A DNA stretch of 44,410 nucleotides from Desulfobacterales bacterium (GTDB taxonomy: Bacteria; Desulfobacterota; Desulfobacteria; Desulfobacterales; JAHEIW01), in assembly GCA_030066985.1 (NCBI GenBank), contig JASJAN010000028.1, positions 1-44,410 of the forward strand, written 5' to 3'. Below the pieces are notes generated by a model that was not told the DNA's origin, did not search any database, and was given only the letters and a program-made list of their open reading frames with translations. The position numbers and the translations under genes are program-made. The stretch's first letter is position 1; each line of letters opens with the position of its first letter. Shown one piece after another: positions 1-44,410 of the stretch.

Positions 1-126
1 GTTAACCAGGGCGGCTGGTACGTCAATAACGGCCTGATGGTGCTGCCGCCGAGCGCTTTTTTTCTGATCGCCTTTCTGATCTGGGCCATCAGAACCTGGA
101 AACCCGAGCAAAACGAAGAGGACTAG
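1..126 (+). CDS. nqrD: NqrD C-terminal end (partial, 5' cut by window edge)
   Basis: Only the last 41 residues are present, read in frame from base 1 to the TAG at 124-126. They contain a final membrane helix ([20 protein letters not shown]) and a short charged tail ([10 protein letters not shown]). This is the usual ending of NqrD, an integral membrane subunit of the Na+-translocating NADH:quinone oxidoreductase. NqrD and NqrE form an inverted pair that holds an iron-sulfur centre in the membrane. The stop lies 4 nt before nqrE, so the two are transcribed together. The identification rests on this short tail and on nqrE and nqrF following in the standard order. Confidence 0.85.
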
Positions 127-130
127 TCCT

Positions 131-739
131 ATGGAACATTATCTGAGTCTTTTTATAAAATCCGTTTTCATCGAAAACATGGCGCTGGCATTTTTTCTGG
201 GTATGTGCACCTTTCTGGCTGTATCCAAAAGTGTCAAGACTGCCATCGGATTGGGCGTGGCGGTGATTTTGATTCAAACGATCACAGTGCCGATCAACAA
301 TATCCTTTTTCAGTTTCTGCTAAAATCCGGCGCCTTGTCCTGGGCCGGTTTAGAGCATCTGGATTTAAGCTTCCTGGGTCTGCTGACCTATATCGGCGTT
401 ATTGCGGGCATGGTGCAAATCCTGGAGATGGTGCTGGATCGATTTATGCCCGCCCTGTATAACGCCTTGGGTATTTTTCTGCCCTTGATCACCGTTAACT
501 GCGCCATTTTGGGCGGATCGCTGTTTATGGTCGAGCGTGATTATAATTTTGCGGAAAGTATTGTATACGGCATGGGTGCCGGAACCGGCTGGGCGCTGGC
601 GCTGGTCTGTCTGGCCGGCATCCGGGAAAAGCTGGCCTACGGCAACCCGCCGGCCGGTATGCGGGGGCTGGCACTGACGTTTACGATCTCGGGCCTGATG
701 GCAATGGCATTCATGGCCTTTTCGGGCATCAAGCTTTGA
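131..739 (+). CDS. nqrE: Na+-translocating NADH:quinone oxidoreductase subunit E
   Basis: Integral membrane subunit of Na+-NQR, the respiratory pump that oxidises NADH, reduces quinone and exports Na+. The 202-residue length is normal for the family. Six hydrophobic segments can be followed along the chain. The opening [19 protein letters not shown] is typical. Cys26 (FFLGMC) and Cys124 (TVNC) sit where the NqrD/NqrE pair binds its intramembrane iron-sulfur centre. The ATG at 131 is 4 nt after the nqrD stop, with purine-rich GAAGAGGA just upstream. nqrF follows after a 167-nt gap that carries heptad repeats, which is unusual because nqrE and nqrF are normally close together. Confidence 0.95.
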
Positions 740-741
740 AA

Positions 742-783
742 GGTTCAGGGTTCAGGGTTCAGGGTTCAAGGTTAAGGATTCAG
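742..783 (+). repeat. GGTTCAG heptad tandem repeat (about six units)
   Basis: Directly after the nqrE stop there are six consecutive 7-nt units. Three are exact GGTTCAG and the next three are degenerate (GGTTCAA, GGTTAAG, GATTCAG). A weak inverted partner (ACCGAAACCCATTAACCC) lies at about 807-824, so the RNA could fold back. The same heptad theme occurs at 9406-9557, 25921-25982 and 27644-27760. It lies between two genes of one operon and is therefore probably transcribed. Confidence 0.8.
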
Positions 784-853
784 ATGATGCCTCATTCGTT
801 AGCAACCGAAACCCATTAACCCGGACACGCGCACTAAAGGAATTGCAGGAAAT

Positions 854-910
854 ATGACCAAAATTTTTACAAAGTCAGAACTAAAAAGAAAGATGGAGAT
901 TGGGATATGA
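854..910 (+). CDS. Possible 18-codon leader ORF overlapping the nqrF start
   Basis: An ATG at 854 opens an 18-codon frame ([18 protein letters not shown]) whose TGA stop at 908-910 overlaps the nqrF ATG at 907-909. This ATGA arrangement is typical of translational coupling. The sequence AGGAAAT just upstream could bind ribosomes weakly. The nqrF start has its own GGAG at 895-898, so the short ORF is not needed for nqrF translation. I recognise no family. It may simply be chance in AT-rich spacer. Confidence 0.25.
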
Positions 911-2121
911 ACGAGCTATTTATTGCGGTGGGATTGTTCACCCTCATCGTTTTGATGCTGGTCAGTTTGATTATGTTCGCCAAGGCAAAACTGGTGCCCA
1001 GCGGCGATATTAAGATGGTGATCAACAAAGAGAAGGAGCTGGTTGCCCAGCCCGGCGGTAAACTACTGGGAAGTCTGGCGGATCAGGGTATATTTGTCCC
1101 GTCGGCCTGCGGCGGCGGCGGCACCTGCGGTCAGTGTCTGGTAAAGGTGCACGAGGGGGGCGGCGACATCCTGCCCACCGAACTGGCGCACATTACCAAA
1201 CGAGAGGCCCGCGAGGGGGATCGGTTGGCCTGTCAGGTGGCGGTCAAGCAGGACATGGACGTTGAAGTACCGCCCGAGGTGTTTGAGACCAAGAAATGGG
1301 TCTGCAAAGTCAAATCCAACGACAGCGTGGCCGACTTTATCAAAGAGCTTATTCTGGAGCTGCCCGAAGGCGAAGAGGTCGACTTCAAGGCCGGCGGCTA
1401 TATCCAGATCGACGTCCCGCCCCATGAGCTCAGTTACAAGGAATTCGATATCCCGGAACAGTTTCGGCCGGAATGGGACAAGCGCAATCTGTGGGAGCTG
1501 ACCTCCAAGATCACCGAACCCATCACCCGGGCATATTCAATGGCCAGCTGGCCGGGGGAAAAGGGCGTCATCATGCTCAACGTTCGGGTGGCGCTGCCGC
1601 CCGCACAAGGGATACCGACAGGAATTGCCTCATCCTACATTTTCAACCTCAAACCCGGCGATGAGGTGAACATATCCGGGCCTTACGGGGAGTTTTTTAT
1701 CAACGAAACCGAAGCTGAAATGGTCTACATCGGCCGCGGAGCAGGTATGGCGCCTTTGCGCAGCCATATTTTTGAACTGCTCAAAGGCCAGGACAGCCAG
1801 CGCAAAATATCCTATTGGTACAATGCCCGCAACCTGGGCGAATGCTTCTATCTGGATGAATTCGCACAGCTGGCCGAAGAGCACGAGAACTTTTCATTTA
1901 AGCTGGCCCTGTCACGTCCGGCGCCTGAAGACAACTGGGACGGACTCACCGGCTATGTTCATCAGGTACTACACGACAGTTACCTGGAAGAACATCCGGC
2001 GCCGGAAGATATCGAGTACTATATGTGCGGGCCCCCGGTAATGAGTCAATCGATCATGGACATGCTGGACAATCTGGGGGTCGAGCGCGAAAATATCAAC
2101 TTTGATGATTTTGGGACCTAA
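907..2121 (+). CDS. nqrF: Na+-translocating NADH:quinone oxidoreductase subunit F
   Basis: NADH-oxidising subunit of Na+-NQR; it passes electrons from NADH through FAD to a 2Fe-2S centre. The 404-residue order is complete: a membrane anchor (residues 5-25), a ferredoxin domain with Cys68, Cys74, Cys77 and Cys109, an FAD domain with RAYSMAS at 208-214, and an NADH-binding domain with [11 protein letters not shown] at 277-287. The protein ends in the YYMCGPP and DDFG motifs of the family. The nucleotide-binding loop reads GRGAG where family members I know read GGGAG. The start has GGAG 8 nt upstream. An NqrM-like gene follows, which fits a complete operon. Confidence 0.97.
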
Positions 2122-2130
2122 TTGATTTTG

Positions 2131-2160
2131 CTCACCGCAGAGACGCAGAGTACGCAGAAA
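2131..2160 (+). repeat. CGCAGAGA-type short tandem repeat
   Basis: The gap between nqrF and the next small gene holds three degenerate units of an 8-9-nt theme (CCGCAGAGA, CGCAGAGTA, CGCAGAAA). No inverted partner is seen nearby. It resembles the GCAAAG-type repeats at 16784-16809 and 35265-35346 in composition and period. Confidence 0.6.
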
Positions 2161-2187
2161 AAACATTTTATCTAAAAGGGAATAGAT

Positions 2188-2373
2188 TTGGTTGAATTTT
2201 TGATCACATTTGTTGTTATCTTGTTTTTCGCTTTCAGCGTGACATTAGGAATTCGCTTGAAAAGACACAAATCCGTAGTAAATTGTCATTGTGAACCCCA
2301 AGCCGCCCGCAAAGCGGCAGAATCGCCTTGTCAATCATGCGGGGCAATCGATTCCTGTCATGAATCCGGATAA
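2188..2373 (+). CDS. Small NqrM-like membrane protein (candidate NQR maturation factor)
   Basis: A 61-residue protein starting at TTG, with AAAAGGG about 7 nt upstream. It has one N-terminal membrane helix (VEFLITFVVILFFAFSVTLGI) and a cysteine-rich tail (CHC, then CQSCG and SC). NqrM (DUF539) has the same plan, follows nqrF in many operons, and is needed to mature the NQR iron centre between NqrD and NqrE. The stretch between the two cysteine groups (EPQAARKAAES) does not look like NqrM, and the underlying DNA resembles intergenic repeat sequence. The gene may therefore have been altered by a repeat. The call rests on position and layout; a chance ORF is less likely but possible. Confidence 0.5.
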   Translation: MVEFLITFVVILFFAFSVTLGIRLKRHKSVVNCHCEPQAARKAAESPCQSCGAIDSCHESG

Positions 2374-2376
2374 GTT

Positions 2377-2501
2377 AGGTGTCAGTACTCCAAATCTTCC
2401 CTGAAACCTGACACCTGCTTGCCGCGGCGTAGCTAGCTTGAGCGAAGCCGGGACACCTGAACCGCCAGCGGCGGAACTATAGAGAATGACACCTGAAACC
2501 A
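2377..2501 (+). repeat. AGGTGTCAG inverted repeat cluster
   Basis: AGGTGTCAG at 2377-2385 pairs perfectly with CTGACACCT at 2408-2416 across a 22-nt loop. A further CCGCC-AGC-GGCGG hairpin lies at 2462-2474. A third related copy, TGACACCTGAAACC, ends near 2500. The 14-mer AGGTGTCAGGTTTC recurs on the plus strand at 9337-9350 and here as its complement at 2403-2416. No gene is present in this spacer between the NQR operon and the CBS protein. The first hairpin could also act as a weak transcript end, but no T-run follows. Confidence 0.65.
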
Positions 2502-2567
2502 GATTCTAAAAATTATTTTCAACTCTGGCCGGCAGCGGAATCTGCCGGGCAATGATGGAGAGAAACA

Positions 2568-3134
2568 ATGTTCAAAAGAAAAAAAAGCAAAAATAAGCCG
2601 CCTGAAATGCAACATGCGGTTACCACCGGATCGCAAAATTTGATGCGCAAAGTGCCGCGGGTAAAAGATATTATGACCGAAGAACCGGTGACCTTCACCC
2701 TGGGCACGACGGTTCACAATGCGGCTAAAAAGCTATTGCAAAAAAGCATTGTAGCCGCCCCGGTGGTCGACGCCGACGAGAATTTCGTCGGCATGTTTTC
2801 TCAGCAGGGCTGCATGGTCGGCCTGGTGGACGGCGTCTATCACGAAGTGCCCCAACCGATCCATATAGACGATTATCTGGAGCCCGAAGCGCATACCCTC
2901 ACGGTCACCGAAACTGCGCCCATCATGACGGCTGTGGCCAAATTTGCCGGCAGTGAGCAGCTGGTCCTTAGCTTGCCGGTTCTGCGCGGTAAAAAAGTGG
3001 TCGGCATCCTCGCTCGCCAGGATGTGATCCGCACCTTCTTTGAAATGACCGCCGGGATTCCCGAAGCCGGAGCAGCCATTTTATATATCAGCGGGCTTGA
3101 AAAAGAACAGCAGGAGATTAAAAAGCTGCAATGA
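2568..3134 (+). CDS. CBS-domain pair protein
   Basis: A 188-residue soluble protein. After a basic N-terminus (MFKRKKSKNK) it has two CBS motifs: the first from about residue 32 (VKDIMTEEPVTF) to 85 (VGMFSQQGCM), the second from about 100 (IDDYLEPEAHTLTV) to 156 (VGILARQDVI). CBS pairs usually bind adenine nucleotides and regulate a partner. There is no fused enzyme or channel, so the partner is unknown. GGAGAG stands 8 nt before the ATG. It lies alone between the NQR and efflux operons on the same strand, and no functional link is shown. Confidence 0.85.
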   Translation: MFKRKKSKNKPPEMQHAVTTGSQNLMRKVPRVKDIMTEEPVTFTLGTTVHNAAKKLLQKSIVAAPVVDADENFVGMFSQQGCMVGLVDGVYHEVPQPIHIDDYLEPEAHTLTVTETAPIMTAVAKFAGSEQLVLSLPVLRGKKVVGILARQDVIRTFFEMTAGIPEAGAAILYISGLEKEQQEIKKLQ

Positions 3135-3250
3135 AAAGAGAATTAGGCTTTTTCTAATGGCTCTGTTTGGGCTCGTCTGGCTGTTGTTGGGGGTGTATTA
3201 ACGTTTTACCAATCCATTTGCGTTCAATATCATTCGCACTTTTTTAAGGC

Positions 3251-3279
3251 TTGAAATCCTAATTATATTCGACTATTTA
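3251..3279 (+). promoter_or_regulatory. Candidate sigma-70 promoter for the RND efflux operon
   Basis: TTGAAA (3251-3256) and TATTTA (3274-3279) are separated by 17 nt in an AT-rich stretch about 110 nt before the first efflux gene. The match to the -35 and -10 consensus is moderate. The rest of the 3135-3376 spacer shows nothing else clear. Confidence 0.4.
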
Positions 3280-3388
3280 ATAAAATCTGTAATCCGATTT
3301 CAACGGAGGAAATCTGTTTTTTTGCGTAATTAAAACAGAGTCACATCCGATGAACACCCAACAACCCAATTAAAACATGGAGAACCTT

Positions 3389-4918
3389 ATGCAAAGCCTG
3401 CATACCCCGAAATCTCAACAGCGGCATCGCCGGCTCAGATCATTGTTCTTTCTGATGTTTGTCATGCTGTCCATCGGTCTGCTGCAAAGCTGCGCCGTCG
3501 GGCCGGACTACACAAAACCGGAATACCAGGTGCCGGATTACTGGCAAATCCGTCTGACAGACGGTCTGGCTGCCGGGGAAGCGCCCCTGGCTACCTGGTG
3601 GCAAACCCTCAATGACCCGATTCTCAACAGCCTGATGGAACGGGCTGTAGACGGCAACCTGGACCTGAAGGAGGCTTTTGCCCGTATCAAAGAAGCCCGG
3701 GCCATACGCGGCATTGCCACCGGGGAACGCTGGCCGGATGTCAACGCTGACGCTGAAGTGACCCGCCAACGCAACAGCGAAGACTTCTTCACGGTCGGCG
3801 TGGACAAAGACGGGAATCCGGACAGCGCTTCGGATACGATCCGCGGCGGCAACTTCAATGCCAACTGGGAGATCGATTTCTGGGGCCGGGTTTCACGCTC
3901 GATTGCCTCGGCCAACGCCAACTTCGAGGCCTCGATAGAAGATTATCGCGATGCTCTGGTGATCCTTTACGCCGAAATTGCGTCCAACTACGTGGAGCTG
4001 CGCACCTTACAGGAGCGAATTAAGGTAACCCAGTTTAATGTCGAAACCCAGCGGGGCACCCTGGGAATCACCAAGGCGCGCTTCAAGGCCGAGCTGACTT
4101 CCGAGCTCGACGTGCGCCAGGCCGAGCTCAACCTGGCACGCACCGAAAGCCGCATCCCGGCATTGCGGCAACTGGCTGCCCAGGCCATTCACCGGCTGGG
4201 GGTGCTGATCGGAACATTTCCGGGTGCGCTTTACGCCGAGCTCACACCGCAGAAGCCCATCCCGCAGCCGCCGCCCGAAGTGTTGATGGGCGCACCGGCG
4301 GACGCAATGCGCCAGCGCCCGGACATCCGCGCGGCCGAACGGCGCCTGGCGGCCCAGACCGAGCGCATCGGGATTGCCACGGCCGATCTGTATCCGACGT
4401 TTTTCCTCTTAGGCGATTTCGGCTACCTGGGGATTCGCAACGATCTCATCGACGGCAGCCGCAAGTCGTACTCTTTCGGCCCCACCCTGAGCTGGAATAT
4501 CTTTGACGGCGGTCGCGTCCGCAACCGGATCAAGGCCGAAGACGCACGCACCGAGAAGGTTTTGGCCAGCTATGAGAACACTGTGCTCAAGGCACTTGAG
4601 GATGTGGAAAATGCGGCGGTCGCCTACACTGAGGAACTCCAGCGCCGGGATATGCTATATCGATCGGTGGTGGCAGCCGAAAAATCGGTCAAACTGGTCA
4701 GTGTGCAATACAAAACCGGTTTGACTGACTTTCAGAACGTGCTTGACATGGAGCGCTCACTGGCTGAGCAGGCGGATCGACATGTGGAGAGCGTGGGTCT
4801 CGTGACCCAGGATCTGATCTTGATCTACCGGGCATTAGGGGGCGGCTGGGAGCCGGATCCGCCGACGCTGCAAGGCGAAATCCAAAATGCTGCCATGCAA
4901 GGCGAGCCTATATTTTGA
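3389..4918 (+). CDS. RND efflux outer-membrane factor lipoprotein (TolC/OprM family)
   Basis: Outer-membrane channel of a tripartite efflux system. The start chosen is the ATG at 3389, which has GGAG at 3379-3382 six nt upstream; an ATG at 3377 in the same frame has no ribosome site. The resulting 509-residue protein has a lipoprotein signal ending in LLQSC (Cys35), followed by AVGPDYTKPEY, the usual opening of the NodT/OprM group. Two outer-membrane efflux repeats follow, with typical coiled segments (for example NLDLKEAFARIKEARAIRG and RPDIRAAERRLAAQTERIGIA). The adaptor and pump genes follow on the same strand with gaps of 116 and 57 nt, giving one operon. The substrate cannot be told from sequence. 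Confidence 0.93.
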   Translation: MQSLHTPKSQQRHRRLRSLFFLMFVMLSIGLLQSCAVGPDYTKPEYQVPDYWQIRLTDGLAAGEAPLATWWQTLNDPILNSLMERAVDGNLDLKEAFARIKEARAIRGIATGERWPDVNADAEVTRQRNSEDFFTVGVDKDGNPDSASDTIRGGNFNANWEIDFWGRVSRSIASANANFEASIEDYRDALVILYAEIASNYVELRTLQERIKVTQFNVETQRGTLGITKARFKAELTSELDVRQAELNLARTESRIPALRQLAAQAIHRLGVLIGTFPGALYAELTPQKPIPQPPPEVLMGAPADAMRQRPDIRAAERRLAAQTERIGIATADLYPTFFLLGDFGYLGIRNDLIDGSRKSYSFGPTLSWNIFDGGRVRNRIKAEDARTEKVLASYENTVLKALEDVENAAVAYTEELQRRDMLYRSVVAAEKSVKLVSVQYKTGLTDFQNVLDMERSLAEQADRHVESVGLVTQDLILIYRALGGGWEPDPPTLQGEIQNAAMQGEPIF

Positions 4919-5034
4919 GACCCTGAACTTGGCACAGTCAGTTTAAAGTGTTCAAAATACTATTGATTTTGCGTTTTTGAACCATAACCTACTTAGATGC
5001 GATTTCATTTATTATCAACAAAGGCAGGTATACC

Positions 5035-6099
5035 ATGAAGCGAGTGCTTGTTTTATTGACTATGCTGTTCTTAGCATACTGGACCCTGATGGGGTGCGAA
5101 GAAAAAACCAAGCCGGAAATCATTCGGCCCGTTAAAGCCATCAAACTAGAAAGTATTGCCGGTTTCGGCGGGAACAGATTTCCCGGCCGCGCTGAAGCCA
5201 CCACCGAGCTCAACCTGGGTTTTGAGGTCTCTGGCACGATTAAAGAGCGGCCCGTCAATAAGGGCGACAATGTCAAAAAAGGGCAGCTTCTGGCACGGCT
5301 GGATCTGCGTGACTTCAGAAATGAAATCGCAGCCGTTGTCGCCGAGCGTGACCGCAACGTGGCCTATCGCGACCGCATTGCCGAGGCCCTTAAATCCAAT
5401 GCGGTGTCCAGGCAGTCTCTGGACGACGCCGAGGCCCGGCTGGAGCAGTCCCGCGCGGCGGTGCGCATCAAGCGCAAAGCCCTGGAAGACGCCCATATTA
5501 AAGCGCCTTTTGACGGCACGGTTTCCTGGACCTATAAAGAGGCCGGCCAGCGTGTGCGGGCCAAGGAAAACGTCCTGCGCCTGCTGGATATTTCGCGCAT
5601 CGAGTTCACCGTGGATGTGCCTGAAACTTTGATTGCCAACGCTTATAACGTCGAGGATGTTACCATTGTCTTCGATGCTTTCCCGGATCGCGAGATTGCA
5701 GCCCGCATCAAGGAAATCGGCACCGAGGCCTCAGCCGGCACCCGAACCTTTCCGGTGACGCTGATATTCGATCAACCCGAAGACATTGCCATCCTGCCGG
5801 GGATGGCCGGGACCGCCACCGGTGATCCCAATGCTGGACAGGCGGAAACTACCGAGCCTGAATTTCTATTGCCGCTGACCTCATTTTTTACCGCCGACGG
5901 TAAGACGCACAAGGTCTGGGTGATTGATGAAGCCACCATGATTGTCAAGGCGCACGAAGTGGTCAGAGGCAAGCTGGTAGCCGAAGGCCAATTGACCAAA
6001 GGCCTGCAGGAAGGCATGTGGGTGGCCACGGCCGGTGCCCATACGCTGCGAGAGGGGCAAAAAGTCAAATTTGCTGAGCCGACGCGGCGCCGAGAGTGA
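5035..6099 (+). CDS. RND efflux periplasmic adaptor lipoprotein (membrane fusion protein)
   Basis: Adaptor that joins the inner-membrane pump to the outer-membrane channel. The 354 residues begin with a lipoprotein signal ending in LMGC (Cys21). A lipoyl/barrel-sandwich half follows (FPGRAEATTELNLGFEVSGTI, then NKGDNVKKGQLLARLD), then a helical hairpin (about 95-145), the second lipoyl half (ALEDAHIKAPFDGTVS), a beta-barrel region and a C-terminal membrane-proximal domain. The helical hairpin is short, as in many lipid-anchored adaptors. AGGCAGG precedes the ATG. It is the second gene of the efflux operon. Confidence 0.93.
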   Translation: MKRVLVLLTMLFLAYWTLMGCEEKTKPEIIRPVKAIKLESIAGFGGNRFPGRAEATTELNLGFEVSGTIKERPVNKGDNVKKGQLLARLDLRDFRNEIAAVVAERDRNVAYRDRIAEALKSNAVSRQSLDDAEARLEQSRAAVRIKRKALEDAHIKAPFDGTVSWTYKEAGQRVRAKENVLRLLDISRIEFTVDVPETLIANAYNVEDVTIVFDAFPDREIAARIKEIGTEASAGTRTFPVTLIFDQPEDIAILPGMAGTATGDPNAGQAETTEPEFLLPLTSFFTADGKTHKVWVIDEATMIVKAHEVVRGKLVAEGQLTKGLQEGMWVATAGAHTLREGQKVKFAEPTRRRE

Positions 6100-6156
6100 C
6101 CTTTGAATGATTAGAAATGATTAGAATGGTTGCTGCCAGGTAACCAAGGAGGATAC

Positions 6157-9100
6157 ATGAGCATTACGGAATACGCCATTAAGAACAAGGCCGTCAGCTA
6201 TTTATTTATTGCGATCGTGCTCTTTGGCGGCATTGGAGCTTATTTTGTACTGGGCCAGCTGGAAGACCCGGTCTTTACCATCAAAAAGGCCATTGTGGTG
6301 ACCCAATATCCGGGTGCCAGTGCCTACGAGGTGGAACTGGAAGTGACCGACGTCATCGAAAAGGCCATCAAGGAAATTCCCGATGTCGAACATTTGTACT
6401 CGTTTTCACGACCGGGTGTGTCCATCATCAAGGTAGACATCGAGCAGCATATCTGGATGGACACCCTTCCCCAAATCTGGGATGAGATGCGTAAGAAAAT
6501 TCGCGATAAATTGCCCGATTTGCCCCCCGGGGCCGGCAAGCCGGACATTTCGGATGATTTCAACTTTGTTTATGGTTTTGTTTTGGCCATTACCGGTGAC
6601 GGTTTCAGCTATGCCGAGCTCGAAGAATGGGCCGATGACATCAAAAAGGAACTGGACCTGGTGGAGGGGGTATCACGGGTCGAGCTCTGGGGCGTGCAGG
6701 ACAAGGTCATCTACATTGATGTGTCCGATCAGCAAATGGCCAACAGAGGACTGACCGCCGAGAATTTCATCGAAACGCTGGGTCGGCAAAACATGGTGGT
6801 GGATGCGGGCTCCATTGACGTCCAGGATCTGCGGTTTCGGGTGGCCCCCACTGGTGAGTTCAAAGCCCCGCAAGATATCGGCGAGCTCTTCTTGCACCCC
6901 CGGTTGCAGAGCCAGGTCGATCGAATTGCTGCCCCTGATACGACCGACCGGCAGGTCTCCCAGACCGGACGTCCCACTGGCGTTGGAGGCGTGCGCCCCG
7001 AAGTAGAGCTGATCCGCATCAACGATATTGCCACCGTCTCAGCCGGCTACCTGGAACCGCCCCAGTCAATGATGCGCACGGACGGACGGCCGGCGGTGGG
7101 TATCCAGATTGCGGCCCGTGAGGACGTCAATGTTGTGGACGTGGGCCGGCGGTTGGAAAAGCGCATCGAGGAAATCCTGCCGCACATGCCGGTGGGGCTT
7201 GAAATCACCAAGGTCGCCTGGCAGTCCGAGCTGGTTACCGAGTCCATCAGGAGCTTTTTTACCAACCTGGCCGGCTCGGTGGCGATCGTCCTGATTGTCT
7301 TAACTGTGCCCATGGGCTGGCGCATGGGCCTGATCATCGGCAGCGGCCTGATATTGACCATCCTGGGCACCTTCGTGGGCATGACCATATTCGGCTACCC
7401 CTTTCAACGCATGACCCTGGGGGCGCTGATCATTGCCATGGGGATGATGGTGGACAACTCCATTGTGGTAGCCGACGGCATTCAGGTGAAAATTAATTCT
7501 GGGATGGAACGGGTCAAGGCCGCCATCGAGGCGGGCAGCAAGCCGTCCATGGCACTGCTGGGCGCCACCATCATTGCGGTGATGGCCTTTTACCCCATTT
7601 TTGCCTCACGAGCGGATGCGGGCGAGTACTGCCGCTCCCTGTTTGTGGTGGTGGGCCTTTCGTTGTCACTTAGCTGGGTGCTGGCCCTTGTGCAGACGCC
7701 GCTGATGTGCCTGAGTATGCTGCCCGACGTCAAGACCACCGAGGGCGAGGAGCAAAAAGACCCCTTTGACACCAAATTCTTCAACGGCTACAAGGGGCTG
7801 CTGGAGACCGCCATCCGCTTTCGCTGGATTTTCATGGGGGTTATGGTGGCTTTACTGATCGGCGCCATCTATAGCTTCGGTTATGTCAAACAGATGTTTT
7901 TCCCCTATGCCTCACGCAACCAGATTATGGTGGACTTCTGGTTTGACGAGGGCACCCGCATCCAGACGGTTGCCGAACGGGTCAAAGCGGCCGAAGAGCA
8001 GCTGATGAACAATGAGCTGGTGACGACGGTCAGCTCATTTTTCGGCAAGGGGCCGCCGCGTCTGTATCTGCCGGTGGACCCGGAACTGCCCTATTATCAG
8101 AACTATGTCGAAATGATCGTAAATACCAAAAGCTATAAGGATATCGATCAGTTGATTGCCGAGTTTGAGCCCTGGGTCAAGGAAAACTATCCCGACATTA
8201 CCACCCGGGTGCGAAAATACGGGGTCGGCCCCAGCGATACCTGGAAATTCGAATGGCAGATCACCGGGCCGGCCGAAGCCGATGTTGCCTTCTTGCGCGA
8301 GATCGGGGAAAAAGGAAAGGCCATATTGCGAAAAGAACCCCGGGCCAAGGAAATCAAGACCTCATTGATGAACCGCCGGGAAAAAATCGTGCCGGTCTAC
8401 GACCAGCCCCGTGGGCGCTGGGCCCAGGTCAGCCGCGAAGACATTGGCCGGGCCACCCGCAAGGCCTACGACGGCCAGCAGGTGGGATTGTACCGCGAAG
8501 GCGATGACCTCTACCCCATCTTACTGCGGCACCCGCCCGAAGAACGCTATGCGGCTACGGACAATCTCGACGTGCTGCAGGTCAAACCAACCTTCTCGGC
8601 CCAGACCGTGCCGCTGGCCCAGGTTACCCAGAATATCCAGACTGAATATGAGGAGCCGTTCATCAATCGCTGGGATCGGCGCCGGACGGTCACCATTCAG
8701 GGCACCCCGGCCTGGTGGTCGACCTATCCGGATTTAAAAAAGCACGTCTGGCCCGAATTCAAAAAGCTGATGGACAGCTTGCCGCCTGGCTACGACATCT
8801 TCATGGACGGTGAAGACGAAAGCCAGCTCGACAATCAATCATCGCTGCAGCCCGGTATCCTGCCGGCGCTTATCATCATGTTGTTTGTCATGGTTGCGCT
8901 CTACAATGCCTTCCGTCCACCGCTGATTATTATTTGTACCATTCCGTTTGCGATCATCGGGGTCACCACCGGTCTGCTGGTCAGCGGCGAGGCCTTCGGG
9001 TTTCTGGCAACGCTAGGGGCCATGAGCTTGTCGGGTATGATGATCAAAAATGCCATCGTGCTGCTTGATACGGTGCAGGAGGAAATTGACGCCGGCAAGA

Positions 9101-9327
9101 CCCGTTATGAAGCCATCGTCAGATCCGGCGTCACCCGTCTGCGACCGGTGTGCCTGGCGGCGGCTACCACCGTGCTGGCGCTGATCACCCTGGCGCCCGA
9201 TGTGTTCTGGGCGGCCATGGCTTACACCATTATGTTTGGGCTGACCTTCGGGACCATGCTGACCATGTTCGTGGTGCCGGTGCTGTATTGTATCTTTTAC
9301 AAGGTGAAATCACCGGAAAAGGCCTAA
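6157..9327 (+). CDS. RND efflux pump, inner-membrane permease (HAE1-like)
   Basis: Proton-driven inner-membrane pump of the tripartite system, 1056 residues, the usual size. The ATG at 6157 is chosen because AAGGAGG lies at 6146-6152; a TTG nine codons upstream lacks a site. Visible features: TM1 (AVSYLFIAIVLFGGIGAYF), two large periplasmic porter loops, and TM2-6 from about residue 365. In TM4 the motif GMMVDNSIVVADG keeps the first acidic proton-relay residue and has Asn at the second place, as in many HAE1 relatives. TM8-12 lie near the C-terminus, with the TM10 lysine in SGMMIKNAIVL. The permease follows its adaptor by 57 nt. Substrate unknown; the protein is closer to the drug/solvent type than to metal pumps. 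Confidence 0.93.
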   Translation: MSITEYAIKNKAVSYLFIAIVLFGGIGAYFVLGQLEDPVFTIKKAIVVTQYPGASAYEVELEVTDVIEKAIKEIPDVEHLYSFSRPGVSIIKVDIEQHIWMDTLPQIWDEMRKKIRDKLPDLPPGAGKPDISDDFNFVYGFVLAITGDGFSYAELEEWADDIKKELDLVEGVSRVELWGVQDKVIYIDVSDQQMANRGLTAENFIETLGRQNMVVDAGSIDVQDLRFRVAPTGEFKAPQDIGELFLHPRLQSQVDRIAAPDTTDRQVSQTGRPTGVGGVRPEVELIRINDIATVSAGYLEPPQSMMRTDGRPAVGIQIAAREDVNVVDVGRRLEKRIEEILPHMPVGLEITKVAWQSELVTESIRSFFTNLAGSVAIVLIVLTVPMGWRMGLIIGSGLILTILGTFVGMTIFGYPFQRMTLGALIIAMGMMVDNSIVVADGIQVKINSGMERVKAAIEAGSKPSMALLGATIIAVMAFYPIFASRADAGEYCRSLFVVVGLSLSLSWVLALVQTPLMCLSMLPDVKTTEGEEQKDPFDTKFFNGYKGLLETAIRFRWIFMGVMVALLIGAIYSFGYVKQMFFPYASRNQIMVDFWFDEGTRIQTVAERVKAAEEQLMNNELVTTVSSFFGKGPPRLYLPVDPELPYYQNYVEMIVNTKSYKDIDQLIAEFEPWVKENYPDITTRVRKYGVGPSDTWKFEWQITGPAEADVAFLREIGEKGKAILRKEPRAKEIKTSLMNRREKIVPVYDQPRGRWAQVSREDIGRATRKAYDGQQVGLYREGDDLYPILLRHPPEERYAATDNLDVLQVKPTFSAQTVPLAQVTQNIQTEYEEPFINRWDRRRTVTIQGTPAWWSTYPDLKKHVWPEFKKLMDSLPPGYDIFMDGEDESQLDNQSSLQPGILPALIIMLFVMVALYNAFRPPLIIICTIPFAIIGVTTGLLVSGEAFGFLATLGAMSLSGMMIKNAIVLLDTVQEEIDAGKTRYEAIVRSGVTRLRPVCLAAATTVLALITLAPDVFWAAMAYTIMFGLTFGTMLTMFVVPVLYCIFYKVKSPEKA

Positions 9328-9336
9328 CCCTGAAAT

Positions 9337-9557
9337 AGGTGTCAGGTTTCGAGCCTTCTGTGCGCCATAGCGGCTTCGTACTCGCAGACGGGTATCGGTC
9401 GCCTCGTTCAAAGGTTCAGCGTTCATAGGTTCAGAGGTTAAATAACTGCATAAAAAGGCAACTGCGATCGAAGGACAGAGAATATCTGCCCTATTGTGAC
9501 GAGGTCGGTCGAGTCGGGGACGAAACCTTTGAACCCCTGAACCCAGAACCTCTGAAC
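9337..9557 (+). repeat. Heptad fold-back: GGTTCA arm, loop, TGAACC arm
   Basis: After the pump gene the spacer begins with AGGTGTCAGGTTTC (9337-9350), also present near 2403-2416 as its complement. The arm at 9406-9439, made of GTTCA/GGTTCAG heptads, is complementary to the arm at 9524-9557, made of AACCT/TGAACCC heptads. I count about 27 of 34 positions paired, with an 84-nt loop. The rest of the 9328-9621 spacer has no gene. The structure may also end the efflux transcript, but no T-run follows it. Confidence 0.75.
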
Positions 9558-9621
9558 ATTAGTAACTGATAGCTGAAACCACCCAGTTTCTGAAAAATGC
9601 TGTTCTAAGGGCCTAAAGCCT

Positions 9622-10299
9622 ATGACTATAACCAGGGGCCCCATCGATAGAATATCGCATTCCAAGCATCGGTTTTTGATCCTGCTGTGCCTGATCCTGG
9701 GATTGCTAGTACTGGTACCGATTATACAGCGGTTTGTCGCCATGAGGATTTTTATCGATGTTTTCCTCACAGCGATTGTCATTTCCATGGTCTACACTGT
9801 CAGCGATAAAAAAAGTCATGTCATCATTGGGCTGGTGCTGGCGATTGTCATGGTGGCGCTGCTGTGGCTGCAATATTTTCATCCCAGCCATTGGATTGCC
9901 GGCATCAGTATGCTGGCCGGCATCCTTTTTGGTGCCGTGGTGATCACCAGCATCGCGGGCTTCATATTCAAAACTACTGAAGTCAACCGGGAAGTCATCT
10001 ATGCGGCCATTCTGTTGTACCTCATGGCGGCACTCACGTGGGCTTTTGCCTATACGTTGCTGGAATTAATCGATCCGGCATCTTTTAATATCGATCTGAA
10101 ACGACCGGAAGGCTATGTATTGCTTTTTCAATATTACAGCTTTGTAACCATAACCACCCTGGGTTATGGTGACGTCACACCGGTCAGCGATGTGGCCAAA
10201 GCCCTTTCAGTGCTAGAGGCGGTTGTTGGTCAGCTTTATCTGGTCGTCGTGATTGCCTGGCTGGTAGGAATGTATGTATCTGCTAAATCAAAGCCGTAA
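9622..10299 (+). CDS. Potassium-channel-like membrane protein (Ion_trans_2 type)
   Basis: A 225-residue membrane protein with about five helices plus a pore loop. The pore holds TLGYGD (in TITTLGYGDVTPVS), the K+ selectivity filter, between the helices ending in ALTWAFAYTLLEL and starting VVGQLYLVVVIAWLVGMYV. There is no arginine-rich voltage sensor and no cytoplasmic RCK domain, so gating cannot be inferred. The ATG at 9622 has no strong ribosome site (GGGCCTAAAGCCT upstream). It stands alone, 158 nt ahead of the sulfatase gene. Family members act as K+ channels or are uncharacterised. Confidence 0.85.
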   Translation: MTITRGPIDRISHSKHRFLILLCLILGLLVLVPIIQRFVAMRIFIDVFLTAIVISMVYTVSDKKSHVIIGLVLAIVMVALLWLQYFHPSHWIAGISMLAGILFGAVVITSIAGFIFKTTEVNREVIYAAILLYLMAALTWAFAYTLLELIDPASFNIDLKRPEGYVLLFQYYSFVTITTLGYGDVTPVSDVAKALSVLEAVVGQLYLVVVIAWLVGMYVSAKSKP

Positions 10300-10456
10300 G
10301 CAGTCAAAAAGATCAGGAAAAGCGCTAAAAATTGAGTATATTTCAAAAATTTACTAGAAATGATGGGGCAATGCACACCGTATCGACAAAATTGACGCTC
10401 TTTTGCCAGAATCGCAGACGGGTTTCAAACGCAGAGACCATCACAAGGGGATACAA

Positions 10457-12256
10457 ATGGCCACGGATGATCGACCGAATCTGACGCGCCGCCAGTTCTT
10501 AACAGCATCGGCTGCTGGAGCTGTTGGCATGGGCATGGCGCCCTGGGGAACCAGCGCCTTTGCCTCCGAGACGCTGGCAAAAAAACCTTTACAAGCCCAT
10601 TCGCCCGCTAAAGGGCTCTACAACATCCTGTTCATCCTCACCGATCAGGAACGTTACATCAATCCGGCAGAATACCCGCCCGGCTATGCCCTGCCGGGTC
10701 ACGAGCGGCTGCGGAGCAAAGGGCTGATGTTTACCAAGCACCAAATAAGTTCGGCGGTTTGTACCTCATCGCGCTCGGTCATCTACACCGGTCAGCACAT
10801 CCAGCATACCCGACTGTTCGACAATCTGGATTTTCCATGGTCAACCGGCCTCGATCCAAAGCTTGGAACGCTGGGCGACATGCTGGGTAAAGCCGGCTAT
10901 TATGCCGCCTACAAGGGCAAGTGGCATTTGTCCGGGGAGTTGGGCACGCACAACGAGATGTCTTTGCCCCAGGAAAAGCTGACCCGGGTTATCGAGAGCT
11001 ATGGTTTCAAGGATTACGTCGGCATTGGTGACGTCATCGGTATGACCCATGGCGGTTATTACAACGACGAATATATCGGCGCCCAGTACCGCCGCTGGCT
11101 GCGGCTGCACGGTCAACCCATGGCCCGGCAGGGAAAACCCTGGTTTATGGCCATCAATCTCGTTAACCCGCATGATGTTATGTTCTACAACACCGATGCT
11201 CCCGGACAGCACATTCAGGACACACCCAGGCCTTTGATGGCAATCGCCCGCGAACCGAAAATACCGCCTTACGAAAAACAATGGAAGGTGCAGCTGCCCG
11301 CAAGCCGCCACGAACCTTTCGATAAGAAAGGGCGACCGCCGGCTCACCGGGAATACCAGTTGGCCCGCGGTGCGCTGGTGGGCAACTTTCCCAACGAGGA
11401 TGTCCGCTGGCAGCGGCTGCTTAACTACTATTTCAACTGCATTCGCCATGTCGACCTGGTGGTTGAAAATATCCTTGATGAGCTGGAGTTGTTGGGGCTT
11501 GCTGAAAATACCATCGTTGTGCTGACCTCAGATCATGGTGAACTGGCCGGCGCTCACGGCTCCCATGGAAAAGGCGCCACAGCCTACAAAGAGCAAAACC
11601 ACGTGCCGCTGATCATCGCTCACCCGGGATTTCCGGACACCCATGGCCAGCAGTGCAAGGCCCTGACGTCACATCTCGACCTTGTTCCCACATTGATCGG
11701 CTGGACAGGTGTGGATTCAGCTAAACGTGCCAGCATCACCCGGGATCTTCGTGGTAAAGACCTGACGCCGCTTTTGATAAAAGGGGCTTCAGCCGGCGTC
11801 AACGATGTGCGCAACGCGACGCTTTATTGCTTTAATATGTTTGGATATCTGGATAGCGATCTGTTAAGAAAGATCCAGGCCTACATTAACGCCGGCGGAG
11901 AGAAGACAAAGCTTGTAGATCAGGGCTTCAAACCCGATTTTACCAAGCGGGGAGCGATTCGCAGTGTGTTTGACGGACGCTATAAATACACGCGCTATTT
12001 TTCGCCTAAACAGCACAATCAGCCGCGTACCCTGAAAGGCATATTTGAGCTCAATGATGTTGAGCTCTTCGATCTCAAATCGGACCCTAATGAGATGCGA
12101 AATCTTGCCATTGAGCCGAAGAAAAATGGCGATCTGCTGCTGGCGATGAACTCTAAAATGAATGCCCTGATCGAAACCGAGGTAGGTGTACCTGACGATG
12201 GCCGCTTTTTGCCGGGTGAAAATGCCAACTGGGCCGCCACAAAGTATGACCCTTAG
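10457..12256 (+). CDS. Tat-exported sulfatase-family hydrolase with CTSSR active-site motif
   Basis: Member of the sulfatase/alkaline-phosphatase superfamily, 599 residues. The ATG at 10457 has AAGGGG 7 nt upstream; a TTG 18 codons earlier is rejected. A twin-arginine signal (LTRRQFLTAS, cleavage after AFA) predicts folded export to the periplasm. Metal and active-site features: TDQER near the start, GKWHL, and SDHGELAGAHGSHGKG. Sulfatases carry a Cys in CxPxR that is converted to formylglycine. Here Cys102 lies in CTSSRSVIYTG, with Ser replacing the Pro. The protein may still be matured, may lack formylglycine, or may hydrolyse another ester. No maturase gene is in the window. Confidence 0.88.
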   Translation: MATDDRPNLTRRQFLTASAAGAVGMGMAPWGTSAFASETLAKKPLQAHSPAKGLYNILFILTDQERYINPAEYPPGYALPGHERLRSKGLMFTKHQISSAVCTSSRSVIYTGQHIQHTRLFDNLDFPWSTGLDPKLGTLGDMLGKAGYYAAYKGKWHLSGELGTHNEMSLPQEKLTRVIESYGFKDYVGIGDVIGMTHGGYYNDEYIGAQYRRWLRLHGQPMARQGKPWFMAINLVNPHDVMFYNTDAPGQHIQDTPRPLMAIAREPKIPPYEKQWKVQLPASRHEPFDKKGRPPAHREYQLARGALVGNFPNEDVRWQRLLNYYFNCIRHVDLVVENILDELELLGLAENTIVVLTSDHGELAGAHGSHGKGATAYKEQNHVPLIIAHPGFPDTHGQQCKALTSHLDLVPTLIGWTGVDSAKRASITRDLRGKDLTPLLIKGASAGVNDVRNATLYCFNMFGYLDSDLLRKIQAYINAGGEKTKLVDQGFKPDFTKRGAIRSVFDGRYKYTRYFSPKQHNQPRTLKGIFELNDVELFDLKSDPNEMRNLAIEPKKNGDLLLAMNSKMNALIETEVGVPDDGRFLPGENANWAATKYDP

Positions 12257-12316
12257 GGCCAAACAATATCAAGCGATGATAGCTTAAACGCAATGGTCAA
12301 ATTGAAGGAGATAATT

Positions 12317-12652
12317 ATGATTCGCCATATAATTTTTTTTGCATTGATGTTTGCTTTGCTAACCGTTTTTGCTCAGACTTCATATTCGATTGATTTCAAC
12401 AGCCTGGCCGATCAGTCGTCTTTTCGGTGTTCAGGTGGGGTCGTTGGTATCGGTGATTTGGATAGAGATGTTCGCGAAAAATGCGGCCCTCCTTTTCAGA
12501 TCGGAAGCAGACAGGATTTCGGGCCTGTGTGGATATATTATGAAGAACAGGCAAATTATATGTACTATCTGCCTTTTTTGAATGGAAGATTGCAGCGCAT
12601 TGTCAGTTCGCCCTGCAGCCCTGATGATCCGGATTGTTTGGATATAAGATAG
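12317..12652 (+). CDS. Small secreted protein, DUF2845-like
   Basis: A 111-residue protein. The ATG at 12317 is preceded by GAAGGAGAT; an ATG eight codons upstream has no site. A signal peptide (MIRHIIFFALMFALLTVFA, cleavage near TSYS) sends it to the periplasm. The mature part holds FRCSGGVVGIGDLDRDVREKCGPP, which resembles the RCG...GD...EVL.KCG.P pattern of the DUF2845 group, and a C-terminal Cys pair. Function is unknown. It follows the sulfatase by 60 nt and might be co-transcribed. The name is a weak family match. Confidence 0.6.
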   Translation: MIRHIIFFALMFALLTVFAQTSYSIDFNSLADQSSFRCSGGVVGIGDLDRDVREKCGPPFQIGSRQDFGPVWIYYEEQANYMYYLPFLNGRLQRIVSSPCSPDDPDCLDIR

Positions 12653-12734
12653 GGCGAATTGCTTAGAGGATGTCATTAAAATTCAAACGCCATCAAATCA
12701 GGGCCCTTGACTCACTAAACCTACCCTTGGCAGC

Positions 12735-13547
12735 TTAATCACTGTCAAGGCTCAAAGGTATCGCCAAACGAAACGTAGCCCCCTGCCCTTTTTCGCTTTC
12801 CAGCGTCAGCTTGCCTCCCAGACAGCGGGAAATAATGTTGGCCCCGGCCAGCCCCAGGCCATGGCCTTTGCGGGCCACAATGGCGCATTCTTTAACCTGC
12901 GCGTAGCGTTGAAATACCATATCATGATGCTCCGGCTCAATACCGGGCCCATCATCGATGACTGCCACCACCAGGTCATCACCATCCTTTTCGAGTCGAA
13001 CTTCGACGCGCTGCTGGCGGTGATGCAGCGCGTTTTTCATCAGATTCCCCACAATCTGGCGGAATTTGGTTTCATCCTGAAACATTTCCAGGTCGCTGGT
13101 CTGGGATGAAATATCTAAAACAATGCCGCTGGATTTCAGATATTCAAGGGCTTCAGGTTCGCTTTGATATCCGGCATATTTCTCAAATATTCCCCCGGCG
13201 GTGGTTTCCAGGGCATCTTCCAGGGCCTGTAAAATGGATTGCGCCGGACGGAAGCGCTCACCCAGAAAACAACCGGCTTCGGCACGACCAACCTCCAGCA
13301 TATTATGGAGCAATTCACGGGCTTTTTTCGAGTTGCGCAGCGTGCGTTTTAAGGTCTTTTCCTGGCGCGGGGATAGAGGGCCGAATTTATCCTGGCGTTC
13401 GAGCAGCGTCCGCAGACCGGTTTCGATGATGGCAATCGGGTCTTTGAGCTCATGCACCAAAAACTCGATTTCAATATCCCTGAAAAACTGCTCGGCCTCT
13501 TCTCCTGTTAGTTGCCGGCCATCTTGGTAGTTGTCTTGTTCACTCAT
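12735..13547 (-). CDS. Soluble histidine kinase without a sensor domain
   Basis: A 270-residue kinase with no membrane helix and no PAS or GAF domain. The HisKA helix holds the phospho-acceptor His32 in FLVHELKDPIAI. The ATPase domain has the N box (NLMKNALHH), the G1 box (DDGPGIEPEHH), the F box (VFQRYAQ) and the G2 box (KGHGLGLAGANII). Input must come through a partner or the short N-terminus. The gene is 143 nt downstream of a larger PAS-GAF kinase on the same strand. No response regulator sits next to it; the two in this window are 7.5 and 13 kb away. AAAAGG stands upstream of the ATG. Confidence 0.9.
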   Translation of the reverse strand: MSEQDNYQDGRQLTGEEAEQFFRDIEIEFLVHELKDPIAIIETGLRTLLERQDKFGPLSPRQEKTLKRTLRNSKKARELLHNMLEVGRAEAGCFLGERFRPAQSILQALEDALETTAGGIFEKYAGYQSEPEALEYLKSSGIVLDISSQTSDLEMFQDETKFRQIVGNLMKNALHHRQQRVEVRLEKDGDDLVVAVIDDGPGIEPEHHDMVFQRYAQVKECAIVARKGHGLGLAGANIISRCLGGKLTLESEKGQGATFRLAIPLSLDSD

Positions 13548-13690
13548 ATCTTGGGCCTTTTCAATTAAATTATTGCATCAAAATTAATGAGACAAATTAA
13601 GTAACCTCAAAAGGATCGATTTAACAAACGAATTGCTTTTCCAGCTTTATCCTGTTGATTTCAAAATGACCATCTGTCCGCACAGTAATC

Positions 13691-16075
13691 TTACTTTTTG
13701 CTTTTACTAGCTGATCTTTTTCTACTGAATCGCTCGGCCGGATAAAATTGTACCGTCACCGTTGTTCCGCCTTCATTATGACATTTATGGGCATCAACAA
13801 TAGGCGTGCAGTCAGCCACATTGCCCGGGCATTCATGCCCATTTTTATCCACCAAATTACACGGCTGAGATGTCATCTTAATGTTGAAGTTATACCTTTC
13901 CGAAAAAATCTTCATGCGCAGCAAATCAAAGCCTTTGCCGCCGGCTTTAAAATCATAGGGCTGTCGGGTGGAGTATTGCATGGTATCATATGAGGTAAAA
14001 TAATTCTCGAAAATCAATCTCAAATTTTCATCGCTGATACCGATGCCATTATCTTTGACTTCAAATTCAGGACCGATCTTTCCTTTGCGGGTTTTGACCG
14101 ATATGTTCCCGCCATCGGGCGTATTTTCAACCGCGTTGCGTACCAGACCTTCCACCACTTTTCCGAGAACATCCGCGGGAACATAAACGGGTGCGGTCTG
14201 CGACACATAGGTTCTCAAACGGCACTTGCGATGCGCAAATTTAGGCCGCAGGGCTTTTATTTTCTCTTTGATAAACGGCCCCAGCTCTATGACCTCTGAT
14301 CTTGCTGTCCGCGGACCATAGCTGTCTTCAATGTGTTGGCGAATCTTGGGGATGATGTCTTTTTCGCCCAGCCCCAGAGAAATCAGCACTTCCAGTTCAT
14401 CCACGCAAGCATCCAGCAAGGCAGAGAGCATATAATGGGCTTTGTAGTCCTTTTCGCGCAGGATGTCTTCCAGTTGATATTGCATTTCCAACAGGCGTTG
14501 CAAATTTCGGTGGGCACGGTCAAAAATGGATTCCCACCCCGGCTGCGCCGCTTCAGAAAGACGCTTTTTTAAAAGATTCAAGGATGCGGCTAAGATCGAA
14601 ACCGGGGTTTTTAGCTCATGTGACAGGTGGTGGATGACGCGGTCTTTGGTGCGGTTTAGGCTTTTGACATCTTCATATGAGCGCTTGAGCTCTTCGTTGA
14701 TACTGGCATTTTCAATCGGCAAAGCCACCAAATTTGCGATGGTCGTCAATACCTCAACATGGGTTTGACTAAAATCACCCTCTTTCTTGTTGACGGCACA
14801 CAACACCCCGATCATGCGACCTTCCAGCATCAACGGGACATCCAGCATGTTGCGCGTGCGATATCGGGCCTTGCGATCGACCTCGCGGGCAAAATGAGGG
14901 CTTTTGTAGGCATCGTGTACGATTTGAGGCTTGCCGGTCCGATAGACCAGTCCGGCAATGCCTTTGTCCACCGGGTAGCGGATCTCTTTGAAATTGGTGC
15001 CGGTTTCGGATTTTTCGAAAACGGCTTCGCGAAAGAAAAATTCCTGATTGGCTTCGTCCAGTAGTATGACCATGGCACCTTCAACACCCAGCAGATCTTG
15101 AATTTCTTTGGTAATCAGGACTAAGCGCTGGTCAAGGCCCCGATACTGATACATGGCCCGGGCAATCCGAAAAAGGGCCCGATTCAAACGCGCATTGCGC
15201 TTTTCCTCGGTCACATCGCGCAGGGTGACGATCTGACCGGCGGGCTGATTTTGTTCGTCATAAAAAATGGCGCCGTCAACAATGATATCCAACAGTTGTC
15301 CGTCTTTGGTCAATCGCTTGGTTTCAAACCCATGCAGAACCTTGTTTTTGTGCAGGCGGCGGATGCCCTCGATCGTTTGTTGTTTAAAGTTATCGGGGAC
15401 AAAGGGGATTTTCTGGCCTTCCACTTCTTTCAAACGCCAGCCAAACACCCTTTCAAAGGCCGGGTTTAAATAAGATACCGTGTTGTCCAGATTAAATACG
15501 AAAACCGGGATGGGCAAAAAACTGAGAAAGGCCCGATAGCGCTGTTCAGCGCGTCGGCTTTGCTGTGACAGTTCCAGAGCGCAGGATTCGGATTCGCTCA
15601 AAGCCTGCTGGGCAATCACTTTATCGGTCACATCTCGGGCGATGCCCCTGAAACCAACCGGCGATCCTGCGTTGTCTTTATGCAGGCTGGCGGAAATCTC
15701 CAGATGGCGTCTTTGACCATCCTTGCGAATGATTTCCCAATTGATATCAACGACACCCTTGCCGGTGCGATAAATTCGATTGAAGGCCTCTTTGGCAATT
15801 TTGGCGTTTTTTTCATCCATAAACTCGCGAAAATTGCTTTTTCTAATTTTGCGGCGCGAGTAACCAAATATGCGACAGAGTGCATCATTGAAAAAAAGAA
15901 AATTGCCTTTTAAATCGACTTCGTAAAAGCCGTCGGCAACATCTTCGATCAAAACGCGATAACGCTCTTTTTGAATTTGCGTCTTCGCAGCCTTGGCATT
16001 GACCGCCGAGGATAGATTGCCGGGCTTGCGCTTTGACGTTTTGGCGGTACGATTTTTGGCTCTGCGAGATGTCAT
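13691..16075 (-). CDS. PAS-PAS-GAF hybrid-input histidine kinase with Cys-rich insert
   Basis: A 794-residue cytoplasmic sensor kinase. The order is: basic N-terminus (1-35), PAS (about 36-150), PAS (about 176-290), GAF (about 300-455), HisKA with His486 in HHLSHELKTP, a long helical linker, and an ATPase domain (N box GLVRNAVENT, G1 DNGIGISDEN, G2 AGGKGFDLL). There is no membrane helix. Near the end, between the G2 box and the last strand, lies a four-cysteine cluster (Cys739, 749, 756 and 765) that could bind metal or sense redox state. No partner regulator is adjacent; the soluble kinase gene follows 143 nt downstream. The signal is unknown. Confidence 0.92.
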   Translation of the reverse strand: MTSRRAKNRTAKTSKRKPGNLSSAVNAKAAKTQIQKERYRVLIEDVADGFYEVDLKGNFLFFNDALCRIFGYSRRKIRKSNFREFMDEKNAKIAKEAFNRIYRTGKGVVDINWEIIRKDGQRRHLEISASLHKDNAGSPVGFRGIARDVTDKVIAQQALSESESCALELSQQSRRAEQRYRAFLSFLPIPVFVFNLDNTVSYLNPAFERVFGWRLKEVEGQKIPFVPDNFKQQTIEGIRRLHKNKVLHGFETKRLTKDGQLLDIIVDGAIFYDEQNQPAGQIVTLRDVTEEKRNARLNRALFRIARAMYQYRGLDQRLVLITKEIQDLLGVEGAMVILLDEANQEFFFREAVFEKSETGTNFKEIRYPVDKGIAGLVYRTGKPQIVHDAYKSPHFAREVDRKARYRTRNMLDVPLMLEGRMIGVLCAVNKKEGDFSQTHVEVLTTIANLVALPIENASINEELKRSYEDVKSLNRTKDRVIHHLSHELKTPVSILAASLNLLKKRLSEAAQPGWESIFDRAHRNLQRLLEMQYQLEDILREKDYKAHYMLSALLDACVDELEVLISLGLGEKDIIPKIRQHIEDSYGPRTARSEVIELGPFIKEKIKALRPKFAHRKCRLRTYVSQTAPVYVPADVLGKVVEGLVRNAVENTPDGGNISVKTRKGKIGPEFEVKDNGIGISDENLRLIFENYFTSYDTMQYSTRQPYDFKAGGKGFDLLRMKIFSERYNFNIKMTSQPCNLVDKNGHECPGNVADCTPIVDAHKCHNEGGTTVTVQFYPAERFSRKRSASKSKK

Positions 16076-16216
16076 TTAAGCTATTCCCATAACCATACCC
16101 AAAAGCCTGAATTGCGGCCTAGATGATGCGAAAATGTTACATGACCGAAGCAATTTTTGAACATTCCCTATCAATCGATTTTACCTGTTATAGCGCCTCC
16201 TGTATTAATCAGTATG

Positions 16217-16666
16217 TCAGCTTTTGTTTTCAAGAATTCCAAATGATTTCGCATCCAACAAATTGATGCCATTGGCCTTTAAAACCTCGATGGCCTTGTC
16301 ATTGTCGCTAAATCGGAAAATCATAATGGCATTTCCCTGGGCAAAGGTAATAAAGGCATACATGAAGATGACCGACACCCCTGCTTGTGTCAGCGGTTTC
16401 AGCAGATCTGCCAGACTGCCGGGCTTATCTTCGATTTCAGCCGCAACGACTTCATTGACATAAGCCGGAATCTGCATTTGCATTAGAATCTTGCGGGCGG
16501 TTGCCACATCGGATACCAACAATCTCAGCTGGCCAAAAGCACCCGTATCAACCAAATTCAATGCTCTTAAATTGATCCCGGCACCACCAAGCGCATCAGT
16601 GACCTCGTGAAGCCGACCAGGCGCATTTTCAATGGAGACGACAATTTGTTTCAGTTTTAAGCTCAT
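16217..16666 (-). CDS. Tandem ACT-domain protein
   Basis: A 149-residue protein with two ACT domains, about 1-70 (LKQIVVSIENAPGRLHEVTDALGGAGINLRAL) and 72-145 (VVAAEIEDKPGSLADLLKPLTQAGVSVIFMYAF). The domains bind small molecules, often amino acids. The start at 16666 is chosen because GGGGGGAGGTTCTT precedes it; the frame could extend six codons further. In many anaerobes such genes neighbour phenylacetate-CoA ligase or amino-acid enzymes, but none is here. It is likely a ligand-binding regulator; the ligand is unknown. Confidence 0.85.
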   Translation of the reverse strand: MSLKLKQIVVSIENAPGRLHEVTDALGGAGINLRALNLVDTGAFGQLRLLVSDVATARKILMQMQIPAYVNEVVAAEIEDKPGSLADLLKPLTQAGVSVIFMYAFITFAQGNAIMIFRFSDNDKAIEVLKANGINLLDAKSFGILENKS

Positions 16667-16783
16667 AAGAACCTCCCCCCACAATTAAAAATCTGATTTC
16701 AAACAACAGCAATGTCTTTACGCTCATTTAGACTATAAGTAAAGGCTTCCTGCTGTCAACCGGAGTTCAATTTGATTGTATGA

Positions 16784-16809
16784 TTCTCACGCAAAGGCGC
16801 AAAGATGAT
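16784..16809 (-). repeat. CGCAAAG short tandem repeat (single arm)
   Basis: TCTCACGCAAAGGCGCAAAGATGA contains two to three degenerate copies of a CGCAAAG-type unit with no inverted partner nearby. It matches the theme of the complete fold-back at 35265-35346. The 16667-16861 spacer holds nothing else recognisable. Confidence 0.5.
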
Positions 16810-16861
16810 ATTTCTTTTTGCCGTATTTTACCTATTTGCGATTAAAATCTGAGGACGGCAA

Positions 16862-17254
16862 CTATTCCTCAAGCGGCCAGTGGCCTTTTTCCTCCAAGAC
16901 CGTTCTCAGCGTTTTTAAGGCCTGATTGGTTGCCGGCACCCCGCCGTAAATGGCGGTCTGAAAAATGACCTCCGCAATTTCCTGTGGCGTACAGCCCACA
17001 TTCAGTGCCGCATGGATATGCAGCTCCAGCTCTTCCAATCGCGAGAGCACCGTCAGGGCAGCAACGGTTATGAGTTGGCGGGTCTGATGCGGAATCTTTT
17101 CACGGGCATACATTTGGCCGGTGATGAAAAGTGATAGATCTTTGGCCATTTTTTTGTCAAATGAACGCCAGAGATCAAAAGGCCGTTCTCCTTGAAAATC
17201 TTTAAAATAAAGCCCGGCTGTTGTTTTTGTCTTTTCGATTAAATCCGTCGTCAC
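16862..17254 (-). CDS. Carboxymuconolactone decarboxylase-family protein
   Basis: A 130-residue all-helical protein of the CMD/AhpD-like superfamily. The core LEELELHIHAALNVGCTPQEIAEVIFQTAIYGGVPATNQAL is the family signature, closest to the gamma-CMD branch. The CxxC pair of AhpD peroxidase partners is absent; only one Cys is present, in NVGC. True 4-carboxymuconolactone decarboxylation belongs to aerobic aromatic pathways, so the role here is probably different. No aromatic-pathway genes are nearby. It is a monocistronic gene upstream of the ACT gene on the same strand with a 195-nt gap. Confidence 0.85.
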   Translation of the reverse strand: MTTDLIEKTKTTAGLYFKDFQGERPFDLWRSFDKKMAKDLSLFITGQMYAREKIPHQTRQLITVAALTVLSRLEELELHIHAALNVGCTPQEIAEVIFQTAIYGGVPATNQALKTLRTVLEEKGHWPLEE

Positions 17255-17295
17255 TGAATACCCCTTTCTCTCTAATTAATAAAAATGTGTTAAAC

Positions 17296-17397
17296 ACCAC
17301 GAAGTACACGAAGGAAACGAAAATCTAAAAGGTTTTCATAGATTTGTGTTCTTTGTGAACTTCGTGACCTTCGCGCTCTTCGTGATCTTTGTGGTTC
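17296..17397 (-). repeat. CACGAAG-type fold-back of short tandem repeats
   Basis: The arm at 17296-17327 is built from CACGAAG/ACACGAAGG units. It is complementary in theme to the longer arm at 17339-17397, built from TTCGTGA/CTTTGTG units. The loop is only about 11 nt. It lies in the 17255-17558 spacer between the etfA terminator and the CMD-family gene. No ORF is convincing there. Confidence 0.7.
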
Positions 17398-17477
17398 AAA
17401 ATCTTTTTAGGCACAAGATGTTCGTTTGCACGACTGCTCTGCCGAAAATGTTACCCATCACCATTACCCAAAAACAA

Positions 17478-17504
17478 TCAGCCCTGCCAAAAGCAGGGCT
17501 GATC
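17478..17504 (-). terminator. Rho-independent terminator after etfA
   Basis: On the minus strand, ATCAGCCCTGC pairs with GCAGGGCTGAT across a short T-rich loop, and the stem is followed by TGTTTTT. The stem is 11 bp and lies 54 nt past the etfA stop. It should end the acd-etfB-etfA transcript. Confidence 0.85.
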
Positions 17505-17558
17505 AAATTTGCAGTTTTATACGCAAACCTTTTTGCAGGCAATCGCCAAGATCGGCGA

Positions 17559-18524
17559 CTAACCCTTAACCTTCTTAACTTCCTCGGTGATCGCCGGGAT
17601 AACTTCAAACAGATCGCCAACAATACCAAAATCAGCTTTTGAAAATATCGGTGCTTCCTCGTCCTTATTGATGGCCACAATATACTTGGAAGTCGACATA
17701 CCGGCCAGATGCTGGATGGCGCCTGAAATACCGCAGGCAACATACAATGTCGGCGATACCGTTTTTCCGGTCTGGCCCACCTGGTCACTGTGCGGGCGCC
17801 AGCCCTCATCAACCGCTGAGCGCGAAGCCCCGACAGCAGCACCCAGCGCATCAGCCAGCGCTTCAATGCCCGCATAGTCACCGCCGGTACCGCGCCCACC
17901 GGAAACAATAATATCGGCTTCCGTCAGCTCAACCTTATCGCTGGTATCCATTTTCTTATCAACGATCGTGGTTTTGACCTCACCGAGCTGCACAGCCGGT
18001 TTTTCAACGGCGCTGTCTTTGGCCGCTTCGGCAATGTCCATCACATTGGGTCGAATGGCGACGATTTGGCAATCGCCTTGGATCTCGACATCGGCATTAA
18101 TTTTGCCGCCAAACATGGGCCGCGTGCAGGTTAAATTGCCATTATCAAGCTGGACGTTGACACAATCCATGGCCACACCCGCATCCAGTTTCGCTGCCAG
18201 GCGTCCGGCCAGATCCTTACCCTGTGCTGATGCGCCCGCTATAATAACAGCCGGATCTGCAGCTTGAATCAAATCTGCCAGTACGTTGCTGTAAGCATCG
18301 GTGGTATAATCCGCCAGACCGGCGTCATCAGCAACCAGAATCTTATCCGGACCGTATTTTTTGAGCTCTTCGGCAAGGCCGTCGATACCGGATCCCAGCA
18401 CGACAGCTGTCAGCTCGGCCCCTAAACCATCGGCCACCCGCCGCCCTTCGCTGACAACCTCAAAGCTAACTTTTCGAAGTTCTCCGTCTCTTTGCTCTGT
18501 TATCGCAAAAACACCTTGTGCCAT
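17559..18524 (-). CDS. etfA: Electron transfer flavoprotein alpha subunit
   Basis: FAD-binding subunit of ETF, which takes electrons from acyl-CoA dehydrogenases to the membrane quinone pool. The 321 residues comprise an N-terminal nucleotide-fold domain (GVFAITEQRDGELRKVSFEVV) and a C-terminal FAD domain with GGRGTGGDYAGIE, GASRSAVDEGW, QVGQTGKTVSP and LYVACGISGAIQHLAGM, all conserved. There is no iron-sulfur insert, so it is the plain type and not the Caro/Rnf-associated kind. GAGGAGA precedes the ATG. The gene starts 12 nt after etfB, and a terminator follows. Confidence 0.95.
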   Translation of the reverse strand: MAQGVFAITEQRDGELRKVSFEVVSEGRRVADGLGAELTAVVLGSGIDGLAEELKKYGPDKILVADDAGLADYTTDAYSNVLADLIQAADPAVIIAGASAQGKDLAGRLAAKLDAGVAMDCVNVQLDNGNLTCTRPMFGGKINADVEIQGDCQIVAIRPNVMDIAEAAKDSAVEKPAVQLGEVKTTIVDKKMDTSDKVELTEADIIVSGGRGTGGDYAGIEALADALGAAVGASRSAVDEGWRPHSDQVGQTGKTVSPTLYVACGISGAIQHLAGMSTSKYIVAINKDEEAPIFSKADFGIVGDLFEVIPAITEEVKKVKG

Positions 18525-18536
18525 TTTATGTCTCCT

Positions 18537-19325
18537 CTAAATAATTTTGGTTTCTTCGTGTAAGACTTTTACCAGCGCTGCTGCCTTATCGCCTGCGGCT
18601 TCGCCCTCGATCATTTTTACGGCCTGCCTTTCAGGCGGCAAACTCATCGCCTTGACCTTTACTTTTCGATTGGCAGCTCCCACCTGAGCAGCGTCTAGAC
18701 CCAGATCGGCAACTGATTTGACATCCACGGGTTTTTTCTTGGCTTTCATGATACCCGGCAAAGATGCATAGCGCGGCTCATTGAGCCCCCGCTGGGTGGT
18801 GAACAGGGCCGGCAATGCGGCCTCCACGACAACAGTGCCGCCTTCAATCGTACGATCACAGATAATTTTACCATCGGCAAGCTCGACTTTGTTGACCATG
18901 GATACCTGCGGGATGCCCAGCAGTTCGGCAACAGCCGATGCGACCTGATAGTTGTCTTCATCCACGGCCCGATGACCAGCAATGATCAAATCGTAAGGGA
19001 TATCCTTCAACGCTGCCGCCAGCAATTTGGCAGTGGCCAGCGAATCACTGCCTTCGGCGGCAGGATCATTGATGTGCACACCCTGGTCGGCTCCCATGGC
19101 CAGCGCCGTACGGATGGTTTCGATGGCTTTTTCCTGACCCAGAGACAAAATGGTCACCGTGCCCCCTTGGGCTTCTTTGAATTGCAGGGCGGCTTCAACC
19201 GCGAGCTCATCATAAGGGTTCATAATCCACTTGATATCCTGGGTTTTAATGGAAACCCCATCATCTGCAATCTGCACCAGAGATTCGGTGTCCGGCACCT
19301 GTTTTACCAAAACAACTATGTCCAT
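18537..19325 (-). CDS. etfB: Electron transfer flavoprotein beta subunit
   Basis: Partner of EtfA, binding AMP in classical ETF. The ATG at 19325 begins MDIVVLVKQVPDTE, the family opening, with AAAGGAG 7 nt upstream; 13 upstream codons of open frame are rejected. The 262-residue chain has NPYDELAVEAALQFKE and the DED-type motif HRAVDEDNYQVASAVAELLGIP. Whether it is a bifurcating ETF cannot be settled from sequence by eye. It lies between the acyl-CoA dehydrogenase and etfA, and a fold-back element (19345-19487) sits directly upstream of its ribosome site. Confidence 0.95.
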   Translation of the reverse strand: MDIVVLVKQVPDTESLVQIADDGVSIKTQDIKWIMNPYDELAVEAALQFKEAQGGTVTILSLGQEKAIETIRTALAMGADQGVHINDPAAEGSDSLATAKLLAAALKDIPYDLIIAGHRAVDEDNYQVASAVAELLGIPQVSMVNKVELADGKIICDRTIEGGTVVVEAALPALFTTQRGLNEPRYASLPGIMKAKKKPVDVKSVADLGLDAAQVGAANRKVKVKAMSLPPERQAVKMIEGEAAGDKAAALVKVLHEETKII

Positions 19326-19344
19326 ATTCCACTCCTTTCTATCT

Positions 19345-19487
19345 GAACGGGTCCAAAATAACATCTTTTGTCCCAGGTCTGTGTTATAATCCGATTCGAA
19401 ATACTCGCGTACTATCGTGTACGCTCCGTTTTCGAATCGAATTACGCCTAAACCTGAAACAAAATCTGAATATTTTGCTACCCGTTC
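19345..19487 (-). repeat. Fold-back element with conserved 28-nt core, copy 1
   Basis: The core spans 19402-19429. It contains GCGTAC and GTACGC, which form a 6-bp hairpin with a 6-nt loop. Perfect 10-nt inverted arms (CGATTCGAAA at 19392-19401, TTTCGAATCG at 19430-19439) frame it. Pairing continues imperfectly outward to GAACGGGT (19345-19352) with ACCCGTTC (19480-19487). The same core, 25 of 28 identical, occurs on the opposite strand at 42097-42124, and a divergent copy (20 of 28) at 23571-23598. The arms differ between sites. It lies between acd and etfB, probably inside their transcript. No ORF or transposase is linked to it. Confidence 0.85.
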
Positions 19488-19587
19488 AACAAATTATTAG
19501 CTATATGCTGTGACAATGCTACACGAGCATTTTGAATCGAATGTTAACAAAGGCCTCGGACAAAAGCTGATGATTTTAAAGCCAGTT

Positions 19588-20751
19588 TTACCTATTTGCT
19601 TTGCGGATGCCCAACTGATCCAAGGCGATAATCCATTTGCAAATATTGGCGGAGCCTTCCACCATGGCATATGTGGGCGCATCCCGGAAAAAGCGCGCTA
19701 CCGAATATTCGGTTGAGTAACCATAGGCGCCTAAAATCCGCATGGCGTAAAGGGCACATTTGTTGGCCACCTCACCGGCTGCGTATTTGGCCTGAGCCAC
19801 ATCCAGACCGTTGTTTAAGCGGCCCTGATCCTTTGCCCAGGCTGCTTTGTAAACCAGCAAACGCGCGGCTTCAATTTCGGTGGACATCTGGGCAATCATA
19901 TCCTGGTTCATTTGATAGTCGCCGATCGGCTTGCCAAACTGCTTGCGTTCGGTAGCATACTTAATGGTTTCATCCAAACAGGCCTGCGCTACGCCCACGC
20001 CACCGGCAGCTGCCGAAAGACGGGTTTGATTTAAGGATCCGAATAGGATTTTGGCGCCATCACCGGGTTTGCCAAGGATATTTTCCTTGGGCACTTTGGT
20101 ATCGGTCAGATAGATTTCTCCGGTCGGTGAAGAGCGCGATCCCAGCTTATCCAGGGCCGTTGTGCGCACGTCGTTAAAATTCTTCAGCTCAACTACAAAA
20201 GCCGATAGCCCTTTAGAGCCGGCATCACGATCCGTGTAGGCATAATAAATCATCACATCACCCACATCGGCGTTCGAAATCCAGGTCTTGGATCCATTCA
20301 AAAGCCAGTGATCACCCTTGTCTTCGGCACGGGACTTGATAGCCATCACATCCGATCCGGCATCCGGTTCGGTCATGGCAAAGCCGCCCATGTATTCGGC
20401 GCTGACCAGCTTGGGGATATATTTTTGCTTTAGTTCCTCGCTGCCGTAAGTTTCAATGGTATAGGCGCAACCCAAGGCCTGCATATTTACCTGTACCCGC
20501 AGGGAGCTTGATGCCCGCGCAATTTCCTCTGTAATGATCATGGCGGCCAGCCAGCCCATTTCGGATCCACCATAGGCCTCAGAAATAACGGTGCCAAAAA
20601 GACCGAGTTCACCCATGGGTTTGACAGCTTCCTCGTAGGGAAAATAATGCTTTTCATCCCACTCATCGGCAAAGGGCGCAATTTTTTCGCTAGCAAAATC
20701 ACGCACCGTATTTCTCAAAATTTCAAGTTCTTCCGGCAAACTAAAATCCAT
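19588..20751 (-). CDS. Acyl-CoA dehydrogenase
   Basis: FAD enzyme that introduces the alpha-beta double bond in an acyl-CoA and passes electrons to ETF. It has 387 residues and the standard three-domain layout. Signatures: FAMTEPDAGSDVMAIK, with WISNADVGDVMIYYAYT after it; the FAD/substrate helix RKQFGKPIGDYQMNQDMIA; and ILGAYGYSTEYSVARFFRDAP. The presumed catalytic base is Glu365 in MVEGSANI, in the usual place. Substrate chain length is not clear from sequence; acyl, glutaryl or aromatic-pathway substrates are possible. GGAGGG precedes the ATG. First gene of the acd-etfB-etfA unit, under the promoter at 20786-20848. Confidence 0.92.
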   Translation of the reverse strand: MDFSLPEELEILRNTVRDFASEKIAPFADEWDEKHYFPYEEAVKPMGELGLFGTVISEAYGGSEMGWLAAMIITEEIARASSSLRVQVNMQALGCAYTIETYGSEELKQKYIPKLVSAEYMGGFAMTEPDAGSDVMAIKSRAEDKGDHWLLNGSKTWISNADVGDVMIYYAYTDRDAGSKGLSAFVVELKNFNDVRTTALDKLGSRSSPTGEIYLTDTKVPKENILGKPGDGAKILFGSLNQTRLSAAAGGVGVAQACLDETIKYATERKQFGKPIGDYQMNQDMIAQMSTEIEAARLLVYKAAWAKDQGRLNNGLDVAQAKYAAGEVANKCALYAMRILGAYGYSTEYSVARFFRDAPTYAMVEGSANICKWIIALDQLGIRKANR

Positions 20752-20785
20752 TTTTTCCCTCCTGAAACTGATGTTATGGGGTCTA

Positions 20786-20848
20786 TGTATACTGTATACA
20801 CTCTGAGCGCAAAAGATGAACTATAGAGGAAGGCACCATTGGTGTCAA
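20786..20848 (-). promoter_or_regulatory. Strong promoter and palindromic operator for acd-etfBA
   Basis: Reading the minus strand, TTGACA (complement of 20843-20848) and TATAGT (complement of 20820-20825) are separated by exactly 17 nt, close to the sigma-70 consensus. The predicted transcript starts near 20813. Just downstream, at 20786-20800, is a perfect 15-nt palindrome, TGTATAC-N-GTATACA. It is placed to block transcription and resembles GntR/TetR-type operators. The spacer also holds CACCA-T-TGGTG (20833-20843). No regulator gene of these families is in the window. Confidence 0.75.
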
Positions 20849-21030
20849 GCAAGAAAACGCCTAAAAATCGGATAAAAATCGCATATTTTACGCCGACTTA
20901 GACCTTTCCCTGTTGCTTTGATTCGGTATGGAGAATCTGGCAGTTACATGCAGGTGGATCAATCCAGATGAGCAGATAGCTAAGGACAATTGAGACGATC
21001 TAGACAGATAATGTTAGCAGTCGGTAAACG

Positions 21031-21588
21031 TTAGATTCCCTTGTCACGAATATTTTTATCATGCTTGAGACGCTCCTGGATCCCTTTACCGATGGAATAG
21101 TTGCGGCTGAATTCCGACCAGAACTCCCGATCCTTTTCCTTCCAATCGGGGCCGAAGCGGCGGTCAAAATAGTCACCCAGTTTTTCAAAAAGCAGTTTCC
21201 AGGGCGGTTCACCGCGCTGATAAGCTCCCAGAATCGAATCCAGCAGCTCATCGAGCTCAGACAGCTTTTCCTTGGGCAGATAGGAAATGGCTCCCTTTTG
21301 AATGGATTCCATCAAGGTTTCCCGACTGACCGCATGGGCCGTAAGCATGACCGTTGGGATGCCACGATCAACAGCCTCCTCGAGCAGCTTAAGCCCATTA
21401 ACTCCCATAATATCCAAAATGGCCAGGTCATAGCGCCCCTTTTTTATTTTTTGCGACGCACTCTCATAATCCCGTGCCGTATCGATGTCCGACTCATCCA
21501 GCAAATCCGCGATGGTTTCCAGGATATCCTCTTCATCATCCACGGCCAGAATATGCTTGCCTTTGAGTAAAGATTCGTCACCAGACAT
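21031..21588 (-). CDS. Response regulator, receiver plus conserved C-terminal tail (paralogue 1)
   Basis: A 185-residue orphan response regulator. The receiver domain (about 10-125) has the acidic pair in AVDDEED, phospho-acceptor Asp59 in LDIMGVNG, Thr83 in MLTAH, and Lys106 in YLPKEK. Instead of a DNA-binding domain it carries a tail with LFEKLGDYFDRRFGPDWKEKD. The same tail occurs in the regulator at 26946-27440. The output is probably protein-protein. It lies 41 nt downstream of dctM, so it may be co-transcribed with the TRAP genes. No kinase is adjacent. Confidence 0.9.
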   Translation of the reverse strand: MSGDESLLKGKHILAVDDEEDILETIADLLDESDIDTARDYESASQKIKKGRYDLAILDIMGVNGLKLLEEAVDRGIPTVMLTAHAVSRETLMESIQKGAISYLPKEKLSELDELLDSILGAYQRGEPPWKLLFEKLGDYFDRRFGPDWKEKDREFWSEFSRNYSIGKGIQERLKHDKNIRDKGI

Positions 21589-21629
21589 GTAAAGCGCCTC
21601 CTGTAATCATATGCGGTTCGGTCTCATGT

Positions 21630-22925
21630 CTACTCCAGAAATCCCATTACTCTGGGCAGCCACAAGACAACATCCGGAATGTAAGTGATGATAAACAGCA
21701 CGATCATCTGAATGATGATAAATGGAATCACCGCTTTGGTGATATATATTAAATCCTTGTTGGCAATCGCACCGGTGATGTAAAGACTGACCCCCATCGG
21801 CGGCGTGCAGTATCCGATGGCCAGGTTAACCGTCAGGATCAGACCAAAATGCATCCAGCTGATGTTAAAGGCATCGAGCATCGGCAGAAACACCGGCCCC
21901 AGGATCATGGTTGCCGAAATGATATCCATGAACATACCCACAAACAGCAGCAGGGTGTTCATGGCCAAAAGGAACATGTAAGGTGATTCGATGGCGGCCA
22001 ATACGGTTTCGGTGATTTTGCCCGGAATATTTTCCAGGGTCAGCAGACGGCCAAAACAGGTGGCACCGGCAACAATGATCAACAAGGTGGCAGAGGTGAC
22101 TGCAGAGCTGACGGTTACTTTTTTAACATCTGAAAATTTCATCGAGCGGTGAATAAACAGCTCCACGATAAAAGCATACACGCAGGCCACCACCGCGGCT
22201 TCGTTGGCGGTAAACGCGCCGGAAAAAATGCCGCCAAAAATAATAACCGGCAGCATCAAGGACCAAAAGCCTTCTTTAAAAACAGCGAAAAGCTCTAAAG
22301 GTTTGGGTATGGGGTTGCGAACAATTTCTTTTTTCTTGCGAAAGACAAAATAAGTGTAAATGCAAACACCGAACATAATCAAAATGCCCGGTAAAAACCC
22401 GGTTAAAAAAAGACCTTCAAGGGATACATTGCTGATCATGCTGTACAGAATCATCCCGATACTGGGCGGGATGATCACGCCCAGATTGGGTGAGGTGGTC
22501 ATGACCCCCAGGGTATATTTTTGCGGATATCCGTTGTCGATCAACGCCGGGATCATAAAGCCACCCAGGGCCACCACAGTAGCTACCGTGGAACCAGAAA
22601 TAGCGCCAAACAGCCCACAGGCCAGCACCCCTGCCATCCCCAGGCCGCCCGGTAGCCAACTGACCACCGCATTGGCCACTTTGATCAACTTTTCAACAAT
22701 GGTGCCGGCTGTCATGATATTGCCGCATAGGATAAAAAATAGCACCACCACTAGGGCAAAGTTGTCCATACTGCGGAAAATGGTTTGGGCCAAAAGGAGA
22801 ATGGGCAAGTCGGTGAAAAATAAAAAGCCTAAAACAGCGGTAAAAAACAGACACATAAAGACGGGAATATAGGTCGCCATGCATCCTAGCAGAATGGCCA
22901 GGATGATGATGTGACTGGTTTCCAT
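21630..22925 (-). CDS. dctM: TRAP transporter large permease (DctM type)
   Basis: Large membrane subunit of a TRAP transporter, which uses a Na+ or H+ gradient to import organic acids delivered by a binding protein. It has 431 residues and about 12 helices, with typical DctM signatures (GLFGAISGSTVATVVALGGFMIPAL and TTSPNLGVIIPPSIGMILYSMI; NEAAVVACVYAF; IGYCTPPMGVSLYI). GGAGAACC precedes the ATG. The start is 36 nt after the dctQ stop. The gene symbol denotes family membership only; the substrate is unknown. Confidence 0.94.
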   Translation of the reverse strand: METSHIIILAILLGCMATYIPVFMCLFFTAVLGFLFFTDLPILLLAQTIFRSMDNFALVVVLFFILCGNIMTAGTIVEKLIKVANAVVSWLPGGLGMAGVLACGLFGAISGSTVATVVALGGFMIPALIDNGYPQKYTLGVMTTSPNLGVIIPPSIGMILYSMISNVSLEGLFLTGFLPGILIMFGVCIYTYFVFRKKKEIVRNPIPKPLELFAVFKEGFWSLMLPVIIFGGIFSGAFTANEAAVVACVYAFIVELFIHRSMKFSDVKKVTVSSAVTSATLLIIVAGATCFGRLLTLENIPGKITETVLAAIESPYMFLLAMNTLLLFVGMFMDIISATMILGPVFLPMLDAFNISWMHFGLILTVNLAIGYCTPPMGVSLYITGAIANKDLIYITKAVIPFIIIQMIVLFIITYIPDVVLWLPRVMGFLE

Positions 22926-22961
22926 AGTCCGGTTCTCCTTCTCTCAGCTTAACGCAAAAAA

Positions 22962-23465
22962 TTAATCCGAAGCTTTCTTGGCCACTTGTTCTTGGATATC
23001 CTCGTAAAATACCTGAATGACGCGTATCAGCATCAGTACACCCATCAATGGCAGGATCGAATACAGATAGACCAGCGGGATCTGCATGATAATGGTTTTT
23101 TGCTGGGTGCGAACCTGCAGCGCTGCGATCAACCAACCATAGTAGATCATCATGATCGCAAAAATCATGATCACAAAATTACTAAAAAACGTTAAAGGAA
23201 CTTTTAGTTTGGGAAAAATCTGGACGGAAGCATCGATTTTGATCAGAGAGCGAGCCTTGACGGCGGCACTGCAGCCGATAAAAGTGGTATAAATGATAAC
23301 CTCGCGCACCAATTCTTCTGACCAGGCCAATGAATAGTTGAAGCCGTAACGCAAAACAACATTCACAAAAAGGGCTACTAACGCCACCAACACACTGATA
23401 AACAGCGTCCATTCCTCAAAAAAGGTCAAGACTTTGTCCAGGAAATGCAGCAATTTTCCAAACAT
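22962..23465 (-). CDS. dctQ: TRAP transporter small permease (DctQ type)
   Basis: Small membrane subunit of the TRAP system, about 167 residues with four helices. The helix pair and the motif VNVVLRYGFNYSLAWSEELVREVIIYTTFIGCSAAVKAR are characteristic of DctQ. Two starts are possible: ATG at 23480 without a ribosome site, and ATG at 23465 with GAGGG about 9 nt upstream. The second is used here. An element-bearing spacer and a terminator hairpin separate it from dctP, which is upstream in transcription. dctM follows. Confidence 0.9.
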   Translation of the reverse strand: MFGKLLHFLDKVLTFFEEWTLFISVLVALVALFVNVVLRYGFNYSLAWSEELVREVIIYTTFIGCSAAVKARSLIKIDASVQIFPKLKVPLTFFSNFVIMIFAIMMIYYGWLIAALQVRTQQKTIIMQIPLVYLYSILPLMGVLMLIRVIQVFYEDIQEQVAKKASD

Positions 23466-23492
23466 GGGTACTACCCTCATTGGCCAGAGATT

Positions 23493-23657
23493 AGAAGCTA
23501 TCTCAAAAATGCATCTAATCCGCCAGAGGCGGACAGGCGCTCAATGGCTGTGTTCAAAACCGATTCAAAATGCTCGAATACTGCCGTGTATGCTCCACTT
23601 TTGAATCGGTTTTCGCCTTGCCCTTGAGCGTGATCTACTATTTTTGAGATAGCTTTT
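23493..23657 (-). repeat. Fold-back element with conserved 28-nt core, copy 2
   Basis: The core lies at 23571-23598, framed by perfect 15-nt arms, AAAACCGATTCAAAA (23556-23570) and TTTTGAATCGGTTTT (23599-23613). Further out CGCTCAA pairs with TTGAGCG, and the outermost arms are AGCTATCTCAAAAAT (23496-23510) and ATTTTTGAGATAGCT (23640-23654). The central hairpin pairs ATAC with GTAT where copy 1 pairs GTAC with GTAC, so one base pair is changed on both sides. Copy 2 matches copy 1 at 20 of 28 core positions. It sits between dctP and dctQ. Confidence 0.85.
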
Positions 23658-23660
23658 AGT

Positions 23661-23693
23661 AAAAGGGGCTTCGGTCAGACCGAAGCCCCTTTA
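23661..23693 (-). terminator. Terminator hairpin between dctP and dctQ
   Basis: AAAGGGGCTTCGG pairs with CCGAAGCCCCTTT across a short loop (TCAGA), and runs of A or T flank both sides, so it could act in either direction. On the minus strand it comes 28 nt after the dctP stop. Partial termination here would give more binding protein than permease, a common arrangement for transport operons. Confidence 0.8.
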
Positions 23694-23720
23694 TTAGTGC
23701 GTGGTAAAAAAATAATCAAG

Positions 23721-24803
23721 CTATTTTGTATAGCCCATGTATTTTTGGACTTCCATCAGGAAATTATCCGGGCGATACTTATCGCCGGATTGAAGTTTGT
23801 TAATTTCAGGCGCAAATTTCTGATGCACTGAATCGGCCTGATTTTTGAGGGTCATCATCTCCTTGTCAGAGAGTTGAAAAAACTCGATGCCTTTGCCCAT
23901 AGCGGCTTTGCGTTGCTCCAATTCCTGTGCCTTGGCTGCCATGCGCGCCTCGGCACACATGTCGCGGACCGTCTCAACCAGGGTTTTCTGCAGGTCAGCC
24001 GGCAAGCTGTTGAACCAGGCCTTGTTAAACAACCAGATAAACAGGCCCTGGGCATAGTTTAATTCGGTATAGTACTTGGCCACCTCGAATTTCTTGGTGA
24101 TGCTGCACACGGTGAGGGTATGATCCAAGCCGGTGATAACACCTTGCTTCAAGGCCACCGGAACATCCGGCCAGGGCATCACGACCGGGTTAAAACCCCA
24201 TGCCTTGTAGGACAGCTTGTTAACTGCGGCTTCGGCGATGCGGAATTTGACCTTCTTGGCATCGGCAATGGTTTTGACCGGCACTGTCGTGGCCCAGCCG
24301 TAATTACCATAACTGGCAATATCGACTGCCATAATTCCCTGATGATCCATGGCCATCAGGAAATGGTCAAAAAGTTTTCCGCTGTTGACGAATTTTTCGA
24401 GTTTATCAAAAGAATCAACCAAAAACGGCAGGTTGACGATACCAAATCGGGGGCCCAGATTGGTGGAGGCCACCGAGCTGACGGCCATACCCTGAATTGC
24501 ACCCATTTGCAGCTGGTTGAGAACCTCAACTTCGCCCCCCAGCATGGAGAAGGGTTTATAATCCAGATACATCTGGCCATTGGTTCGTTTCCACAATTCA
24601 TCCCGAATGGCAAATCCGGTGTAAACGCCCTTTAAAACCGGATGGGAAACATTTGAAACGATAAACTTATATTTGGCACCTGATGGATCGAAGGCGGGTT
24701 TCCATTTATCCAGGGAGGGTCCTTTGGCAAGGGCCGGGCTGATAAGCAAACCAAAAACAACTAGAAATAGCGTCGCGCAGAATGTGAATCTTTTTAAATG
24801 CAT
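23721..24803 (-). CDS. dctP: TRAP transporter periplasmic binding protein (DctP type)
   Basis: Extracytoplasmic solute receptor of the TRAP system, 360 residues. A signal peptide (MHLKRFTFCATLFLVVFGLLI, cleavage after PALA) exports it. The mature chain follows the DctP fold: GGEVEVLNQLQMGAIQGM, the ligand-clamping region KFRIAEAAVNKLSYKAWGFNPVVMPW, then DVPVALKQGVITGLD. The family Arg that binds the carboxylate of the ligand is likely the one in KFRI. AAGGAGGTACC precedes the ATG. The gene is separated from dctQ by a terminator and an element; the CoA-transferase beta gene ends 200 nt upstream. Confidence 0.93.
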   Translation of the reverse strand: MHLKRFTFCATLFLVVFGLLISPALAKGPSLDKWKPAFDPSGAKYKFIVSNVSHPVLKGVYTGFAIRDELWKRTNGQMYLDYKPFSMLGGEVEVLNQLQMGAIQGMAVSSVASTNLGPRFGIVNLPFLVDSFDKLEKFVNSGKLFDHFLMAMDHQGIMAVDIASYGNYGWATTVPVKTIADAKKVKFRIAEAAVNKLSYKAWGFNPVVMPWPDVPVALKQGVITGLDHTLTVCSITKKFEVAKYYTELNYAQGLFIWLFNKAWFNSLPADLQKTLVETVRDMCAEARMAAKAQELEQRKAAMGKGIEFFQLSDKEMMTLKNQADSVHQKFAPEINKLQSGDKYRPDNFLMEVQKYMGYTK

Positions 24804-24870
24804 TGGTACCTCCTTTTTCGGCTGTATGCCTTTAATTTCTAAACTTCATTCATTTGCCAAAGATGATTTT

Positions 24871-24904
24871 ATAGCTATATCACAGCTATTTGGCTTTTTG
24901 TCAA
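24871..24904 (-). promoter_or_regulatory. Promoter and inverted-repeat operator upstream of dctP
   Basis: On the minus strand TTGACA (complement of 24899-24904) is followed 17 nt later by GATATA (complement of 24876-24881), a fair -10. A dyad, ATAGCT at 24871-24876 and AGCTAT at 24884-24889 with a 7-nt spacer, overlaps the promoter and could bind a regulator. This gives dctP its own promoter separate from the CoA-transferase genes. Confidence 0.5.
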
Positions 24905-25003
24905 GGAAAATTATCGGGTTAAAATGAAATATAGATTCCGCTAAATCGTCACTATGTAAGCATTGACAGAGATTGGCCACCACAAATCGAACAAATCTAA
25001 TAT

Positions 25004-25771
25004 TTAGCTGGAATCGGATGTCCAATATTTTTGAGGATCAAAACGCTGCAGCATCTCCAATTCCTTTTCAGTTGGCTCGGGTGTTTGCACCAAATTCTCA
25101 GCAATCTGCAGCGGCCATCCCGTGTTGTCGCGGACTGCGTTCACGCTGACGCCTGGATGAACGGAAGCAAGTGTCATTTCACGGCTTTGAGAATCAAATC
25201 GTAAAATACCCATTGTGGTGATCACCGTCGCCGGCCCACCTCGCGGCAGCCCAACCCGGCGTCGCCAGCCAGCGCCGGTTCCAAAGCCGGGTGAGGTGAT
25301 GTAATCGACCTGGGGCATAAAGCGGCGCTTTTGATGGTTCATGATAATGATGTGTCGTTGCGCCAGGCTGGCCAGATCACAGGCACCACCGCTCCCCGGC
25401 AGGCGGGTAGTAACATTTTCCACACCGCCAATATAACTGGTATTCAGGTTGCCGTATCGATCTATCTGGGCACCGCCGATAAAACTAACATCTACCTGAC
25501 CCTGCTGCAACAGCCCCATCATATCGGCCGTATCAGCCAGCCACCGCGCTCGATAGAGATTGGGTAAATCCCCCATTGTTAAGATGGGCTCGGGTGCCAG
25601 CGTATCGCGCACGATCCCTAATTCGTAGATCCCTACGGACTCGGGCGCATGCGTGCTTTTGGCCAACAGAAAACCGAGCAACGGCAGACGCATACCGACA
25701 AAAACCACTTCACCGTCAGCAATTTCACGCGCCGCCGCGGTGACCATTAGTTCGGGTAATGTGTAAGACAT
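25004..25771 (-). CDS. CoA-transferase subunit beta (glutaconate CoA-transferase-like)
   Basis: Smaller subunit of a two-subunit family I CoA-transferase, 255 residues. The N-terminal fold and GGAQIDRYGNLN, GSGGACDLASLA and VDYITSPGFGTG are typical. Glu50 in GIYELGIV is in the place of the catalytic glutamate that forms the CoA thioester in GctB. IpdAB-like enzymes share this fold but act as hydrolases, so the reaction is likely but not certain. The ribosome site is weak (AGGCG). The alpha subunit gene lies upstream, 211 nt away, with repeats in between. Confidence 0.88.
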   Translation of the reverse strand: MSYTLPELMVTAAAREIADGEVVFVGMRLPLLGFLLAKSTHAPESVGIYELGIVRDTLAPEPILTMGDLPNLYRARWLADTADMMGLLQQGQVDVSFIGGAQIDRYGNLNTSYIGGVENVTTRLPGSGGACDLASLAQRHIIIMNHQKRRFMPQVDYITSPGFGTGAGWRRRVGLPRGGPATVITTMGILRFDSQSREMTLASVHPGVSVNAVRDNTGWPLQIAENLVQTPEPTEKELEMLQRFDPQKYWTSDSS

Positions 25772-25829
25772 CTTAGGCGCCTAAATAGTTTACATTTATT
25801 TGAAAAATCTCAATCTAGCCGATTCAGTT

Positions 25830-25915
25830 GGCCGCTGGCTCCTTGCTTCTGGCATCTGGCAGGAAGCCGGAGATCAAAAGCTCGAGCCAGTAGCCAGCAG
25901 CCGGGGGCCAGAGGC
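25830..25915 (-). repeat. GCTGGCTTCTGG-type fold-back
   Basis: The arm at 25830-25860 (GGCCGCTGGCT, CTTCTGGC, ATCTGGC) is complementary in theme to the arm at 25884-25915 (GAGCCAGTAGCCAGCAGCC, GGGGCCAGAGGC), with a loop of about 23 nt. It lies between the two CoA-transferase subunit genes, which normally abut. Confidence 0.65.
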
Positions 25916-25920
25916 TTAAA

Positions 25921-25982
25921 ACCATTGAAACTTTGAAGACTCAACCATTTAACCCGGAACCCTGAACCTCTGAACCCAGAAC
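25921..25982 (-). repeat. TGAACCC heptad array (single arm) abutting the CoA-transferase alpha stop
   Basis: About eight degenerate 7-8-nt units end in CGGAACCCTGAACCTCTGAA and reach the alpha-subunit stop codon at 25983-25985. It is the right-arm form of the GGTTCAG theme. Only weak partners are seen on the other side (GGTTT at the fold-back edge). Confidence 0.65.
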
Positions 25983-26894
25983 CTAATAGCCATAATCCAC
26001 CGGCTCTGAGTAATCATGATGCTCAATAGCCAGCTGCGACAGTCGTTTTTTTCCCAGCAATTCTGTATAATCCTGCCAGCTGTGCACGTTATCAACCCAT
26101 TGTTTACGCCATTCGAGATACGCTTCCCGCGTTTTGCTTTCGGTACGGTAGTCAAGAAATCCTTGATGATCGCGGTTATAGAATCCGGGCACTGGCGAAG
26201 GATGACCGCCCCAGGGCGCATGTACCACCGCGCTGACCCGATAACCCGGGGTAATCACCCGATTGGGATCGCGACTGATGACATCCGGTTCCACGATCTC
26301 TTCTGCGGTAATAATGATGTGACGGCTGGCCAGACAGGCGTCACGGGTAAGCCCCAGGTTGCCCCAGGCATGAGCATTGCCGTAAACATCCGCCCGCTGA
26401 AGGTGAACGATGGCCACATCCGGTTTCAGCGCTGCCACCGCGGCAAGTTTGTCACCGCTAAACGGGCAAGTCATGGTTTTCAGGCGCGTATTGGTTTTGA
26501 AAAGATCGCTACCCAGCGCCGTGCGGGTAGGCATAAAGGGGACCCCCATGGCGGCAGCCCGCAACGCCATAGCCAGGGTCAGATTCGAGTGGTCTTCCAT
26601 TTCCAGGCTGCCGCTTTCAACCGCTCTTCGAAAATTATAACTCGAGCCTGTAATCACATTGCCCACCCAGGCGGCCTGTATTTTACGGACACACCCTGCG
26701 CCAATAATTTGATCAAACAGGATATCTGATATCGGTCCGATGAGGGTCAGGTGCTGTTTATTTTGGCGGATGAGTTCGTGTCCGGCAGCAAAGGGGATGA
26801 GGGTTTCCTGGGCAAGACCCATGGCAATGGAGCTACCATCAGGTATAAACTGATCAATGGCTTCAGAAAGGGGCAGCAGTTTGGACTCAGCCAA
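25983..26894 (-). CDS. CoA-transferase subunit alpha
   Basis: Larger subunit of the CoA-transferase, about 303 residues. It carries the family features GSSIAMGLAQETLIPFAAGHELI, CVRKIQAAWVGN, and VHLQRADVYGNAHAWGN, followed by SRHIIITAEEIVE. Start choice: TTG at 26903 lies directly against GGAGG and is unlikely; TTG at 26894, 9 nt after GGAGG, is used. No better start is seen. It follows the response regulator at 26946-27440 by about 51 nt and is probably transcribed with it. The substrate is unknown; a branched or aromatic acid is possible given the neighbouring TRAP transporter. Confidence 0.88.
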   Translation of the reverse strand: MAESKLLPLSEAIDQFIPDGSSIAMGLAQETLIPFAAGHELIRQNKQHLTLIGPISDILFDQIIGAGCVRKIQAAWVGNVITGSSYNFRRAVESGSLEMEDHSNLTLAMALRAAAMGVPFMPTRTALGSDLFKTNTRLKTMTCPFSGDKLAAVAALKPDVAIVHLQRADVYGNAHAWGNLGLTRDACLASRHIIITAEEIVEPDVISRDPNRVITPGYRVSAVVHAPWGGHPSPVPGFYNRDHQGFLDYRTESKTREAYLEWRKQWVDNVHSWQDYTELLGKKRLSQLAIEHHDYSEPVDYGY

Positions 26895-26945
26895 CTCGGG
26901 CAACCTCCAGATTCAATAGGGAACCAACTAACTTGTGAAAGCGGC

Positions 26946-27440
26946 TTATTTTTCAGCTTTGATGGATTTTACGAAATCATCAAAGAATTCATTTTGTTTT
27001 TTCCAATCCGGCCCAAATCGTTTGTTGAAAAAGCCGCCGAGTTTGTCAAAAAGCTTCCCCCATACGGGTTGTCCTCCCTTGAGAACAACGTCGGCGATGA
27101 ATTCGTCCAGATTGCTCATTTTTTCTTTGGGCAGAAAGGACACTGCTCCCAGTTTGATGGATTTTTCCAGAGCTTCGGGTGTCAGAGCATAAGCCGTCAG
27201 CATAACTGTGGGAAAGCCACGCTTAACAGATGTTTTTAAGAGATCAAAGCCATTGACACCCATGATATCTAGAATGACGATGTCAAAGGTATAGCCAAGC
27301 AACAATTGATGCGCAGTGTCATAATCATTGGCTTTGCGCACCATACACATGTCTAAAACCTCTTCCACGGTATCGGTGACATCCACTTCGTCATCGACGG
27401 TCAATACTATTTTGTCTTTTAAAAGCGTTGCAGGATCCAT
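26946..27440 (-). CDS. Response regulator, receiver plus conserved C-terminal tail (paralogue 2)
   Basis: A 164-residue orphan regulator, paralogous to the one at 21031-21588. It has the acidic pair in TVDDEVD, Asp58 in LDIMGVNG, and Lys105 in FLPKEK. The tail LFDKLGGFFNKRFGPDWKKQN matches the paralogue's. No DNA-binding domain is present. GGAG lies 11 nt before the ATG. It is the first gene of the unit with the two CoA-transferase genes, under the promoter at 27505-27534. Confidence 0.9.
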   Translation of the reverse strand: MDPATLLKDKIVLTVDDEVDVTDTVEEVLDMCMVRKANDYDTAHQLLLGYTFDIVILDIMGVNGFDLLKTSVKRGFPTVMLTAYALTPEALEKSIKLGAVSFLPKEKMSNLDEFIADVVLKGGQPVWGKLFDKLGGFFNKRFGPDWKKQNEFFDDFVKSIKAEK

Positions 27441-27504
27441 AGTCTTGATGTCTCCTTTCTGCAGGTGTTGCTATAGACCAAAAGGTCGGAAGGGTTTTTT
27501 AGGG

Positions 27505-27534
27505 CTTATATCATTATAAATTTCGTCAAGTCAA
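27505..27534 (-). promoter_or_regulatory. Candidate promoter for response regulator and CoA-transferase genes
   Basis: On the minus strand TTGACT (complement of 27529-27534) and TATAAG (complement of 27505-27510) are spaced 18 nt apart in AT-rich DNA, about 65 nt before the ATG at 27440. The match is moderate. Confidence 0.5.
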
Positions 27535-27643
27535 TATATGCCTCTATTTCCCAAGATCAACCTTATTTGTTTTTTTATTATTCTCAGGTATGGTTTATTT
27601 TAACTTGCATAACCGGTCAGCCCGTATTAAAGGTCCTATTTTT

Positions 27644-27760
27644 AGGTTCAAAGGTTCAGGGTTCAAAGGTTGAAAGATTACGAAATCAAACCGAAGAGCA
27701 CAAAACCTCTGAACCTTGAACCTCTGAACCTTGAACCTTTGAACCTTTGAACCGGTGAAC
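27644..27760 (+). repeat. GGTTCA heptad fold-back ending at a start codon
   Basis: The left arm (27644-27676) has four GGTTCAAA/GGTTCAGG units. The right arm (27702-27760) has eight units of CTCTGAAC or CTTTGAAC, so it is longer than its partner. The loop is 25 nt. The right arm ends one base before the ATG at 27762, so it occupies the ribosome-binding region. The remaining part of the 27441-27643 spacer shows the divergent promoter for the minus strand. Confidence 0.8.
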
Positions 27761-27761
27761 G

Positions 27762-28742
27762 ATGACACCCACCGAAGAAAAACAGATCACGGCCTTAAAT
27801 GAGACGTTGGCCAAAGAAATTCGGATTAAGTGCCTGCATAACGAACACGAACTGAGCCCTGCCATTGTTAAATTTTGCGAATATCTCGAACAACAGGTGC
27901 CCAAAATCCGCGTCAAAAAAGAAACGGCTGACCCGGATGAATTTCCTGCCATCCGTATTCATGATGGATTATCCTATCAGGCGGTCCCCTCAGGGACTGA
28001 GATCGGACCTTTCATTGAAGCCCTGCAACTAAATGCCGCGGACCGATCTCAGATAGATGAAAACATTGCACGACAACTGGAAGCCATTGATTTACCGACA
28101 CATCTGGTTCTGTACGTTGCTGCGCAATGTCGCTTTTGCCCGCAAGCCGTGCGCCAGCTATTGCCGTTGTTGTTTGCAAACAACCATATACACCTGACGG
28201 TTATCGATGCGATGTCTTTTCCCGATCTGGCAGAAAAAGACAACCTTCAATCTGTACCGACGTTAATCTTGGAAGATCAATTCCGCTGGACAGGAACTTT
28301 TCAAGTAGACGAAATTGTTAAAGTTATGGCAGAACGCGATCCCAGTGCGTTAGGACCGCTATCGCTGGAAATGCTGCTCAAAGAAGGCAAAGCCGGTCAA
28401 CTGGCGGAAATGATGCTCGCTAGGGCACAAATCTTTCCGGCTTTCTATGACGTGCTGCTACACCCCAAATGGCCTGTTCGTTTAGGTGCCATGGTCGTCA
28501 TGGATGAACTGATTGAAAAAGATTTAAAACTTGCGCTTCAAACCGCGGAAGTCTTGTGGCGCAGATTTGATGATGTGGATGATCGTGTCAAAGGTGACTT
28601 GGTGTATATTTTTGGAGAAATGGCGCAAAGCGATTTTATCCCGCGTCTGGAAGCCCTTCTCCAGGGACAAGATGACGATGAGTTAAAAGAGGCCGTCGAA
28701 GAAGCCCTCGACAAAGTAAAAGCAGCACATGTTAAAAAATAG
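27762..28742 (+). CDS. Thioredoxin-fold protein with helical (HEAT-like) C-terminus
   Basis: A 326-residue protein with two thioredoxin folds, as in protein disulfide oxidoreductases of the PDO/AhpF N-terminal type. The first fold (about 1-95) lacks CxxC. The second (about 105-205) has the redox motif CRFC in YVAAQCRFCPQAV and the cis-Pro region SVPTLIL. The last 115 residues are helical repeats (PVRLGAMVVMDELIEKDLKLALQ and VKGDLVYIFGEM) like HEAT/armadillo repeats. It is likely a cytoplasmic thiol oxidoreductase with a protein-binding tail; the partner is unknown. The repeat arm just before the ATG leaves only GGTGAACG as a ribosome site. Confidence 0.8.
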   Translation: MTPTEEKQITALNETLAKEIRIKCLHNEHELSPAIVKFCEYLEQQVPKIRVKKETADPDEFPAIRIHDGLSYQAVPSGTEIGPFIEALQLNAADRSQIDENIARQLEAIDLPTHLVLYVAAQCRFCPQAVRQLLPLLFANNHIHLTVIDAMSFPDLAEKDNLQSVPTLILEDQFRWTGTFQVDEIVKVMAERDPSALGPLSLEMLLKEGKAGQLAEMMLARAQIFPAFYDVLLHPKWPVRLGAMVVMDELIEKDLKLALQTAEVLWRRFDDVDDRVKGDLVYIFGEMAQSDFIPRLEALLQGQDDDELKEAVEEALDKVKAAHVKK

Positions 28743-28776
28743 AACGTCTAGCATTCTGTAATTCGCCGAAAACAAT

Positions 28777-28808
28777 AAGCCCGGTGAGTGATGTCACGGG
28801 GCTTTTTG
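28777..28808. terminator. Terminator between convergent genes
   Basis: AAGCCCGGTGA pairs with TCACGGGGCTT with a small loop, followed by TTTTT on the plus strand. On the minus strand it is preceded by AAAAAG and followed by ATTGTTTT. It probably ends both the thioredoxin-like gene and the ribosomal operon. Confidence 0.75.
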
Positions 28809-28836
28809 GTAAAGATGATGACGCAGGATAAAGGTA

Positions 28837-29523
28837 TTAAGCGTCTTTCTTTTTAGAATCGCCTATAGGTTTGTCTTCAGGCGGTTTTTGTTTTTTGGCC
28901 GCTGTTGCTTTTGTTTTTGCCGCCGTTTTGGGTTTGGTATCCGCTTTCGGGGATTCCGATTTTTTCTGTGCTGTTTTTTGCGCTTTGGAAGTGCCCTCTT
29001 TTTTCTTATCCGCTACTTTTTTCTTGGATTCCGGCTTTGTTTTGGCATCAGCCTTCTGGGGTTTTTTCGCCTGCGGCTTTTTATCGTCCTTGGCTTCCGC
29101 AGCTGATTTCTTTGACGTAGCGGCTTTTTTAGTGGATTTTTTCTTGGATTTTTTCTTGTCCGCCACGTCCAGAACCACCAGTTCGATTAAAGACATAGAA
29201 GCCGCATCGCCGGCACGCCGACCCAATTTTACAATCCGAGTATACCCCCCGGCAGAATGACCAAATTTGTCGTTGGCTTCTTCAAACAATTTATGAACAA
29301 CCTGCTTTTCCCTGACAATAGCGAGGGCTTGCCTTCTGGCATGCAAGTCACCCCGCTTGGCCAACGTGATCAGATGATCGGCCCAGCGCCGCAATTCCTT
29401 GGCTTTAGCGCCCGTGGTGCGAATCCGCTCGTGTTTGAACAACGAGGTGACCATATTTCGAAACATCGCATTGCGATGACTCGTGGTTCGGTTAAGTTTC
29501 AAGCTGGCTTTTCGATGTCGCAT
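28837..29523 (-). CDS. rplQ: Ribosomal protein L17 with long lysine-rich tail
   Basis: L17 of the large subunit, at the end of the alpha operon. Residues 1-120 are standard L17 ([50 protein letters not shown]). About 107 extra residues follow, made almost only of Lys, Ala, Glu, Pro, Ser, Thr and Asp. Common L17 is about 116-130 residues, so the tail nearly doubles it. The tail is in frame, without stops, and ends just before a terminator. It is probably disordered and may bind RNA. The start is 8 nt after rpoA. Confidence 0.95.
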
Positions 29524-29531
29524 ATGGTCAA

Positions 29532-30551
29532 TTACTCCTCTTCTTCGGTTTCATCGTCGGGTGGTTCAAAACCTTCCAGTTTCATACCGAGTGACAACCC
29601 CATTTCTGCTAATACTTCCTTAATTTCGTTTAATGACTTACGGCCAAAATTTTTCGTCTTGAGCATCTCCGCCTCTGTCTTGCTGACCAGTTGCCAGATT
29701 TTGTTGATATCTGCATTCTTTAGACAATTGGCACTGCGCACGGATAATTCGAGCTCTTCCACGCTGCGGTAAAGGTTTTCATTAAACTTTGGTTTTTCCT
29801 TATTCGTGGCCGTTTCTTCCGGTGCCGGTTCCATTTCTTCATCAAAGTTAATAAACACTGTCATCTGCTCTTTGAGAATTTTAGCGGCATAAGCGACCGC
29901 ATCTTCCGGCATAATACTTCCATCCGTCCAAACTTCCATAGTCAGTTTATCATAATCGGTGCGTTGACCGACCCGGGCATTGCCGACCACAAAGTTGACA
30001 CGTCTGATGGGCGAGAAAACCGCATCTATCGGTATCGTACCACTAGGTGATCCCTCATCTTTATTGGCTTCTGCCAAAGAATAGCCTTTGCCATACTTTA
30101 CGGTCATCGTCAAATTGAGCTTCCCTTTTTTGTCCAGGGACGCAATGTGATGTTTAGGATTCAGCACTTCGCTCTTGCCGTCCTCACTCAAAATATCACC
30201 GGCGGTCACTTCACCTTCGCCGGAAGCCTCGAGTCTGACGGTTTTGGGCTCAGAATCCGAGAGCTTAAACCGCACTTCTTTCAGATTTAAAATAATTTCA
30301 GAAACATCTTCCAGAATACCGGGGATAACACTGAATTCGTGCATGACGCCATCAAATTTTACAGATGTAATCGCAGCACCATATAATGATGACAGTACGA
30401 TCCGTCTTAATGAATTGCCGATAGTGATACCGAACCCCCTTTCCAGGGGTTCACAAACAAACTTGCCGTAAGATGGATTACTGGTAACCTGAACTTTATC
30501 AGGCCTGATCATTTGCTGCCAGTTGACATACATCAGTTCGTCGGATGACAT
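29532..30551 (-). CDS. rpoA: RNA polymerase alpha subunit
   Basis: Alpha subunit of RNA polymerase, 339 residues. The N-terminal assembly domain shows [28 protein letters not shown]. The C-terminal domain shows [17 protein letters not shown] and [16 protein letters not shown], keeping the Arg, Asn, Cys and Lys used for DNA and activator contacts. The linker is rich in Pro and Glu ([15 protein letters not shown]). GGAGATT precedes the ATG. Sits between rpsD and rplQ. Confidence 0.98.
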
Positions 30552-30635
30552 TTTCTAATCTCCAAATCGAAAAGGGTTTTAGATGATCCAACCATCGTCG
30601 GCTCTGCCGACCATGATGATCTTCCTGGTACGCTG

Positions 30636-31265
30636 TTACTTAGAATAAAGCTCCACAACCAGCTGTTCTTGAATCGGCATGGTGATATCTTCACGCACCG
30701 GAAATCCGGTCACGACACCTTTGTGCTTTTCTTTTTCAAGCTCCAGCCATTGGGGTATGCCCCTGCGGACGACCGCTTCGATAGAGTCTGAAATGGCCGC
30801 AACCTTCTTGCTTTTTTCTTTGACCTCAACTGAATCGCCCCTTTTAACCAAGAAAGACGGGATGTTGACTTTTTTCCCGTTAACCAGGAAATGATTGTGC
30901 AACACAAATTGACGCCCCTGAGTGCGGGAATTCGCAAAACCAAGGCGATAGACGACATTATCGAGCCGGCGTTCCAGCAAGACCAGCAAATTGGTACCGG
31001 TAACGCCTCTTTGCGCCTCAGCTCTCTCAAAAAACAGATGAAATTGTTTTTCAGAAAGCCCATACATCCGTTTGACTTTCTGCTTTTCACGCAGCTGAAT
31101 ACCGTAGTCAGAAATTTTTCTACCTCGCCGCTCTCCATGCTCACCCGGTGGATAAGACCTTCTATCAAAGGCACATTTATCCGAGTAACAGCGATCTCCT
31201 TTGAGATACAATTTTAGGTTTTCACGCCGGCAGTGCCGGCAAACTGAATCTTTATATCTGGACAA
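30636..31265 (-). CDS. rpsD: Ribosomal protein S4, zinc-binding form
   Basis: Small-subunit assembly protein, 209 residues. The N-terminus has four cysteines (9, 12, 26 and 31), the zinc form of S4. The S4 RNA-binding domain follows ([36 protein letters not shown]). In E. coli S4 represses the alpha operon, but no comparable leader can be judged here. A fold-back separates it from rpsK. Confidence 0.97.
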
Positions 31266-31278
31266 AAGATCCTCCTAG

Positions 31279-31370
31279 TTATTGGTCATATGGTTAATTG
31301 GTTGAATCGTTAAATCGTAATTGCGGATATCGTCTTTTACTATTTGACTATTTAACTTATTAACTAAACT
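31279..31370 (-). repeat. GTTAAAT-type fold-back between rpsK and rpsD
   Basis: The arm at 31279-31320 (GTTAATTGGTTGAATCGTTA theme) pairs with the arm at 31337-31370 (ACTATTTGACTATTTAACTT theme). About 22 of 28 central positions are complementary; the loop is about 16 nt. Unit period is about 8-9 nt. The outer end overlaps the rpsK stop codon. Confidence 0.75.
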
Positions 31371-31750
31371 CTTCGTCTCTTGGGTGGACGACATCCATTG
31401 TGTGGTATGGGTGTAACATCTTTAATCATCGTAACGTTGAATCCGGTCGCCTGCAAGGCGCGCAAAGCAGACTCTCTGCCGGGACCAGGTCCTTTAACAT
31501 ACACTTCTACAGTTTTCATACCATGTTCCATGGCCTTTCTAGCCGCATCTTCAGCAGCCAACTGGGCAGCAAAAGGTGTACTTTTACGCGAGCCCTTAAA
31601 GCCCTGAACGCCGGCGCTCGACCAGGAAACAACATTTCCACCTGCATCGGTTATGGTCACAATCGTATTGTTAAATGTTGATTGAATATGGACAACACCA
31701 CTTACAACATTTTTCTTTACTTTTTTCTTGGTTCGGATTTTTTTGGCCAT
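31364..31750 (-). CDS. rpsK: Ribosomal protein S11
   Basis: Platform protein of the small subunit, 128 residues. It starts with a basic stretch ([15 protein letters not shown]) and holds the conserved core [41 protein letters not shown] and [18 protein letters not shown]. The C-terminus is [13 protein letters not shown], as expected. Lies between rpsM and rpsD; gap to rpsM 112 nt with no recognisable signal. Confidence 0.98.
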
Positions 31751-31862
31751 CGAATTCGCCTCGTTTGAGTAATCAGTTTCTGTTGCCGATTGAACGTTTT
31801 GATAAACCGTGATCGACCGTCACATATTCAGTGGGCAACGGATATCTTTCGTGTAAACTATG

Positions 31863-32249
31863 CTATTTTTTTTGCTTAGCGGCACCTTTCTTTTTAACAG
31901 CTGCTCTTTTGGGTCCCTTACGTGTTCTGGCATTGGTGCTTGTACGCTGGCCACGCACCGGCAGCGATTTGCGATGGCGCAATCCGCGATAGCAACCCAG
32001 ATCCATCAGTCGTTTGATATTCATCGAGACTTCTGTTCGCAGTTCACCCTCAACTTTATATTCATTGTCAATCACTTTGCGGATGCTGCTGACTTGATCT
32101 TCCGTAAGTTGATCGGTCTTGGTCTCGGTGTCAATCGCCAGTTTTTCCAGGATGCGGCGCGAAGAAGACCTGCCAATTCCGTAAATATAGGTCAGGCCAA
32201 TCTCAATGCGCTTTTTCTTGGGTAGATCAACCCCTGCAATTCTTGCCAA
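31863..32249 (-). CDS. rpsM: Ribosomal protein S13
   Basis: Small-subunit head protein, 128 residues. The start [26 protein letters not shown] and the end with [18 protein letters not shown] are standard. A lysine-rich tip ([12 protein letters not shown]) closes it. It follows rpmJ by 14 nt with AGGAGGATAACC before the ATG. Confidence 0.98.
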
Positions 32250-32263
32250 TGGTTATCCTCCTT

Positions 32264-32377
32264 TTATCCTTGTCGCTGTTTGTGTCGTTTGTTTTCGCAG
32301 ATCACCCGCACAACACCTTTGCGACGGACAATTTTACATTTAGGGCAAATTTTCTTTACTGATGCTCGAACCTTCAT
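32264..32377 (-). CDS. rpmJ: Ribosomal protein L36, zinc-binding form
   Basis: A 37-residue gene found by reading the gap between infA and rps[20 protein letters not shown] and so on to NKRHKQRQG. Cys11, Cys14, Cys27 and His32 form the zinc site, the C+ form. AGGAGT lies about 7 nt before the ATG. Placement between infA and rpsM is the usual one. Confidence 0.97.
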
Positions 32378-32392
32378 GAGTCATACTCCTAA

Positions 32393-32480
32393 AGTTAGAT
32401 ATTGGGTATTGGGTATTCGGTATTGGCAATCAAATGTAGACCGCTTTAACCAATATCTAATACCCGATACCGAATACCCG
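32393..32480 (-). repeat. GGGTATT-type fold-back between infA and rpmJ
   Basis: The arm at 32393-32426 (ATTGGGTATTGGGTATTCGG theme, 7-nt units) is complementary to the arm at 32450-32480 (CCAATATCTAATACCCGATA, then CCGAATACCCG). The loop is 23 nt. The right arm ends two bases before the infA stop codon. Confidence 0.8.
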
Positions 32481-32482
32481 TC

Positions 32483-32701
32483 CTATTTTGATCGATAGGT
32501 GATTCGGCCACGCGTCAGGTCGTAGGGAGATAATTCAACCGTAACCTTATCGCCAGGTAAAATCTTGATAAAATGCATTCGCATTTTGCCCGAGATATGG
32601 GCTAGCACCTGATGCTTGTTCTCCAATTCAACCTTAAACATTGCATTTGGCAATGTCTCCAGGACAACACCTTCAACGACAATAGGTTCTTCTTTGGCCA
32701 C
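32483..32701 (-). CDS. infA: Translation initiation factor IF-1
   Basis: IF-1, 72 residues, one OB-fold: [41 protein letters not shown], then [15 protein letters not shown]. The start is GTG at 32701 ([12 protein letters not shown]), 6 nt after AGGAG; a TTG two codons earlier touches that site and is rejected. It sits directly downstream of secY; adk and map, often between the two, are missing. Confidence 0.96.
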
Positions 32702-32748
32702 AGACAACTCCTATTTGCGGGTCTCGACTAATAAACCCTGATCGGCTA

Positions 32749-34065
32749 TTAACGGCCTTTTACTCGCACGCCGCCACCCCGCTTTAAAAATCCCTCATAA
32801 TGACGACTCAACATATGCGATTCAATCTGGGCGACGGTATCAATCGCTACGCCCACCACAATCAGAAGGGCCGTACCCCCAAAATAAAATGGAACATCAA
32901 AGCGGGTGATTAAGATAGAAGGCAGCACGCAGACCGCTGAAACGTAGAAAGCACCGCCAAGTGTGATGCGCGTTAACACCTTGTCAATATAGTCAGCAGT
33001 GCGTTTTCCAGGGCGGATTCCGGGTATGTAGCCGCCCTGTTTTTTCATATTTTCAGCAACATCAACCGGGTTGAAAGTCACCGCTGTATAAAAATAACAG
33101 AAAAAGAAAATAAAGCCGACGAAGAGCAATTCATAAAAAACATTCCCCGGCCGCATGGTTTCTCCAATTGTTCTGATCCAGGGAATATTAATGAAATTGG
33201 CAATCGTTGCCGGAAACATAATGATCGATGAAGCAAAAATTGGCGGAATCACACCAGACGTATTAATTTTCAATGGCAGATGGGTACTCTGCCCTCCATA
33301 CATTTTTCGCCCCACCACCCGTTTGGCATATTGAACTGGGATGCGCCGTTGCCCTTGCTCAACAAAGATGATAAATCCGATCACGGCCACCATAAAAATG
33401 ACCAGAATCAGAACAACAAATATTCCCATTTCTCCGGTGGTCAGCAAGCGAAATGTATTTCCACCAGCAGTCGGCAGCCGGGCTACAATACCGGCAAAAA
33501 TAATCAGCGAAATGCCATTGCCGATACCGCGTTCGGTAATTTGCTCACCCAGCCACATGATAAAGGCAGTGCCGGCAGTTAGGGTAATCACGGTCATTAA
33601 TCTAAATGCCCAACCCGGAAATAAGACCACCGGGGCCCCACCCGGTGAGCTCATACTTTCCAGCCCAACGGCGATGCCGAAACCTTGAATAATGCTTAAA
33701 ATAACCGTTCCATAGCGGGTATATTGCGTAATTTTTTTGCGCCCCTGTTCGCCTTCTTTTTTTAGCTGTTCCAAATGCGGTACGACAACCGTTAATAGCT
33801 GCAATATGATTGAAGCGCTGATATAGGGCATAATGCCAAGCGCAAAAACCGACAGCCGTTCTAAGGCGCCCCCGGAAAACATATTAAAAATACCAAATAT
33901 GGTGCCTTCTGCCCTGGCAAAAAAGGATTCTAGCGCGGAAGAGTCGATTCCCGGAACAGGAACATGGACACCGATCCGGTAAACGATAAGCAATCCAAAC
34001 GTAAACAGAATGCGCTTTTTTAGCTCGGGTATTTTAAATATATTTTGAAACCCGCTACCAATCAT
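32749..34065 (-). CDS. secY: Protein translocase subunit SecY
   Basis: Core of the Sec translocon, 438 residues with ten helices. Features: [20 protein letters not shown] in TM1, the plug region [35 protein letters not shown], and the C-terminal [19 protein letters not shown]. The start ATG overlaps the rplO stop by 4 nt (ATGA), so they are translationally coupled. Gene order spc: rpmD-rplO-secY. Confidence 0.98.
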
Positions 34066-34505
34066 TGAATAACCTCTACCGTACCGCCAGCAGCTTCGAT
34101 TTTTTCGCGGGCAGCCTTGCTGACATGATGTATTTTGACATTGAGGGCCACTTTAATTTCCCCCTGTCCCAACAACTTAATCCCGTCTTTTGGGCCCTTT
34201 ACAAGTCCGGCTTTCACAAGCGCGGCTTCATCGACCAAACTACCGCTCTCAAATCGCAGTAAATCTCTGACATTGATGACAGCAATCTGCTTTTTAAAAA
34301 TATTGGTAAATCCGCGTTTGGGAAGACGCCGCTGAATCGGCATTTGCCCACCTTCATAACCGGGTCTGACCCCGCCGCCGGAGCGACTGTTGTAACCTTT
34401 ACTGCCTCGGCCAGCAGTCTTGCCCCGGCCGGTTCCGACACCGCGTCCCAGACGACGGTTGGGTCTACGCGATTTTGAAGACGGCGATAGTTCATGAAGC
34501 TTCAT
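34062..34505 (-). CDS. rplO: Ribosomal protein L15
   Basis: Large-subunit protein of 147 residues. It starts [34 protein letters not shown], with a Gly/Arg-rich loop ([27 protein letters not shown]), and ends [12 protein letters not shown]. The stop overlaps the secY start by 4 nt. rpmD ends 4 nt upstream. Confidence 0.98.
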
Positions 34506-34509
34506 CGAC

Positions 34510-34689
34510 CTACTCCTCAGTGCTCACTAAATGCGAAACTTTGTTGATCATACCCCTAATTTCAGGCGTATCTTTAAGTTCGACCGTTTTATTGATGCGG
34601 GTTAATCCCATACCCCGCAGGACTTTACGTTGCTTTGGTGGCCTGCCGATCATGCTTCGAACCAGCTTTACTTTTATCGTTGCAGCCAT
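34510..34689 (-). CDS. rpmD: Ribosomal protein L30
   Basis: L30, 59 residues: [20 protein letters not shown], then [20 protein letters not shown]. The ATG at 34689 has AAGGA 8 nt upstream; 18 further open codons upstream are not used because L30 starts here in relatives. It lies between rpsE and rplO. Confidence 0.96.
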
Positions 34690-34749
34690 TTTTATGATCC
34701 TTATGAATAATACTGTTCCCGTGTTGCAAAATGTTTTGCCCAATCAGCA

Positions 34750-35244
34750 CTAAAGATCTTCTACTGAAATACCTCTTCTGGCAGCCACCATTTCACGACT
34801 TTCAAGCCGCTCAAGACCATTCACTGTCGCTTTCACCAGATTGTGAGGGTTATGAGAACCGAGACACTTTGTTAATATATTTTGGACGCCAACGGCTTCT
34901 AAAACCGCTCTAACGGCACCTCCCGCAATAACGCCAGTGCCCTCTGCAGCCGGTTTGAGCAGTACCTTGCCTGCTCCAAAACGGCCAATAATTTCATAGG
35001 GGATCGTACCTTCATTTAAAGGCACCGATATCATATTCTTTTTTGCCTTTTCGACCCCTTTGCGGATAGCTTCGGGCACTTCTCCGGCTTTGCCAAGACC
35101 AAATCCAACCGAGCCTTGACCATCGCCGACAACAACGATTGCGCTGAAACTAAATCGACGACCCCCTTTGACCACTTTGGCCACCCGATTGATATGGACT
35201 ACTTTGTCGATAAATTGCGTTTCATCTATTTCTGATTTTAACAA
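34750..35244 (-). CDS. rpsE: Ribosomal protein S5
   Basis: S5, 164 residues. It has the double-stranded RNA-binding part ([53 protein letters not shown]) and [20 protein letters not shown]. It begins [10 protein letters not shown] with GGAGGC upstream. rplR lies 146 nt further upstream, across a GCAAAG fold-back. Confidence 0.98.
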
Positions 35245-35264
35245 AAGCCTGCCTCCTTGTATTC

Positions 35265-35346
35265 CGCACGCAAAGCCGCAAAGCCCGCAAAGGAAAGATC
35301 TTCTTTATTTAATCTAAGTGCTTTGCGTCTTGGCGTCTTTGCGTGA
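35265..35346 (-). repeat. GCAAAG-type fold-back between rplR and rpsE
   Basis: The arm at 35265-35293 (CGCACGCAAAGCCGCAAAGC, then CCGCAAAGG) is complementary to the arm at 35318-35346 (GTGCTTTGCGTCTTGGCGTC, then TTTGCGTGA). The unit is about 8-9 nt; the loop is 24 nt. Related single-arm copies lie at 2131-2160 and 16784-16809. Confidence 0.8.
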
Positions 35347-35390
35347 GAACTATTCGGTTGCGTCTATACTCATTTCGAATTATCAGATTC

Positions 35391-35759
35391 TCAAAATTTT
35401 AAACCGGCCTTACGCGCACCGTCCGAAACGGCTTTTATGCGGCCGTGATACAAAAAACCATTACGGTCAAACACGACTTGTTTGACACCTTTTTCCATAG
35501 CGCGTTTGCCGATTATCTCCCCCACGGTATTGGCATTGCTCAATTTATTCTTAGATTCAGGTTTTTCCCGTACGGCCTTTTCCGTGCTTGAAGCCGAAGC
35601 AAGGGTTTTCCCCGCAGAATCGTCGATCACCTGCGCATAAATGTGTTTGGCACTTCTAAACACACACAGCCGGGGTCGATCGGCAGAGCCAACCAATTTT
35701 TTGCGTATTCTTTTTTTTCGTTTCAGCCGCGCTTGTGTTTTTGGATTAAGTGTTCCCAT
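35391..35759 (-). CDS. rplR: Ribosomal protein L18
   Basis: 5S-rRNA-binding protein of 122 residues. Signatures: [37 protein letters not shown] near the start, and [30 protein letters not shown] at the end. The stop is immediately beside a short spacer with rpsE and the fold-back. Confidence 0.97.
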
Positions 35760-35827
35760 TTTCTGATGCCTGTTTTTAGGCGGGCTGAAAGCTGGTTGCT
35801 TTATACCCGCTTTTTATGGATAAGCTT

Positions 35828-36373
35828 TTACTGAGCCGCAGCGCCCGCTTTGCCTGCTTTGCGCCGTATGCGTTCCTCGGCGTACTTTATGCCTTTTCCT
35901 TTATAGGGCTCCGGGGGCCTTATTTTGCGAATCGCAGCAGCCGCCAGACCCAATTTTTCTTTATCGATACTGCTTAATTTAATGATGGTATTGCGATCAA
36001 TTGAAGCGGCTACGCCTTCCGGCAAATCAAACTGCACCGGATTTGAATAGCCCACATTAAGGATAATACTATTGCCCTTGGTTTCAGCGCGGTATCCGAT
36101 GCCATTTATAACCAAGGTGCGCTCAAATCCCTTATTGACGCCGGCGATCATGTTGGCCACCAGGCTTCTGGTCATTCCCTGAAGTGCACGGCTGGTTCTT
36201 TTATCCTCAAAAGGCACGACGCTTAAGACACCGTCTTCAATTTTCAGGTCCACGGCAGGATGAATCGATCGCGATAGTTTTCCTTTTTCGCCTTGGACCG
36301 TAAGGACCCTGTTTTCAAATGTTAGTTTGGTTTTGTCCGGAATGGGTACCGGTTTTTTCCCGACTCGTGACAT
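35828..36373 (-). CDS. rplF: Ribosomal protein L6
   Basis: L6, 181 residues, made of two related halves: MSRVGKKPVPIPDKTKLTFE and the C-terminal RNA-binding IRPPEPYKGKGIKYAEERIRRKAGKAG. Sits between rpsH and rplR. The 114-nt gap before it (36374-36487) contains a short TAAACC-ATAA-GGTTTA hairpin and nothing else I can identify. Confidence 0.98.
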   Translation of the reverse strand: MSRVGKKPVPIPDKTKLTFENRVLTVQGEKGKLSRSIHPAVDLKIEDGVLSVVPFEDKRTSRALQGMTRSLVANMIAGVNKGFERTLVINGIGYRAETKGNSIILNVGYSNPVQFDLPEGVAASIDRNTIIKLSSIDKEKLGLAAAAIRKIRPPEPYKGKGIKYAEERIRRKAGKAGAAAQ

Positions 36374-36487
36374 ATGTTACTCCCACATTCGTAAACCATA
36401 AGGTTTAAGTCTCAAGCATCTTGCTAAAGATTGGATCTTTTTACGATCTGCCGCGTAGGTTTTAGAGTTTACTGACGAACCAAGTGG

Positions 36488-36886
36488 CTACCACACGTTG
36501 CAAAGGATCTCGCCACCAACGTTTTCCTGTCGAGCTTTTTTATCTGTCATGATGCCTTTGGATGTGGATAAAATCGAAATCCCCATACCATTGTAGACCG
36601 GTTTAATATCATTGCTTTTCACATAAACCCGACAACTGGGTTTACTAATACGCTTTAGCCCGTAAACCACATTAGACTGCCCTGGACCGAATTTGAGGTA
36701 AATGCGCAAAATACCCTGCTTACCGTCTTTAAGGAACTTGTAATTTTTGATGAAACCTTCGTCCTTTAAAATCCTGGCAATGTCTGTTTTAAGCTTGGAT
36801 CCCGGCACATCAACGCTGTTAAATCTGGCTTTGACACCATTGCGAATTCGCGTCAACATATCGGCTATCGGATCGCTTACCGCCAT
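36488..36886 (-). CDS. rpsH: Ribosomal protein S8
   Basis: S8, 132 residues: [20 protein letters not shown] at the start, and the C-terminal [33 protein letters not shown]. In E. coli S8 controls the spc operon by binding its mRNA near rplE; no such site was checked here. AGGAGAA precedes the ATG. Confidence 0.98.
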
Positions 36887-36914
36887 TATCTTCTCCTGTG
36901 TTTGATACGTGAGC

Positions 36915-37039
36915 CTTGAAACTTGAAACTTGATACTAGAAACCAGTCATTAAAGCCAATATTCAAACCTGCCTGTCAAACTGGGACAGGAATTGGGGAT
37001 TATCAAATTTCCAATTTCGAGTTTCCAGTTTCCAAAATT
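36915..37039 (-). repeat. GAAACTT-type fold-back between rpsN and rpsH
   Basis: The arm at 36915-36943 (TTGAAACTTGAAACTTGATA theme, period 7-8) pairs with the arm at 37004-37039 (AATTTCCAATTTCGAGTTTC, then CAGTTTCC). The 60-nt loop holds a second hairpin, CCTGTC-AAACTGG-GACAGG. The outer end of the right arm overlaps the rpsN stop codon. Confidence 0.75.
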
Positions 37040-37223
37040 ACCAACTCGATTTTACAACTCCGGGGAGTTTGCCTTCGGATGCAAAAACCCGGAAGCAAAT
37101 ACGACAAAGTCCAAATTTTCTGAGATATCCTCTGGGTCTTCCACAGATCGGACAGCGATTATACTGTCGAACCTGAAACTTGGGTTTTCGCATTGCTTTA
37201 TTTCGAAGCGCTTTTTTGGCCAA
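37038..37223 (-). CDS. rpsN: Ribosomal protein S14 type Z, zinc-binding
   Basis: The short, zinc form of S14, 61 residues. Cys24, Cys27, Cys40 and Cys43 (CPICG, CRICF) form the zinc site. The end ([13 protein letters not shown]) is standard. rplE ends 10 nt upstream. Confidence 0.98.
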
Positions 37224-37233
37224 ATCTGCCTCC

Positions 37234-37773
37234 CTAATTTTTAAACGGCATTCCCATCAAGCCCAACAACTGCCTGCCTTCATCGTCTGTCTGGGCTGTA
37301 GTTACAATGCTGATATTGAGACCTTTGATCTTATCTATTTTATCGTAATCAATCTCCGGGAAAATGATGTGCTCTTTAATCCCCAGAGAGTAATTGCCAC
37401 GACCGTCAAATGCTTTGGCGGAAACACCTCTAAAGTCTCTAACACGCGCCAGCGCGATATTGACCAGTTTATAGTAAAAATCGTACATCCGTAGTTGTCG
37501 TAGGGTAACCATGCAACCGATCGGCATCCCCTCTCTTAGTTTAAATGCCGCAATGGACTTTTTAGCGCGGGTGATCACCGGCTTTTGCCCTGCGATTGCC
37601 TTGAGTTCTTCGGCCGCAGCATCCAGCACTTTTATATTCTGGATGGCCTCGCCCAGTCCCATGTTAAGAACGATTTTGTCCAGTTTGGGAACCTGCATTT
37701 TGTTTTTGTAACCGAAGTTGTCCATGAGCTTGGGCACGACTTCGTTTTCATATATCGTTTTTAATTGTGACAT
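37234..37773 (-). CDS. rplE: Ribosomal protein L5
   Basis: L5, 179 residues, a 5S-rRNA binder. Signatures: [40 protein letters not shown] and [31 protein letters not shown]-type purine stretch upstream of the ATG. Lies between rplX and rpsN with short gaps. Confidence 0.98.
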
Positions 37774-37794
37774 CGCCTTCCTCCGTGCGCCGGA

Positions 37795-38124
37795 TTAAGT
37801 ATCGATTGCTTCTCCGCACTTAACACAAAGCCGAATTTTTTTTCCATCTTCCAGATGCTGCATCTTAACCCGTGTTGCTTTAATGCACTTGTTGCACATA
37901 ATCATCACATTGGAGATGCGAACCGGCGCTTCACCTTCTACGATACCGCCCTGTCTGTTTTTTGCGCTGGCTCTGGTATGGCGCTTAATCAGATTAATTT
38001 TTTCAATGAGCAACTGGCTCTTTTCGCGATCAACCTTGAGCACCTTACCGATTTTACCCTTGTCCTTACCAGCAATAACCTTGACTTTATCGTCTTTTTT
38101 TATCCGTATTTTATTCTGAAGCAT
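37795..38124 (-). CDS. rplX: Ribosomal protein L24 with C-terminal zinc motif
   Basis: L24, 109 residues. The KOW part ([21 protein letters not shown]) is followed by a C-terminal zinc-ribbon-like pair, Cys77/Cys80 and Cys100/Cys103. GGGAATCC precedes the ATG. A fold-back lies just upstream, between it and rplN. Confidence 0.97.
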
Positions 38125-38139
38125 AGCTGGATTCCCGTT

Positions 38140-38239
38140 TTGGTTATTGGTTATTAGTTATTCGTTATTGGGAGCGACACATTTTGACGGTATTGCCCAT
38201 CTCATGATACCAATAACCTATAACAAATTACGAATAACA
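38140..38239 (-). repeat. GTTATT-type fold-back between rplN and rplX
   Basis: The arm at 38140-38173 (GGTTATTGGTTATTAGTTAT, then TCGTTATTGG) pairs with the arm at 38206-38239 (CCAATAACCTATAACAAATT, then ACGAATAAC). The loop is 32 nt. The same theme is used at 40679-40777 and 41097-41198. Confidence 0.8.
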
Positions 38240-38243
38240 TCTA

Positions 38244-38612
38244 TTAGAGCACCTCCGGTGCTAACGAAATAATTTTCATGAATCGTTTGGCGCGCAATTC
38301 TCTGGCGACAGGCCCAAAAATTCGGGTACCGATTGGCTCTCGCGAAGCGTTGACCAAAACAGCAGAATTATCATCAAATCGGATATAAGAGCCATCTGGG
38401 CGACGGATCTCTTTTTTGGTTCTAACCACAACCGCTTTTAAGACATCACCTTTTTTGACCTTGGCATTCGGCAAGGCTTCCTTTACCGCCACAACAATGA
38501 TATCCCCAACTCTGGCATATCGCCTACGGGAGCCGCCTAACACTTTAATGCAATACAACACTTTGGCTCCGGAATTATCGGCTACATTAAGCCGTGTTTC
38601 TGACTGAATCAT
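38244..38612 (-). CDS. rplN: Ribosomal protein L14
   Basis: L14, 122 residues: [27 protein letters not shown] at the start, and [31 protein letters not shown] later. All standard. Gap of 18 nt from rpsQ. Confidence 0.98.
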
Positions 38613-38630
38613 GATATCGTTTCCTTGAAA

Positions 38631-38888
38631 TTAAACCGCTTTTTTAACGATTTTTACGACCCGCCACCTTTTTGAGCGGCTCAATGGGCGGCATTCTGTC
38701 AGCATGACCGTATCCCCAATTTGACAGCTGTTGCCTTGGTCGTGAGCAGCAAATTTGGCCCGTCGTCGGATATATTTGTGGTAGAATTTATGCTTAACCA
38801 GTCGCTCAACCAAGACCACCACTGTTTTGTCCATCTTGTTGCTGACGACTGTACCCACCAATTGTCTTTTCATTCCTTGTTTTTTCAT
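38631..38888 (-). CDS. rpsQ: Ribosomal protein S17
   Basis: S17, about 85 residues: [24 protein letters not shown], then [33 protein letters not shown]. The ATG at 38888 is used, 7 nt after the rpmC stop; an in-frame TTG at 38906 overlaps the rpmC end and another ATG lies five codons inside. The start is therefore uncertain by a few residues. Confidence 0.95.
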
Positions 38889-38895
38889 GACCTTA

Positions 38896-39105
38896 TTATT
38901 CTTCAACCGTCTTGTTTTTTAATTCAGTTTCGCGAATGATGGTTTTTACCTGAGCAATATCTCTGCGTGTCCGCTTCATTTTATTGGGGTTTTCAAGCTG
39001 CCCGATTTCGTGTTGAAAACGAAGATTAAACAATTCTTCTTTTAGATCGTTAACCTTACGGTTTAATTCTTCAAGGTTCATTTCTTTTATCTCACTGACT
39101 TTCAT
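38896..39105 (-). CDS. rpmC: Ribosomal protein L29
   Basis: L29, 69 residues, two helices: [20 protein letters not shown], then [20 protein letters not shown]. The start overlaps the rplP stop by one base (TGATG), a sign of coupled translation. Confidence 0.97.
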
Positions 39106-39518
39106 CAGGCCTCACTCCTCTCAACAAACCGCGTTTTTACTGAAAGTTTATGGCCTGCCAGGCGAAATGCCTCTTTGGCGGTTTCTTTGTCCACGCCTTG
39201 CATTTCATAAAGAATTCTGCCGGGTCGAATCACCGCTACCCAACCTTCCGGAGCACCTTTGCCTTTTCCCATGCGGACTTCAGCCGGCTTTTTGGTAAAC
39301 GGTTTATCAGGAAAAATTCTTATCCAGATTCGACCACCTCTTTTAATATGACGCGTCATCGCAATTCTTGCTGCCTCAATTTGTTTCGCGCTGATGGTGC
39401 CACAACCGGTGGCCTGCAAGCCGTATTCGCCAAAATTCAGACTAGATCCCCGCCGGGCAATGCCTCGCATGCGGCCTTTTTGTTGTTTGCGAAATTTTAC
39501 TTTTTTAGGACTTAGCAT
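39105..39518 (-). CDS. rplP: Ribosomal protein L16
   Basis: L16, 137 residues: [70 protein letters not shown]. All conserved elements present. It overlaps rpmC by one base; a fold-back separates it from rpsC. Confidence 0.98.
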
Positions 39519-39527
39519 TTTTTTACT

Positions 39528-39598
39528 CCGGTTACGCGTTCCGGGTTACGAGTTTTTCTGTTTTTTACGCGCAACGCGCAACACGCAATGCGCAACTG
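39528..39598 (-). repeat. GCGCAAC-type fold-back between rpsC and rplP
   Basis: The arm at 39528-39551 (GGTTACGCGTTCCGGGTTAC theme) pairs with the arm at 39567-39598 (ACGCGCAACGCGCAACACGC, then AATGCGCAAC). About 14 of 20 central positions are complementary; the loop is 15 nt. The rest of the 39519-39645 spacer has no gene. Confidence 0.75.
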
Positions 39599-39645
39599 TT
39601 ATTGTTTTGTATTAAAAACCCAATTATCGGAAAATGCCTTGAATT

Positions 39646-40299
39646 TTATGCCTCAGCAATTTCCTCTTCATCTTTCTTTAGTATTTCACCCTTGAAAATA
39701 AACACTTTTACACCAATAACGCCATATGTGGTTCGGGCTTCGATGAAGCCATAATCGATATCAGCCCGCAAAGTGTGCAGCGGAACCCGGCCTTCACGAT
39801 ACCATTCGGTTCGGGCCATCTCCGCGCCACCCAGTCGACCCGAACAGATAATCTTCACACCCAGGGCACCAAATCGCATCGCGGAAGACACACCGCGCTT
39901 CATCGCACGCCGAAACGCCACCCGCCTCTCAATCTGCAGCGCCACATTCTCGGCAACCAATTGGGCATCGATCTCAGGTTTGCGAACTTCCTGGATATCG
40001 ATCAAAATCTCACGGTCCGTCATCTTTTCAATTTCATTTTTAAGCTGTGATATCTCAGAGCCTTTTTTACCGATGACAATACCGGGCCTGGAGGTATAAA
40101 TGCGCAGACGGACACGCTTGGACGATCGTTCAATTTCAATTCTGGAAACACCTGCATGATAAAGTTTTTCTTTGACAAACTTTCTCAAGCGATAGTCTTC
40201 CAAAATATATTCGGCGTAGTTTTTCCCACCAAACCAACGGGATTCCCACGTTTTGACAATTCCCAATCTCAATCCAACTGGATTAACTTTCTGACCCAA
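39646..40299 (-). CDS. rpsC: Ribosomal protein S3
   Basis: S3, 217 residues. It begins at TTG at 40299 ([22 protein letters not shown] follows), because AAAGGAGG lies 7 nt upstream; 38 codons of open frame before it overlap rplV and are not used. The KH domain has [13 protein letters not shown]. The C-terminal half ([30 protein letters not shown]) is standard. A TTG start is rare for such a highly expressed gene. Confidence 0.97.
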
Positions 40300-40322
40300 G
40301 CTTTTACCTCCTTTGTTAAGCG

Positions 40323-40664
40323 CTAAGCTGAAGATTCTTCGTCTAAAATGACGGTAATGTGACTGGTGCGTTTTAATATTCGGGTGCCTCTGCCCCGAGC
40401 CCTGGCCCGCCACCGTTTCAAAGTGGGGCCCTGGTCGGCTGTAACATTGCGAACCACCAGCAAATCAATGTCGACATCCGGATTCTGATCGGCATTGGCC
40501 ACCGCTGAACGGATGACTTTCTCCAATATCCCGGCGGCTTTCTGGGGCATAAATTTAAGTGTATTTAAAGCCGTTTCGACCGGCTTGCCTTTTACAGCCC
40601 CGACCAATTTATGGACTTTACGGGGCGATATTCGCATATATTTTGCAGAGGCTTTGACTTCCAT
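40323..40664 (-). CDS. rplV: Ribosomal protein L22
   Basis: L22, 113 residues: [22 protein letters not shown], then the tunnel loop and [24 protein letters not shown]. 140 nt gap to rpsS with a fold-back. Confidence 0.98.
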
Positions 40665-40678
40665 CAGTTTTGTCCTTG

Positions 40679-40804
40679 CTATCTGTTATTCGTTAATGGC
40701 CTTGCCCACATATCAAATAAAGGAACCGGCTCGATTTCGCTTTAACTAGTAACCAATAACGAACACCGAATAACGCCAGTTGAGCTTTAGCTCAATTGGA
40801 CTGG
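40679..40804 (-). repeat. GTTATT-type fold-back plus hairpin between rpsS and rplV
   Basis: The arm at 40679-40701 (GTTATTCGTTAATGG) pairs in part with the arm at 40746-40777 (AACCAATAACGAACACCGAA, then TAACG). Beside it a separate strong hairpin, CCAGTTGAGCT (40776-40786) with AGCTCAATTGG (40789-40799), has an 11-bp stem and a 2-nt loop and lies just past the rpsS stop. There is no T-run after the hairpin, so it is more like an mRNA-stabilising or processing structure than a terminator. Confidence 0.7.
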
Positions 40805-41083
40805 TTATTTTAAGCGTGATTTTTTATCACCCGCATGTCCGTAAAAAGTCCGGGTCGGCGAAAATTCCCCCAGTTTGTGACCGACCATGTTCTCGGAAAC
40901 AAACACCGGTATAAATTTTCGGCCGTTATGGACAGCCAGTGTCACACCGACCATCTCCGGAACTATTGTAGAACGCCGCGACCAGGTTTTAACAACCTGA
41001 CTACTGCGTGATGCCTGAGCCTCATTGACTCTCTTCAACAGGCGCTCATCAATATAAGGACCTTTTTTCAGCGAACGTGGCAT
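40805..41083 (-). CDS. rpsS: Ribosomal protein S19
   Basis: S19, 92 residues: [71 protein letters not shown]. Standard throughout. Fold-backs lie on both sides. Confidence 0.98.
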
Positions 41084-41096
41084 ATATACTCCCGTG

Positions 41097-41198
41097 TTGG
41101 TTATTGGTTATTCGTTATTGGATATTAGTTATTGAATCAGCGCTTCGCCGCGCTCATCGCATCGCCAAGTAACGAATAACAGATAACCAATAACTAAT
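41097..41198 (-). repeat. GTTATT-type fold-back between rplB and rpsS
   Basis: The arm at 41097-41135 (GGTTATTGGTTATTCGTTAT, then TGGATATTAGTTATTG) pairs with the arm at 41168-41198 (AGTAACGAATAACAGATAAC, then CAATAACTAAT). The loop is 32 nt and GC-rich (GCGCTTCGCCGCGC). The right arm ends one base before the rplB stop. Same theme as 38140-38239. Confidence 0.8.
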
Positions 41199-41199
41199 C

Positions 41200-42021
41200 C
41201 TACTTTCTTTTTTTAACGATCAGACGATCGCTTTTTCTTTTGCGCCGGGTTTTAAAGCCCTTGGTGGGCCATCCCCATGGACTGCAAGGATGCCGCCCGC
41301 CGGACGAGCGACCTTCACCTCCACCCATCGGATGGTCAACCGGATTCATCGCCACCCCACGCACTTTTGGTCGGCGTCCCAACCAGCGCTTGCGACCGGC
41401 TTTGCCCAATGATTTGTTTTCATGTGCAACGTTGCCGATCTGCCCGATGGTGGCCTTGCATTTTAAAAGGACCATGCGGACTTCGCCAGACGGCATTTTA
41501 ATCAGGGCGTAAGCATCTTCTTTGGCCATCAGTTGAGCATAAGTGCCGGCACTGCGAACCATCTGCCCCCCCTTGCCCAACCGCATTTCGATATTATGGA
41601 TTTGCGTTCCCAAAGGTATATGGCTTAACGGCAACGTATTGCCGGGTTTAATGTCCGCCTCGGGACCGGATTCTACAATATCATTAACCTTAAGCCCTAC
41701 CGGTGCCAGAATGTAGCGCTTTTCTCCATCGGCATAATGCAAAAGGGCGATTCGAGCCGATCGGTTGGGATCGTATTCGATAGTGGCAACTTTGGCCGGA
41801 ATACCGATTTTATCCCGCTTAAAATCAATGACCCGATAATGTCGCTTATGACCACCTCCACGACGCCTGATGGTAATGCGTCCATGGGCATTGCGGCCAC
41901 CGGATTTTTTAAGTGGTTTTAGCAGTCCCTTTTCCGGCGTCTTGCGTGTAATCTCTTCGAGTGACGTATATGTCTGAAAACGCCTTCCGGGAGACGTCGG
42001 TTTTACCTTCTTGGTAATCAT
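41200..42021 (-). CDS. rplB: Ribosomal protein L2
   Basis: L2, 273 residues, close to the peptidyl-transferase centre. Conserved parts: [26 protein letters not shown], and [30 protein letters not shown] with the key His. A fold-back element with the 28-nt core separates it from rplW. Confidence 0.98.
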
Positions 42022-42042
42022 TTTATTCTCCTAACAAGAGAA

Positions 42043-42180
42043 GTGGTTTCAAAATCTCAGATCATGTTCGAGAGCAAGGCGTCCCTTGAATTGAAAGCGG
42101 AGCGTACACGAAAGTACGTGAGTATTTCAATTCGAGGGATAACACAGCTATCGGACATTAGATGGGGTTTTGAAAACACT
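42043..42180 (-). repeat. Fold-back element with conserved 28-nt core, copy 3
   Basis: The core lies at 42097-42124 in the opposite orientation to copies 1 and 2; its complement matches copy 1 at 25 of 28 positions. It holds the CGTAC-6 nt-GTACG hairpin. Arms AATTGAAA (42089-42096) and TTTCAATT (42125-42132) frame it, extended by CCCTTG and CGAGGG. Outermost pairing is between 42043-42070 and 42155-42180 (TTTCAAAA with TTTTGAAA). It occupies nearly the whole rplW-rplB gap in the S10 operon, the last place where an insertion would be expected to be tolerated without effect on transcription. Confidence 0.85.
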
Positions 42181-42181
42181 T

Positions 42182-42469
42182 CTAAGCTCCTTCAAAGAAA
42201 TCAATTCGCTCACCGGGCATCAAAGTAACAATGGCTTTTTTCCAATCCCGGCGCTTGCCAACGTTTCGACCTCTGCGTTTGACCTTACCCTTCACCTGCA
42301 TTGTCTGAACACTGGCGACTTTAACTTTAAATGCTGTTTCGATCGCCCGTTTGATTTCAATGCGATTGGCGCGTCGATCGACCTCAAATGTCAGCTGATT
42401 AGCAATTTCTTTCTGAATATTGGTTTTCTCAGTGATCAAAGGTCGTTTGATGATCTCGTATTGCATCAT
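42182..42469 (-). CDS. rplW: Ribosomal protein L23
   Basis: L23, 95 residues: [48 protein letters not shown], then [25 protein letters not shown]. It overlaps the end of rplD by 4 nt, so translation is coupled. Confidence 0.98.
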
Positions 42470-43089
42470 GCGGCCAGCCTCCTCTCAATGTGCTTTATTG
42501 CTGGCTCCAGCAAAATTAACGTCTTGTACTTAAGTATGTCGTAGACATTCAAACCTTCAGCACGAAGCACTTTCACATTCGGTACATTGCGCGAAGACAG
42601 TTCCAAATTTTGATTTTCATCACCCGCAACGATGAGCGTATTCGTCAACTTAAGGCTTTTTAAGACCTCAACAAAATCTCTGGTCTTTATTTGTTTGAGC
42701 TCAAAGTTGTCAAGCACTATGAGCTCACTGGCGCTCAGTTTACTGCTGAGAGCCATTTTCAATGCCAATCTACGGACTTTTTTCGGCGCTTTAAATGCAT
42801 ACCTGCGGCCATCGGGTCCGAAAACAACCCCGCCCCCCCTGAGCAAAGGTGATTTTATGTCACCACGCCGCGCTCTTCCAGTACCTTTCTGGCGGTACAA
42901 CTTTCGCCGGCTGCCTTTGACATCACTCCGGTGTTTCACTGCAGCAGTGGCTGCACGTCGATTGGCCAGTTGCATCGTGACAACTTCATGCAATACACTC
43001 GGCTTAACCGAAACATTGAAAATGTTTTCAGCCAGGTCAACTGTTGTCACCTTTTTTCCTTTGGTGTTTCGAACATCTACAACTGGCAT
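42466..43089 (-). CDS. rplD: Ribosomal protein L4
   Basis: L4, 207 residues. The ATG at 43089 ([19 protein letters not shown]) has GGGGGTG upstream; the open frame extends 43 codons further into rplC but relatives start here. The loop [42 protein letters not shown] is standard. In E. coli L4 represses the S10 operon. Confidence 0.97.
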
Positions 43090-43156
43090 ATCACCCCCGC
43101 TTGCAGAATCTGAGACCAGATCATGGGCCTCAAACATCTGCGTATGATCATAAAGA

Positions 43157-43801
43157 TTATGACGATTTAATTTCTCTGAATTTGAGTTTGTTAATGGTGA
43201 CCAACCCGGATTTGGCACCCGGAACCGCCCCTTTGATCAAGATCAGATTATTGTCCGGCCGGATATCCACAACTTCCAGATTTCGAACGGTTTGGCGATC
43301 GTTGCCATAATGTCCCGGCATCTTCTTGCCTTTAATAATTTTTGAAGGCGATGCACTGCACCCCACAGATCCGGGAATACGATGGCTGTGGCTGCCGTGG
43401 GTTTTGCGGCCGCCATGAAATCCATGACGCTTCATAACGCCTGCAAACCCGCGTCCCTTTGTGGTACCAATCACATCCACCCGTTCACCGACATTAAACA
43501 TTTCCAGTGTTATTTGCTGGCCTAAGTTGTATTCCGCCGGGTCGGCGACGGCAAATTCCTTTAGTGTGTCAAAAGCCCCGGAGGCCCCTTTGCTAAAATG
43601 CCCTTTGAGCGGCTTATTGACCCGAGATTCCTTTTTCTCACCAAAGCCCAACTGAAGCGCATTGTACCCATCCTTTTCGGCTGTCTTGATCTGGGTAACC
43701 ACGCACGGGCCGGCTTCAATCACCGTCACCGGCACATACTGACCGTCAGGCAGAAAAAGCCCGGTCATTCCCAGTTTTTTACCAATTAATCCATTACTCA
43801 T
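43157..43801 (-). CDS. rplC: Ribosomal protein L3
   Basis: L3, 214 residues: MSNGLIGKKLGMTGLF at the start, signature GTTKGRGFAGVMKRHGFHGG, then GSVGCSASPSKIIKGKKMPGHYGN. GGGGAG precedes the ATG. Gap of 155 nt to rpsJ holds alternative hairpins. Confidence 0.98.
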   Translation of the reverse strand: MSNGLIGKKLGMTGLFLPDGQYVPVTVIEAGPCVVTQIKTAEKDGYNALQLGFGEKKESRVNKPLKGHFSKGASGAFDTLKEFAVADPAEYNLGQQITLEMFNVGERVDVIGTTKGRGFAGVMKRHGFHGGRKTHGSHSHRIPGSVGCSASPSKIIKGKKMPGHYGNDRQTVRNLEVVDIRPDNNLILIKGAVPGAKSGLVTINKLKFREIKSS

Positions 43802-43840
43802 TGCGCGCTCCCCTTTTGCTTGGCATCCTTTTTAAGGCGA

Positions 43841-43947
43841 TTGAGCCCCTTTTTGAGACGTATCCCTTTGAAGCCAAAGGGTCAAAAAATTAGGGATACA
43901 GGGCAAACAATCGGCTCAAATTTGTTTATATAACCTGAATCCCTAAT
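43841..43947 (-). promoter_or_regulatory. Alternative-hairpin region between rpsJ and rplC
   Basis: Several inverted repeats share sequence here. ATTAGGGATACAGG (43889-43902) pairs with CCTGAATCCCTAAT (43934-43947; 13 of 14). Part of it, AGGGATAC (43892-43899), also pairs perfectly with GTATCCCT (43860-43867). CCCTTTG (43864-43870) also pairs with CAAAGGG (43875-43881), and TTGAGCC (43841-43847) with GGCTCAA (43913-43919). The pairings exclude one another, as in attenuators. No T-run terminator is seen, so a role in translation or mRNA processing is possible. It could instead be a decayed repeat element. Confidence 0.5.
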
Positions 43948-43956
43948 AGATCTGGG

Positions 43957-44268
43957 CTATAGCTTAATCTCCACATCGACACCCGGTGACAGATCCAGCT
44001 TCATCAAGGCATCCACTGTCTGCTGGGTGGGTTCCACGATATCCATGAGTCGCTTGTGGGTTCTCATCTCAAACTGCTCACGCGATTTCTTATCAACATG
44101 TGGAGATCGCAAAACTGTATATTTTTTTATTCTTGTCGGCAGCGGAATCGGCCCGACCACCTTTGCTCCGGTCTTGGTTGCGGTATCGACAATGTCGTAG
44201 GCTGACTGATCAAGTAACTTATGATCGTATGCCTTTAGTCGTATTCTAATTTTGGTATTGGTAATCAT
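43957..44268 (-). CDS. rpsJ: Ribosomal protein S10
   Basis: S10, 103 residues, also NusE in antitermination. Conserved: [41 protein letters not shown] and [24 protein letters not shown]. It begins 15 nt after the tuf stop, so tuf and the S10 genes are transcribed together. No separate promoter is visible. Confidence 0.98.
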
Positions 44269-44283
44269 GACCTTATGCTTCCG

Positions 44284-44410
44284 TTATTCGATAATATCGC
44301 TGACCACACCGGCACCAACGGTACGACCGCCTTCACGCACCGCAAAACGCAGCTCTTTTTCCATCGCAATCGGGGTGATCAGCTCCGCCTCAATCGCTAC
44401 ATTGTCACCC
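44284..44410 (-). CDS. tuf: Elongation factor Tu, C-terminal end (partial, 5' beyond window)
   Basis: The last 42 codons of EF-Tu, from the window edge to the TAA at 44284-44286: [20 protein letters not shown], then [20 protein letters not shown] and E. The domain III end is fully typical. It directly precedes rpsJ. Confidence 0.96.

Follow-up and report, generated by a model that had tools for sequence, protein, structure and literature searches.

A palindromic DNA hairpin repeat of Desulfobacterales, related to E. coli repeats and often starting at stop codons

A palindromic repeat element of ∼145–149 nt is abundant in the genome of a Desulfobacterales bacterium. Of 179 copies tested across three genomes, 116 begin at the in-frame stop codon with which the preceding gene ends and are in sense orientation to it. 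It is this start that is new here. The element is probably a non-autonomous mobile DNA hairpin of the RSA/ERIC type that has a preference for stop codons and is retained at many of its sites. Insertion is seen in filled and empty alleles, the arms of the hairpin lie within the insert, direct repeats are present at the two cleanest sites, and most of the tested copies begin at a stop codon. As it groups with known enterobacterial palindromic repeats, the element is not categorically new. What deserves attention is the stop-codon anchoring, the fixed orientation, the variable arms that travel with the element and the conservation in place. Why palindromic repeats such as REPs sit near stop codons is an old puzzle. 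The nucleotide-exact anchoring, the fixed orientation, the presence of filled and empty hemE alleles within one species and the split between orthologous and replaced copies make the choice between targeting and selection testable in E. coli.

The element and its copies in the window

The window, which is the whole stretch of 44,410 nt analysed, carries three copies. The original prediction had placed three 28-nt cores in it, and these are found at 19402–19429 (copy 1) and 23571–23598 (copy 2) on the plus strand and at 42097–42124 (copy 3) on the minus strand. The core identities given there also hold, with 25 of 28 positions shared by copies 1 and 3 and 20 of 28 by copies 1 and 2; copies 2 and 3 likewise share 20 of 28. 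Flanking inverted repeats are present as described, though they are imperfect, and copies 1 and 3 each fold as a single long hairpin (fold z −10.5 and −7.2; 0 of 200 shuffles folded equally well). The element extends beyond the core (∼19344–19490, 23495–23655 and 42041–42181), and a copy number of three was an undercount. The covariance-model search that had been proposed gives 134 matches in the genome, and matches are also found in relatives. Rfam families at their gathering scores have no match in the window.

Copy 1 (19344–19490, plus strand, model match of 137.5 bits) has an ETF gene and an acyl-CoA dehydrogenase gene as neighbours, assigned by Pfam, and there is no stop codon at this copy. 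A half-element search detected an adjoining half copy at 19525–19588 on the minus strand, which we take to be the remnant of an older, oppositely oriented copy. In genomes G001 and G005, the copy 1 gap is occupied by an element in the opposite orientation.

Copy 2 (23495–23655, plus strand, model match of 109.7 bits over 23510–23659) belongs to the GAATAC subfamily. It is located between genes for DctQ and DctP (neighbours by Pfam), is not anchored at a stop codon, and has the direct repeat TTAG at its left (23491–23494) and right (23656–23659) sides, both on the plus strand. The left arm contains a nested short TCCGCC..GGCGGA hairpin at 23519–23533, and the same is found in L009, L020 and L024.

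Copy 3 (42041–42181, minus strand, model match of 155.5 bits) lies between rplW (L23) and rplB (L2), as assigned by Pfam, immediately 3′ of the rplW stop codon, a TAG at 42182–42184 on the minus strand that marks its start. It is the only window copy with stop-codon anchoring. The window also displays arrays of short AT- or A/C-rich intergenic units (e.g. AACCTCTGAACC and GGTTATTGGTTATT) at 9406–9560, 25950–27753 and 32388–41197; elsewhere in the genus, some element copies lie within the second kind of array.

An alignment of 37 copies, in which there are two core subfamilies, reveals the anatomy of the element. Outermost are variable paired arms of ∼18 bp that start with TAA, TAG or a similar triplet. 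Inward of the arms are a CATC/GATCT internal loop, a short stem and a GGCTGYGTT/CGCCTTG internal loop, and innermost are a variable paired stem, a TACTC/GCTCC internal loop and an apical stem of 4–6 bp with its loop. The apex, CTCRCGTAC..GTACGCTCC, is conserved, as are the internal-loop motifs GGCTGYGTT and CGCCTTG. The alignment bears out a constant apex within variable paired arms, and the idea that structure matters agrees with changes on both sides in 31 of 40 consensus pairs. The arms do differ by copy, but they are not unrelated DNA, since the 37 copies align end to end and leave a residual consensus. Terminal sequences also vary by copy; the ends are TAA or TAG together with AAN, and many right ends are TAC, TAT or something else. 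A unit of ∼50 nt (..AACACCTT..GTGAAATCCCGC..GCGGG) is nested at the CGCCTT internal loop of several copies, for example in regions L302:16187–16331 and L284:2478–2548. This nested unit is itself a small repeat, with the hairpin element as its place of insertion.

Insertion sites and stop codons

The proposed comparison of gaps with and without the element yielded both filled and empty alleles. The copy 2 site is empty in G001 and G002, and the TTAG found on both sides of the insert is present once in the empty G002 allele. The copy 3 site is empty in G001, G003, G004 and G005, and the empty alleles of G001, G003 and G005 also have a stop at the rplW stop position. The rplW–rplB gap of G002 has a damaged copy, with its tip replaced by another hairpin that resembles TCCGCC..GGCGGA. 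Two additional sites, L300 (no copy in G001 or G002) and L252 (no copy in G000), represent insertions at a stop codon, and this codon also ends the gene in the empty alleles. In E. coli, the end of hemE reads CGC TAA GAGCCTGGTCC...GGACCAGGCTC TAA GGAG in strain 7/2 and CGC TAA GGAG in K-12; the insertion is exactly at the stop codon, with the TAA repeated. Clean flanking direct repeats are present at two sites only, TTAG at copy 2 and TAA at hemE. The arm sequence is absent from the empty alleles seen (copies 2 and 3, L300, L252 and E. coli hemE), and the arms therefore arrived with the element. They travel with it, vary among copies and stay paired.

Anchoring was defined as a start ≤4 nt from the in-frame stop of a same-strand open frame of ≥240 nt, gene calls being simple open frames; the anchoring frames have a median length of 1051.5 nt. 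The 179 copies tested remained after 15 of 194 unique copies were left out because of a short match or a flank of <400 nt. Only 5 of the 179 display the mirror arrangement, and ∼5% are expected, given that non-coding stop-like triplets are called gene stops at a rate of 5.0% (5.6% for TAA and TAG). The stretches of G001 and G002 were mostly picked around their copies, and shared sites are thus over-represented in these counts. By subfamily, 75 of 99 copies are anchored in subfamily 1 and 41 of 80 in subfamily 2, the latter being a low count as ends are miscalled in copies with nested inserts.

The stops at anchored copies are 78 TAA, 30 TAG and 8 TGA, against 825 TAA, 356 TAG and 477 TGA for all called genes in the same stretches. 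TGA is depleted among the anchored stops, which favours a TA-containing DNA target over ribosomal read-out of any stop. In most TAG copies listed, judged by eye, the third base of the stop pairs with the right end of the element.

Copies from other phyla display a similar but weaker signal: 18 of 32 have a sense open frame of ≥300 nt that ends 57–79 nt before the middle of the core, and in 7 of 32 an antisense frame ends equally far on the opposite side. These frames were counted by eye, and as GC-rich DNA contains long frames by chance, the stop-codon signal in other phyla is suggestive only. In the literature searched, neither a report of exact stop-codon insertion by RSA nor one of the hairpin family outside enterobacteria was recognised, although such absence is not proof.

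Pairing, conservation in place and candidate explanations

Same-site copies were compared in G000, G001 and G002. There are 32 same-site pairs, two of which are in opposite orientation and were left out. In 12 hand-picked pairs of true orthologues, 47 stem pairs have changed and 5 of the 47 are compensated, i.e. both sides changed with pairing in both copies; stem changes in true orthologues are thus mostly uncompensated. In the 18 other same-site, same-orientation pairs, 110 of 214 changed stem pairs are compensated. Many of these 18 are not mutual best matches, which we read as a different copy having replaced the original one or having reached that stop codon separately, and the three that are mutual best matches may simply be older. 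The suggestion in the original prediction that selection keeps the arms paired therefore fits the lineage that yields new copies better than it fits copies in place. The stems of 194 copies contain 196 A-C and 165 G-U cells (one constant U-G pair left out) in 40-pair counts made on alignments fitted to the model structure, which is a bias toward G-U over A-C. That A-C is at least as common as G-U is unlike selection on sense RNA, and we infer that it is mostly the moving lineage that keeps its pairing, probably as DNA. A structured RNA read from one strand was a candidate and was rejected, as the stems display no G-U preference.

Sixteen same-site pairs that are ≥85% alike have a mean identity of 92.8%, with two of the 16 based on matches of just 59 and 71 nt. 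The upstream genes, in the 9 of 16 pairs with a readable frame, are 64.4% identical at third codon positions and 93.2% identical at positions 1 and 2, and the 60 nt downstream of the conserved pairs are 56.8% identical with gaps counted. Conservation at about the level of codon positions 1 and 2, unlike that of neutral DNA, suggests that many copies are probably retained in place by selection.

In the preferred explanation, a putative trans-acting enzyme would recognise the DNA hairpin by its shape and apex and not by its terminal sequence. Well-paired copies would be the ones moved, and pairing would thereby be kept in the moving lineage. Insertion would prefer TA-containing stop codons in a single orientation. 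Many inserted copies would then be kept by purifying selection, perhaps as 3′-end hairpins of the upstream gene. Several findings weigh against this explanation: window copies 1 and 2 and 63 of the 179 tested copies are away from stop codons, direct repeats are clean at just the two sites, the stop signal is weak in other phyla, and neither a mobilising enzyme nor a gene-bearing form was found in the searches made. A more far-reaching version is put forward tentatively. Here the stop codon itself would be the target of the family, which occurs in Desulfobacterota and in E. coli and whose core is also seen in records with the titles Nitrospirota, Nitrospinota and other Gammaproteobacteria. Insertion would be one-way, placing the element in sense orientation directly after a TAA or TAG and repeating the stop triplet; the arms would drift, as only DNA pairing matters, and the insert would later become a conserved gene-end element. 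If true, this would represent a built-in way of inserting without harm to the gene.

The conservation in place, a further point against the preferred explanation, could also mean a role as RNA. Ribosome stalling has been reported for REPs located ≤15 nt from stop codons (excerpt of PMC12306157), which makes a role of the element in the upstream mRNA a fair rival. Insertion would be random, and selection would retain those hairpins that lie in sense orientation behind stops, where they might act in termination, stalling or protection of the 3′ end. Sense orientation, exact position and conservation in place are all consistent with such a role. The ratio of A-C to G-U in the stems, the depletion of TGA and the rarity of compensation in true orthologues are not, and a functional mRNA element is considered possible but somewhat unlikely.

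A Y1 (RAYT-type) transposase acting on a REP-like element would account for a target that is one-way and lies in single-stranded DNA. REPs share the hairpin shape and the closeness to gene 3′ ends, and their termini may supply a stop codon, with GTAG termini often giving TAG (excerpt of PMC3733652). Y1_Tnp is also widespread, being present in 36 of 40 relatives. These comprise 24 of 26 genomes with element matches and 12 of 14 without, however, and the presence of Y1_Tnp thus does not follow that of the element. The element has 69 model matches in G013, a draft genome (96% complete) from a different family within the order, and Y1_Tnp has none. No element copy adjoins the three Y1 loci of the window's own genome within ∼1.5 kb on each side, and movement by a Y1 enzyme appears unlikely. 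When the analysed stretches were searched for half elements, 16 solo halves were detected and no long form with a gene was apparent, and neither this search nor the Y1_Tnp comparison identified a mobilising enzyme.

Mutation might also make the arms symmetrical, if template switching occurs in the imperfect palindromes and pairing is not under selection. This would account for the many paired differences among copies and the few G-U intermediates; however, correction in place should yield more than 5 compensated changes in 47 in true orthologues, which have had time to diverge, and the process is quite doubtful as the source of pairing. An inverted duplication of local DNA together with insertion of the core, an early proposal that would suit arms that differ among copies and a stop triplet that often pairs with the right end, is refuted at the sites seen by empty alleles without the arm sequence and is scarcely tenable.

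Distribution, E. coli copies and named repeats

A BLAST search with copy 1 gives 41 matches in its own genome (5.07 Mb, 81 contigs). The model matches in this genome, obtained with 150 of 1788 first-look candidates scored, comprise 128 distinct ones after six opposite-strand duplicates were dropped by reading. Model matches are present in 26 of 40 genomes of a set of relatives that includes the own genome. The exact core pattern is found 33 times in the own genome and the reversed control 0 times, and the cores are therefore not a product of chance; among 118 genomes drawn across the phylum, the exact core is found in the own genome alone. A core scan of the species collection detected at least 80 loci, and the titles among the core matches listed include Desulfobacterales, other Deltaproteobacteria, Lysobacterales, Rhodanobacter, Woeseiaceae, Nitrospirota and Nitrospinota. 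Isolated, unexpected titles (Fenollaria, Ammonifex) possibly represent contamination, as many of the records are metagenome bins. In the phage collection, a single record has a match, and this is a Salmonella assembly.

A gammaproteobacterial copy led to copies in E. coli. The Desulfobacterota model R1 has 8 matches in nine E. coli loci, two locus pairs of which are the same site; six are at E 2e-4 or better and five below 2e-5, and the best (52.3 bits, E 2e-11) is full length. We take these E. coli matches, at which the records have no repeat annotated, to be the enterobacterial RSA repeat, which to our knowledge has been known only from enterobacteria. On this reading its range extends to the Desulfobacterota, where the own genome has >100 copies, including one within a ribosomal protein operon, and RSA (BEE95; ‘SPED’ RSA-like repeats in Salmonella) is homologous to the window element by covariance model. 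The E. coli copies are similar in length and have site-specific arms, the outer arms differing by site and yet pairing. RSA-like repeats are mentioned in Salmonella (excerpt of PMC5604773), and RSA is mentioned in a reference title within PMC3751351. The statement in the original prediction that no named element has this plan does not stand, as the plan is shared by E. coli copies of the same family, taken to be RSA, and by the layout of ERIC.

ERIC (IRU), a repeat of 127 bp, is also a long hairpin, and it displays the motifs GCTGCGT, TCAC.TAC..GTA.GCTCC and CGCCTT on the same strand in the order found in the element, although this three-part pattern was written after ERIC had been seen. The ERIC locus of E. 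coli (L368) has no covariance-model match, and alignment of the ERIC apex alone does not exceed shuffles. The shared order of the three motifs hints at one wider family.

Integron attC sites are hairpins of variable sequence and conserved shape located in sense orientation after a gene, and in these respects they resemble the element. In attC sites the end boxes are constant and the tip is variable, and the element is the opposite, its tip being kept while its ends vary. By eye, its right ends (GTTTTA, GTTTA, etc.) are not the GTTRRRY box of attC. REP/BIME/REPIN sequences are, as is the element, dispersed intergenic palindromes close to gene 3′ ends. REPs are described in excerpted literature as 20–40 bp with a GTAG or CGTC tag, and the element, with ∼145–149 nt and neither tag, falls outside the REPs.

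With the hemE copy as query, matches are found in 5375 of 5426 E. coli genomes, at a median of 5 places per genome as against the >100 copies of the window genome. The best match is ≥95% identical in 293 of 5385 records, and among the matches listed all four at ≥95% overlap hemE. The copy at qseE begins not at the stop but 5 nt beyond it, where a second TAA stands in frame; the best match to the qseE copy is ≥90% identical in 5375 of 5385 records, and 30 of the 30 matches listed for this query overlap qseE. Three of six E. coli copies have a frame of >1000 nt that ends 61–79 nt before the middle of the core. One search pattern has no match in an E. coli record that does carry copies, as it is too strict. 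A comparison of the nuoL–nuoM gap in K-12 and B gave no clean empty site. In this gap (L354 and L363), the element is found in BLR(DE3), and K-12 has unrelated, strongly folding DNA.
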